Assembly (NCBI GenBank): GCA_027382625.1
Contig: JAJKFJ010021486.1
Span: 1-64,000, forward strand
Origin: Tetmemena sp. SeJ-2015
Taxonomy: Eukaryota; Ciliophora; Spirotrichea; Sporadotrichida; Oxytrichidae
DNA length: 64,000 nt
Reading direction: 5' to 3'
Every line of letters begins with the position of its first letter. Position 1 is the stretch's first letter. The notes beneath the pieces were generated by a model. The model was not told the DNA's origin. It made no database searches and worked only from the letters and a program-made list of their open reading frames with translations. Position numbers and translations under genes: made by a program. Positions 1 to 64,000 of the stretch are shown here, piece by piece.

Positions 1-2770
1 GAGGGACTCAAGGTCATCTCTTCTGCTCTGATCTATAATTGATATTAGATATAGACAAGTCCAAAGTTTCCAGCATTAAGAGTTAAATTTTTTTTATTTT
101 GAAACAAGAATAAGAACTTAAAGGAATGCTAAAACATTTTGCATCTTTGCAAATAAAAGTTTATAGGGAAAAAAGCCTATATAATAGATAGAGCGCTGAA
201 GTTGAAATTAAAAGACAGCTTCTAGAGTTTTTTATCAGAGTAGGCGCTAGAGCCCAATTTTTTTATACTTACTGAGGCCGTCAAGGTTAAAACATAAAGG
301 AAAATTTAAATTTAAAAAAGGGGAAAATCTTTATTTATAATTATTTTACTGAAAAGAGCTTGATGAGTGCCATCTAAGTCTTTGAAGGAATTATTTAAAA
401 AATGAAAATATTATCAAGGGATGTGTGAAACCAAAATCGATGAGGTTGAATAAACGCTTATCCTCGTTATGATTAATTTAGCTAAAGAAGTTAATGTGCT
501 ATGATAAATTTGGAGATGATTGTTTTGGATTTTCCCTTGGTTCGCAGCTGAGATTCCTTGAGAACCCTGAGCCTTATACATATTCACAGTAATTTTTTAG
601 CTATTTGGAACATACTAAACTTAAAATAAAAATCAAGAGTCAGTTTTTCTCTCAGCCATTTATCCCTATTTTATTTATTAAGGTTTAGGTGTCTTCAATA
701 TTGGAACTTTCCTCAGCTCTGTTTACCATGATAGAGGTTTGATTTTTGAGTTTATTGAATTGGTGGCTCTATGATGAGAGGATTCGGCTCGCGTCGCATT
801 TTTAGGCATTGCCTGTGGCTTGAAGTCTAAATTTCAACTTCATATTTTCCTCTTTTTCTGTTAAAATCTAACCCTCACAGTATAAAATATTTCATGATCG
901 TTTATATTTGAAATGGAGTAGTTTATTATATCCTAGTATTTGATATTTCTCGTGATCAAAATATTATTCGGCTTCAGGTCACAATCAAATAATAATCGCA
1001 AACTATTTCATCTGTGTGAAATGAATTTGGGGTTACAAAAATAAATTTTCCAAGGGTTAAACTTAAAAAATAATTAAAATTTTCAAATTCCTAATTTATA
1101 AAAATTGGGAGGTAATTAAAAAGAAAGGGAAAAAATTTAAAACAAAAAATTTTTCCCCAAAAATTAGAAAACAAAATACGTGGATTGGAAATTTTTTAAG
1201 TTTTTATTGGGTAAGAAAGTCATAAAAGTGAAACTTTCCCAAGGGTTTTCCATTTAAATATAAAATCCTTTTATTTTGGAAAAAAAGAAAAAGGAAATTT
1301 TTTTAATTTTTAAAAATTTTAAAAAAATAAATATGAAAAGTTTAAACGCGGATTTTGGTTTAAGAAAACTAATGAAAAATAGATTTTAAGGGAAAAGTTT
1401 TAAAAATTTAATTTTTAAAATTTTTTGATTTGTTTTTTAATGCATTTATGTTTTTAAAATTTAATGGAAATTTGCCCCAAAAAAAACCTAAAACCCGAAA
1501 ACAGTGTTAAAAAAATTTTGAAAAAAACATCCCCAAACTTAATTTTATTTTTGTTTCTGCGCTTTGAGGTTTGGTTTGAAGGGGGGAGAGTTTTAAAACC
1601 TTTTGAAAAAATAATTGGTTTTTTTAAAATTTTTGGTGCGGGATGATGTTAATCTTGTTTTTTAATGAGTTCAAAATAGCAAATCCAAACTTCTTTTGTT
1701 CTTTTGTGCTTTCCTGGGGGAAAATGGGTTCTGTTTTATTTTTTAAAGGGAAAAGGAAACCCCCTTTTTTTTGTGGGCACCCTTTCCCCTTCCCAAGGAC
1801 CCCCCTTTTTAAGTTTTAAAGGTTTGAGCTCGTTGGTATTGTTTGATTTGGTTTTTTAATTTTCCTTGGGAGTTTTTTTTGGGAGTTTTTTTGAAAAAAA
1901 TTTAAAATTATTAAAAAAATTAAAATTTAAAAATTAAAACTAATAAAAAATTAATTGAATAAAAAAAAAAGTAAAAAACAAAAAGTATTTTCTAACAAAA
2001 AAAACCCAATGTCCCTTAAATTTTATCCTTTTTTTTTAATTTAAAAGATATGACTCATTCTAAGAAACGAGCTGAGCTTCGTAGAACTTGGGGACCCCTA
2101 AAAATAATTAGCAAACTAGTTTTTAGGATGATTATAGACTTGTGCCAAAAAATAAATATCTGTAAAAAAAGGATGGCAGTCATCGGATTAAATATTAGGA
2201 AGAGCTTTACCCTATATTTACCCCCCTATCGCCGAATTATTGGCGTCTTATAGATTAAAATATAGTTTAAAATATTACTAAAAATAAACTAAATATTACA
2301 AAAACTCACTAGAAAATCTAAAAAAAGGCAAAAAAAAAATATACCATATAATTAGTCATTTTTGTCATAAATAAAGTAAAAATTATTGGAATAATCATGT
2401 TTCAACCAGGGAATAAATATTTACAGATAGAAAGTGAGAGAGGATAATAATTTGCAAAGCTTCTATTTATTACTTACCAGATACCTTGTTCCTCTCAAAC
2501 ATTTAAAAAAAGTGTGTGCCCTTATTTTCTATTTGTTTTTACATCTCCATGATGTTTCTCTCAGCCTTGAACTGTTTAAAATTTAAATTTTTCTATTTTT
2601 AAAAAAAAAACAATAGGAAAAAAAGTTAAAAAAAAGAAGGGGAAATTTTTTTACCCCCCCAAAAAAATTTTAACCCCTTTAAAACTTCCAAACTTCGGCC
2701 TTTTAATTTTTAATTTTGGATTTTTGGGCCTTTAATTTTAAAAAATTTTAAAAAAAAATTAAAAAAATGA
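1..2770. other. AT-rich region without a recognisable gene
   Basis: I see no convincing gene here. Bases 1-1000 are ordinary AT-rich sequence with scattered TGA in all frames. From about 1060 to 2050 and again from 2560 to 2770 the text consists of runs of three to eight identical bases stacked one after another. This differs from anything after 4.3 kb and looks more like unresolved base calling than biology. The two short open frames in it (1464-1646, 2050-2253) have no recognisable motif. Confidence 0.6.
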
Positions 2771-2784
2771 AAAAAAGTGTAATT

Positions 2785-2905
2785 TTGAAACTCTATCTTA
2801 ACTTTGTTGTCTTTGGCGTCTAGGACTTCGTAGACTGCTCCAAAGCTGCCTTTGCCAAGAAGTCGCTATGTCTTGAATCGTTGCTTGAACTTGAAAACTT
2901 GATTT
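2785..2905 (-). pseudogene. Protein kinase N-lobe fragment (glycine-rich loop)
   Basis: On the minus strand a short frame reads RLLGKGSFGAVYEVLDA, the phosphate-binding glycine loop (GxGxFG.V) at the start of a Ser/Thr protein kinase domain. The TAG before it reads as Gln. What should follow (the AxK lysine, the HRD and DFG motifs) is absent: below about 2775 the sequence turns into homopolymer-rich text. It is either a single macronuclear-destined segment of a dispersed gene, a relic, or a real kinase exon whose continuation is lost in poor sequence. The motif is clear; the gene is incomplete. Confidence 0.65.
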
Positions 2906-3919
2906 TCTTTTTTTTTAATTTCCCGGAGGGATGGTAAAAATTTTGGGGTGAGGAATGGGATAAAAAAATTTATTGGGGATTACTGGGGATTTTCGGGGCC
3001 CTGGGGCTAATTTTTTATAATTAAAAATTTACTTCTGATATTTTGAGAAAATAGGCTGCGAATATTAACTTAAATCGAGGCTGTGACAGCGGTTGCCAAT
3101 TTTAATAGTCGCGGATAAAAACCCCTGGGTTTTAATTTGCTCTTATTTCCTTTAAACACTCTAATTTAAGGGGTAATTGGGTCCTCTCATAAATTTAAAT
3201 CACGCTAAATTAATCAAGGTGGGAATTTTAAAAAAACTCAATTTTTTTTAAAACTTTAGAGCCTTATTTCAACACTTAATTTGAAAGTAAAAATTTTGGG
3301 GGATTTTAAGAAAAAAACTAAGGGGTAAAAAAATAAAAAATAAGATAAACAAGTTTATCTTCAGTCTAGTCTCAAGTTTAAAAGCTTTAGCTGCTCACTC
3401 TCGGAGCTACGGTTCGCCAGTATTCTGTAGCATTGGTGGACATCCCTTCCCCATCTTGGGATTATTATCATTAAAATTAATTTTTAAAGTTGGTCAAAAA
3501 AAAGGAAAAAACTAAAAGTAGAAAAAGGGGGCGAAAAAAGAAGATCCCGTAAAGGGGGAAAAAAATGGAAGGAAAACCAAAAAATTTTTCCATATCAAAT
3601 TTTTCCTGCTCCCACAGCTCCAGCTTTTTAAAACTCAAAAGGCCCCGGAAAAACCCAAATCAAATAAAAAAACTTTAGCGCATTTCGAAATTTTAAAAAA
3701 AGGTTCCCATAAAAAAAATAAAAAAATCTAAAAAATTTTTTCCTTTATTGCTTTAATTCTTTTAACTTTTTGAAGGGGTTAAAGGTTTCACTCTTTTATA
3801 TAAAAATTGTTAGGAGACTACCCCAAGCAGACCCAAATTAAAAGTATTTTTGGGGGTTTCCCCCAAAATTATAACCCCCAAAAACCCTTGAACCCCGTTA
3901 TCCGGGCCCCCAAAAAATT
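2906..3919. other. Homopolymer-rich stretch without a gene
   Basis: Mostly stacked homopolymer runs resembling the text at 1060-2050. An island at about 3340-3475 has normal base composition and short open frames on the minus strand, but nothing I recognise. The downstream end of the J-domain gene at 3920 dissolves into this stretch, so real coding sequence may be hidden by poor base calls. Confidence 0.5.
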
Positions 3920-4265
3920 TTTGGTACTCTTTTGCTCTTTCTCCTTTTTTGTTCTCATACTGATTTTCATAGTAAGACCTGCCTCTGTAGGAGTCATACT
4001 CCTTTCTCTTATTCTCATCGCTTAGTATATCATAAGCCATCTGTACTTCTTGGAAGCGTTAGCTCATCTCCTGTTTCCTACTCTCTTCAGTCTGGAACCA
4101 GCCCTCTGGTTTAGAGTTCGCGAATGAATCCGGGTGATGCTTCTTGGCCATTTCATAGTAAGCCTGCTTTATTTACTATGGAGTGGCTTGTGCAGAGTCT
4201 AAATTGAGAATTGAGTACAGATTCTTATCTCTATAGTTGCTGAAATCGTAGGAAAAGCACCGCAT
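3920..4265 (-). CDS. J-domain (DnaJ/Hsp40-like) protein, 3' end lost
   Basis: The minus-strand frame starts MRCFSYDFSNYRDKNLYSIL at 4265. A J domain follows: helix II ends AYYEMAKKHH, the diagnostic HPD tripeptide is intact (HHPDSFAN), and the segment closes with AYDILSDENKRKEYD. J domains stimulate the ATPase of Hsp70 partners. TAG and TAA codons inside the domain read as Gln at the 'TPQQIKQAYY' position, supporting the code assignment. A charged, Tyr/Glu-rich linker follows, and after about 3920 the frame degenerates into homopolymer runs, so the C-terminus is not visible. The N-terminal position of the J domain and the lack of a visible G/F or zinc region suggest a type III member. It could also be a partial germline segment. 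Confidence 0.8.
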
Positions 4266-4269
4266 AGTT

Positions 4270-4814
4270 ACGAATTAGTGGTTTCTTTTGAGTGTTTTAG
4301 ATAGCTGAGCTTATGCATTAACAAATATTTATACAGAAATAATTATCTCAAGTGTACTTTGAATTTTGATTAGCGGTGGGGATTCTTAAGATAAATCTCT
4401 TGTAATTGCAGAGATGCATCTGATTTAATTTCATGATTTATATTTCAAATCCAATTCTTGAAAAAATAATGAAACCGATGATTGAAATTGCTCTTTGAAA
4501 GAGAAGTGTGCGAAACTTATAATCAAAGCAATGATTGATAGCCTGCTGTTAATTTCTTGTCGTAGTACATGATTGATTTGAGTAAATGCGATATTTTTCT
4601 GATAGATTGCCTAAATCAATTATTATAGTTTTAATCAAAATCAAATTATATAAATACACTTGAGTACCGAAATGGTTCACAATAATTTACAAATCGAAAC
4701 CACATATTCCAAGAAGATATACTAACTCAGATTTTAAACAAGTGGGCCTAGGAATCTTTGAGTAAGTCTTATCTAAGAATGCCTTAAGCTTTTATATCTT
4801 TACTAACCTCTAAT
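4270..4814. other. Intergenic region
   Basis: AT-rich, with TGA in all frames and no gene recognised. It lies between the divergent starts of the J-domain gene (-) and Thr-rich gene A (+), so both promoters should be here. A plausible first-intron donor of gene A (GTAAGT, about 4763) precedes an acceptor at about 4830. Confidence 0.5.
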
Positions 4815-6663
4815 TTCTGAAATTTAGTATAGCTTCTGCTTCTGCTTGCAGTCTCCCTTTTGCTACATACCAAAGCGGATACAGAAATTCTAAATGAACA
4901 ACCCACAAACTATAAACTGATAGAGAGATTTTGCGAGAGAAATGTAAAGTTCCTGACCTAAGAATCTACTCTGAAAGATTCATCAGCCTTAACAAAACAG
5001 AATACAAGTACACCTCCTTCGTCTTAGTCGTTTATGTTCAAAATGTGCATGCAAAAGTTGGAATTAGAACTAGAAAATTAGAAAATTACGATTGAGTAGT
5101 TTCAATATAGTGAGACGCACACCACAACTAGTGAAACTGTAATTGAAGAGGAGCAAGTTCTTTAATTCCCTTAACTGCCTGAAATGAAGGAAAGAAGCGC
5201 TTCTTAATTTTTAAAGAGTTAATTAAGCGCGAAAGATATGAGCTCGTTTCTTAAGAGGATGCTATTCACATGGGACGTGAGTGGCACTATAATTTCTGGA
5301 GACTCTGGCAGTAACGTTACAAATCAGACAACAGTTACCACCACTACTAAAATAGAGTCAATCATTTTGTAACCTATTACATATATACATAATCAGTTTA
5401 CGACCGATGAAAACGGGAATCAAGTAGTGGTTGATTAGACCACAGTAGTGGGAATTAATACTGCGACTACTATCGCCCCTAACTTACCAACACCTTGGCA
5501 AGCTGGAACTACTACCACCCCTTCTCCTACTACTACCAAGTCGTCGAGCTCTATAACAACAAAGACATCTACTTCAACGATTACCTCCACCACATCTACC
5601 ACTACTAAAACGAAATCGACTACTACTCTGACTTCATCTACAACTACTAAGACTAGCTCAACAACTACAAAAACTTCATCGACAACAACGAAAACAACAT
5701 CTACTACAACGAAGACAACTTCAACATCAACAAGCACCAGCACTTCAACAACAACCAAGACGACATCATCAACTACCCCTGCTCCGACCACTACTGTTGC
5801 AACAACTACTGCTACTACTACTGCAACAACTCCAGCTCCCACTACTTCCACGACATCAACCACCACTATCACATCAACAACAACAGCATCCACTACTACT
5901 CCAACCACAACAACGTTAACCACTTCCACAACCACTTAAATTCAGCTTTTCGATGCTACTTTACTTATTTTCACTCTTACCTCTACATCAACCACAACTT
6001 CGACCACAACGACCACTACTACAACTACAACCACAACGACTACTACAACTACAACCACCACTACGACAACCACTACTACGACAACGACTACATCGACAAC
6101 TACCACATCTACAACAACATCGACCACCACAACCACGTCAACTACTACATCCACGACAACGACCACGACCACTACTACTACGACGACGACCACAACCACA
6201 ACCACCACTACAACAACAACTACGACCACCACTACGACAACCACTACTACGACAACGACCACAACGACAACGACGACAACGACAACTACCACTTCTACAA
6301 CCACATCAACAACTACGACAAGTACCACAACTAGCTCAACTACGACACCAGCACCCACGACAACGACGAGCACCACGACATCTACTCCAACCCCTTCTAC
6401 AACTACGACAACCACTACAACAACCACTTAGACAACTACGGTTACAACTCCTGCTCCAACAACTACGCTAGCAGCTACAACCACAATAATATCTACAACA
6501 GATGTGCCAACGACAACTTAGCTTACAACCACAACATTCCCATCGTAGGTAAGCTTCTCTTAAGAGCAATCCTCAAAATAAGACTTCACCACCTCTCAAT
6601 CGAGCATGATCGTAGCTTATGTTTCCATACCCGTTATTGCGGCTGGCATGGCCGGAGCGATTG
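4815..6663 (+). CDS. Thr-rich mucin-like membrane protein A, segment 1 (ectodomain to transmembrane start)
   Basis: One open frame (UAR=Gln) begins with a hydrophobic signal-like stretch (LLLLLAVSLLLHTKA, about 4830) and continues through a charged N-domain to LKRMLFTWDVSGT at about 5250, a motif shared with paralogue B. A second shared block (FTTDENGNQVVV) lies near 5400. From 5500 to 6540 the protein is almost entirely Thr with Ser, Pro and Ala, as in heavily O-glycosylated mucin-like stalks. It then reads VSFSQEQ..SSMIVAYVSIPVIAAGMAGA, entering a membrane helix. Past 6663 the plus-strand reading is not like the paralogues; the tail continues in the inverted segment at 7173. Surface location and function are inferred. 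The true first exon and start codon are uncertain. Confidence 0.75.
5500..6540 (+). repeat. Degenerate ACN-triplet (poly-Thr) tract
   Basis: About 1 kb made mostly of ACT/ACA/ACC/ACG codons, giving long runs of Thr on the plus strand and artefactual poly-Val open frames on the minus strand. The third positions vary freely, so this is selection or expansion at the protein level rather than a perfect microsatellite. Shorter versions occur in the paralogues at 8160-8690, 10420-10640 and 13640-13830. Confidence 0.9.
6654..6663 (+). other. Pointer: end of gene A segment 1
   Basis: The 10-bp word GGAGCGATTG closes segment 1. The same word opens the inverted segment, where it lies on the minus strand at 7164-7173. 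Both copies sit in the same codon phase (Gly-Ala-Ile), so joining at one copy keeps the membrane helix open. The flanking bases differ on both sides, so the match is exactly 10 bp. Confidence 0.82.
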
Positions 6664-6826
6664 TCTTTTTAAGCTTATGCCAAATGCAGCTTCGAATCGA
6701 AGTTTTTTCCTTATTTAAGCTTCTAGGAGAGAGATCTTGTAAGGTTGATAATTTATTGAGGAATTTAATAAAAGCGTAATAGATGATTTTTTATAAGTCC
6801 TTTCATATTTCTTAAGAGGGATTAGG

Positions 6827-7173
6827 TTTTAGAAACGCCTGCCTCACCAATAGGAATTGAGTTCGTCTTTGTCGATTCTGCCATTGTTCTCTGGCATTAT
6901 CTAGAACCTGTTTCCATTTCCCATCCCACCCAAGCCCATAAAGCTCTGATCATTCAATGAAAGTAAAAATTATAAATTGAATATGCTGATTGTATATCTA
7001 TTGAGGCCAAAAGCAGACTGATCGAGTTGATTGATGCTTGAGTTCATGAGCGTGGAGTTGGAATGGTGATTCATAGTGTTCAAGCTCCTAGAACTGAAGT
7101 TCTTGAGTTTCTTGAGTGCAATCTCCTTGTTGTATTGTAACCGCCACTTTATCAGATAGAAGGCAATCGCTCC
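6827..7173 (-). CDS. Thr-rich membrane protein A, segment 2 (inverted: transmembrane end and cytoplasmic tail)
   Basis: Read on the minus strand, this begins GAIAFYLIKWRLQYNKEIAL, the end of a membrane helix followed by a basic stop-transfer stretch, and continues as a Ser/Asn-rich tail with NDQSFMGLG and FQIMPENNG. The inverted segment of paralogue B has matching blocks (TFYLVKWWMQHRL, NDNSFMNLN, FQVMPEDNG). A probable 3-bp-pointer IES (AAT) interrupts it between FGLN and NDQS. Near 6858-6872 one base too many or too few moves the frame; it resumes as NSIPIGEAGVSK, matching NSSPTGEP in B. It lies opposite in strand to the rest of gene A and is most simply an inverted macronuclear-destined segment. 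Confidence 0.75.
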
Positions 7174-7435
7174 ATAACTCTATTTATTTATGATCTTATG
7201 ATGATAGAAGAAGAGGATAGAGTATTTAGAGTTATCTATAAATATTAAATTCATGATGAGAGGAATGCAATCTAGTCTGATCAATAATTTAAATCATTAT
7301 GCTGAGTTTTAATTTTCAATTATTTGTATTTTTAATGATCCTAAAGACAAAAGAAATGAGAGTAAGTAAAAGAAGATAAAAGAAAGTCCTTCTCAATGCT
7401 AAAGAGAAGAGTTAAATTAGAAAATAATCGCTTAC
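7174..7435. other. Spacer between inverted segments
   Basis: AT-rich, with no coding sequence recognised. On the minus strand a canonical intron (GTAAGC..TTTAG) appears to follow the signal-peptide exon at 7436-7569, and a short hydrophobic frame follows it, but I could not connect that frame to either neighbour. Confidence 0.4.
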
Positions 7436-7569
7436 CTCCTTATTGCTGATAATAATATGCTTGTGTAGGTGAAGCTAGCTTTTGTGCTATCAATTGTTCT
7501 ACTGCCAGCTCTGATTCTAAATACACAGCAATAAGAGAGAAGTGCCCACGCTAAGAATAGCTTAGCCAT
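7436..7569 (-). CDS. Signal-peptide exon fragment, possibly the first segment of gene B
   Basis: The minus-strand start MAKLFLAWALLS is followed, after a one-base slip, by AVYLESELAVEQLIAQKLAS and a Tyr/Gln-rich end at a GT donor (7434-7435). It looks like a secreted-protein N-terminus. Gene A has its own hydrophobic start near 4830, while gene B lacks one upstream of its FKDIRSLLKR block, so this may be an inverted first segment of B. I could not find a convincing pointer, so the assignment is a guess; a separate small secreted protein is the alternative. Confidence 0.4.
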
Positions 7570-7724
7570 TTGCGAATCAGCTATTTAGGAAAGGCTTCAC
7601 TAATATTACAAAAGTCCAATTTAACAAGTCAATTAGGATAAATGCAAGATGGTATTATATAGTTATGAGGTACTAAATTGAATTAGCGAGAGCTCTGTCA
7701 AAGAATTCTCTCTGAAATGCTTAG

Positions 7725-7854
7725 TAAAAACGCCTCACTAATTAAAGTAGAAGATAACCCTGATGCTGAGGGAGAGGGGCTAGAGGAAGCTAGACCAGAG
7801 GATAAAATAGAATTCCCTAGAAGAGAACCACCAAGGAAAGTTAACTTTGTTTGA
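7725..7854 (+). CDS. Thr-rich membrane protein A, segment 3 (C-terminal tail)
   Basis: A plus-strand frame reads KNASLIKVEDNPDAEGEGLE and ends in REPPRKVNFV with TGA at 7852-7854. The acidic then Pro/Arg-rich ending resembles the end of paralogue C (EEFKPVRPKPKHNMTFIEE). It begins at the word TAAAA (7725-7729), which also ends the inverted segment (minus-strand copy at 6827-6831). Joining there gives GVSKNASLIKVED in frame. The 5-bp match is short, so the join rests mainly on frame and on the resemblance to C. Confidence 0.6.
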
Positions 7855-7862
7855 TTGTCAAG

Positions 7863-8810
7863 ATTTTTAAAGACATACGATCTCTACTAAAGCGATTGCT
7901 ATTCACTTGGGATGTGAGTGGTACCGTCACTCAAGGAGATAGCAGTGTGAACACAACTAACACAACAACAGTCACAACTACTACTATTCTTAAATGCGTT
8001 AATGCAATCTTTTTATGTCAGCTTGAATGTTTACAACGGACGCTAATGGAAACTAAGTAGTTGTTAATCAGACGACCACAGGAACTGGAACTGGAGCAAC
8101 TACTACAACTGCTGCTCTAAACCTACCCACTCCATGGTAAGCAGGCACCACTACCACACCATCACCAACTACTACTAAGGCAGCCACAACTACCAAATCC
8201 ACCACCACCAAGACTACCACTTCCACGACTACCACCAACGCACCAACCACTACTCTCGGATCAGTAACCACCCTTGCTCAAGGACAAACTCCGTCTCCTA
8301 CTACAACAGCTGCTACAACTACATCCACAACTACTAAGACTACAACCACGACGTCAACGACTTCAACCACAACCAAGACTACAACCACAACCACAACAAC
8401 TTCAACCACCACTAAGACTACCACTACAACTACAACCACTTCAACCACCACCAAGACAACTACGACAACTACGGCAGCCCCTACAACCACTAAGGCTGGA
8501 GCCACAACATCTGCTGCTACAACAACTGCACCTACAACCACTGCTGCAACATCGACTGCTGCTACAACCACTAAAGCAGGAGCAACTACCAAGAGTTCTT
8601 CATCCACTACACCAAGCCCCTCAACTACAAGTTCCTCAACTGGCTCTTCATCCAGTACAGTGACTTAGACCACAACTCCTGCAACTACTACCACAACTTT
8701 CGCATTCGTGAGTTTCTCCCAAGACCAGTATTCAAAGTAAGACTATACCACCTCGTAATCAAGTATGCTGGTCGTGTATGTCGCAGTACCTGTGATCGTA
8801 GCAGGCATGG
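7863..8810 (+). CDS. Thr-rich mucin-like membrane protein B, segment 1
   Basis: This begins FKDIRSLLKRLLFTWDVSGT, aligned with AKDMSSFLKRMLFTWDVSGT in A, followed by TTDANGNQVVVNQTT, a Thr-rich stalk (8160-8690), and VSFSQDQYSKQDYTTSQSS. It then enters a helix, MLVVYVAVPVIVAGM. A frame break near 7985-8040 must hold an insert or intron. The reading past 8810 meets no helix end or tail; these lie in the inverted segment at 9293. It starts only about 10 bp after the stop of gene A. The signal peptide is missing here (see 7436-7569). Confidence 0.72.
8803..8810 (+). other. Pointer: end of gene B segment 1
   Basis: The 8-bp word AGGCATGG closes segment 1 and opens the inverted segment, where it lies on the minus strand at 9286-9293. 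Both copies are in the same phase (Gly-Met). The flanking bases differ. It lies a few codons upstream of the corresponding junction in gene A. Confidence 0.78.
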
Positions 8811-8879
8811 TTGTCAAATATTAATAGATTACTCTGACATACGATAGATAAAGTTAGAAAGAAGGATTTTTAATGAAAT

Positions 8880-9293
8880 TAAGATTAGGATTATTCTTAT
8901 AGGTGATAGTTAGTTAATAAGAGGAAGATTTACTTAACTTTATAGGGTCTGTACATTCGAGAAGGTCTGGTTCACCAGTAGGACTGGAGTTAGTTGATAT
9001 CGATTTTCCATTGTCCTCAGGCATCACTTGAAAGCCTTTGGTCTTCCCATTTAAATTCATGAAGCTGTTGTCATTCAAAAATCAAGATGCCAAATTTTTA
9101 TTCATTTTGTAGGACTTAATATGCAATACCAAGAGCAGAGACGTCTTAGCGATTGGAAGAGAGCGATAGGTGGCTGTTGTTGTTCGTTCGTAGGCTAGTG
9201 GAGTCGAAATTCTTGAGAGCCCTTGCTTCCATCTACAGCCTGTGCTGCATCCACCACTTCACTAGATAGAAAGTTACCAGCCCAGCCATGCCT
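8880..9293 (-). CDS. Thr-rich membrane protein B, segment 2 (inverted: transmembrane end and tail)
   Basis: On the minus strand this reads GMAGLVTFYLVKWWMQHRLQ, then ARALKNFDSTSLRT, NDNSFMNLN and FQVMPEDNGKSISTNSSPTG, matching the inverted tail of gene A block by block. A TGA just before NDNSF marks an unremoved insert (about 9070-9110). The end near 8880 is approximate, and no segment corresponding to the last tail piece of A was found. This is inferred to be an inverted macronuclear-destined segment. Confidence 0.7.
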
Positions 9294-9299
9294 AAATAT

Positions 9300-9728
9300 G
9301 CCCTTCTTCTTAGAGTATCACATATTGAAGATTAAGGAGAAAGAAATAATCCATGAAATAACATCAACTTCAGCAGTCATTCCATTCCTGCATTTTCAGC
9401 CCTTAATTTATTTTTTGAAGAAGTTATTTATATTGCTAAATTACATACTATAATAATATTTAATGAGCACATTTTTATATAGATTCAGCAATAGTTTGGA
9501 TGAGGAGTCTCTGATAAATTGCTTTTAATTAATTTACTCTTGTGACTATTAGAAAAAAATATATCCTTCTTCCCATCATCATCCTAAGTGTTTATATTTT
9601 AATTTATCGTAAACTAAGATGAATCAATTTCAAGCAAAAAAAGTTAAAAGCTCAGGTCATGTCCCAATAACGGAGATGGAAAATTAAACTTCCCTCAATC
9701 TCTTAGAACAATACCATCGAAACTCTTC
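9300..9728. other. Intergenic region
   Basis: AT-rich. The open frame at 9223-9453 (+) is partly the antisense of gene B segment 2 and has no motif. Nothing else is recognised. Confidence 0.45.
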
Positions 9729-11362
9729 ATGATAGTTCTTTTTTCACTTAACCTTTGTGGATTGGCATAAGCATTTGACAAGAGAACTTATCTGCAGGCA
9801 CAGTTCTAGTGTTCTCAGCTTCGCTAAACATTCTAGAATAGATGGAAATGAATCCATTTTTAAGTACTTCAGTTTAGGCTCAAGGGAAAATTAAAAATGT
9901 GTTTTGAGAAAGTAAAAAGAGACTGGCTAAGAGACTCAAAAAATTAAGAGGACTATCTATTTAACAGTAGTTCAAAAGAAACAATCACTCTCCTCAATCA
10001 TAGTAAACAATTTTAATAGTTTTCAATCCAAATGTTTTTAATGAAATTTAAACAAGAGCAGAGGATTGTACAGTAGTCTGAATAAATAATAGAATCTGCA
10101 TTTCTTGCAAAACAGAAAAGCTTTTAGAAACTTAAAAGGACAGAATAGGTGAGAATCGGCACCGGTCCCATATCTAACCGAAGAATCCGATCAACACTTG
10201 AAGACTTTTAGATTCTCTCATCACCTGAGCAAATCTTTTATAACATTTTGATAATTTTAGCATCGGTAGCTTGACGTGACTTGGGAAGTAGCCAACTCAA
10301 CTGGCTAGGACAGTAGCGTAGACACTGGTTCAAGTGTGACAGTCGTCGATTCGAATGGGAATGTAGTAAGCACTGGTGGATCATCCAGCGGGGGAGACGG
10401 TTCTGTCCAAAGTCCTACCACTGCCTCTCCAACTACTACTAAATCCTCAACCACAACTACTCCCTCACCCACTACTACTAAAGCAACTACCACCACAAAG
10501 ACTACAACCACAAAGACTACCACCTCAACTACAACCAAGCCAGCAGGTACAACTACTTAGGCAGCGACAACCACTAGTGCACCAGCAACCACTCAATCAG
10601 CAACTACTCAACCCGCAACCACTCCTGCGCCTTCTACTACTCAGAGTGCTCATTTATCTATGTCTATACTTTGAGTGGAGGGAATTCTGGCAGTGGAAAC
10701 TTGCAAAGCAGCTCTAGCAGTGGCTCTTCGTAATACGACATGATGCTTTTGGTTTACATTCTCGTAAAGTATTTTCTCATTGCTAAGACTTTGAATATGA
10801 AGTTCTTAAGTTTTACCTATGGTGGGAGTAATAATGATAGCGATGATCTTGTTCATCATCTGCATGCAGAGGAGGAAAGCCTATAAAGTTATTGTGCTAT
10901 CCTCTACTGGCTCAGCACATAGTATACCCTCTCCAGTATTAGACAAGTTAACTTAATAAGTGAAAGTATTGAAATACTTATAAGTTCTCATCTGCAGGGA
11001 CATCTCACACTGGAAAACGTCTGGCTATAAACTCCATGGACTATGGAAGCAACACCTCAAACAGAAAGATGCTAAACTAGAAGGGCAAAGACGATCAGGT
11101 TACTGCTTATGACATGGAGAACTATAACAGCAAGAACAGTCTCAACTATCTAAGCCCAGACATTAGAACTCTCAAGCAGGGTTCTTAGAACTATTCTCAG
11201 AGGAACTTCATTTCTCCAACAAGTTTGAATGGCAACTACGTACCGGAGCCAACTGATTTCGCTATAGAGGAATTCAAGCCCGTGAGACCTAAACCCAAAC
11301 ACAACATGACATTCATCGAAGAGCCATCTATAACCATAATTATTTTGATTCTTTACTCTTGA
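9729..11362 (+). CDS. Thr-rich mucin-like membrane protein C (collinear)
   Basis: A likely start at 9729 (MIVLFSLNLCGLAQA) gives a signal peptide. The ectodomain block TWEVANSTGQDSSVDTG.. VVDSNGNVVSTGG lies at 10280-10380 and is shared with gene D. A short Thr/Ser/Pro stalk (10420-10640) leads to YDMMLLVYIL, an insert of about 50 bp, then PMVGVIMIAMILFIICMQRR, a membrane helix with a basic cytosolic flank. The tail (SSTGSAHS.., NSLNYLSPD.., KPVRPKPKHN) ends with TGA at 11360-11362. All parts lie on the plus strand in protein order, unlike A and B. The exon boundaries between 9850 and 10270 are uncertain. Confidence 0.72.
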
Positions 11363-12832
11363 AATTAAATCATAGATGGAAATCGTTAAGTGAGAAGGGC
11401 CTGGTGAAAGTGAGAAGAGAATTTATTTAAGAAGAAAAAAAGAATTAACAAAGCTTGATATAAAAAGTAAGAGCTAGGTCATCATCTAAAAAAAGTGTAA
11501 GCCCTCGCTCCCTAGTTACTAAGAATTTTTAGTACTATAAGAACTTAAAGTTTTGAAAGAAACTGAGAGCAAGATTTTCATGACCATAGATATAACCGGC
11601 ATATATTAGTATTTCATTTCAAAGAGTAGTAATTACCACCTATATTAAAAACAAGAAGTTTATTTATACTTCGGATCAAATGCTTATTTCACTAATTTTC
11701 TAGCAAAGATCTTCCCTCAACCAAAATATTTATACCATCTTTTAAATTACGAATTAAATAGACCTGACTATTCTTACTTTCAAAAGCGAATTTTGCATTT
11801 TAAAATACTTGATTCTCTCATCCCCAAATTAGAAACTACCTCGCTAACGCCCTTTTCTATTTTAATCACTGAGGATGTTCCATAGTAATCATAATTATTT
11901 ATATCTTTCCACTTAAATAAGTAATTTAATCTATGCCATTTTCAACCCCACAAACTCCAGCTGCCAAGAAATATTAAAATTTTATTATCATTATTATTAA
12001 GAGATATTTTGTAAATATGTTGGAAGAATTGTTTAGTGAGAGCTGCTTTATGTTTCTGAGAATAAATTTTGAGAACTCTAAAACTTTTGAATAGGGGAGA
12101 GTCTTTTCTGCCAGTAATCAAGAGTTCCTCTAGAGCATTACTCTTCGCTCTCAATCTTGGTATCTTTAAATCTATAATAAAAAAGCACTTTTTAGTGATT
12201 ATAATCTTTTGATTCAAGCCAAATTGTGGAGAAGAGGATCAGAAAGCCATTTACCTCCCTTTCAATTATTTCTTGCTGATTTATTATTGACTCGTTTTCT
12301 TAAACACGCTGTTCCTTGATTTCTACTTGATGCTTTATCACACTTTCAAAAATGATTTAAAAATGTAATTTATTATTTCAGCCAACTCAAAAACAATGTC
12401 CTCTGTGCCTGAAATTGCTGGGTCGATGTCTGCAATACAAATTTTAAATACTTTACTCAAACTATCCTTAAAAACAAACCTATTTATAAGATTCCTGATT
12501 CAATTACATATAAGTGGCCAATTATTACTAAATTATCATTTTTTTTATCTACGTTTAACACAAAACATTTTCTATATTTTAGAAAAAGAGACATATATCA
12601 CAGATCTAGTAAAAAGATTGGTAGTAAGAAGTAATAAATTACTTGAACGTCATGAACCAGAGTAAATTGATTTATAGAGTATCTATCCTATTAAGTCTCT
12701 GTTTTTTTAATAGGAAATTAATTATTTAATTGAAGAATTCATAATTAAAATAAATCTAAACTAAAGTCTCTAAGAATAGAACCAAACTTCTCCCTTCATC
12801 CTCTTTATCACTTTAAATCTACTAAAATAATA
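11363..12832. other. Intergenic region with two unassigned open frames
   Basis: AT-rich. A minus-strand frame at 11942-12217 and a plus-strand frame at 12396-12665 are open but carry no motif I recognise and are rich in Ile, Asn and Lys, as chance AT-rich frames are. Either could be a segment of a scrambled gene. Confidence 0.4.
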
Positions 12833-14537
12833 ATGCTAAGTTCAATCTACAAGCTTTTTTGCTTAATCTTAATCTCGCTGTTCTTATTGATTAGCAATAC
12901 TTTGGCAAGTGAGCAGAATTTATTCTACCTTAGGCTCAGAATTATCTGCACAAATATTTAGTAAACTTATTCATGAATATGGAGATTATTTAAAATTGAA
13001 GTTCATATGGTTTAAGAGGATATCCAAAACTAGTGCTTGAAGCGCCTCATTGCAGAGCAACAATCTCAATATATATCAATGAACGAACACCATATGAATT
13101 TATCCTCAGACACTATATAAGATCAATATCAGGAGCAGCAGTTCCCAAAAAACTATATTGAAAGTTTTTAACTTGTTTTTAGAATGAATGCACATAAAAA
13201 GTAAGTTAATGATTATATCTATAACTTTTGGCTGGGAATTATTTAAACAGTAGTTTTGGATGAGTATTATTTAATTTAAGTGAGAGACTCCTGAATGACA
13301 TATCTGTGTCTTAAGATTCAGAAGTTGGCGTGGCAAAGATAGTGGACTAGAGCGGTTTTAATGACTTTCATAACAAAAGTTAATAGGAAAGATTAGGATC
13401 CCAATTAAACTCTAAAATAAAATCAAGACTTTAAAAGATTCAAAACTCTTAAAAAGCTGGGCATAAATCAATCAATCTTATTTGAATTGAGCAGCAGCGC
13501 TTACTCCAAGTAAGTTGGGACTTAGTCAATCAAACAGGAGTAGACAGCAGCGTAGACCTGGGCTAGAGTCATACAGTCGTAGATCAAAATGGAAATGTCA
13601 TCAGCACTGGCTTAGCAGTAAGCAATGGAGCTACCCCAGCTTCTTCGCCCACCACTGCTTCACCCACTACCACCAAATCATCCACAACCACAACCACACC
13701 AGCTCCTGCCACTACTAAGGTCTCACCCACTACTACAAAGTAAGGAGCCACTACCAGTGCCTCCAATACTCCAGCAGCTACTACCTAACCTAGCTCTACT
13801 ACCAGCACATCTTCTGGCTCGTCATCAGGCTCCTCTTCATCAGGATCAAACTCCTCATTCTCTTCTGGCAGCACTGGAAATCAATTTATGTAAGTATATT
13901 GAAATACCCAGACTTCAGCTAGCGGTAATTCGAATGGAACCTCCCTCTCTGGGTCTTAAGGCGGCAAAAATTAGTACGACATGATGCTTTTGGTTTATAT
14001 CTTGGTAAATCTTAATGACATTTTAGTAATTTGGCTGTTACTTGTATAGGATTACCAATGGTAGCTGCAATTATGATCGGCTTGATTCTTTTCATAATCT
14101 GCGTGCAGAGAAAGAAGAAGGCGAATAGAGTAGCTTCCCTTGCTTCCACAGGTTCTACAACCCAGGGATTAGATAATATGCTAAAAATGTAACTCTATCT
14201 CTATTTAAATATGGTTTTGTTAGATAAGTATTCTACATCTGGTCGATGGAATACGCAATCTAGTCAGAGAGTAGCAATAAACCCTCTGTAGAATACTAAA
14301 GACGCCAATCTGAAAGTCAATGACCTCGAAAGCTAGCATCACAATAGCAACAACAACAGTAGCCTGAACTATCTAAGTCCAGGAGTCAAAGGCGTGAACT
14401 TTAATAGCTCAAGCCATTCTCAGAGGACCTCAATCAACCACTCAAGTTTTCTTTAACTTTAAATTCCAATTTAAATCCTTTTATTTAAGTATTGGAGACT
14501 AGAGGCCCAAGCCCAATTAATATATAGCTTATTTTGA
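12833..14537 (+). CDS. Thr-rich mucin-like membrane protein D (collinear)
   Basis: A start at 12833 gives a strong signal peptide (LFCLILISLFLLISNTLA). After a Gln/Asn-rich N-domain with at least one insert come WDLVNQTGVDSSVDLG and VVDQNGNVISTG (13530-13620), aligned with gene C. A Thr/Ser/Pro stalk and a Ser-rich stretch lead to YDMMLLVYIL, a GT..AG intron (14007-14050), then GLPMVAAIMIGLILFIICVQRKKK, a membrane helix with a basic flank. The tail contains LNYLSPGVKG, as in C. The stop is placed at 14535; an earlier end near 14455 is possible. All parts are on the plus strand in order. Confidence 0.72.
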
Positions 14538-15130
14538 AAAGGCGGGTTCAAGATATATTTTTAAGATTAATACTATTTGAAAGGCTGCCAGAAACCAAGA
14601 CGCTATGGTTATGTGAATAGCGTACATGATCTGTAATCAGAAAAGGTTAGGACAAAGCTACTTTAGCTTTTGAACTGACTTGAGAATTGTAAAAATAAAA
14701 CTATAAATTAAACAGAAAGACACCTAATCCAACTCTCTGAAACAAAGATCAGAGTTGGAGTCATGAGTCAATTTTTCTCTTTCTTCTTGGGGTATAAACT
14801 GACACAAGCATTAGATAAGATTATAAATAGAATTTTAATACCAACGGACGGATTATACTCTCAAACTTAATATTTTCCAATTTATTTTTACTTGATAATC
14901 TGATTTAAATTACTCAAATAGCAAGCCCATTTTCTTTTTAATTGTGAATACTCAATTGGTAATATAATTCTTGAAATAGGAATTTATTAATTAATTTATA
15001 GACTAAACAGTCTAGTAGAATCTAGTTTAAATTGTTATTAAATGCTAATACTTTCTTTTACCCTGATAGATAAAGTTTGGGTAATAAATTTAAATTTAAT
15101 TTAATCTTTTCATTGTCTATTTAAAAAAGA
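14538..15130. other. Intergenic region
   Basis: AT-rich. Minus-strand frames here are open only because TAA and TAG are sense; the Leu/Asn/Ile-rich reading has no motif. It lies immediately downstream of the truncated amidase, where the missing end of that protein would be expected. Confidence 0.5.
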
Positions 15131-15765
15131 CAATTGATGTCTGCACATATGGTTTAGAAGCAACCCAGTTTAATCTCCAACCCCTCTTTTCTAAAAGGAA
15201 GCAGCACAGGAGGTTGAAACCCAGTGGGGCTTGGACTTGCCCACACCTTATCATCAACGTATAAATTAGTCTTCCGGTAGTTTTATATCAGAATTGGGTT
15301 CTTGCACTTTAAACAATATGCATATACTTTTAAGCACTCTTTGGAGTTAGGGTCACCCACTAGCATCTGAGAGTTGAAGTAGTTCTCACTATCTGGCTCT
15401 TATTCGGCGTAGCCAGCTGCCACATAGCAGTTAAATCTCCTAGCCAGGTCGCAGCACAACTTGAAATAATAAGATAAGGCAAATTATTTTCTCTTATTAA
15501 ATGAAAGTAAAACCTGACTCTCTGAGTTCAAGGAAAGGTTTGATATCCTCTTTTGAAGTAAACTAATAACGAGTGGTTGCCATCTCTGGCAAAATAATCA
15601 AGTCCACTTAACTCTCCTCTCCTCTTGCCTATTGAGTAATATTTGAATAAACATTGCTAATTATAAAGTATTTACATTTTCAGCAAGAAGAGAGTTTATT
15701 CTCTTGAGCGAGCCTTCCTGAGATTCATAATCAGGCTGATATTACAGTAACCACACCTCTATCTC
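15131..15765 (-). CDS. Nitrilase-fold protein N-terminal amidase (Nta1-like), truncated
   Basis: Minus-strand exons give EVWLLQYQPDYES, a 48-bp GT..AG intron (after LLAEN), DLIILPEMATTRY, NCYVAAGYAEQ, LIQNYRKTNLY and KLGCFQTICADIN. These are the three catalytic neighbourhoods of the carbon-nitrogen hydrolase fold: Glu in LPEMA, Lys in NYRKTNL and Cys in CADIN. The spacing and the YRKTxLY form fit Nta1-type amidases, which deamidate N-terminal Asn/Gln in the N-degron pathway. The protein stops being recognisable right after the catalytic Cys, about two thirds of the expected length, and the first exon with the start codon is not seen. It is probably an incomplete set of germline segments. Confidence 0.7.
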
Positions 15766-16092
15766 CTTTTAAGTTTAATTAAAAACATTAAATTATTAAA
15801 AAATGACATTATTTGATTAAGTTACTTCCATTGCAAATATCTTTAAAATTATTAAGCTCTATTTAATTATTTCAAAGATATTCTTTATCATTTATTAACA
15901 ATTTTATATTCTCTAAATATTTCTTAAGAAAAATAAAATCAAGTTATCAAAAATAAATTACTCGCTGCTAAATGAAATAACTATAATGGGTGGATGAGTA
16001 TTTTATTAATTTTTAAATGATGATTAGCTAATTAATTCGAATAAACAATTATAATTTAGAGCATCCCACCGTCAGTAGTAACAGCGAGAATA
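15766..16092. other. Intergenic region
   Basis: AT-rich, with no gene seen. It lies between the divergent 5' ends of the amidase (-) and the RING/Kelch gene (+). Confidence 0.5.
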
Positions 16093-19000
16093 ATGTCCAC
16101 TCCTCACTCAACCACTAACTTGCCAAACCCCTACTCTCAAGTAGCAGCGGATCTCGCCCTTAATTAGCAAGAAAGTGCGGGATAACCCAGGAACCATCAC
16201 TTGAGCGTGCTCTCCCTCTAATCAATAGCAATTACTTACAAATCAAATGATATCTCAAATTATATATCAAAGGGAGGCAACACAGCTGAGGGAATGGTTA
16301 GCATGAGCTCAAATACATCTGCTTTGAAAGACCCTACAAGCGTTAGACAGCAGGCTTCTTCAAATCTAATGAGCGACTGAGAAGTTGTGACACAAAGTGT
16401 TTCAGATTCAAATTGCAACACTTCTAATTAAAATTTAGATAACCTGCTGATGTGCGATAAATGTCAGTAGTAATTTGACATAGAGAAGAAAATTCCCATG
16501 GTCTTGCAACAGTGCGGACACTCACTTTGCAAACAGTGCATCCTCTAGATCCTCAAATCCTCACCCAAAGATTGCACAATTTATATCATTTTCATTTTTC
16601 TAAAGAGTGCCCACTGTGCAAAGTTAAAATCACTTAGAAGAGCTTAGCTGAGTTCATCACAAATCGAAGTCTTCTGAAGATAATCTGTAAGCATTTGCTA
16701 TTTAAGTTAACTCCAAGTTTATGCTAAAAGAGAAGAGAAATGAGATTTCTAGATAATCGCCCTCCAATATCTAAATTCCTTCCATAAATATATCATAGAG
16801 GCTCCAGCAGATAATTAATAGACGCAGTCCCAGACTTAGCAACAGCAAAACTTGGCATAGGGCAGAGCTAGTCCAAGCCTTTAGAAGCAGGGAGATTCTA
16901 AATGCTAAAAGCATGTCACAAAAGAGATCGAGTTCTTTTGCAATTCCTGCTAAGAAATAGTCTGCTCTCATTGCGTTTTCTTCGATCACAACGGTCATGA
17001 ATTAACTTAACTCGAAGAAGCAAGTAAGTCAAATAAATTCAAAGATCTCACTATGAAAATTAATCATCAGATTTCGAGTTTGTTGATGGATGAATAAACC
17101 ATTTATCTTGTAGTTGTCTATCTGAAGTCAGACTTGGTTCAAGTAGACAATAATCTCTCTCACATAACACAGGTCAACGATGACAACCTACTTTTTATGA
17201 AGAGCAAAGTTAACGAAGTAGAAAAACTAAGAGAAATCTAGATCAAGAATATTGACAGGGGATTTGAAGAGCTAATAAGGAGGCTCGAAGAGAAGAAGAT
17301 TAGCTTGAGGAGCAAGTTCACTTTATATTGAATCAATTTAAGATGTTATTGTTCATGGCTAAATATGATAGAGAGAAGATGAGATTAGATGAGTTGATGA
17401 GACCATTTACAATTATTCAGGATAGACTAAATGCAGTCAAGCATACTTATACGGAACTTAGTGAGATGCTCATGAATAAGACGAGCGCTTTTGTGCTAGG
17501 AAGAATTCAAGATGTAATGACTAAGATGAAACAAGCCAGTGATACTCTCTAGGATCTATACTTATAGACTGATTTTGATCGTAAGCTAGTTCAGATATCT
17601 GACAATATGAGACCACTAACCATAAATATTGAGAAGGCTTTCAAACTTATTTCGCAGTTCAAAATTGAGCATTCGTATCCTGCTGCTCAAGCAAATAGTT
17701 CTGCTCCTCCTTCTAAATTTGGATTCAATAATCAAAGATTAAGCGTTGATTTTCAAGGACCAGGAATCAAAAATTCGCTAAAATTGCTACCTCTGGAAGG
17801 AACACTCAATCTTGGGTCATCTCTAGGACACAATAACCAAAAGTCTCAAGATGTGTAAAGTTTCAATATGCAGGAACTGCAGATGGAATTTTAATCACAG
17901 CATCCTTATAAGCCAACTTTTATATTAAGGGAACCAGGAACAGCTTCTATAATTTCCTAATTCAAAGAGTCTCCAGTAGAATATTCCAAGTTTAGACCTG
18001 CCAGTGGCTTGCCCAATAATAATCTTAATGACAGTTGATCTTATAACCCACTTTCAAATCAAGCAATAAACGAAGCATTAATCAAGAACCAAGAGCTCAC
18101 TCAAGAACTTGATTAAAGTAAGCACATCTTTTTTTTATAACAACCTTATAGTTCAGAAGAATCGTTTCATTTATTGCTATGGAGATATGCCTTTCTTCTT
18201 GAAGTACGATATCTTGAAGAACTTTTGGGCAGCTATCAAGTATGATCCTTAATCAAGTTACTAGGGTCAGCTTAGATACTCCAGCATATGCAAAGTTCAA
18301 AACTTAGCCCAACCTACTGAGGAAAAGGATTTGCTCTTCATGACTGGAGGAGTTCAAGCACAGACTGGTGAACCTGTAAACTCTTGCTTTAAAGTGGCTC
18401 CAAACGCAACCCCGTCTTTCATGAATACAGTTTGCGAAATGAAAGTTAGGCGTTTTGGACACTGCTCCATAGATGTCAAGGGTTATCTGTATGTCTTTGG
18501 CGGCTTTTGTCATGTAGAGGGAACTGGCCAGCCTCCCCGAAGTTTGAGTAGTGTTGAGAAATACTCAGTAGAGTTCGACTAGTGGGTTCAAGTGAAAGAC
18601 ATGGGTCAAAAGAGGGCTTATCATAGCGCCTGCCCAGTGAAGAATCATAACTTCGTCTATGTGTTTGGAGGTCTACAAGATCATAACATCATCAACTCTA
18701 TAGAACAGTAAAAATTATGCTGCCTCTCTCTTATATTAATAGTATGACGTAGTTTAAGATGCCTGGAGTGAGATAGCTGTGCTGATGCCCTCTCGAATCA
18801 TAAAGTTCGGTTGCGTAGCTTTGAATTCTTCTGAGATAATTCTCTGCGGAGGAATCTATGGGGATCAAAAGAATGAGCAATTTTCGTACGTGAATACTTG
18901 CTATAAGTTAGATCTCTACTCAAATAAATGGACTGTACTTCCTCGTTTATTCTCAAGAAGAGATTATTCTCCTCTATATTTTATTAAGAGTGCTGGACTC

Positions 19001-19573
19001 GAGCATGCCCTTCACTCCTTAAGAAACTTTAACTCAAACTGGCGAGATAAACGACGCTAGAATTTTTGCGATAGGAGGGGCCTTTGATGGAAGCTGTGAA
19101 AGCTTCAACATCAACACTGGTAAATTAAAAACATAGATCTATATACCATTTTATTCATTCTTATTAAGTTGCATTTAAATTCTACTGGTAAATGGTAGTA
19201 ATTAAATGGATATGAAAAACTATTGAAAGATAATGATTTGCAGACCTTCTGTATCGCATTAGTATGAAACAAGAGGCCTTAAAACAACTCTCGATACAAA
19301 TTAATTCCACAGGAGTTTATCAATAAAATTTTCAGCTATAAATCTTTTATATCTAAGAAAGCTCGCCTTAATAACCTTAATTTCTAGAATTTTACTTTCG
19401 ACGAACATACTTGATCTTTGAATTCAGAATTTAATTATCTTTTATATTTAAGGTCGAAGATTCTTGGGCTGAAGACATCCTTCATTTTCAAAATTGATAA
19501 ACTCTGCTTTTGCATTAGCTCAGACATTCAGTGTTAATATTTTGACTTCTACAATAATCCGATGCTGCAATGA
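16093..19573 (+). CDS. RING / B-box / coiled-coil / Kelch protein (TRIM-like E3 ligase)
   Basis: After a Ser/Asn-rich N-terminus, a RING finger reads CDKCQQQF..QQCGHSLCKQCI, interrupted by a 35-bp IES (16567-16601), and resumes at ECPLCKVKI. A B-box follows near 16935 (CNSCQEIVCSHCVFFDHNGHE), then a helical region (17040-17560) and a Ser/Asn-rich linker. Kelch-type repeats begin at about 18160 (LLFMTGG, LYVFGGF, FVYVFGGLQD, IILCGGIYG, IFAIGGAFDG). A 34-bp intron (18118-18151) and a 46-bp intron (18945-18990) are well defined. In-frame TGAs at 16378 and 18036 must lie in unspliced or eliminated DNA. The stop is TGA at 19571. The architecture suggests a ubiquitin ligase with a propeller for substrate binding; activity is inferred from the RING only. 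Confidence 0.82.
16567..16606 (+). other. IES in the RING finger (pointer AAAGA)
   Basis: Direct repeats AAAGA at 16567-16571 and 16602-16606 flank an AT-rich insert without GT..AG ends. Deleting one copy plus the insert (35 bp) turns a broken frame into SSPKECPLCKVKI, the expected last Cys pair of the RING. Confidence 0.8.
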
Positions 19574-19827
19574 CAAATATCAATTTAGTATGTGTCTATT
19601 CTTATATTATTTTTTTCTTCTCTTTATCCTGAGATGGTGGAATGCAAAACGCATATAAGAAGTTGTAGTTTCTTTGGAGTATAATTATTATAAATCTAGA
19701 TATTTTGATGGAAGCATCTAATTAGACTTTGCCAGGCGCTGAATACCTTAGCAAGGGCTTCCTCAAGCTTATCCTTATTTACAAATTATTAAAAAATATT
19801 AGTTTAAAATGAACTACTATTCATGCA
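19574..19827. other. Short intergenic region
   Basis: AT-rich spacer between two plus-strand genes. No feature is recognised. Confidence 0.45.
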
Positions 19828-20483
19828 ATGAAAAAGAGTTTATATTTGATGAATTGGAGATGCATTTGTAGGAAAGACTTCTCTGATTTAAGTGCTTTAG
19901 CAAAAAGAGTTTAGTGAGGTCTTCAGACCCACAATTGGAGCTGACTTTATCAACATGGAGCTCACACTAGAGGATAGAGTAGTCACTCTCCAAATATGGG
20001 ACACTGCAGGCCAAGAGAGGTTTAGACATTTGAGTTGTTCTTCTTTCTTTCGGGGAGCTGACTGTTGCATCCTAGTTTATGACGTCACAAATTATTATTC
20101 AGTTTATATCTCCTTTTTTTAAATCCCCCTTCCTTCCAGAATATATTGTAATGGAAGCAGATCTACAAAATTATGATAGTTTTTATAATAAACAGCAGAC
20201 ATTTTTGACAGAGAGAGAGCCCAGAAAGCCAGAGTCATATCCGTTCCTCGTATTGGGGAATAAGATAGATGTGGACCCAGATCAGAAACAGATTTCAGAA
20301 GAGGATGCAAGAAAGTTTTGCAAGGAGAATGGAGACATGATCTTCTTTGAAACTAGTGCCAGGAACAACATTAATGTAAGAGTTATTAAAAGTGAGTGAA
20401 TGTATAATGTGGAGGATTCCATAAAATGTTTGATTTCTAGAGTAATAAAGAGACAGGAAGAGTTGGGGAAGGTTCTTGAGTGA
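19828..20483 (+). CDS. Rab-family small GTPase, Rab7-like
   Basis: GDAFVGKTS (P-loop), PTIGADF (switch I with the effector Thr), WDTAGQERF (switch II), LGNKID and FETSARNN give all the G-box motifs of a Rab GTPase, which controls membrane traffic. [16 protein letters not shown] and [12 protein letters not shown] resemble Rab7 (late endosome/lysosome), though subfamily calls by eye are soft. The start MKKSLYL at 19828 needs one base removed near 19845 to enter the P-loop frame. An insert lies after VYDVTN (about 20095-20155) and an intron at about 20376-20414. The stop is TGA at 20481, after [11 protein letters not shown]. The usual C-terminal prenylation cysteines are not visible, so a further exon may be missing. 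Confidence 0.85.
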
Positions 20484-20986
20484 GAAAAAGGGCACAGAGA
20501 GTTAGTAATAACTAGGCTTGAAATTTCCCACTTAAAAATGAATATGATGGAACTCATATATTAATTTTTTGTAATGAGAAAGGAATCAAACTGATATTCT
20601 GATACCCGTGCTTAAAGTTGATTGCATTGCAAAATTGGAATTTGTTACTTTATTTGAAGATTTTTTAAATAGTTGAACTGTCCTTGGATAATTTAGTTGA
20701 TTCTTTAATTTAATAAATTAAGGCTAACGGTAGTTCGTATTTATATTTTAGTAGATCAAATTTTATTTATCACTCTCAGTGAGAGTGTGAGAATATATAG
20801 ATTTGAATTTATATTAACTATATTACTAAATTAATAGTTTTAAGATCATTATTCTTTTATCTTCACTAAATAATCAAGTAATTTAAATTAAAGATAAAAT
20901 ATCTTAATGAAAGAGAGAACTCTTTCTTTTATTTTCATAGAGTTAGCGTTAATATGTGATTTTGATATTGCTGTTCTTAATTTGAC
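20484..20986. other. Intergenic region between convergent genes
   Basis: AT-rich, with no gene recognised. It lies between the 3' ends of the Rab gene (+) and the gene ending at 20987 (-). A small hairpin, CACTCTC-AGT-GAGAGTG (7-bp stem, about 20771-20787), is present. Confidence 0.45.
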
Positions 20987-23818
20987 TCACTGTCTAATTA
21001 TGCCAGTGACTTTATTACCGCCGAGACTGTCTACTTTAATCTTCGGACTTTGTTAGAAACTAGGGTGACTAAGAATACCAGAGCCCCCTCTGAAGTACTA
21101 CTCACCATTCAAAGGCAGAGGAGAGGTCTCTTTGGACTCATAGCCATCGTTTTGGAAATAGGTAGCGTCTATATTCTTCGTGCTGAGCTTCTTCACGAAG
21201 CCGTAGTTTTGTTGCCCATGCTCAGCTGGCGAAATGGGCTCTTCTAAAATCTTCAAGTCTATGTAAATCAGCTTCCCCTCCTGATTTATAAGCAGCCGCC
21301 GGTGGGAATCGTTGATCACCATGTATAGCTAACTGCGGAAATGAGTGAGTACTATTGACTAGAGCTGCACATCGATCAGACACTTGAACTCGTAAACTTT
21401 CGCCTCTTCTGGGTTGGTAACATTAACTCTATAGATCTTGTAAGAATCAAGAAATTAATAGAAGCATAATTCATTCTCATTCATTCGAATCGTGGTCTCT
21501 GCCTCCAATGATGAACCTGTGGAATTCGGTTATCTCCTTGGAATCTGCTTTCTCAGCTTCTGTCAGAATCGGACTGATTGTCTAAATCTGAATGCCCTAA
21601 AGCATTTAGAACTCTGTCTAACGCACTTTAATTATAAATTAATAAGGGGAGATCATTATTATACTTCGTCGTTTGACTTTACTTCGAAGATGAAGAGGCC
21701 TTTCTTAGTGCCCACTAGGATCTACTTCTGATTTATCAAATGAGTGCATCCAAAGGAAGTCTTTATGCGAGCAAATTAAAATCCATTATGAGTTTTATAA
21801 GACGAGTAGAGAACTTTTCTATGAGTTTGATGTTAGGACTCTGTTTCTTAGACTTCTCTGCTTTCTGTTTCTTGTTTGGGATGTCTAAGAAGTTTCCACT
21901 CTCGCAGCCCTCACCATGCATATGTGACTGTGGCGCCTTGGTAGTACACTGAAATACTGAGAAATTCAAAAATTGAGAAGAAGGGAATCTATGGATAATA
22001 AATTCCTGCTTCCTTTAGAATCATGAGAGTGTTTGGACTCTTCTTTGGATGCATGTGATCTCTTAGACGAGGAGTGGTCAGTGCCGTTAGACTTACTTGA
22101 ATTGAAGGACTTGTTCAAATCTGTGGACTCTCCCTTGCCTGAGGCAGTTCCTTAACCAAGTGGCTTGATCTTTCCCAATCCTGATGGCGAGTCATCCTCA
22201 ATCTTCTGCGTATTAGACTCAGATGAATTCAACTTCCTGAAAAGGGTCAATAAATTAGAGGAAAGATTAGTATTAGAATTTTATATAGTCTTGACTGTTT
22301 TGACTTTGTAAGTTTGAATCATCCCATAGTTCTGAAAGACTACGAGCGTCTCAGATGGCTTAATATACTCTACCGACTTTATTTAATGTAGCAGTTATCA
22401 ATTAAATTAACCTATAATTGGAATTAAAATTAGTTCAGCTTGTGCCAAGACTACATCAGTATTGTTCGGGTCAACTATAATAAGTGCGCAATTCAAATTT
22501 CATGCTAAATTTATAGCATGAACCTGTTCTGATGTGTTAATATTTGTATTTAAGAGACACCCATTAATTTTAATGATCTAAAACGATGCTGAACTTGTCA
22601 GTGAGGCGTCTCGGGTACTGAACTTCATAAGTATGGTCCAGTATGTTCAAGCACTCCTCCTTGGGTACTGGTAAGCTCGGTTTCTGTACTCCAAAATACG
22701 ATTAGCTCTGTTTCGTGGGTGAGACGAGGCCCTCATTAGAAATTTTGAACAGTTTAGGTTTCATTAGATTTAGAGTGTCTGGGCTAAAAATTTAAATCAA
22801 CCCTATCCTCTTACATATAAAGAATAAGCGTTAGTTAGCTAAAGTTGGTATTTAGTATGAGGTAGTTTTTATTCTCTATATGGAACTATTCGAGCACGCT
22901 ATATGCAGTAGCGTTATCGCACAGCTTCACACTTTTATCCTTCCTCACGCCACTATTAGCTGCTTCCCTATCTTCCTCCAACTTCAAGTCTTCGATCAGA
23001 TAATTCTTCTGCTCCTCTTTCTAAGAAGATCTGCTTGCCTCTATACTTTAAATAATTCAATGAGAAGAATTCAAATTATTATGATAGATACTCTGATGCA
23101 CTTCACTTCCCTTAGTGGTAAGGACGAGATAAGAAAGCCCCTCGAATTGGAACAATTCCTCAATGCAGTTCAGGTATCTTCTCATAATATATAGAAGCTT
23201 ATATGATCTTAGAGTGAATTCCTGGTCTAGTATAGCGATTAACGTCACTCTCTCCTCGTTGAGGACTCGCTTAAAGATGGAGATCATCATGCGCTCAAAT
23301 TTCTCTTAAAATTCCATCTCGAAGTAACGCAGAATCTTCACTTCAGTGCCTTCTACTAAGCAGCTGCCCTCGTGCCATCGCTCGAGAGATTCTCTAGTAA
23401 GTTGATGATGGCTATGCAGGTTTGGTTAGTCAATACTCTTGTTCAAGATACCATGAGTTCCTGAGCTAGTACTGCTTGAATGATGTTCCAAGTGGTGATG
23501 ATGCGAGGGGTTGTGAGGGTGCTAGTGGTTATTAGAAGTTGAGTTGATAGCTGTTTAGTTACTGATATGATGAGCAGTTGCAGCATGACTTTCCTAATGT
23601 TAATGATTCAATTTCTCCTCTCCATTTTTATGAGGAATACTGCTGCTGGTATCTATTCCATGCCACCATTAGTAATTTTGCTGCAGGTCTTTTAAATTAG
23701 CCTGATTCTCTGGGTCGAATGAGATGAGATGGATGGGTGGCAGCTGTGTGAGTAGGGAAGGCTTAGATACTTCATTCTAGTTAATAAGGTGGTTGGGTGG
23801 ATGTGCTTCGCTTTTCAT
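20987..23818 (-). CDS. Uncharacterised protein X, paralogue of the gene at 29.0-31.0 kb
   Basis: It starts at 23818 (MKSEAHPPNHLINQNEV) with a His/Asn/Ser-rich stretch, then a helical domain (LERWHEGSCLVEGTEVKILR.., FERMMISIFKRVLNEERVTL). Later exons give VEYIKPSETLVVFQNYGM, a Ser/Lys-rich low-complexity region (about 22010-22220), ILVGTKKGLFIFEV at about 21700, and a final exon with VINDSHRRLLINQEGKLIYI, ending with TGA at 20987. The hydrophobic-Gly-x-x-x-Gly-hydrophobic blades are reminiscent of a beta-propeller (WD or CNH type), but I cannot assign a family. Several introns and inserts (about 21620-21660, 22230-22290, 22380-22560) interrupt it. Function unknown. Confidence 0.65.
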
Positions 23819-24463
23819 TATCTTTTCTGATTGAATGAGTAATTGAGTGATGATAGATTTAATAATAACATTAGTGTCGTTTATAACAGAGAATACAATG
23901 GAAAGCAAATTAGCTTAATGGTTCTATTTTAATTTATGTAAAGAATGGCTGTTTAGCTATCTATCTCCAGCTTAAATAATTATAGTATCATTCGATACAG
24001 TAAAAAGTTTAAAGAATTTTAGCTTAGAGGGGACATATATAAACGAGGCAAGTTTATAAGATGACTCTAATTAATATTAAAGTTAATGCGCCAAGCAGCT
24101 TTTACCTCTTAAAGAAGAATTGGTGAAATGATTATAGATGAAGCCCAAAATAATATGGGTTATTATCGATCAAACAGAAGATCAAGGGGTAATATTTACA
24201 CGAACTCCCGCTGAGCTGCAAGCCCTACTTTTATTTTTTAATATCATCGATTTTAATTAAGTTCTCAACTATACTTAATCAAGAGTGCGTTAATCAAAAA
24301 AAGCAGAAGTCAATACATTTTCACTAAAATGACTTCTAATCTTATTAACTCCCTCACTAATCCTACTCTAATCTTATTGATCTACCTATAAAGCACTTGC
24401 ATTTTGAATTTTCACATTTTTTCATGCTTAAAAGGTTATCATCAGTGACATCATGGATCGTTT
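23819..24463. other. Intergenic region
   Basis: AT-rich, with no gene recognised. It lies between divergent starts (protein X - and aspartic protease +), so it should contain both promoters. Confidence 0.5.
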
Positions 24464-25609
24464 ATGAATCTCACTCTTCTATCTAACCTAACTAATATGC
24501 AGAAACTCGCCCTTTTGTTGCTGTTGGCTTCATCCGCCCTCTCCGCCAAGATCCCCCTTAGAAAGCAGGCCCTCTCCAAGGAGAAGGTCCTCACCTTCAA
24601 GGACAGACTCTCCAGATCCACTGTCTACAACGACAACGGACTCGGCACCAACGTCCCCGTCAAGGATTACATGAACACCCAGTACTTCGTTGACGTCTCA
24701 GTCGGAACCCCCGCTCAGACCTTCACCGTCGTCCCCGATACTGGATCTTCCAACCTCTGGATCTACTCCTCCAAGTGCTCTGCCTTGGTCTGCCTCTACC
24801 ACTCCAGATACGACTCCACCAAGTCATCCACCTACAAGGCCAACGGAGAGAAGTTCGGCATCACCTACGGATCTGGCTCCATCTCCGGAACTGTCTCCCA
24901 GGATGTCAGCAGCCTCGGTGACTCCGATGCTCCCATGTACTTCGGTGAGATCTACTCTGCCTCCGGCCTCGCCTTCTACGCTTCTCAGATGAGCGGTATC
25001 CTCGGACTCGCTTACGACACCATCTCCGTCGACCACCTCCCCACCTTCGTCGACCAGTCCAACCAGTCTGACAAGTCATTCGCCTTCATGCTCCACTCCA
25101 ACCCCGAGGACTCCTACTTGACCCTCCCAGGTTACGATGTTGAGGCTGTTGGTGACAACAAGTTCCAATACCACAACGTCGTTGAGAAGAAGTACTACTC
25201 CCTCAACCTCACCGGTCTCAGACAGGGCTCCACCCAAATTCCCTCCAACAACTTCAAGGCCGTCATCGACTCCGGCACTTCAGTCCTCGTCGGACCCAAC
25301 ACCCTCGTCAACCCCCTCATCCAGGGCATCACCGTTAACGAGGACTGCTCCGGCATTGACGCTCTCCCCGAGATTGCTTTCTACATTGACAACATTGAGT
25401 ACGCTCTCCAGCCTGCTGATTACGTTCTCCAAGTTACCCAAGGAGACCAGACCCAGTGCGTCCTCGCCGTGATGGGACAAGACTTCCCCGCTGGCTTCGA
25501 CTACTTCATCCTCGGAGACACCTTCATGAGAAAGTACTACTCCTTCTTCGACAAGAACAACGACAGAGTCGGATTCATCCCCGCTTCCAAGCTCAACACC
25601 ACCCACTGA
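24464..25609 (+). CDS. Pepsin-family aspartic protease (cathepsin D-like)
   Basis: A single uninterrupted 381-residue frame. A hydrophobic signal peptide (LALLLLLASSALSA) follows either of two Met; the second (24497) gives the more usual signal length. A short propeptide leads to both catalytic motifs of family A1, VVPDTGSSNLWIY (about residue 91) and AVIDSGTSVLVGP (about residue 268), with the flap YGSGSISG and the ILGLAYD and FILGDTFMRKYY blocks. It is expected to be secreted or lysosomal, for digestion in food vacuoles. Codons end overwhelmingly in C or G, no TAA or TAG is used for Gln, and there is no intron or IES. This is unlike every neighbour and typical of a very highly expressed gene. 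Confidence 0.96.
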   Translation: MNLTLLSNLTNMQKLALLLLLASSALSAKIPLRKQALSKEKVLTFKDRLSRSTVYNDNGLGTNVPVKDYMNTQYFVDVSVGTPAQTFTVVPDTGSSNLWIYSSKCSALVCLYHSRYDSTKSSTYKANGEKFGITYGSGSISGTVSQDVSSLGDSDAPMYFGEIYSASGLAFYASQMSGILGLAYDTISVDHLPTFVDQSNQSDKSFAFMLHSNPEDSYLTLPGYDVEAVGDNKFQYHNVVEKKYYSLNLTGLRQGSTQIPSNNFKAVIDSGTSVLVGPNTLVNPLIQGITVNEDCSGIDALPEIAFYIDNIEYALQPADYVLQVTQGDQTQCVLAVMGQDFPAGFDYFILGDTFMRKYYSFFDKNNDRVGFIPASKLNTTH

Positions 25610-26118
25610 ACGCGCCCAAGCGCCCCTCAAGAGCACCACCCCTCGCACTCTTGATTCTATCACAATTATCCCACTATTAGCAGACGCTCGGCTCTTACAG
25701 CATAAGAGCAGGACGCCTGTTTAATAATTGAAGTAACCTTAAATAAAACCACCTTTCTATCCTTCTCATAGTCTTAAGTCTAAAACTTATTATCTTCTTA
25801 AGTATCCTCTTCTACTCATCTTCTTCTATCTTCCTGATCTGCGTATGAATTGCGTCACTAACTGCAAGGCTCTCGATTTTGCAAGTAAGTACAGCAATTT
25901 TGAGAATCATGAGTGGGATAGGCAAGGTTGAATGACATAGTTTTAATCAAAACGTCACGAATTTTGAAGGGAATCATAGCATTCTTAAAGAAAGATATGT
26001 TTTAAATATAGCAGATAATCGACTTTACTCTCAGTTTTATATTTAATACATCATCACTATAATATTAACTTCAGCATACACACAAGAAAGTAAACTTAAA
26101 TATAGATTATAGAGATTC
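25610..26118. other. Intergenic region between convergent genes
   Basis: The first 70 bases are GC-rich continuation past the protease stop, including a GAGC-rich stretch at 25620-25650; the rest is AT-rich. No gene is recognised. Confidence 0.5.
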
Positions 26119-28033
26119 TCAACTAAGTGGGTTGAAGAGACAAATCCTGTTCCCACACATCCTTTTCAGCTCCTCTTTCTGAGCCTCCCCAATCAGATTG
26201 TTGAAAATTATCACTCCTTTTATGGACTAGTTGGAACTCGCTAGTTCATAGAATATAGAGAAAATAAGTGATAAAATTTAAATTGTTCATGTGCCAGCTT
26301 GAAGGCGCCTGTGCTGCCTATTCTATTGTTATTGAGGTAGAGGTACTCCAGCTTCGTATTCTTCTTGAGTCCATAGGCCAACTGCTCTGCACCCTCATCT
26401 TCAATTTAGTTGCCCTCCATATACAAATGAGTCAAGCCCTAGTTCACACTTAGCAGCTTTGAAATTGCTCTGGCGCCTTCGTTACTCAGTTGGTTATTAT
26501 CAATATACAGCACCTGCAGTGTTTTGTTTCAAATTTTGAGAAAGATCAATATGTGAATTTGTTGTCCTAAAGACCCTCTAGCAAGTATTCGCACCCCTTG
26601 TCTTTAATTTTATTGAAACTCAGTCTCAAAGTTTCCAGTCCCTTGTTGAGTTTTAAAGACTCGGAAAGTTTATGCAACCCTAAGTCACTGATTCTATTCG
26701 TGTTCAGGTCTAGCTTGTGCACACTCACAAAAAATAGATACACATACCAAATATGATGTCAATCATTTATTAAACTTGTGTTGAACTTGAGAGCCTCTGA
26801 AGAGTATCTCTATTCCATAATCTGTAAGCTGACTGTAGTTGAGGATGAGACTCTTAGAGCCCTCGTACATGCCCTTAAGGCTGTTTAGCACTATCCGCTG
26901 CTCCTCTGGCTTCATATAGTCCTAGTTCATATTTAGCAGCTCTATGACTTCGATGTCAAACTTCACTCCATCGCACTTTCTCTGAATCTCCGGGTCTAGG
27001 ACTCGAGAGGGAGTAGCCAGTGAACCAAGAGTCTTAAAGTTAGCCTCTACAAACTATTTGATGACATTCTCTATTACGTTGTCATTACGCTATATCTTGA
27101 CCAGCTGCCTCCATTTGTTCTCATACACCTAGTGAGTCTACTTGAGGTGAGCTGCAATTTCAACAACAGCCTTGTCAATCTTGCGGATAGACTCCCTGTT
27201 TAGGTAGATTTTAGAGAACGCCATATCCTTATAGTGTTGCTGCATGTCTGCCAAAGCTTTCTGTACGTTGGCTCTTAGCTCTTCGTACTTCTGTAAATCT
27301 GAAAGGTCATCTAGCTTTCAACCGCCTGAAGACTTCATCCACCTCCTCCCTCTTTTGTCTATGAGCTTATTCGCACAGCTGCTTTATCTTTTCAAAGAAT
27401 TCATCCACCTCTAGGTAGACCTTGGCTCTATAGTCCCCTATTCTAGCCTATCTGACTACGACATACTGCTCTTCAAAAAGCTTCAGATCATCGTCGAAGC
27501 GCTGAAGTAGGTCAACAACCATAGGTCTCAAATTTACTACTTCGTGGTACTTGTGAGCGCCTTCGACTGAGCACAGTTCGCAAATAAAAGAGCCGTCAAG
27601 GTTTCCAGCTATCTGGCTCCCCAAGGAGGTATTAGAGTTGGAGCAGGTCTTACATAGTTGAGAGAGTGGGTAGTTGTGAGTGGGACATAACTCTCCAATT
27701 TAAATTAATGTATACCCTTATAATTTATAACTCAACTCCTGGATTTTGCGGAAGGAGAGGAAGGGAAGGCTTGCTGTTAGCCCCGAATACAGACTAGCTT
27801 TGAAGCGGATTCAAGCGTTGAGACACCCCTACACCTGTGTGTATAGACTAGCTAAAGGCTGAGTTCTATTTCGACTTAAATAAAGAAGTATAGTTCAAAT
27901 TATTGATCGACATTGACTAATTTAGCTTTGTGCTTGCTCTTGGTTGTGTGATCGAGTCCGCCTGGATAGAGGCTCCATGCTTGGATGTAGATTTAGATCT
28001 TGAAACCTTTGAGGATGACTGCAATCTTGACAT
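26119..28033 (-). CDS. B-box / coiled-coil / leucine-rich-repeat protein
   Basis: It starts at 28033 (MSRLQSSSKVSRSKS) with a Ser-rich, low-complexity N-terminus, then an intron of about 46 bp, then a zinc-binding region of B-box type (CPTH..LCKTCSNS..FICELC..GAHKYHE). A long helical coiled-coil segment follows (QRFDDDLKLFEEQY.. to KQTHQVYENKW). Then come ribonuclease-inhibitor-type LRRs (LILNYSQLTDYGIEIL, LDLNTNRISDLGLHKL, LRLSFNKIKDKGCEYL, LYIDNNQLSNEGA, LYMEGNQIEDEGA, LYLNNNRIGSTGA). The stop is TGA at 26119, after CLFNPLS. A 24-bp GT..AG intron near 27310 contains an in-frame TGA. The role is probably scaffolding or regulation by protein binding; no enzyme domain is seen. Confidence 0.8.
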
Positions 28034-28989
28034 TACTTCTGATTTATTAAAATTTAATTTAACGAATTCTCAACTATTTACTCCCCTTCACTTTAAGTCA
28101 CTATGAGTCGAACCTACAACATCAAAGTACTAACGACAGGGAATTTCACAAATTTCTGCTTTCCCATAAGATTGGATATTGTGATTTCCATCTGCCATTA
28201 AAAGTAGTGAGAAAAACAAATTTGAAATAACAAAACACATTTTGAATTTAGCATAAACTGTACTCTTTTTTCCCCAAAAAATGAAAATTTTGTCAACTCA
28301 GTTTTCTCTCTCAGATGTTTTGAAAAAATGGTATTTTTAAAAAATTCAAATCTGAGCTTTAAGAAATTCAAAAGCGTTAAATCTTATTAAACTTATAAAT
28401 TATTATGGGGCAGCTCCCCAAGAGTTAATTAATTCTGAGGGAGAGCTATCAGTGAATCGCTGCCGATTCACTTTGACCTAAAGAGCAGTTGCACTATTAA
28501 TTGCTATAAACCTAAATTATAAAGGGCAAATATTTAGTAAAGAATGATGATAATTATATCCTCCACGCATTTTGTTTTATCTCTTTTTTATTTTTGCTGT
28601 TTAGCAAGAGCGTATTATAAAATAAATCTCTAAGAGATTGCAAAATAACCTAAAGCAAATTCAAACCAGAAAGCGAATATAACACTCGCCGGCTAATATC
28701 CCCCTATTTACAGCACACTAGCAACAAATTAGCGCACGAAATAAAGAATGAGTAACAAATCTACAAACAGCATGCAACAAAAAATTAAAGATAAAAGTGT
28801 GTGAGAGATATTTGTAAATAATGGGATGCGGAAGATTGTGATAAGTTTTGAAAATGAAGTTGAAGGAAAGCGGCAAATGGACTCCCTAAGGCTGCCTAAT
28901 ATAACCTCTCAGGAAACCCCCTTAAACTCACCTCTCCTGCTCTGATAAAATTGAAATTATTTGTTATAAAGTTTTGTCTAAAGATAAGT
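28034..28989. other. Intergenic region
   Basis: AT-rich with TGA in all frames and no gene recognised. It lies between divergent genes and contains one notable hairpin (28451-28472), described separately. Confidence 0.5.
28451..28472. repeat. Perfect 9-bp stem hairpin
   Basis: AGTGAATCG and its exact reverse complement CGATTCACT are separated by CTGC. It stands out in a noncoding AT-rich region. It could be a structured RNA element, a protein-binding palindrome or chance; there is no supporting context. Confidence 0.4.
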
Positions 28990-31022
28990 TATTCGAGAAA
29001 AAGGTACAATAGCTTCTGAGCGAGGTGGATTTCAAAATGCTCAAGGAACAGCCAGTTGCTTTAGCGATCGTAGTTACTGAACCACGGTGAGAATCATGAC
29101 CTCAGGATTCTACAAGCAAGAAGAACTGAGACCTTCCTCCAAAGATTTACTTAGTTCAGAGATTTCAAAAATCATCTTTTCTTCATTCTTATTCTCATTA
29201 GAAGGATTTCTTCTTTGCAATATTGAGCGATAAAGAGGGTAAACCCTAATGATAATTTTTTCTATATTTTTATTGGTAACTAACTAGGTGAAAATGCTTT
29301 TGAGATTAACTTCCTGGAGAGCAACTGCAGCTTGGAAGCTGAATTATTCTCTCAAACCTACAAGAATTTCACCCCTGAGCAAGCTTAAGAAAGTCATCTC
29401 CTACTTTGGTTTCGATTCTGCTGCCCATTACGAACTACTCTATACCAACTTTATAGATTGCAGAGATGCATCTATGTCTACTTACTTGTTTTTAACTTGG
29501 CCTTGTCGGAATTAATAAATATGGATTCCTTTTAGGATAGAAAGTCTAAGCCCAACACAGAGCAACTCGATGATCCACTCAGTCTCAATTTGGACTCACT
29601 CGGCCTGCCACCTCTGGTGATATAGAAGAAATCCTACTCATAACAGCAGCCACCAAAGCATTTGTCTCCTGACCTTGAACAGTAAAATTGACGCCGGTGA
29701 AGAAGAAATAGGTGTTGGTTTTGAAGTGGGGGAGCTTAAATTCGCCCAAGATTTTGATCTCTCCTTAGTGATTCTTTAAATCCACTATGAGTCTTATAAA
29801 AGTTTTGATAGAAAATAGGAGTGAAAGAAAAGGCTCCGACGAGCAGCTTTGCAAAATAGAGGATATTTTAAGCCAAATAGACGAGAGTGAACTCAACTTG
29901 GCATGAGTGATTATATCATTTACATTTTTTGTTAAACTTAGGGCAGATTAAAAAATTCAAGCTGACTGATGATTTCATGGCTATTGCTCACATACTATTC
30001 TTCATAATAAAGTATATCATTTTTATTGCGGATGCGAATAAGCTCTCTATAAACTCAACAGCAAGATTTATAATTATTTCACTATATTATTTTGCTTCAG
30101 TTTAGTAAGCTGCGAGTCTGTGTCGTGTGGAGAGTAGGAGTACGAAATTTTTGCGGAGACTGAGTTCAATTATAACATAAAGTCTGTTCAGTACTTCGAG
30201 AAATATAACATATTGATCGTGCTACAAAACTATGGAGCCGTCTCCTCCCTCCACTTGAATATTAAAAAGGCAGGCATCTTTTCCTCCAAAAAAACAAGGA
30301 AGCTCAGGATTCCCAAGGGCAACTAGTGCCATGAGACCATGAGCAATTACAGCGGCAGCGAGTGCGGCATGGAGGATCAACGAGAGAGAAGGGGCTCCAA
30401 CTTTTCACGATCATCAGATTGCAACGGCAACACCAGCAGAACCTCTCAGTACTCATCAGCCTCCAGATCTTCCTTCAAGATTAAGTATACTTACTATAGA
30501 GTTGTAAGAGCACTTCCACAGATGGTGTTTAGAGTTCCATCGGCCACCAGGATTCTGACGAAGAGCAACCAAATATCTTTAAATATCTTTTGTTCACTCT
30601 CTAAATATTTTTAGCAGAAATCTCAGACCTCCCGCACCAAGAAGAGCTCTTTCTTCAGTTGCATGTCTGCAAAACGGTCTAAAAATAACCAGGCTTCTAC
30701 TTTCAAAGCCAAGAAGGACATCAGCACCGAGCAATAATCTAGCACTTCAACTCCCAGAGCTATGAATGGCTGCTCAGTCTAATCAAAGCTGTGCAAGTTC
30801 AAGCCCTCAGAGAATATCATGTAGGTTGAGCTAGTACAGAAGCAGGCTATCAGAGCCAAGACTTCCTACTTCTGCTCTTTGAAAATCTCACCAAGCAAGG
30901 TGCTTATCGGTTCGAAGAGAGGGCTAGTCATGTTTGAGATGATCTCTGATATCTACATCGAGAAAGTCTACTCTTTTGAAATGTTCAAGGGGCTTTCAAT
31001 TAAATCAGCATTCTACACTTGA
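28990..31022 (+). CDS. Uncharacterised protein Y, paralogue of protein X
   Basis: Exons read LFEKKVQQLLSEVDFKML, a helical block that aligns with the FERMMISIFKRV block of protein X. They are followed by ENAFEINFLESNCSLEAELF, then VQYFEKYNILIVLQNYGAV (X: VEYIKPSETLVVFQNYGM), a Ser/Arg-rich low-complexity stretch (30340-30480), and VLIGSKRGLVMFEMISD (X: ILVGTKKGLFIFEV). The stop is placed at TGA 31020. The last domain of X is missing. Frame changes near 29075, 29690, 29925 and 30090 mark introns, IESs or errors. Function unknown, possibly a propeller scaffold. The start codon was not identified. Confidence 0.55.
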
Positions 31023-31262
31023 TCATAGTGCAAGCTTGATATTGTTTCTAGATATTGAGAAAGTAAAGTTTCATAGGGAAGAAATAGATGAGGAAGTTGT
31101 GTGAGACTTAATAATAAATTATCAATTTTATTAAAAAGCTACCCAAATAAATGATGATAAGCACTAATACAAATAAGCAGCATTTGCAAAATTTTACGCT
31201 TACAATGAACTGCACTTATTAAAAATGATAAAATGCACTTTATATTCTGTTACACTTTGGAT
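31023..31262. other. Short intergenic region
   Basis: AT-rich spacer. No feature is recognised. Confidence 0.4.
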
Positions 31263-33732
31263 ATGGAAGGGCACTAGAAATTCGAATTTAATCTCTACGA
31301 AGTCTACTTCAACCAGGAGCAATTCTTCACTCAAGTAAGTTTAACCACCTTTCTGGCTTTTGTTTACTTCGGGGGCTGAGTTATGCGCCGCATAGCGAAG
31401 AAGCCGAAAACTTGCGCCGATATCCAGGAGTGCTAGAGCAGAGAGAGGGATTGAGAGAGTGTCAAGTCAAAAATAAATTATTATAATTCGATCAGTTTTC
31501 TATTTTTGCACTTTACTAAATCCTAAAATTGTCCACTTTAAAGTTAATTACATTTTTATGTTTTTGTTTACCAAAATCTTTAATCCAAAGCTTTAACTTC
31601 CAAATCCAATTCCAACTTGCCCCCTCTCTCTTTACCCAGCTACCACCATCTTCACTACTGCATGGCCATTCTTCATAACTCAATTTGAGTTTGAATTGCC
31701 CCGAAACTTTCCAGCTCTAAAATAAATGCACACTCACTCACACTTATCTTTTTTTTCTTTGCTCTTTCTCTAAATGGATGATAACTTTGTATTTAGATAA
31801 AAGAGGCATTGAAGATCAACATGGAGTTCAAGATAGAGCTCTTCCTAGAATCCAACCTGAATAACTTCAACATTTTCAACCTCTGCGATAATCTAAATCC
31901 AGCCGCCGCTCAGGACCAGCTCAAAAAGTATTAGAGAATGCTTAAATTTGAAAAGCGAAGAATCAATATCTATGTTAGTAGTATTAGAACTAGAAGTTCG
32001 TGGTGACGCTGATTAACCCGCACTACCGCGACTCTGGTTCGAACATTCAGCAGTAGATAGGGCCCGAGCGCTATAGAAACCCGGAGGCCTTCAATGACAT
32101 CAAACAACTGATCGACACCAATCAAGAGGACATCATCCAAGATAATGTTTCAAACAAGAAGTACAAGTGCTTCTTACAAATTTGTATATGTGTTTTGTGT
32201 AAGCTTGTATGTCTATGTATAATCATTAGGATTATTAATACTATCCATATTTTATTCTTCGATAAGTGCAGGAAGAGCTACTTCACAGTGCAGTTGCTTA
32301 TCACTCACCAAAAAATCCATGTAAGAAAATAAACCAGTCACCTGCGATTCAATTTACTCAAGAATTCTAACTCTAATTTTTCTTACCTCATTTTCCTCAC
32401 TAATCTTTCCCAGCCGCAAAACCTCCCAAATCTTCTCACTTCATTTCTCAAATTCAACTTTCAAATTCTCGATATTCACTTAGCGAAGTTGCTCTTCCGC
32501 TATATCTCTGATATTAAGCGAGGATGTGACGGTGAATTTTGGATGAGGTTGAAGATTGTAAGAAAGATAGGGAGGATGGAGGGTTTGAAATTATAGTTTG
32601 TCTGATTGCTCACTCGCATATAAAGATCTTTCTATAACTTTATTATAGCAATCTAAGAGGCCCTTCCCTTGTTCTTATGATGGCTGTGAGAAGGCTTTCA
32701 TGACCAAGGGCCACCTCAATAACCACCTAGAGACTCATCTAGAGATCAAGTAAACTGCAAGAACGTTTACATAAGCTCATCATCTTTTAAGTAAGAAGTT
32801 TAGTATGTGTGCACATTCGAGGGGTGCTAAAAATCCTACAGCAGGTTGCAGAGACTTGAGGTGCATTTAAAAACTCATCTGGGATAGAAGGAATACATCT
32901 GCCCTTACAAGGAGTGCCAGCGTGCTTTCTACGAAAAGGGTAACCTAAAAACTCACCTGCGTATCCACACTGGTGAAAAGCCCTACCACTGCTACATTCC
33001 CTGGTGCCTCAAATCTTTCTCCACTCAGGGTCACCTCAACGATCACATTAAGAAGCACTAGGAAGGCAGGATCAGGTAGCCCCTTAACTTTAACAACAAC
33101 AATAACAACAATCTCGCAAGCAGAGATATCTCCATGAGAGACGATATGAGCACCAAACATCTTGAAGAGAGAGATTAGAAGTTGTTAGATTCTATGTTTG
33201 TATTGAATGGGTGAGATCTTGACAATGAGTCAGACGAGGAAATTAAGGAGCCAGATTCCAGTCGCCAGACTGAGTTGTCGTTGATGCCCCGCACCCACAG
33301 ATCCCTGCTCAAGCTAGATATGCGAGCAATGGGTGGTTTCTCTAGCAATATTGGATGCAATAGTGTGAATAATACAGATGAGAGTATGCATGTATGTTGA
33401 AATACTCTATATATGCAATTTTTAAGTGTGGGAAAGGTCTCGTTTAGGAAGACTTTGGGAAATCCTCAAGAAACTAATATCACAGTTAACAGTGTGAACA
33501 CCACAACCCACCTCCCTATCAGCAGCTTTTATATAGTTTGCCATATATTGTAATGATAATTTCAATGATTTTTTCTTTTCCATTGAACAAAGAGAGGTGA
33601 AAGATAAACCTGTGTACCTTGGAAACCTAATGAGGCTGAGCAAGGCTGGAGAACAAAGTAATAAGCGAGGACCTCGCTCCATGAGTTGCGATAACGAGTT
33701 CGAGGAGCTCAGCAAAACAAGCCCTCTCAAAA
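31263..33732 (+). CDS. C2H2 zinc-finger protein, TFIIIA-like spacing
   Basis: A first exon ([20 protein letters not shown]) ends at GTAAGT (31339) and is followed by an unusually long intron of about 460 bp. An N-domain without a recognised family follows, containing a 20-bp GT..AG intron (31974-31993). At least three and probably four C2H2 fingers come next: [37 protein letters not shown] and [12 protein letters not shown], with a TGEKPY linker between the last two. A poly-Asn stretch and a low-complexity tail end near 33732 at another GT donor, so the true stop may lie further on. It is expected to bind DNA or RNA in the nucleus. An in-frame TGA at about 33210 sits inside a 30-bp GT..AG segment. 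Confidence 0.8.
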
Positions 33733-34481
33733 GAGTAAGTTAAACCTCAAACCAAAATTTTTGCAATATTTATCTTAATAAAGGATAGGTTTATTTTGAT
33801 ATATATAGTTAATTTTCATATTTGATTCAGTGGGAGGTAGGAGGTATTTCTTATATTTAAAACTAGCAATTTTTATAATAAAGCCTCCTCAAAATATTAT
33901 GCCTGCTCCACTTCCTTCTATTAAAATACCCGCACAAAAATAAAATGCTATTGGGAGAAAGTGCTGGTGATTTTTGTAAATTCCTAGATATTATTTCCTC
34001 ATTTCTATAAACTACTTCTACTGCTTATGTGAGATAATCCCAATTTGAACTAAGTAAACTAAAATGTATATTCTAATTATTCTAATAGAAATTCATTGAC
34101 TATTATTTATTTTGACTGTTATGTTTATCATAAACATCAAAGATTCGAGGGGTAGCTCGATCAAAGTTTAAATTATTGATAGAGAGCGGAGTAAATTATT
34201 TCATTTATTATTATAAAATACTAATCAGATCTCACAACCCCCTGCTTCCCACAATACTATTTAATTATCCACATTAAAAAAGAGAGTCATGATAAAAGAT
34301 TTACACTAACACACTTTATATTAAATTTTAATTATCGCAGCTGAGTGGCTGGCGATTCAATGACTTAGAATAAAAATCGCTATAAAGCAACTGAACAATT
34401 TATACTCCTTATACGAAGAATTTAAGAGGATTTGAAGTTAATCTTTCTGTATAGTAAAAAATTGAAAGCTCAGATGTGGAT
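33733..34481. other. Intergenic or intronic AT-rich region
   Basis: No gene recognised. It begins at the last visible donor of the zinc-finger gene, so part of it may be an intron leading to an unrecognised last exon. Confidence 0.4.
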
Positions 34482-36381
34482 ATGGCGTCAGAGAGCGCAG
34501 CAGGGGCCAGTGTCAAGATGGGCCTCCAAACATAGCGTTTGGTCCTTAACTCTTTCAGCAATAGCATGCCGACTAACTAATTATCATTTTAAGGGATTAT
34601 TTATTATGTTAGCGACTCCTAATCTGGCAGGAGATAATGCTTAAAATAATAACAATGATATGAGCCACTACTCACATCAAACTTCTGAGAGCCACCTCCC
34701 TCCCAATAATACCCACTATATAATTGCATACATAGTTTATCCTATTTCTCTAATACGGTATCTGCAAAATCCTCCACAACTGCAAATTTAAAGCTTGCAT
34801 TTATTATAATACTGGGGGGTTGAGTAAGAAGAAAATCATTCTATAGAATTTGAATTTGAACGATATCATTATGAAGGCAATCATTAACCTGCGTGTTTGC
34901 TCCTTATATTTAAGTGAGGCAAAACAAGCTGACTCTATGAAGAATGATAAGGACGAGGATGGCTTTGATAGGCCCACGCCACTCCGCATCAAATCTTCCA
35001 ATGTGTCTCCAAATAAGTTTAGCACACTATAATATAACCATTGTTCTGATTTAAAGTTACCCTCCTCATCCACCATATTAAATAGCGTGGCTATGGCGGC
35101 AAATAACAATACAACTGGAAATGGACTGGGTTTGACCTTGCAATTAAACAGCACAAGTGGGGTTAACAGCCTCGGTTCAAACTTACTAAAGCCTGGTGCA
35201 CTCAATCATGCCCTCATGAGTGGCTTATCACCCAACACCTCCAATCTTTAGCTTATGTAGACTTATATAAAGTAATATTAACTTACTAATACTCTCTACT
35301 TTTGACATCCTAGGTGTTTAACTTTGGTCAGGGTCAGGTTGGAACTCCATCAAACTAATTAAACTTATAGAATAGCATGTCAAATAACGGAACGCATATC
35401 TTTCCAAATTACTCCCCTAAGACCATTAGAGGCTTAACATAAACCCAAATAAACTAGATGCAGCTCAACCTCGCAGCACACTAGCAACTCTAAAACTCTC
35501 AATCCTTCGGATGCGGACAGAATCAGCAGCCTCAGTGCTCGACTCCATCTCAACAGGCCATGTTCCAGAGCATGCTCACGGGTATGACTCCAAATTAGTT
35601 CCTGATGTAGGCTTCGCAACAGTAGAACCAATTTTTGCAACCAAATGGATTGGGCATCACTCGCAATCCTTCTCAAACCACACCCCTCTACCCTCAAGGC
35701 TTCCAGAGTAAGAACTCAAACACCGCTCTCGGTGGTGGTGGTGGGTAGGGAAGTCTTCTCTAAAATGGCCAGAGTGGCCTAAATGGATCAAATTTGATGG
35801 GCACAGGTGGTGGAAATCTACAGCAGAATATTGGAGGGCCAGGTGGCAACAGCCAAACTCAAGCCTCACCTAAGGTTTTTACCTGGAAGAATGAGCACAT
35901 TCAGATGCTTAACAATGCTGACGCTCAGGCTAACGCCAACACAGCAGCTATGCTATAGTAGCAGCAGTAGCTCTAATAGCATCAGCAACAGCTATAGAAT
36001 CAGTTCCAGTCAGGCATGATGCCAAATTCATCTATGGGGCTCGGCAACCAAGCTTTCTTCCCTAGTTCAAGTCCACTTATATCTTCATCAGCTCTCTCAG
36101 CAGCTAGAATATACTCTTCTCTCATAATGAGAGATCTATTTCTCATCTTCCTTTATTTAAGTCAAGGAATGAACAACAATCAGAACCTGCAGTAGAATCC
36201 TCTCCCCTACAACAGCTTCAATGCTTTCTCCTTCACACCACTTTCAAGTAGTCAGTCCATCAACCAGTTTAACTTCTTGCCTCAACAACAGCAGCAGCTA
36301 CAGAATAGCAACAATGGGCTCGGATAAGCTGAATCCACCCCTTCCAGAATAAACTCCGCCAGTTCTCAGCTGCAGTAGTGA
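34482..36381 (+). CDS. Q/N-rich low-complexity protein
   Basis: A possible start at 34482 (MASESAAGASVKMGLQ) leads, through introns near 34730-34850 and 35270-35310, into a long frame rich in Gln, Asn, Ser and Gly. Much of the Gln is encoded by TAG/TAA (for example around 35950-36010 and 36280-36300). It contains a Gly run (GGGGG near 35735), repeated QQ/LQNS patterns and FTWKNEHIQMLNNADAQANA. The stop is TGA at 36379. No folded domain is recognised. Such composition is typical of RNP-granule or transcription co-regulator proteins, but that is only a compositional analogy. A minus-strand open frame at 34804-35205 is its shadow. Confidence 0.65.
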
Positions 36382-36771
36382 AAGAGCACCCTAGATGAGC
36401 CTCATGCTTGAGCATAACAGGAGTTTAAGCAAACTCGACTATTATGAGAGAGCAAGAGGCAACTTAAAGTATAGTATAAACTCATAAGAGGTTTGGACAG
36501 CTACGCCAATGCTTTATAAGCTAAATCTATAGTCAAGATAATTTAGCAAACTCCATAATATCCACTTATTAAGGTATTAGATAACTTGCAAACTATATAC
36601 TTTAACACAATTAGCTACTAACTAGCCACCCACCCACCTCCCACGATTAACAAACAATAGGAAGAGGATATTATTAACCCCTCCCATACTATTAATTATA
36701 ATCTATTCATTTTTTATTTACTCTCTCCCTCTCATTAACTAACTAGCAAATGACTATTCTATTATACTTGT
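36382..36771. other. Region between the Q/N-rich gene and the PP4R3 breakpoint
   Basis: AT-rich. Plus-strand frames stay open for about 500 bp only because TAA/TAG are sense. No motif is recognised. It directly abuts the 9-bp pointer at 36772, beyond which the PP4R3 reading stops matching its family. Confidence 0.45.
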
Positions 36772-36780
36772 TGTGTTCTC
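36772..36780 (-). other. Pointer: end of PP4R3 N-terminal half
   Basis: TGTGTTCTC on the plus strand (GAGAACACA in coding sense) occurs here and at 45709-45717. Both copies encode Glu-Asn-Thr in the same phase. The flanking bases differ on both sides, so the match is exactly 9 bp. Confidence 0.85.
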
Positions 36781-39519
36781 ATTGTCAAGAATGACCTTCA
36801 TGAACTCGAAGACTTGGATTTTGATGCCTTGCTCGTAGGAGTAGAGCAGGTGCTGTGTCAGTCGCTTAATATTACCTTATTTATAACAGGTGTTACTTTA
36901 TTAATATTAGCTTATATTTGAGAATAAAGGGGAAGCCCTTCTTTAGTTGCTGCTCTCCGAGGATGAAGGAGCGGAGACTAACGGAGGGTGCGTGGGAGAC
37001 TATGCTCATCAAGATCTCAATCGAGTTTATCTTCAGCAGGTCTATCTTTCTGATGTCGTACTTCTCGTGCACTTTCAAGAAGTCATAATACAAAAATAAA
37101 AGAAATTATTTACTTATTTTAGAGTCTTGTACGTATTGCTTCACCTTCTCCTCAGTCTGAGTGGTAGAGCCAGAAGCCATCTGCTACTTCACGATTTCAT
37201 TAACCAGCACTCCCTCGTCCCTTGCAGCCTCAGCTTTGAGGGTGATGTGGTTGGGCTCGAAGAGGTTGAAGGACTCAGCCAGGATTTCCACCAGGGAGAA
37301 GGATTTGATTTCTTCGAAGCACTGGTATCGAGCGTTGACTTGTAAGTTTTTGGAGAGCTGACACACCTCCATGAAGAACTCAATTGCATCATGCTTTGTC
37401 TGTAGATCATCCTGTGACTTCATCTTCTAGTATAACTCCTCATTCAATGACTCATCTATTAAATTATTGGGCCTCTAAGATTTCACGGCTGTAGAAGATA
37501 GGATAAATGAATAATATAGTGATGATGAGATGTGGTTGACTATGTCCTGGGATTTCATGTAGATGATGGAGTTGATGTTATTGAGGACTTGGTCGTCGAT
37601 GAAGCGAGCAATGGCAGTGTCCTTCAGATAGGTGAGTCTGTATACGAGATGGATGTACTCCAAGATCTGTGGGTCTGAGATCTTCACCACCTGCTTGAAC
37701 TTTAACTCGTTCTTAAGGAAGTCTCTGTGCTTCAAGTTCTGAACTCCAGAGCTCCCAACAGATACAAAGCTTAATGTATATATACATATGTTTGAATGAA
37801 TGAGTTAACAGAAGAGGAGAGAGCTTGAGTTCTCTGAAGTGCCTCCTCGGCAGTTAGATTTGCTTGCTCGATGAATCCCAAAGCACTCATTTAGGTATTT
37901 GAAGCACAGCCTTGACGGTTGAAACTGGGGCTGGACAGAACTTCTGGATCATCTATAAAGTATTTTAAGATTTCAAAGGTATGCATACATTCAAGTGCAC
38001 CTAGTGTTGTCATAAAGAATTCTGCTGAGAGTAGAGTTTCAATAAGCTTGGTGTCTCCAAGTGAAAGCACACTCTTGAAGAATTAGAACATCAAGAATTA
38101 TAAAATTGCGAAATAATTCGTTCTTCATTTTTTTAAGAAAAGAGTCTCCTAATTTTCAAGATCCTCCGCCTTTTCGAATATCTCTTCAATATTTTTCAAG
38201 TAGCCACACTATAAAGAGGATTAAGAAATGATGTGCATGCTTACGTTATCCTTAAGTAGCAAGCCACTGATCTTTCTTTTCTGCATCAAATCCAATCCTC
38301 CTGTCAATTCCTCAACTACTATATGCATATTCTCAAGAGTGGGAGGAGTCGGTAATTCCTCATCTTCCTAGTCCCTCTCATCTAGATAGTCCTACTGACA
38401 GCCTTCATCGGGATTCCTGCCTTGAATTATGCATACCGATTCCCAAGTCTCCTGAGCGCCCTTCGAATCCTAGAAACTGAGAGCAAAGTCTATCATATCC
38501 TCCTCAAAGAGCCAGGTTATTATGGTGTCTATATAATTTAATGTAAACATCTCCACTCAAGTTAAAATATTAGTACTTACCTCTTTACCTCTGTAGACTC
38601 GAAGCAGAGGATATTTTCATCCGCAAAAGATGCCTATCTTTAGCATCCTCATCTATCAGATGCATGTAGAAATCTCCCTTGTCCTATAGTCAGAGTTAAC
38701 ATCAAGAAAGTTGTGATAGAGCTTACATCTTAAACCAGAGAAAACTCTCCAGTTCCAAAGTCATCCCAAGATCCCTAGGGATTTAGCTAGTAGAGCTTGG
38801 CTCTCCACTTATTCTGAGATATATCGCCCATCGTCCCGTAATCTTTATATTACAAAGTGTATACTATCATTTGCAAATCGGTTTAGTTAAGAAGTGCTAT
38901 TTGGTCCTCGTCAAATTCAAAGCCACCATTTCCGTTACCTTCTTATTTTCCTTCATCTGTGATCTTCCCGCTTCTTTTTTGGCTATAAAGCCTATTCCAC
39001 TCTTTGGCTTCTGAGATGCTCCTGGCAGCTTCTTATTCGCTATCAGCCCTATCGAAATTTTCGCCTAAGTAAGACCCCATGCCTTTTCCTTGGCCTTAGT
39101 AACCGTTTATCTTATCTAAGTCTAGTAAAATTAAATAGTAATGATAGTATAGTTCGTAGGTATCATAAATAGCAGGGGAGCCGTAGAGAGTGAACTCAAG
39201 TTTAGGTTCATCAGATCTCAGTTCATCCTCGAGCAAGTCTGAACCTAAATGGGCTGATTTCAGAATTCGGTCTGAGTGAGGAACTACTCCCCTCTCTTTA
39301 AATTCTACAACAATTCAATAATCCAAATTACAATATAGTTATCTCATAAGTCTCAAGCTCAGTCTTCAATTCGATCTCCATATGGATATCGGCTTCTGAG
39401 CGGAGGGCACCGTCCGCTTCTTGAGAAAGGGATCTCTAATGAATCTCCCCCTCTTCTTGTGGCTAGTTTGCTGTGATCTCCTAGTTACTTTTTGACTCCT
39501 GATTATCTGAGCCTTCCAT
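36772..39519 (-). CDS. PP4R3/SMEK (protein phosphatase 4 regulatory subunit 3), N-terminal half
   Basis: It starts at 39519 (MEGSDNQESKSNQE). After an acidic leader, the EVH1/RanBD-like domain contains VYTLQ.., KLYQLNPQGSWDDFGTGEFS and an IITWLFEED-type block. The SMEK armadillo region follows, with the LELIE..-type helices, ELKFKQVVKISDPQILEYIH, YRLTYLKDTAIARFIDDQVL, SIIYMKSQDIV, FFMEVCQLSKNLQ and SIVSHAPSVSLRSFILGEQQ. The last recognised residues are FMKVILDNENT, where family members continue into a TEKSEFLNFFYKH-type block; that block is found only at 45.7 kb. The protein targets PP4 phosphatase to substrates in DNA-damage and cell-cycle control. Several introns interrupt it (for example 37440-37470, 38570). 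Confidence 0.88.
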
Positions 39520-40030
39520 ATTCTTACTTTACAAAAAGCACATCTTTCAATCACACTAGTTAACTTAGTTTGGTTAGTGATTTCTCTGAGTGAGAAGTTT
39601 GCTAGTTGGTTTGGTGTTGAGTGGTTGGTTGTTCCAAGTTACTTGGTGTGGTTCTTAGTGGTTGGATGTGAATGCGAGTGAGATTAATCAATCAGACAAG
39701 CAGCAAGAATGAGTAAATAAAATATTATTATATATAGATATAATCGGTTTGGCGCCCCTCTCCCTTATAAAGCCTTATAATATTTATCACACGCGCTCTC
39801 TGCCAATCATTTTATAATATTTCTCCCTTAATTATTATAGACTGGACCTCCAGCCTCTCAGCGGCTAGTTTTTAAACTCATTCGCTCCAAATCTCACACT
39901 TCATCTACTAAGCCATTCACTCTTAAGAGAAAGATTTCTTGTAGTTTTTTGTCATTAGAGATATATAAAATTAATAAGTTAGTAGTAAATCTTTGCTGAG
40001 ATATAGCGATCAAAAATACAAGAGCAGGAA
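39520..40030. other. Intergenic region between divergent genes
   Basis: Contains GGTT/TTGG-rich text at 39570-39660 and AT-rich sequence before the villin gene. No gene is recognised. The promoters of PP4R3 (-) and the villin-like gene (+) are expected here. Confidence 0.45.
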
Positions 40031-42860
40031 ATGGTAGAAGCAATTCACGGACACGTTTACTTGGAGAGAGAAGAGTTGGACTTGGAAATTAAGAGACTCC
40101 AGGAAAAGGCAGAGCAATTCTTTGCTGTCGCAGGCAAAGAGTCAATTGAAGTATATAGAGTAGAGAAGTTTGAGCCAGTGAGGTAGGACGATAAGTTCCT
40201 GGGAAAGTTTTATGATGGAGACTCCTATGTGATCTTAAAGCAGAACGATAAGGACTATGATATCCATTATTGGCACGGCAAGCACGCCTCAGGGGTAAGA
40301 CTATTCCTTATATCATTTCCTAAGTCTCTTTGCTATAGGATGAGCAAGCAACTGCAGCAGCTTTCACTGTTCAACTTTCAGATAACCTCAAGCTGCCTTC
40401 TCGACATCACATAAAGAGATACTATGTACTTCTTTATTGCTTATCACTTGGAACTGATGATGGAAGAAACCGCTCTGTTCTTATCTTACTTCAGAGACGG
40501 TATCTTTTACCTTGAGGGTGGAGTAGAGTCTGGTTTCACACACGTCGAGCCCAAGACCTATGAGAAGAAACTTTACATCATAAAGGGAAAGCGCTACCCC
40601 AGAGTATGGACAGTCCCAATCAGCGGAGACTCCCTCAACGAAGGAGATGTCTTCATTCTTGACCTCGGTATGAAACTATTCTTCTGGCCAGGTCAGGTTA
40701 ATTTTTAAAGCCTCTATTTTATAAGAGGAGTGCAACGTGAATGAGAAGATGAAGGGAATGGAGATTGTTTTCAATAAACTTGCCAATCTTAAATGTAGAC
40801 TCTGCAAAAATAGAATGGTGTTTATCAAGAACAAGGAGAGAGGTGCCTTCCCTCAGATTTTCTACCCTAGGGATGACGCAGACTGCGAGGGCGAGTTCTG
40901 GGCAGAGCTCGGCGGCAAGCCAGCTTAAATTAAAGCAGCAATCCCTGATGAGGGTGTTGAGGGAGGTGCTGGAGAAGGAGATTTAGCTTACTCCTTCTAT
41001 AAGATTTCTAATGCCTCAGGAAAGCTTGCTTATAGTAGTAAAGATTTATTGATATATTATACTTAGCTTGAGCTAACTGAAATCACTGAGAGACCTTTGA
41101 GAAGAGACCACTTGGACACTAACGATACATTTTTACTTGAATTGCCTGACACTATCTATGTCTGGATCGGACGCCACGCAAACCTTGAGGAAAAGAAAGA
41201 GGGCATGCTCACTGCCAAAGCTTTCATTGAATCTAAGGGCAAACCTAAGAACACTAAGATATCCAGGATTCATTGTTCTTCATAAAACATTGTTTATATG
41301 TATTCCTGAGGGAGCAGAGGATACTCACTTCAAATCCTTCTTCAACGGATTCTACCCTTGTGTGAAGCAGGACTTCGGAGCTGGCAAAGGCTTCAGCTCA
41401 GACACTGCAAACTTCGATCTCGAGAAGCTGGCAAACCAACAAAGACAAGCTGCCAAAGAGCTCTTCGATAGACTGGCAAACTACAGCATGAGATCTTAAG
41501 TCATCAACTTTATTAAAGTTTAAAGAGAGTGTTCGTAGTTGAGGACGGACAACCGGTGTAGTTGAAAGAAGCTGAATACGGACACTTCTATGCTGAGGAT
41601 ATCTACATCATAGACTTGCAAGGCACTGGTCATAGATACGTGATCATGTGGATGGGTCCCAAATTGGAAGCTGAACAGCACACAGCTACTTCAACTTACA
41701 TGGACTTAGTCACTAATTACGAAAATTCTAACTCCATCACGAGAACAAGAGTTCGCAGAGGCCACGAAGAGGAGTCTCTGCTTTCACTCTTCCCTAATGG
41801 CTTCATTATTCATCAAGGCCACAGATTACCTCTCAACGAAAAAATTGAATCTGTCAAGAGGAATGGAGCTATGTATAGGATTTAAGCTCCTAATGGCTCT
41901 GCTGCTAGAGCTATCGAACAGCCTGATGTTAAATGCGCCAACTTGAACAGTGGCGATGCTTTCATCGTAGTTGGAGGTGGAGCTAGCCAGGCATACTTAT
42001 GGCTTGGAGAGGGTGCTAATGAACCTGAACAGGAGTTAGGAGATAAAGTACTTAGAACCTTGTTCTGGGGCGTCCAAGGAAATACACTGAAAGAAGGAAA
42101 TGAAGACTAAGGCTTCTGGGATTCTCTTGGAGGCAGAAGCGAGTATAGCACCTCTAAAGATACCGGAATCGCTGCCGGCTTCGAGCCAAGACTTTTCCAC
42201 TGCTCTAACGCACAAGGATATTTCCACGTTCACGAAGTGATGCATTACGCCCAAGACGACATGCTTAATGATGACATCATGTTGACTCTATTAATTGCTA
42301 TAGCTTTATGTTGCTTAGATGCTTACCAAACTATCTATGTCTGGATCGGTAACCGTTCAAATGACTTTGAGAAGAGAGGTGCTTTCAAATCAGCTACTAA
42401 GTATCTTGAGAATGTTCGCGATGAGAGAGACAAGGATAATGTGCAAATAGTTGAGGTAGAAGCTGGAAAGGAACCTCCTTCCTTCACTATTCAATTCCCA
42501 GAGTGGAGACTAGACAAGGCACAGAAATGGCTAGATGCAGATCCAATCAAGCTCATGAAGGGAAGAATTCTCAAGGGTGTTACTCTAAAGCTTGAAGAGA
42601 AGAAAGAGGAAGCCTCTAAATACATAGTAAAATTATGATGTCATCACTTTAATTATTCTAAATTCTTGGACCCTAAGACTAACAAGTTCCCCTATGAAAA
42701 CTTGAAGGAAGTGTTCCCTCCCGAAGTTGACCCTGCTAGAAAGGAGGCTTATCTCACAGACGAAGAATTCTTTAAACTATTCAACATGACATTGACTGCC
42801 TTCTATGATCTCAAGAAGTGGAAGCAGCAAGAACTTAAGAAGGCCAAGCTTCTTTTCTGA
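40031..42860 (+). CDS. Gelsolin/villin-family actin-binding protein with headpiece
   Basis: It starts at 40031 (MVEAIHGHVYLEREELDLEI). Six gelsolin-type repeats can be followed: IEVYRVEKFEPV..HYWHGKHAS; KLYIIKGKRYPRVWTV..; TFLLELPDTIYVWIGRHAN; DIYIIDLQGTGHRYVIMWMG; DAFIVVGGGASQAYLWLGEG; and TIYVWIGNRSNDFEKRGAF. A villin headpiece ends the protein (FPYENLKEVFPPEVDPARKE, KKWKQQELKKAKLLF), stop TGA 42858. Villin-type proteins sever, cap and bundle F-actin under Ca2+ control. A 44-bp GT..AG intron follows HASG; a 37-bp IES follows at 40406. Further breaks lie near 40695, 41250, 41500 and 42290. The gene sits between the two halves of PP4R3. Confidence 0.93.
40406..40447 (+). other. IES in the villin-like gene (pointer ATCAC)
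   Basis: ATCAC at 40406-40410 and 40443-40447 flanks a 32-base AT-rich insert without GT..AG. Deleting one copy plus the insert (37 bp) joins LPSRHH to LELMMEETALFLSYF, restoring the conserved end of gelsolin repeat 1. Confidence 0.8.
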
Positions 42861-43247
42861 TCTGATGAACTCTCAACATTTATATGAAAGATAGTAGTGC
42901 TCTTTTAATTATCCATCAGCTATAATAGATTCTTATCACATCATTTATTATTCATCAGCACGTAAATGGCAAGCTAGTAGTATCTCTACTATGATAATTC
43001 AAGAAGAGAAATAGGAATTAAAGAAGAATAAAAGGTAGGAAAAAGTTTAGGGAGAAATGGATCTACATATTGGTATTTCAAATTGAAAACAATGAAGACT
43101 TAAGGTCAGCTTGAGTTTTATATATAGTATTTTAATTCTGTCTGATATTGATTGTCATCGTATGGTCGGTCTCTATTTACATACTGCTGACTGTCTGTTA
43201 TCACTTATAGTAATTGAAGTTGTAATTTGAAACGATGATGTTCATTT
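42861..43247. other. Intergenic region between convergent genes
   Basis: AT-rich, with no gene recognised. Confidence 0.45.
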
Positions 43248-44665
43248 TCACTCTGGTTTCATCTCTATATCCTCTGAGGGATCAACACTCTCGGTATTCG
43301 TTGATTTCTGTTCATATTATGATTGAGGGGGATCGTTTTCTTGGTTATCGTTTTTTGGGGAAAAGATTGAGCTCTCACTAGTCTTCTGTCTCTTATTTTT
43401 AAAGATAGAGCGTTCCAGCTCATCAAAGGAATCCAAACTGCCTGATAAGGGCTTTTCATAAAACACAAATAAGTATATGTGAGTGTATGAGAACTGTCTT
43501 TCATCTTATAATCTCCCAGAGACTTAGTCGACCAGGACTCCTCCGCTCACAAATTCATCCTGATCCATTAGGAAATCTGATATCTCTTTTGAGTCCTTCC
43601 TCTGTGAATAAGTATTTCCTTGTCCTTGAATACTCTACTAATTCTTGCGTGGAATAATTTCATCCACAACTATAGACTCAGATTCAAGTCAAAGACATAA
43701 TAATATTTAAATATGACTGTGCTTTCTGATCAGAAGTGCTTTCGCCTTCTTACTTAGCTTCTCCGAAATTAGAAGAATCGATTTCAAATTCTATTAAGCC
43801 TCTCTAAGTGACTCCAGATGCAATAGCTTGCATTTGCTCCTTAGAGGGTTGAGTTGCTGATAAGCTTGGACTTGAGTGAGCGCTATTATTATTACTGCCT
43901 GGATTCGAGTTGCCATTACTTGCATTGAACTTATTTGCTGCTGCTGGGGATTAGTTGCGAGTGAAGAGACGCTGCTGAACTGGTGAAAGGTGAATTGAGT
44001 TACTTCCTCCACTACCAGATCGTTCTCTAGTGGTGTGTAAGACTAATGAGTCTCCGTTCTCTTTATGAGTTAATCATGAATACAAACCATGATTTCTGAG
44101 GAGAGCTGTTTCGCTTCTCGTTTTAAAGTTGCTTGAATCTATTGAGGCTGTCTCCGTGAAGTCCCATATCTCCCACGATGTCATCCTCATCGTCTTCACT
44201 TGACTATGATCCAGTGGATGGTCTTCTCTTCATGAGTAGACTTCGCTGCTGAGCTGCAGCTGCCTGATTCTACTAATTCTGTTTCTCCTCCTATCTTCTT
44301 CTTCTTGTTAAAAAACTCTTAACATTTAATATCTTCTCTTCAAGTACATCTCCTGGTTGTACTTTGAGTCTTCATCCTCATCGTCTGAGTTGCTGTTTCT
44401 TGCCACTGTGGGTGTTTGCTAAGATAATTTTTAATAGACAATAAGCATTTGTTTGCTGTCTGAGAGGCTAAATAGAGCTTTTTTTGGGTAATAATTTAAA
44501 TACAATAGTGAATATGAATGAAGAGGGTTGCTCTCCGTAGTCGGAGAGGTATTCATCCATTTTACGCATCTGTTCTCTTTACTGTTGAGTGAAGTACCTG
44601 CCGCTCATCAAGATACCTGATCCTAAGTTGCCCGATAACCTTCCTCCCAGACCAATCAAAATTTT
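43248..44665 (-). CDS. Acidic low-complexity protein of unknown function
   Basis: Minus-strand exons read MSGRYFTQQQREQMRKMDEY (about 44605), NSNSDDEDEDSKYNQEMYLK, a Glu/Arg-rich helix (QEEEDRRRNRISR), SSEDDEDDIVGDMGLHGDSL, IDSSNFGEAKQEGESTSDQK, VVDEIIPRKNQQSIQGQG, DSKEISDFLMDQDEFVSGGV and a final SLDSFDELERSIF.. tail with TGA at 43248. There is no recognised domain; the acidic and Gln/Ser composition suggests a disordered nuclear or scaffold protein. It lies immediately downstream of the PP4R3 C-terminal half on the same strand, and PP4R3 proteins often end in acidic tails. It could therefore be that tail, but a start-like Met and the intervening TGA argue for a separate gene. Confidence 0.55.
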
Positions 44666-44850
44666 ATCTCAGAAAAAATCACAGATTAAACAAATCACAA
44701 AAAGATATTTATTGATAAATAATTATTGTAAGATTTTTTAAATAGGATCACAAAAATAAATTGGGAGTTAATGTTATTGAAAAAGAAAGAATTCTCTGTC
44801 AAAATAATAGTGCATAATAAAAAAAGTATAATACCATTAGATTGCTCAAG

Positions 44851-45717
44851 AGATGATGCATAAAATTTGTTGAAACTTAGTTAAATTGTTTATATAATCC
44901 TTTTATACTTTAAATAGCTATATATGTATCTCAAATATTTGGTTAATGGAGGAGGCTGAATTTGAGGCAGAGAGAACTCCTTCATAGCTATCCACGAAGC
45001 TCTTGAAGTACTGCTTGTACTTGTCGGCCTTGAAGATAGGACTCTGAGTAGTTGAGAAGCAGGTGGGTGGCTATCTTTTTGTTGTTCTCCTTCGTTATGT
45101 AGTCGAACAGTTCAAATATTAAAGCATCTATAATTCATAATCTCTCTAAGTTCAAGAATGGTGCTATGAAGCATGTTGGACTTGTTGGGGTTCTCCAGGA
45201 AGATGTTTATCACAGTTTTAAGAAGCATCTTTTCTGATAAGGTACATCACAAACGCATCATCCTTCACCTTTATTATCGCCTTGTAGAACTTCACGATCC
45301 ACAAATTCAGCAGCTTCGACTTGAATTTGCTCAAACTTGAGATGTAAAAAAGCATCTCCACAACCAATCATTAATAATTTCATTTAAGAGATCTTCTCAA
45401 TAACATCAGACTGGACTGCGAAGATGCGGAATCTGAAGGCATGCTCAGAGGCACATTTGATAAAGATCTGCACCACGAGGGATCTTGAGAACTCAAGTGA
45501 CTTTGCTACCTCCTCCTCTTGCAAGTAGTCTACTATACTTTGCTATTGACCTACAATGTTTTCATTAGGCGCAGACTCTTCTTTGCTTTGATCCTCACTA
45601 GAAGCTTCTGGTACATTTTGAGGCTTATCCTCCAAGAATTAGAGGAACACACTTAGCACCTCTCTGTAGAAAAAGTCAGAGAACTCCACCTTCTTGTCTG
45701 TGTTCTCTTGAAAAAAA
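44851..45717 (-). CDS. PP4R3/SMEK, C-terminal half (displaced segment)
   Basis: It begins at the pointer with ENTDKKVEFSDFFYREVLSV, which matches the family's TEKSEFLNFFYKH-type block and should directly follow the last residues of the half at 36.8 kb. It then reads FSRSLVVQIFIKCASEHAF, VIEK/MLFYISSLSKFKSKLL across an IES, IVKFYKAIIKVKDDAFVMYL, TVINIFLENPNKSNMLHSTI, LFDYITKENNKKIATHLL and FKADKYKQYFKSFVDSYEG, matching the remaining armadillo helices in order. It has single-base slips at 45230-45233 (T run) and near 45045. The stop is placed at 44851. It lies just past the stop of the capping-protein gene (45843) and has no good start of its own. Confidence 0.82.
45354..45394 (-). other. IES in PP4R3 C-terminal half (pointer AGAT)
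   Basis: ATCT (AGAT in coding sense) at 45354-45357 and 45391-45394 flanks an AT-rich insert. Deleting one copy plus the insert (37 bp) joins VIEK to MLFYISSL in frame, as the family requires. Confidence 0.68.
45709..45717 (-). other. Pointer: start of PP4R3 C-terminal half
   Basis: Second copy of the 9-bp word found at 36772-36780, same strand and same codon phase. Upstream of it (45718-45842) no PP4R3 homology remains. Confidence 0.85.
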
Positions 45718-45842
45718 TAAATTATCTCTATCTTCAAGTGACAGATATATTCATGACTCGTTTATTGGAGGAAAGTAGAATGAAAAGTTGAGAGATATTT
45801 CAGATTGCGAATAATAATAATGAGTATCACAGATAGATGCAT

Positions 45843-46946
45843 TCAAATAAGGTTGGGCCTGCTCCAGTCGAACTTAGTCCTAGTGATGGGTAGGATTCTC
45901 CTCATGCCCTTGAGTAGCTTCTCAGAGATTTCCTCGTACATGCTCTCCAAGCCTTCTTGGTACTATAATAAAGGAATTTAGGATAACGCAGTCTCTTACC
46001 TCAGTCTCTAGTTTGTTGATGGCAGCCACAATTTCCTTTGCGGAGAGGGACTTGAGTTTGAGGGTTGGTAGGGCTTTCTTAAGATTGAATTGAATATTTC
46101 CCTGCTCGAAATAATGATTGTGGAACTTTGCAGTTAACTAAGATGAGATATTAATGACAAGAGTGGGACTTTATTTGTTGAGTTCCAGAGATGCTGTCAC
46201 CTCCGATCTCCACAACGTAGGAGGAGAGGAACTCACCTCCCCAGAAGTTCTTGAAGTTGAAGTTGTGGCAGGAGATCTCCACTTTAAGCGCTGAGTTGTC
46301 TACGAACACGGAGAAGTGAGTGGTGCCCTTACGGAATTGTCTACTCACGTAAGCATTCAACTAACTGATAGTCTCATCTCTATAGTAAGGAGTTTTAAAA
46401 CATTAAGGAGGATTACCTCAAGTGAATAAGGTTTGCGGGTAGCTATGAGACTGCTTGATCGTAGTTCTCCTCCTCTAACTTGGCTTCGAGAGTGACTGGG
46501 TGGAAAGAAAATCTGCAGCGCTTTGCTGGATCATAGTACACAAACTCCTCCACAGACTGCACTTGCAACTGCTGAGCCTCCTCTTGCTGCTCCTCAATCT
46601 GATCTTCTTGTGCTTCCTATTGTGCTCCCTCGCCTTCCTCATCTTCATCATCCTCCCAAAGAGCCTTCTTCTTGGTCTGTGCTGGAGCTTGGTAAGAAGG
46701 TACACTTGATGGAGCGTATCTGACTAAAGGCTCCTGTCTGCCGTGTGATGTCACTATTACTTGAGATCCATCGTTTAAGTTAAGCTGTAGCTTGTGATTT
46801 TCATAGTAGTCTCTGAGTGCTTGTTTGATCTCAGGAGTTTGCAAGAACTCGTGGCCGACAATCTTAGAGATGTCCTCGAGCACGTCGTTCAACTCTCCCA
46901 CGGGCGAACTTTAGATAAAGTATTTTATCACTCTGGAGCTGCTCAT
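45843..46946 (-). CDS. F-actin-capping protein subunit alpha
   Basis: It starts at 46946 (MSSSRVIKYFIQSSPVGELN) and continues DVLEDISKIVGHEFL, a coding stretch with an acidic Gln/Glu-rich insert (about 46570-46660), and FVYYDPAKRCRFSFHPVTLE. The C-terminal half carries the family's conserved core: VSRQFRKGTTHFSVFVDNS, ISCHNFNFKNFWGGEFLSSY, then GNIQFNLKKALPTLKLKSLS and GMRRILPITRTKFDWSRPNL, with TGA at 45843. CapZ alpha forms a heterodimer with beta that caps actin barbed ends. Short introns lie near 46360-46420, 46110-46150 and 45965-45995. The insert before the core is longer and more acidic than in animal subunits. Confidence 0.9.
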
Positions 46947-47254
46947 TTTGGCTTAATATTCTACAAAAATTAATTATCATAGTGATGAGCAAGATTTTTT
47001 GAGAGTGAAACATTTTAAGATCGGGCAATAATTAATTTTATAATTGAAAAGAAGATATAATTAAGATATCAAAATTATCAAGCTTCAAACACAGGATTAT
47101 GGATAAAACATTTTATGAAACTTAAAGAGAGAGAGAGAGAGAGAGAGTCAAGAAATAAGTATGGTTGAAGAATTATAAAAGTATCAAGAGAAGTTGTTTA
47201 TCTCGAGATACAGAACTTAAATAATAGCACCTTATATGAGAGCACTAAATTCGC
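46947..47254. other. Intergenic region with (GA)n microsatellite
   Basis: AT-rich spacer between two minus-strand genes. A pure GA repeat of about nine units lies at 47129-47147. No gene is seen. Confidence 0.6.
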
Positions 47255-50200
47255 TCAGTCTGTGTTTAGCACAAGACAAACTCCTTATAGCACCCAGTGA
47301 CTAGGATGTTTGTCAGTCTTGAGGTCTGCTTCAAACACCAGTCCCACTCCCATAGCGTTTCTTCTGTTTTGAGTCACATAAACTGGAGTTCTAATGGTAC
47401 CTCTCAGCTTTAGCTTGTTAGCTTCGATAGGGATGATCTGAATCAGAGGCATTTCCACAACCAGCTCCTTAGGGTTCTGATAATCAAGACAGTCCTTCTC
47501 CATATTCCAAATAGCGCCTTCTAGATAGAGACCCTGAATATAGCATCCATCATCCAGTCTCTTCTTCACCTCTTGAGGGTTTCTAATCTTAGTGACTATA
47601 GTGTAGAGGGTACTCTTATCAAGTGCCCATCCCTTGCGACGGCAAGTAGTTTGCACCAGAGCAGTCAAGTAAGACTCAGGGATGTGCAGACCTGATAGCC
47701 ACATTGCCTTAGGCTCCTCAACTTCGATCCAGGTCTTATACTGACTGTAACGGCGAGAGAAGTAGTCAATCCAATTCACCAGGTTTTTCAAAGTTTGTGG
47801 AGCTAATCCTGCCCACATAGTAGGAAGGAAGCCATTGAAGAGAGAGTTTGCAAGCTCGTCCAATTCCATAGACATACCGATTTCTCCCAATAATGCTCTC
47901 TTCAAGTCATACAGAGAGGAGTGCATGCGTTCTAGTAACTTGTTGAATCTCTCCAGTTCTTGCAAAAGCACGACCTAAGCAGGGGTTGGTATCTCAATTC
48001 AGACAATAACACTTTATATGTGTAAAGTAAATATTATAACTATTGTTGAATGTTCTTCTTGATATTGTAGTAATCAAAGAGTTCTGGGAGCTTAGTTTGA
48101 ATATCTGAGGCAACCTGATCAATGTACTCTTCTTTGTTAATTCCACCACCTGCTGAGACATCAGAGGTTTGCATTTCAATACAGTTGAGCCAGATCTCCT
48201 TGGCAGTGTTGGTGAAGTAAGAGATCTCAGCGTTAGGATGGAGACCGAACACGCCTGGAGAAGTGAAGAGAGGAATGGTTTCAATATAAGCTATAAATGG
48301 CATCATCAAGTCTGAGTTAGCATTTATTTAGCTAGGTACTGCTCAAGATTCTCATGCTGAGGAATCATGTAATCCCATCCCGATCTAGAGAAGTAGTAAG
48401 TCTAGTTGTTGTCAAAGATAAAGTCTCCTACATATTCCTTGAGGTAGGTGTTGAGTACTCTTCTGTCGAAATCGTCTGTAACTCTACCTCCATACATAGC
48501 CTCTCCGATGAGGTAACGAAGAGTCTCCCAGGGCAGTTCCTCCTCATTGTTTGAGTTGGCCTTGTTGAGGTACATAGAAATGAGTCTGAAAGAGATCTTA
48601 AAGTCACTCTCATTAAAATCGTAGGTCACATTCCAGCCAATCTTTCCGAACTTCTTTCTCTCTTGGATAACTGCATGGAAGAAGGCCAGCACGTAGACCA
48701 GAGATTTGAACTCAGTTGTTGGGCACTCATAGAGCATCTCATCAGTTAGCTTTGTGTAACTCTGCTTGATGTTCTAACCAAGACCATCAGGTGGCTCTGT
48801 GACGACCTTAGCATCAAACATTTTAATTGAATGATTCCTTAAATACCTTAAGTGATTTCTGAAGGATACCGAGAGGGAATCTATCAGTTGGAGCGGTAGT
48901 AAGCCAGAGTCTGAAGTTTTTGTCTGGCTTAGGTGATGTTCTCAATGATTGTTTCAAGTTTCTTCAACCAAGAGACGAGCAAGTGACAATTCTGCAGCAT
49001 GACCCACTGGCCTCTCATAGCTCCACTCTCGATAAGAGACTTGGCTGTATCTCCCTGACCTTGACCAAGGGAGCAGAACTTGAACTTACCACCCATTCCC
49101 ATTTGATCTGCTAGCTTCTGCACATCACTGAAGGGATCAGCTCCTGGTGATAAGATGAAGACTATGGGAGTGCGCTCTGTGGACTGAGCATAAATCTTAT
49201 CAAACACGATGGGAGGTGACTTGACATACTGCTCATGCATCTTCTCAATAATGAAGTTCTTGATTGAGTTCACGACTCTGTCAGGGCGGAAGCAACGAAC
49301 AATCAGCAGCTGTTGGAAGCGATTTAGCTTCTCTGAATATCCACAAGGGATATCCACTTGCTCAGGTGCTTCCAAGTCGTACCAAGCTTGCCAAGCTTTG
49401 CCATTAATATTATTAAGATCTATTTCAATAGTAGAGCTAAAACTTTTTTATTGTTCTCAAGATCATCAATAATAGTCTTCCAGACTTCTCCGAGAGTTTG
49501 CAGTCTTTGTAGATCCTTCCATCCATTGGGTCCGAGCCACACATATGGCTTGGGTCTGGCAACCACTTCCAAACTCGTGTTACCCTTTAGGAAGAAGTCG
49601 AGTTCAATCTTGTTGAGTTCGCTATCGCCATCCATGATCATCGTTGTCATCTAGAAGGAGAACATGAGCTTGTGTCGCTCGAAGATTCCCATACAAGTGA
49701 ATTCATAGACTAGCTAAGTCAGCTTCTCCTTTATATTTCTCAGTCTGTTTTGAAGAATGTTATCTTTCCTTGCTGTTTCAAGGGCGTTCTTAAATACATG
49801 ATAAAATAAAATGCGGCTATGAATACAGTCAAGTAGCTACCCAGGGAGTACTCGTACATTTCAGAAATGGCGGAGAGGCCTTGCATTGCAAAGAAGAGAA
49901 TAGCTCCTCTCTTAGCCACATCCTTGTAGGACTCTCTAGACTATTCAATATCAGCTTCTGTGACCTTAGCAGTTTCAAGAGCCGCTGCGATTTCTACTGA
50001 CTTGGCTTTAGCATTTTCAAGAATCTCAATTAGAGGCACGTTATCCACTAGAGGAATATCAGTTTCCTTGCTCAACTCAGATAATAAAAAGTGTTCTTTA
50101 AAATGAATCCAATTATATAATAGAGTATCTTCGAGTTCCTTAAGTGTAGATCTGTTCTGAGAGGTCTCAATAACGAGTTGCTTTCTTTGCTTTTCAAGCT

Positions 50201-53200
50201 CTGGTCTTTCGTAACTGACTACTTCGTTAAGGAGCTGATCTCTGAGACCCTGAAGCGTGACATTGAAGTTAATGATCATGGTCTTTCCATAGATCTCAGG
50301 AGGGTAGTTAGGATTAGCGATCTTGGTGGTCATGTACATGCGGAAGTCCTCTGAATACTCAATGTTTGAGTCTCCCAACTTAATCATCTTCACTCCAGCT
50401 TGGACTACAATATTCTTCTCAAGAATGGGATCGATCATAGGATCAATTTCCTCATCGATTGCTTCGAAGAGGACTGGCTTGCCGAAGTTAATAGCCATTT
50501 CCAAACGCTTGATATAATCAGCCTGATTGAAGGAGAGCACCTCAAGTAACTTCTTCTCCTTCTCTTTAATCCAGAAGACTGCTTGCATTTGAGGGTCAAC
50601 ACAAAGTGGCCATCTGCTTGCGTTCTTGGTCAATATACCATTCTAGATTGAGAGCTCGTCTGATGGAAGTCCTTCAGAGGCCCACTTAGAGATTTCCACA
50701 TCATTTGTAAGGAACTTCTCAAGTCTGAAACCCTCCTTTGTTTGGAAGGTTCTTAGCTATGAGATCATTCTTCCAGTGATCATAGATCATCTTCTTTCTC
50801 AGCTCGAAGTTAAAGGCACCGCAGTAAGACAAGAAAGCACTGCCACTCAAGCAGTCTCCAACGAGCTTTATCTTATCTGTTCCCAATATTTCGAGGTCTG
50901 CTGTCCATCTCTTCTACTCAGAGCCGAGACCAGTGATAAGTTTGCTAGCAGCATCAAGTTTCCTTTGCATCTCTCTGCTCTTTGCTTCGAGATCGTCTAG
51001 TTCAGCCTATTTAACAGCTTTGTTAGCATTCAAAAGGTTAAGCTTCTCTGTGACTTCCTTCAATTTAGCTTCAGTGTCTGCTAATTCTCGCTCAGCTTGA
51101 GCCTTGGTCTTTCTCATTTCCTCAGCCTTCTTTCTCTTGGGCTCGACGTCCTTGTAAATTTCGTAGCACTTGATAGTGGCAATAACCCACTAGAAGAGAC
51201 CTCCTGTGGCCATATTCTTAGAGTTAATAAGTGCAGAGAGTTCAGCTCCAGTACAGCCACAATCCTTCTCGAGGATTGCTAGCTTCTTCTTTGCACGGTT
51301 AGCTTAATCGGTCTTAGTGTTAGCGACATTGTACTCTTTCAAGTTTGAGAGCAGCTGCATATCTCCAAGCAACTTTAGCTTCACAGAAGCCCACTGATCA
51401 TCTGAACCTCCTTTAGGATATAGGAAGTAACAAGATGGTACACACATCTTGAATAACTTGTGGAGGCTTGGGGTAGGGCCTTGATTTCAGTAATGTGAGA
51501 TGGCTTGATGTTGTTCAAAGCCTGAGCTGCCTGCTCTAGAGCTGGGAGTGCTTCGTCGAGGGCGATTCTAGCTTCCTCTTCTTCTCTGGCTATGATAATT
51601 GACTGAGTGTCTAGCTGCTCTTTCTTCTCAGCTGCGAATGCTTGCTGCTTTCCTAAAACATAGATAATGGAGTGATTGGTTTCCTGCAATCTCTGACTTC
51701 TCAGTGATGTCAGCTATAAGTTCTTCGACTATCTTCTTCTTTTCAGCGATTTCCTCGTTCTTGATGGCGAGCTCCTTGCTCAGCACCTCAGTGTCTTCTT
51801 GAGCCTTTGCAAGAGTAGTGAGACCTCCTTCGAGTCTGCGGACGTTAGAGTCGATCTGTTTACGGTTGTTAGCCAGGAACTTAATGTAATTGTCTATAAA
51901 GTCGAGATAGTTCTTGGGAGTGGAGAAGTTCTTGCGCTTGTAGACATTCTCAAACTCCACACTATAGTGTTGCACGCTCTGATGGATCATGACGATGTGG
52001 TCAGGTCACTGGCTGTCTATGGTCGTCCTCGAGCTCCACGTTAACGAGGAAGTAGGAGGCCACTGCTGCGAGTGCATCCTCTGGCCAAGTGAAGAACCAA
52101 TCGATGTTTGTGTTGGAGACAAGACCTGGGAAGTTACGACAACGAATTCTCAAAGTGTCTCCAGCTGGCGTCAATGCCAGAACAATATGGAGGTTTTCTC
52201 TGGCTCTTGTGATATAGTACTGCCATCTGAATTCCTTAGTTTCAGGAAGGCCTAATTTTCTCATCTCTGCGTCTAAGGGGTTGATGAGGCCATCCCTTTC
52301 TCTTCTTCAGGGAAAAGAGCAGGCACCATTCCGATAGTGGTAGAAAAATTCCTATCTCTCTCCCTTATATAAAGTAGAATGTTATTGACAAGTTCCAAGA
52401 ATCCTTCTTCAACGACATGAGCGTCAGTGAAGAGGAAGGTCTTGGGCTTCTTGAGCACTTCTCTATAGAGAGTTCTCAGGTCCTCTCTGAAATTTTCTTC
52501 TTTGTAGTTTCTGACCAGACCAATAGTGAATACTTCGTAGTTTGCTGTGAATGTTGCCAGTCTTGTTAGTGATTGCTTACCTGAACCACCCACTCCGACA
52601 AGTAGACCTAATTAAAACTTTCATCTACATAACCACTACCCTTGGGGAATCTGAGGATTCTGTGGATCTTTGTTACGTGTTCCAGAGCGTCATTGAAGAG
52701 CACTAGATTCATCGGTTTGTTTTCAAAGCCATAGTCTTCAAGCAGTTTGTTCATCTTAGTCTTGACATCATCATACTCTCCGAGGTCTTCATAGAGTCTT
52801 GGGTCCTCTGCTTCTTCATCAGTAGGGTCTGAAAGAGCATAGTCTCCGAATAAGCAAGGATTCCTCATCACATACTCTTCAGTACCTGGGAAGAACTCCT
52901 TTACGAGAGCTGGAATGACTTAGTCACTAACCAATGATCTATCTGTCTCATTCACAAGTCTATCAGAGAATACTCTCATGCATTCGTTTCTCCAAACTCT
53001 GATCACAGCCTCCTTGGTAGTGAACTTATCAAGAGTCATCATGCAAAGCCCTTCATAAACTCTGGAGAGATCTCTCAAGTTGAAGATATAGTGGAACTTC
53101 ACAGGAGTACGAGGTAGCTGAGCCTGGATAGTACCATACAGAGAAAGGGTAGCTGAAGTGATCTTGGGTACGATGTTTCTAATGTCTTCTGCAAATTCAA

Positions 53201-56200
53201 GCACGTGCTTTTCAAGGATTGAAGTATAAATCTTCTCAGTAGCCTCTCTTGAAGGAGAAGTAATGTTGAATGTGCTGTAGAGAGACATTAATCTTGGGTC
53301 TACGGGGTTGTTACCACCACCTGGAGGAGTCATAGCACCTACATATTGAGTATCAACGATTTCTCTAAGCTCAAGGTCTCCTCCACGTTGATAAAGCTGA
53401 TTTCTCTCGATCAAGAACTTGAGTAGTGCCACTGGTTACTGAGTACCATACTTATCGATTCTAGGCATATTCAAGTCATCGATGAAAATGACCAGGAGTT
53501 TTCCAGCAGTCTTAGGTCCATACTACTTAAAGGAACGCTTATCGATATTCTCCTCTACGTTCTTCTGGAAATCAAGGGATGTAGTTCTTGAGGAGAAGTT
53601 AATGTTCAAGATGGTATAGCGATCCATCGATAGTTGCTTGAAGTGAGCAAAGATTGTGACTGTCTTAGCTGTACCTGAATCTCCCACGAACATGCAAGGC
53701 TTCCTCAGGCTCATAATTTGAGACAGAAGCCATGAGTATCTCTTAGTGTCAACAGTTGGAACGAGAATAGAAGAGAACTTCTTGTTTGAATATAAAATGA
53801 TAAGCTAAGTGACTATCAAGTTTGCAGGTGCCTCGTATTCTTAGACCTTTCTCTCCCAGAGTACGTAACTCATACTCTCGATATCGAAGTAGTTATCATA
53901 GAGGGAGGATGATGGAAGGATAAGTCCTGATGTTGTTCTGATGAACTCAGAGAACTTCTCTCTGTCCTCTGATACCAAAGCACCTCCGAGAGACCAAACC
54001 AGGCAGAAGATGAATAGTCTTTCTAGTTGATCGACTTCTTGAGGGGGATTTTGGTCAGGAGCGGGAATGATTGAATCAATTAAGGTAGCAAGCTACTGAA
54101 CGAGATTGAGATTTGTTCTTGGAGAAATGAATCTCAAAGGCTCCACGATTTCATCTCCACCAGTTGCACCTTCGAAGATTCTGTCAATCATTCTTAATAT
54201 AGAGTATACTTTTTGTATAAAGTGCTTTAAGCAATTTAATGCACACAGCTACATATTTTGCGTAGAGTTCTCTTAAACTCTCGTACATGACTTCAGAGTA
54301 CTTTTCTAGTTTATCCTTAGCCCATCTTTCAAAGAAGGGAGCGTAGCCGAGATTCTTGGGATCGACGTACACCATACCGCAACGAGAGATTAGTAGCTGG
54401 AGAAGCATACTGCAAATCAAACACTTCGAACAACATAGCGCAAGTTCTCAGAAGTCTGATACGATCACCATTTGCAAGGGTAAGAATTTACAATTCAAAG
54501 TAATAAGACTATTGCATAATCTAAATCTTGTTATCGTCCATGACAGAGTTCATGTTCTCAACCCACACAGCGTCTACATCTCCATCGTAGATGATCCATC
54601 TTCTCTCTTGTCTGCCTGCGATTTCAGTGTTAGCATCCTTGAAGGTCTTTGAAAGCAGACCGTCAGTCCAATCTCTGCTATCTGGGTCGAGCACACCATA
54701 AAGTTCATTCAAAGTCACCATCTTAGGATTGATTGTATCAATCTTAGTAGGGATTCCAGTATCTTCCTTGAGAGCTGCAGCAAGGGAATTGATGATAACT
54801 GACTTGCCTGATCCAGTAGGACCCACGACCATAGTTGTGTGACGAGTACCCATGGTCTCGTAAAGCTGAATGATCTTGTTAACTTAGTCCATAAAGATCT
54901 CCTCATCAGAGTGGCGGTATTTCTTGCTCTCTAACTCCTCAACAATCTTCTCTTTAAGATCTTCGTAGCCGACTCTGTCTGCCTTAAGCCCTGGGAACAA
55001 GTCATTGATAAGCCGTGAAGAGAGGTACATCATCGAACACGAACTTAGGCATGTTCATATCTCTCAGAGCTCTCATGAGCACGATGTCTTCTTACATCTC
55101 TGCATAGGCACGTTTCAATAACCTGCCATCACAGCACTGATTTCAAAGCTCTAAGACCAAAGTCATAATGGTACTGCTTTGATAGTTGCTCTCTGGAGAG
55201 CTTATAGAGCACTGTCATCTTCTTGGCTAGAATCTTAGCCAGAGTGAATCCTTCAGACATGAGCATGTTCTCGCAAATTTCATCACACACGCAGAGAACA
55301 ATTAAAATAAGAATGAGATCTGGGACGACCATAGTAACTGGGCGGAACATAGCCTTGAGGTTATCAGGGAGCTCAGAACGACCTGCATAACCAGGGTTCA
55401 TGGTGACGAAGATACCAACTGTGTGGATGAGTCTCATGTCAGTTCCTTGGAAATCAATTTTCTTCTTGTCGTAGATGAGTCCATTTTGGATTGTCTTGAT
55501 CTGAGCTGAGACGACAGAGAGCACCTCAGTGTTGATTCTGTTGAACTCGTCGAAGCAACCCCAGAAACCAGTCTGGATCAGACCTGAGAAGATAATTCCC
55601 ATGGCGAAGTAATCCAAGTTCTCTCCACAATTGGTGACCACGCATCTTAAGGCAAGTGACTTAGCCAGATCCTTCACAGTTTCAGTCTTTCCAGTACCAG
55701 CGGGTCCTGCGGGGGCTCCTCCTAGTTTGAATGTAAGTGCAGTTGTCAAGCTTAAAGTAAAATAGAGTTTCAAGTCAAGGTCATGACGCATCTATCAGTC
55801 AGGGGAGTGATGACCAGTCTTCCATTGAGTCCTTGATACTCGTAACAGTAGTCGAAGGTTCCAGTACACTATCTAGCAGCATATTAATTATATAGTTATC
55901 TGATGGCGATGTCGTCCTTCTTCTTGTCCCAATAGAATCTGAGTTGGGACTCCCACTCGAACTCCTTAGCATCCAGAATGGAGTCTCTCACGAATCTCTC
56001 CACGATATCTCTAGCGTGCACGTCCAAGATAATAACATCATTGTGATTAATGATAATGAGAGTGTTCACACTCTTTCTAATCAGCTGGTCCAGTCTTGTC
56101 TCACCAAGCGATCAGGTCATTATATTGATCCTAAATTAAAATAAGCCATTTAATTTTAATTTTTTATTTCTGAATGAGATCGTTGGTTTCCTTCTGGAGC

Positions 56201-59200
56201 TCATCTTCATAGCGTGCTTGTCTCCTTCTCTGACTCTGCGGAAGACATCTTCAACCTGGAAGGTCCACCAGATCTGAGTGCCGACCAGAGCAACCATACC
56301 AAGTTGTTCCTTGATCCAGTCCATTCTGTCCTTCTTGGCATAGTAGAACACCTGCTCCTTAGTAATAGTGTGCAAAGTCTATAATCATTATAGGATGCCA
56401 TATATATTCAATAGTCTTCTTCATTTCGTTGTCCACTTTGTTCATCCAGTCCTCGACGTTGCCTTCAGGCTTTTGAGGCGTCTTGAATTCATAGCGCTCT
56501 CCTCGTCAGAGATCATGGCCACAATCTGCTTATCTCCCTTGCCGAAGATCACGTCCTTGCAGTTATCGAAAAGCTTAAGCAGATGAGCTGAGATAGACTT
56601 AGGGTCTGAGGAACCCAGGATAAGCAGCAAGTCATCATCAGAGATGAAATAGAATCTAGGGAAGCTCATTTTCTTAGACTCCAAGTAAATTTAAGCAAGA
56701 AGAGAGATCTTAAAGTGCAGATATTTTATTAGAGGTTAGTTGGTAAGTGACTTTTGGCACTTGTCAAGTTCAATTGAGATGCTCTTGAGCTCGTTGAGTC
56801 TGTTGCCTCCTTCAGCGCGGACGCAGCACTGAATGACATTGGGGTTCTTGAAGGCACCTTCCATGATCTTTCTTGTAGTTGTTGTCTGTCTTGTTGAACT
56901 TCTTAGCTTCGTCTGGCAGTTGCATCCTGATGTCATCACTGGCAAAGATGCTCTCCAGATACATCCACTTCTCTGCACTATAGCCAAGCGTCGATCGTTT
57001 CACCTATAGTGTTCAAATCGCGCTCCCACTAACCTACTTTGCCTTTATTGCTCGAACCTATATTTGAGGCATTGAGTGACTAAAGAATGAGGATATTGTC
57101 TTCAAGAAGCTATCTGATATCATCAGGTGACTTAATAGCATAGCCCTTGAGCTCACTGCCCTTCTTGTAGGCTGTGATGTCTAGGTTTTGAACCTTCCAA
57201 GCAGTTTCAATCTTCTGTAAGTTCTCTTCGTTCTTGGCTTCTTCCTTGGCCTCTTAGCAGATCTCAACCACCTTCTCAGTATAGTATTGAAGCTCTAATT
57301 CGAACACCTTAGACAAAGTGATCGTCTTCAAATTGATTTCTCCAAGGTCTTTGCCAAAAATGAGAAGAAGAAGATATTTACGATGATTATAAAGAGCCAG
57401 TCTCTTCCATAATCTTCTTCCAGTGGCGTTCTTGCACAGCAGGGATTTTGAGTTGCTGGATAAGGGGTAGGGAATCCTTGAATCCAGTGATAGTAGTCTT
57501 GAGCTTAACGAAGGGAGGGATACTCTCAGCATTAGGGATCTTGTTCTGCAACTTTCTGACAAGCTTCTCGAACTTTTCAGCTCCACTTACGAGCACCTGC
57601 ACGTCCAACTTAGACCAGGGCATCATGGACCACTCCTTCACTCCTTATTAGTGTTCCTTGAAGATCGAGTAGATCTCGTCGTAGATCTTATTATCCTCCT
57701 CCATCTTAATGAGCTCTGGGAACTTGGAGATGGGCAAGTTAAACAGCTTCTCAGCCAGCACCAACTCCTCTCTTCTCCTGTTGAATCTCCTGTTCATGTC
57801 CTTGCTCATCTAAAGCAACTCCACTCCGTCCTCCAGGGACACGTGGTCTGCTCCTGGACCATTGCTGATGTACTTCTCGTACTCCTCCTTCAACTCGTTC
57901 TTGAATTTAAGCACGTCGCCCTTGGTCACCTCTGCGAAGTTCTTCTTATAGTCGATGACTTCGAAGTCCTTGCGGTCGGCGAACTCCAGCAGATCGTTCC
58001 AGTTTGAAGCAACTGAGTCCACTTGGATTTGGATTTCAGGGTTGATATCGTACTTGTAAACTAGTTATCTACGTAGTCCAATAAAATCAACTCCATTTAA
58101 TTGTACATCTTGAGGATTCTGAACTGCTCTTGAACTTCGTTGATTCTGAACTCCATGTCCATAGACTTGTTCTTGATCTCGCTGATCACGTTAAGCAGGT
58201 GCTTCAAGGATTCGATACCTCCCATCTCAGCCTTCAACTGCTTCTCGTATTCGTTGATGTCCTTGATGATAGTACCAAGTTCTCTGGTGGCCATGTCAGT
58301 CAAGGCTTCACCTAAAAGAGCCAACCACTCTCCTACTTTCTCAATTGTCGCTGACTTCACTTCTGAATGATCAACTAGCACAAAGTAAACCTAGTCATGA
58401 TTGTGATTAATTCAGTAATATGATAATCAAGATCCAAGGTTAATTTCTGGCCTCATCTGGGATTCTCTTCATGTCGCTCTTATAAGTCCTGAAGAGCTGG
58501 ATATGCTTTTCGATGTCAGAGGTCTGCTGGTTCTTGAAGAGCAGCTTCTGGAACTTGGTGAGTTCATTCTTGTCGAAGAGGGACTTGACGTTCATCTTCT
58601 TAACCCAACCACGAGAGAACAGCTGGAACTTATCTATCACCTAGTTACGAGACTGCACGATCTCATAATGCAAATGTGTGATCACGGGGTTCAACATCAC
58701 GTCGTCATAGAAAGTAGGCAATAATTGTGATAAAGGATATACTTATTCACAAGTGTAAGGGATGTACTTTTCTGAGGTCTCTTCGTGAATGCGTTCTTCG
58801 AAGATCTTGCAGAAACCGTCCCACCAACGACCGAAGTGTCTGGTAGACTCTAGAATACCTCTGGTGAACTTCTCGAGCTGATTTCTCAATTCATCCACTG
58901 TAGGGTGGTAGGTCATCTCAGGATTAGAAACTAAACTTTGAATGAGGATGGTTGTAAGAGGACATCATCTTGATGAGTGAGGGTTTCTCAATTCTGTTCC
59001 AGAGAGTTTTGTTTGCTGCAAGAGCTCTGATGACCATCTTGGTGATAGCGTTGAAAGATTCTCCTCTCCCAATAGTAATAGTAGGGCCTCATCTCCTCAG
59101 CTCCTTGATTGTTGGTCTTGACTGTGCACTCTTCAATACTCTTGAGGTACATGTCTCCAATGTTTTGGTAGTCTTTGACCAACTCTGCTAGCACCTTCTG

Positions 59201-61930
59201 TCTATGTGAGTCGAAGAATTCAGAGAACTCAGAGATGTCCATGGGGTTCTTGCGATCGAAGTCTATCTCTCTCACTATCACGGCGTTCTCAATAGTGAGC
59301 ACTTTCTTCTCGATGTTCTGAGCATGCTGCAAGACTCTAGATTTAGTCTCCTTGAACTCGTCGATAGCCTTCTAGCACTCACGGATGTATTCTGCTATAG
59401 ACAGTGAGAACCAGTTGTGATATATAAGCTAGAAAAGTGACATTACTTTGTGGTTTTGAGCTCCCTTGTCCATCCATCTGTTGAGCTTGAGGATTTGCTT
59501 CTCAAGCAGCTTCTTCTCGACTGGTTTGAGGTTACTAAGAGCGGAGTTGTAGCCTCTTAGCAGCTGGTTGAGCTTATCAATGTGTCTCATGTAATCTTTC
59601 TCCTGCAGAGCTATGTTAATGATAGTCTGTGGGATCTCCTTGCCTATTCTGTCCAAGAACTTAGCTTCTCTGATGATGACTTTGAGCTCTGGGGCGAAGT
59701 TGACGAAGTACTGAGTCTGCTTGGTGTCAGGATCAACCTTCTAAACTAGGATGTTGTTCTTCAATAGCTTGATTGCAAGGTCTGTGTTATCCTTGTGCCA
59801 CTCCTAGAAGATCTTCATCTCGTAATCAGCGTCAAGTTTATCATAAGAAAGTATAATGGGATTAGAAGTTGCTTTGCAAGGTTGATGTACTGTCTAGTAA
59901 CAGCCACACCGATGGGAGTTTGCAAAAGTCCTTCCTTGGTCTTGAACTTGTAGATGGGAGTCTTAATTCTGCCCATGATGCTCCTAGCCCAGGCGATAGC
60001 TCCTGCCTTGGGAGGCATGTTCTTGGAGATAGGTGGGTTGTCCTTTCCTCTGAGATAGAGACCCTCCATCTCCTCCACTTCCTGGCCGTATCTTTAGAGC
60101 ACATCAGCATACTTTGTTCCTCATCTGCTCCTTCAATTCTGGGTCTGGTGACGATGTTCTTGAACTTGTGGAGCAAGTCAAAGGCACCCTCTGCTGAGTT
60201 AAGCTTCTCCTTGAAGGTGGTGTTGATGAGGTTGCTGGTCTCGTCTTCAATTTGGGCGATGGAGTGCTTGAAGCCCTCGAAGATCATCTTCCACTGCTCA
60301 TCGTAGTCAGCGTTGAAGACGTCATTGGGGAATCCCTCCAACTTACTAACGCACTCCTTCACTCTGTCTGTCACAGCGTCGATCTGCTCACTTGAGCCAG
60401 TAACTGCCTTCAAGTCATTTCCAAGGAGGGAAGAGAACTCCTTGAGCACGTTGCAAGCTTCCTTGATGTCGTCAAGGATCTGCTTCATATACTTGGGCTT
60501 GTTGAAGATCTCCTTCTGTTTTTGGAAGTCCCATCTCTTGACTGTGGACTCTTTAAAATGAAGAGATCTATCTACATCATTACTTTGTTTTTCTTGTTCG
60601 ATCTCCATCTTGGTCTGGATAAATTGCTTCTGCCACTTCTCCAAGGACGTTGATGCCCTGGATGATGGTGTTAATTGCCACGGTAGGATTGATCTTGAAG
60701 ATCCTTCTGATGAATTAATTACAATCAATTATTAATAAGTGAGTCAATCTGAGCTCTGACTTTCTCGCAGATTTCATTGCTGATGGAGTCGAGCAGGTCT
60801 TCCATCTTGGTGTCATTCTGGTTGATGTGTCTGGAGATTGTCCAGATCAGCTTCAGACCGTTAAGGAGTGAGGGGAGTGTCTCTTCAATGACAGCTAAGT
60901 CTCCACGGGTGATATTCTTGAACTGTCTCTCCAAGGTAGTGAGGAACTTCACGAAGTCCTTTGCCTGAGCATGGAACTTTGAGAAGGAAGCCCACTGAGA
61001 GTTGTAGTGCTCCATTGAGAACGCATCTTAGTTTAAGGACTCGTTGGCCTGCATGATCTATAATACTCATTAGCGATTAGTTCACTTAATAAATTTAATA
61101 TATTGGCTAAAGGATATTCAAAGACATTTATTCCTTCACCAAAGCCATTCAAACTCTGAAACTAAAACTCTGGGAAATGACTTTGAGAGAAGCCAAATCT
61201 TTTCAGATTCGAGTAATTGAATAAACTGTGAAGAGTTGGCGTCTTACCTGAATGATCTTTCTGACTTGGGGCATGGTGAGTTGCTGGTAGAGGGTGTTGA
61301 ATGTGGCAGATCTAGATCTCCAGAACTCCACCTCACCATAGGCGGTGTTCATCTCTTTCTGTCTCAAATTCTCTCTGTCCATGGTTTCCTTGATAGTGGT
61401 AGCCCATTCATCCTACAACCGAATTAGATATATCTCATTTAAAAAGGGAATTATCCTTAGTTCAAAAGAATACGAGGCTATTGGAAATTTAAATTATTTT
61501 GGAGGCAACATGGAGGAAAAGTTCAAACTTAGCAGTTATGAACTTCCTTAATATCTTCTTCTCTCAATAAATGGCAACAGAGAAATTCACACAAGCTCCC
61601 AATTTTATCTTAATATAGCTCTAGGAGAGCAGAGTCTGGATCACTTACAACAGTGTTCTGATATTCCTCGATGAGGGAGCGGTTTCTGCAAATCTCCTCG
61701 TCTGAGACGCCCTAGGGGACGTACGGGACCTTAATGGTCACATTTCCATAAGCCTACTGCAGCGATATAGAGAATAAATTAAACATGCTATTTGTAGAGA
61801 TCTGGCGAGCGAACTTCTCCATGTGGAGGCGAGTTTCTTGCCTGGACTCCATGAGGGGCAGGTAGACTTGCTGAATCATACTTGAGAGACTCGTAAGTCT
61901 CTGGTAGGTTTCATCTTCATCCATCTTCTT
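47255..61930 (-). CDS. Axonemal dynein heavy chain (outer-arm type)
   Basis: The whole protein is present in order on the minus strand. Tail exons run from about 61930 ([20 protein letters not shown]) to 58 kb, the linker from 58 to 56 kb. AAA1 has [10 protein letters not shown] (about 55700) and [11 protein letters not shown]2 has [10 protein letters not shown] (about 54800), AAA3 [10 protein letters not shown] (about 53670) and AAA4 [11 protein letters not shown] (about 52575). The stalk coiled coil is at 52.0-51.0 kb, AAA5 starts [12 protein letters not shown] (about 50640) and AAA6 lies at 49.3 kb. The C-terminal domain ends [17 protein letters not shown] with TGA at 47255. It drives ciliary beating. 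Many small introns, at least two pointer-flanked IESs and a one-base slip near 48930 interrupt it. The first exon is uncertain; coding may begin near 62060. Confidence 0.96.
51649..51685 (-). other. IES in the dynein stalk (pointer AGGAAA)
   Basis: TTTCCT (AGGAAA in coding sense) at 51649-51654 and 51680-51685 flanks the insert. Deleting one copy plus the insert (31 bp) replaces a frame break with [20 protein letters not shown], an uninterrupted stalk heptad pattern. There are no GT..AG boundaries. Confidence 0.82.
57353..57399 (-). other. IES in the dynein linker (pointer TGGC)
   Basis: GCCA (TGGC in coding sense) at 57353-57356 and 57396-57399 flanks an AT-rich insert. Deleting one copy plus the insert (43 bp) joins WKKIMEETG to [17 protein letters not shown] in frame. 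Confidence 0.75.
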
Positions 61931-62400
61931 CTTGCTTTCAAAATAAGAGAGCCAAAAGATTTAAATTTAATGTGTTATATTAAATACGTAAGAAAAGTCC
62001 TTATAGAGAGCGAGTGATTTTCGTATCCAATCAAATCAGAGAGATGCGAACCATCTATCTGTGAAAGTTTAAATTCAATATCGAGTTATAAAATTATTCA
62101 GTTTGAGAAAAAGATGCAAACTTTCCTATAAATATATACCATTGGTGAGGTAGTTGAAAATAAATTTCATATATTGATAATTAGGCAGTTTATAGATATA
62201 CTGGCTCGAAGTTTAATTGATCTCATTCTTAAACTGATTCACTGAAGGAATAGTTCTACTCTTATTAATAGGATAGAATTTATTAAAATTTTAACGTTAT
62301 TCAAATTTGAAATCCAACTACTTTAAAGGGCATTTGACAGACTTTTTAAGATTAAAAAAAGAAATTTTAATTCCTTATTTTTTTTTTAAATTTTAATTTT
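61931..62400. other. Dynein 5' region
   Basis: AT-rich. A short minus-strand frame (DGSHLSDLIGYENHSLS, about 62060) could be an upstream dynein exon joined by the intron ending at about 61945. No other feature is recognised. Confidence 0.4.
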
Positions 62401-64000
62401 TTGATGCACTATGTCCTTGCTATTTGCAGTTATGTCTTGCTGAGGAAGATAGTGGAAGGAGTTTGGATTGTCACTCACGGTCATATTCTACATTATGGTT
62501 GACTCGCTGTCGTTGTTGAAGTCTATTGGAAAATTTTAGTCGACTGAGGACTAATTATTCTAGTTGGGATTGTAGTTCTGATATAGCTGGTCGGAATATC
62601 TAAAGTTTTAGATGTCTTCCGGGGCTAATTGGTTCTATAAGTTAAGCTGCTGATCGAATCCCATTTAAGGGTTATGACTAAAGTTTGTTCCTGCAAGAGG
62701 GCCAAGCGAGTTGTTGGTTTTGAAACTGCTCTCACATTCTTACTAAGCCTCCAAGATAGTCTGGTAATTGTTTGGGTAGTTCAGAATTTAACCTCCACCG
62801 CCATTCGCCATCATCGAGGCTTGAGGGATACCTGCTGTCATAGGGCTGAAAGTGAATCTCCGAGCTTGAAGGATATTCCCCAAACCATTTGAATCCCCAG
62901 AGTTGTGGAAAATTGTCGAGTTATAAGTAAGAGAGTGTATAAATAATTTATGATCTCAGAGTTATCAGAAGTGAGGTTAAACTGTTCTGAAGAAGCAAAG
63001 TTATTCCTATTGTGGCTACTATTTCTTATCTGCTAAGATTGAGCAGCTGAATCCAAAGTAGTAATGGAACTCGACTTGAGATTCTAATTGCTGGGTGGAG
63101 TATTTCGAGTGATGTCAATTGTAGATCTATTCGTGTGTTGCCCATCATAATTTGAGAATCCTGAAAAGTTCTCAGGGTGTTTCATTTGAGCATACTAATC
63201 AAAGACTTGATCTTCTTGATTTATTAAATATATTAAAAGATTGTAATCTCCCCTCTTAGTCATCGAAATACTAGTCACCTCCATCCTGGTTGTAATTTTG
63301 ATGATTATATTGCTAAAGGGATTCTTAAGACTTTTGTTGGTCTTAGTCAGGTCTATTTGAGAAAGTGAGCTCTCAATTGCCTCCTCCATTATCACACTGG
63401 GTCTGTGCTAGGCATTTAAGTTTATCCCTCCACCGTCTTGCTAGGAAGACCCGTTCGAAAAGTAGTTCTTATAGCTTTCAAAAGGATCAATGCCCTGCTG
63501 CATTTTAGCTTAATAGCATTTCTAGCAGCACACTTTGAGCACGGCCTCAAACTGAAATTGTAAATCTTCGTTGAAAGTAAGTGAGTTACCATATTCCTCT
63601 TCCATTATTTGCTTCTCTCGCTCTATCATCTCAAACCGATCTCTTATCTAGCGTTGATTGGTGATATGCTAGCTCGCATGTAGTCTTATTGTTTAGAAGT
63701 GTTCGGTGACTTTCCTCTGCTCTACAGCTTTCAGCTTGAGACAGAATTCTTGAATTGTAGTTTGAAGTTTATGATTTAACACTTGCTCTCTCTTCACGAC
63801 AATCTTTTCTTCGAGGACTTAATTAATCTGAGCTTGTGTTTGAATTAGAGCGTTATTTATGAACTGTTGCTCTTTGGTGTATTGATTGCTGCTCTCTGAA
63901 CTCAATGAGTGTGGTTTGATTACTTTGGTCCTCCAAGTATTGAAAGCGAGAGTCTTCTATTTCTCGAGTACTTTCTTGTATGAAAGAACGAGCGCCTTAA
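62401..64000 (-). CDS. Coiled-coil, Q/N-rich protein (runs off the window)
   Basis: From the right edge leftwards the minus strand reads a long helical segment rich in Glu, Lys and Gln (NNALIQTQAQINQVLEEKIV, EFCLKLKAVEQRKVTEHF, DRFEMIEREKQIMEEEYG), typical of a coiled coil. A CCQKCYQAKM motif follows, then a Gln/Asn/Ser-rich tail (STIDITRNTPPSNQN, NNYQTILEAQQECESS, NYNPNQNNQSSVDQNFP). Many Gln codons are TAA/TAG. Introns lie near 62905-62945 and 63220-63300. The 5' end is outside the window and the stop was not fixed. No family is recognised; a cytoskeletal or basal-body role would be a guess. Confidence 0.55.

Follow-up and report, generated by a model that had tools for sequence, protein, structure and literature searches.

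The window analysed here, positions 1-64000 of a 109,686-bp contig, contains a gene for PP4R3/SMEK that is present as two separate blocks on the minus strand. The N-terminal block (36772..39519) encodes an EVH1-like domain and the PF04802 domain up to profile position 303, and ends with ...VILDNENT at a 9-bp repeat, the pointer GAGAACACA. An ATG is confirmed at 39519; its choice as start codon goes back to a preliminary description of this DNA. The conserved part of the C-terminal block (44946..45707) covers PF04802 positions 319-496; within it the reading frame slips by one base at two places, near 45222 and 45045. Read 5' to 3' along the minus strand, the C half (45.7 kb) precedes the N half (39.5-36.8 kb), and the pieces are thus permuted. 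The preliminary description had already proposed a PP4R3 gene split into two permuted halves, and both the complementary PF04802 coverage and the order on the minus strand bear this out. It had also let the C-terminal half begin at 45717; the half is indeed located there, but this start falls 10 bp outside the pointer, the edge of which is at 45707. A neighbouring gene for the F-actin capping protein alpha (45843..46946, minus strand) ends 135 bp before the C-block pointer and lies outside the locus.

Between the two blocks, on the opposite strand, lies an apparently complete villin-like gene (40031..42860, plus strand; ATG at 40031, TGA at 42860), which can be followed as a single gene, encodes gelsolin repeats and a villin headpiece, and is interrupted by IES-like inserts. 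The gap also contains an acidic, Ser/Asn-rich open stretch (43248..44664, minus strand), itself interrupted and with a TGA at 43250-43248, for which there is no Pfam match. It lies on the PP4R3 strand, shortly downstream of the C half, and a repeat AAATTTT (44868/44664) is a candidate pointer that would lead from this half into the acidic stretch with the frame kept, in a region that has many short repeats. The acidic stretch is probably the C-terminal tail of PP4R3 rather than a separate gene, which leaves one nested gene. Of the two genes that had been assigned to the gap, the villin-like gene therefore stands, with its gelsolin repeats and headpiece, while the acidic one probably belongs to PP4R3 itself.

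Two kinds of short inserts interrupt the PP4R3 blocks. Three spliceosomal introns of the GT..AG type are found in the N half (38684..38726, 38529..38580 and 38209..38244, minus strand; 43, 52 and 36 bp, respectively). They all read GTAAG..TATAG and have boundary repeats of just 0-2 bp. The five other inserts are AT-rich, 20-49 bp long, not of the GT..AG type, and bounded by direct repeats of 5, 5, 5, 5 and 7 bp, with boundaries that were placed with the reading frame and the family match in mind. Three of these IESs are in the N half (38093..38134, 42 bp, pointer TTCTT; 37767..37786, 20 bp, TGTAT; 36865..36910, 46 bp, TAAGC) and two in the C half (45344..45392, 49 bp, ATCTC; 45116..45155, 40 bp, TTGAACT), all on the minus strand. 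PP4R3 thus carries conventional IESs with shorter pointers (5-7 bp) than the scrambled pointer (9 bp). The standard genetic code is rejected: in-frame TAA and TAG occur within the villin and PP4R3 matches, and open frames of at least 150 aa number 16 under code 1 versus 140 under code 6. As code 6 lengthens frames regardless, the in-frame codons are the better sign of a ciliate code. On the basis of this code, the C4A4 repeats that are present, the three GT..AG introns and the five AT-rich, pointer-bounded inserts, we assign the DNA to the germline (micronucleus) of a hypotrich-type spirotrich ciliate. As a check for Stylonychia lemnae, a 17-bp pointer of its actin I gene (PMC2394655) was looked for, with no match.

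The protein domains argue that the two blocks belong to one gene. After removal of introns and inserts, the N half matches EVH1_PP4R3 and PF04802 up to profile position 303 in Pfam, and the C half matches PF04802 positions 319-496 of 497, so that the coverage is complementary and nearly without overlap. When the halves are joined at one copy of the pointer, a single continuous PF04802 stretch from 94 to 496 results, with 254.3 bits as compared with 156.8 and 103.9 bits for the separate halves, the score being approximately additive. Left unaltered, the piece 36914-37801 scores 101.5 bits and the piece 36772-36864, at profile positions 275-303, 12.8 bits; the C half is not reported by a raw six-frame Pfam scan. 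The 105 residues that follow the C-side pointer have, taken alone, no Pfam match at E up to 1, yet they add 26 bits within the C half (77.6 to 103.9). Appended to the N half they add 9.5 bits, as against 0.5 bits when the N half is read through past its own breakpoint.

The pointer GAGAACACA marks the 3' end of the N block (36772..36780) and the 5' end of the C block (45699..45707). It occurs exactly twice in the window, both times on the minus strand, and the copies have the same codon phase and different flanks, in agreement with what had been described before. As a count this is ordinary (0.83 copies expected; at least two in 20 of 100 shuffles), and the weight of the repeat comes from its placement at both breaks. 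It is the sole common repeat of at least 9 bp between the breakpoint neighbourhoods (251 bp each); the other five repeats listed there, with a threshold of 7 bp, all measure 7 bp. Chance is rejected as an explanation: when two 40-nt stretches were drawn at random from the window 20,000 times, only 0.26% of the pairs had a same-phase repeat of at least 9 bp in common. Codon usage turns off at the N-side copy and on at the C-side copy. With a background that excludes the PP4R3 locus, the mean codon log-odds falls from +0.42 in the last 29 codons before the N breakpoint to -0.98 in the next 60; at the C breakpoint it is -0.63 for the 45 codons before and +0.17 for the 105 after, among which several 10-codon blocks are below zero.

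The locus is most probably a scrambled germline PP4R3 gene with a nested villin gene, resolved by DNA rearrangement, to which we give a probability of about 0.88. This is also the reading that the preliminary description had favoured, and it gains support from the pointer-bounded inserts, the coding switch at the pointers and a scrambled gene for DNA polymerase alpha. The latter is split across both strands in the same assembly, with an inverted piece and a shared pointer of 16 bp, in two contigs, and indicates that this genome does scramble genes. An ordinary long intron between the halves is rejected, the order being wrong for cis-splicing. The fused junction is not found in the assembly at up to two mismatches, which means that the assembly contains no somatic copy of the PP4R3 join; this is expected for germline-only DNA, yet it is no proof.

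The germline stores the C-terminal block, the inverted villin gene and the N-terminal block in this order. With regard to the rearrangement itself, we infer that during formation of the macronucleus the 3' GAGAACACA copy of the N block would recombine with the 5' copy of the C block, one copy being kept (...LDNENT+DKK...), and the small IESs would be cut out at their own pointers of 5-7 bp. This removal probably follows RNA templates supplied by the old macronucleus, a mechanism that has been described for Oxytricha. The villin gene would end up on its own or on a shared somatic chromosome. Since the copies of GAGAACACA enclose the whole block in direct orientation, an inside-out excision is conceivable, although we consider it rather unlikely: one IES-like recombination would free an 8.9-kb circle (8,927 bp between the copies before IES removal) carrying the re-joined PP4R3 gene together with villin. 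If so, excision would release the genes that are retained and leave the waste DNA behind on the chromosome, and two unrelated genes would share a circular intermediate, to be cut apart later by telomere addition.

Several other explanations have to be set against a scrambled locus. A misassembly, with N before C as the true germline order and a wrong join between tail, villin and N block, is very unlikely. The assembly does contain regions of poor quality (the two polymerase alpha contigs, aligned over 7,414 bases, show 65 gaps), and the locus is on a single contig, with no second haplotype as a check. However, the sequence on the outer side of each pointer is ordinary and continuous, with the capping-protein gene only 135 bp from one of them, villin is unbroken as one gene between the blocks, and scrambling is independently supported in the two polymerase alpha contigs. 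Even a misjoin would leave the duplicated in-phase pointer as the mark of a germline break.

Even less probable is an origin of the two halves as decayed copies, left for instance by a tandem duplication, with a complete PP4R3 elsewhere. The frame slips in the C half could be taken as decay, and scrambled genes can, according to PMC9797194, arise through duplication and subsequent decay; but similar one-base slips also separate the polymerase alpha contigs, the halves are complementary with almost no overlap and have an in-phase repeat in common, and each is unique at the DNA level in the assembly. Nor is there a trace of the missing halves beside either block in the window, where the best DNA match to either half has an E of 0.011 over 23 bp and the best protein match an E of 0.91. 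In the remaining 45.7 kb of the contig, the N half has a single DNA match, 45 bp long (82%, E 2e-4), and neither half has a protein match. As for a joining at the RNA level, by trans-splicing of two transcripts or of one circular transcript, inspection by eye shows a GT shortly past the N-side pointer and, ahead of the C-side pointer, a T-rich stretch that ends in CAAG, and a splice at these sites could keep the frame. The sites match neither end of the PP4R3 introns, the exact 9-bp repeat would have to be a coincidence, and the pointer-bounded inserts require joining at the DNA level in both halves anyway; this is the least probable of the explanations.

PP4R3 is a simple scrambled locus with one layer of nesting, of a kind already catalogued by the hundreds in Oxytricha. 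In O. trifallax, as reported in PMC5940158, gene pieces of nested ('Russian doll') loci are likewise disordered around the DNA of another gene and rejoin at short direct repeats, and depth-1 nesting, the simplest level, is found in 1,163 of 15,811 contigs, 724 of these scrambled. Whereas the showpieces described there reach up to five layers, the PP4R3 locus, which has a single scrambled pointer and, in all probability, a single nested gene, provides a minimal example, in which conserved housekeeping proteins occupy both nesting levels. The junction lies inside a known protein domain and can be checked by one PCR, and domain coverage together with a phase-matched repeat makes a scrambled gene recognisable from germline sequence alone. 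The direct-repeat layout offers, in addition, a simple test case for resolution of scrambled genes via a circular intermediate. It is reminiscent of IES excision in Oxytricha (PMC6765146) in that direct repeats flank the block and one recombination event would suffice, but what lies between the repeats is retained in this case. According to the same source, MDSs may be present on 86 Oxytricha circles, and on six of these they stem from within an IES of a different locus; of 10,151 scrambled sites, only 4 gave circles, and circle junctions are imprecise. Scrambled DNA polymerase alpha is known in hypotrichs from titles cited in PMC1805493; there too, pieces join at duplicated pointers inside the coding sequence. 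The polymerase gene in this assembly combines an inversion with its 16-bp pointer, in contrast to the permutation without inversion of PP4R3. The pointers of the PP4R3 locus, 5-7 bp for IESs and 9 bp at the scrambled junction, fit the Oxytricha averages of 5 bp (nonscrambled) and 11 bp (scrambled) given in PMC6765146.

In Tetmemena sp. SeJ-2015, the gene for PP4R3/SMEK is carried in two permuted blocks, with the C-terminal half lying 5' of the N-terminal half on the same strand. As the preliminary description had claimed, the halves are complementary: once pieced together, the N-terminal half (39519-36772, minus strand) matches EVH1_PP4R3 and the Pfam domain PF04802 as far as position 303, the C-terminal half (from 45707 downwards, minus strand) matches PF04802 at 319-496 of 497 with 103.9 bits, and the joined whole protein scores 254.3 bits, near the sum of both halves. 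The N-terminal half is a single open frame, from an EVH1-like domain to FEFMKVILDNENT, when three GT..AG introns and three other inserts are taken out, of which a 20-bp insert was placed by hand and then checked. Its unaltered pieces agree (36914-37801, 101.5 bits; 36772-36864, 12.8 bits at 275-303). The C-terminal half begins ENTDKKVEFSDFFYRE and is missing from the matches of the raw six-frame Pfam scan; its unaltered piece 45227-45343 matches PF04802 391-429 with 17.5 bits, under the Pfam cut-off, and 45393-45707, the 105 residues directly after the breakpoint repeat, gives no Pfam match by itself at E up to 1. These residues raise the PF04802 score of the rest of the C-terminal half from 77.6 to 103.9 (26 bits) and that of the N-terminal half from 156.8 to 166.3 (+9.5 bits), whereas reading straight on past the N-terminal breakpoint adds only 0.5 bits. 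On these scores of halves, pieces and joined protein, the protein family clearly backs the join, yet the junction stretch itself is only moderately conserved. At the DNA level, 421 bp of the C-terminal half and 1,029 bp of the N-terminal half each occur once in the assembly, in which no fused junction was found with up to two mismatches. A 45-bp match to the N-terminal half (82%, E 2e-4) lies in the remaining contig, about 12.4 kb past base 63990.

Each breakpoint carries one copy of a 9-bp repeat (36772-36780 and 45699-45707, minus strand). Two copies alone mean nothing, since 0.83 are expected in the window for a 9-mer of such composition. The earlier claim of a same-phase repeat nevertheless holds: this is the longest repeat common to both breakpoints, in phase and at the family break on either side, a standard that 0.26% of 20,000 randomly drawn 40-nt pairs reach. 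The fused DNA would be FEFMKVILDNENTDKKVEFSDFF. Codon log-odds were computed with usage from the dynein and aspartic protease genes and a background limited to 1-24 kb and 26-34 kb. Their mean falls from +0.42 to -0.98 across the N-terminal breakpoint and rises from -0.63 to +0.17 across the C-terminal one; random frames have 5-95% ranges of about -1.3 to 0.0 (29 codons) and -1.1 to -0.2 (105 codons). Four of the ten 10-codon blocks within the 105 codons after the repeat score below 0.

The two halves together contain five inserts of 20-49 bp (GC 0.19-0.27) that are devoid of GT..AG ends and bounded by the repeats TTCTT, TGTAT, TAAGC, ATCTC and TTGAACT; the boundary repeats of the GT..AG introns are only 1, 2 and 0 bp. 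Boundary pairs picked at random 42 bp apart show a repeat of at least 5 bp in 1.7% of cases, a figure biased by the setting of insert boundaries from frame, family match and repeat-seeking. The 5-7 bp at the inserts and 9 bp at the scrambled junction fit the pointers of Oxytricha, which average 5 bp where the junction is nonscrambled and 11 bp where it is scrambled (PMC6765146). The telomere-repeat pattern C4A4 is matched exactly at 67 sites of the assembly, 24 of them forward and 43 reverse, with nine at base 1 of a contig and two at base 9; the control for this count, the same word reversed, is uninformative. An internal cluster of matches lies at G000:C2828:3805-4156.

DNA polymerase alpha, a classic scrambled gene of hypotrichs by the titles that PMC1805493 cites, served as a positive control. 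The pattern YGDTDS occurs at eight places in the assembly, of which two (contigs C1943 and C4161) resemble pol alpha in their motifs; the loci compared were L016 (G000:C1943:133800-143700) and L017 (G000:C4161:9000-18900). Within 9.9 kb of C1943, the Pfam matches are divided between the strands: the pol alpha N-terminal domain, the zinc finger and PF00136 160-240 lie on one, PF00136 52-85 and 98-171 on the other. A 16-bp inverted pointer common to both strands lies at the NSMYG codons and is the sole repeat of at least 9 bp in the two stretches compared. C4161 is 98.2% identical across 7,414 aligned bases to C1943, the contig on which the domains were scanned. Scrambling in this genome is therefore no artefact of a single contig. 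The 65 gaps in the alignment, a large share of them bunched in coding sequence, make it likely that the two one-base frame slips in the PP4R3 C-terminal half come from assembly error. At about 7900-8025 and 8550-8730 of L016, compared with L017, one of these two near-identical contigs has dense 1- to 3-base deletions, some of them in coding sequence, which mark places where the assembly consensus is poor. Three near-identical contigs, C3127, C3894 and C4405 (loci L011, L013 and L015; 98.9% and 95.3% to L011), carry a family-B polymerase that resembles pol zeta in a motif.

In the simplest scheme, the two direct 9-mer copies would recombine, so that the N-terminal half joins the C-terminal half. 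As the block is bounded on the outside by these copies, the same event would circularise the segment with the villin gene inside. Resolution through such a circle, instead of template-guided joining of separate pieces, is improbable: a survey of circles in Oxytricha detected 86 that possibly carry MDSs, yet of 10,151 scrambled sites only 4 gave circles, and the circle junctions were imprecise (PMC6765146).

The villin gene (40031-42860, plus strand) lies inside the gap as first described; the second gene placed there, an acidic stretch at about 44.66-43.25 kb on the minus strand, is probably the PP4R3 tail. It lies directly downstream of the C-terminal half on the same strand, lacks a clear start and a Pfam match in the six-frame scan, and shares with PP4R3 tails an acidic, Ser/Asn-rich composition. 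Against this stand an in-frame stop for the C-terminal half near 44.85 kb and the lack of an unambiguous pointer across the AT-rich 285 bp or so between them. If the stretch is the tail, villin alone would be nested. The locus belongs to the Oxytricha-type nested scrambled kind at its simplest level. For more deeply nested loci, synteny between Oxytricha and Tetmemena has been published (PMC9797194). Of 15,811 somatic contigs of Oxytricha, 1,301 enclose pieces of other contigs, and at nesting depth 1, 724 of 1,163 are scrambled (PMC5940158). A search of open-licence literature found no paper joining PP4R3 with a ciliate.

The window takes up bases 1-64000 of a contig of 109,686 bp, within an assembly of 146 Mb and 5,213 contigs, and its reading frames require the ciliate code, in which TAA and TAG encode Gln. 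Six-frame translations were scanned with Pfam on both strands at 27.7-47.1 kb and on the minus strand only at 47-64 kb, together with one open frame in 1-27700. This places F-actin capping protein alpha and the PP4R3 N-terminal half on the minus strand and villin on the plus strand; Pfam also identifies a dynein heavy chain at about 60.7-47.3 kb (minus strand), with its matched domains in order, and a C2H2 zinc-finger gene at about 32.7-33.1 kb (plus strand). The minus strand of 27.7-37.2 kb gave no six-frame match at E up to 0.01. An aspartic protease frame at 24449-25609 (plus strand) runs uninterrupted for 386 codons, with 231 bits for Pfam Asp and no TAA or TAG codons. Tandem repeats of the ACN type, Thr-rich on the plus strand, form long arrays at 5592-6325 and 8189-8572.
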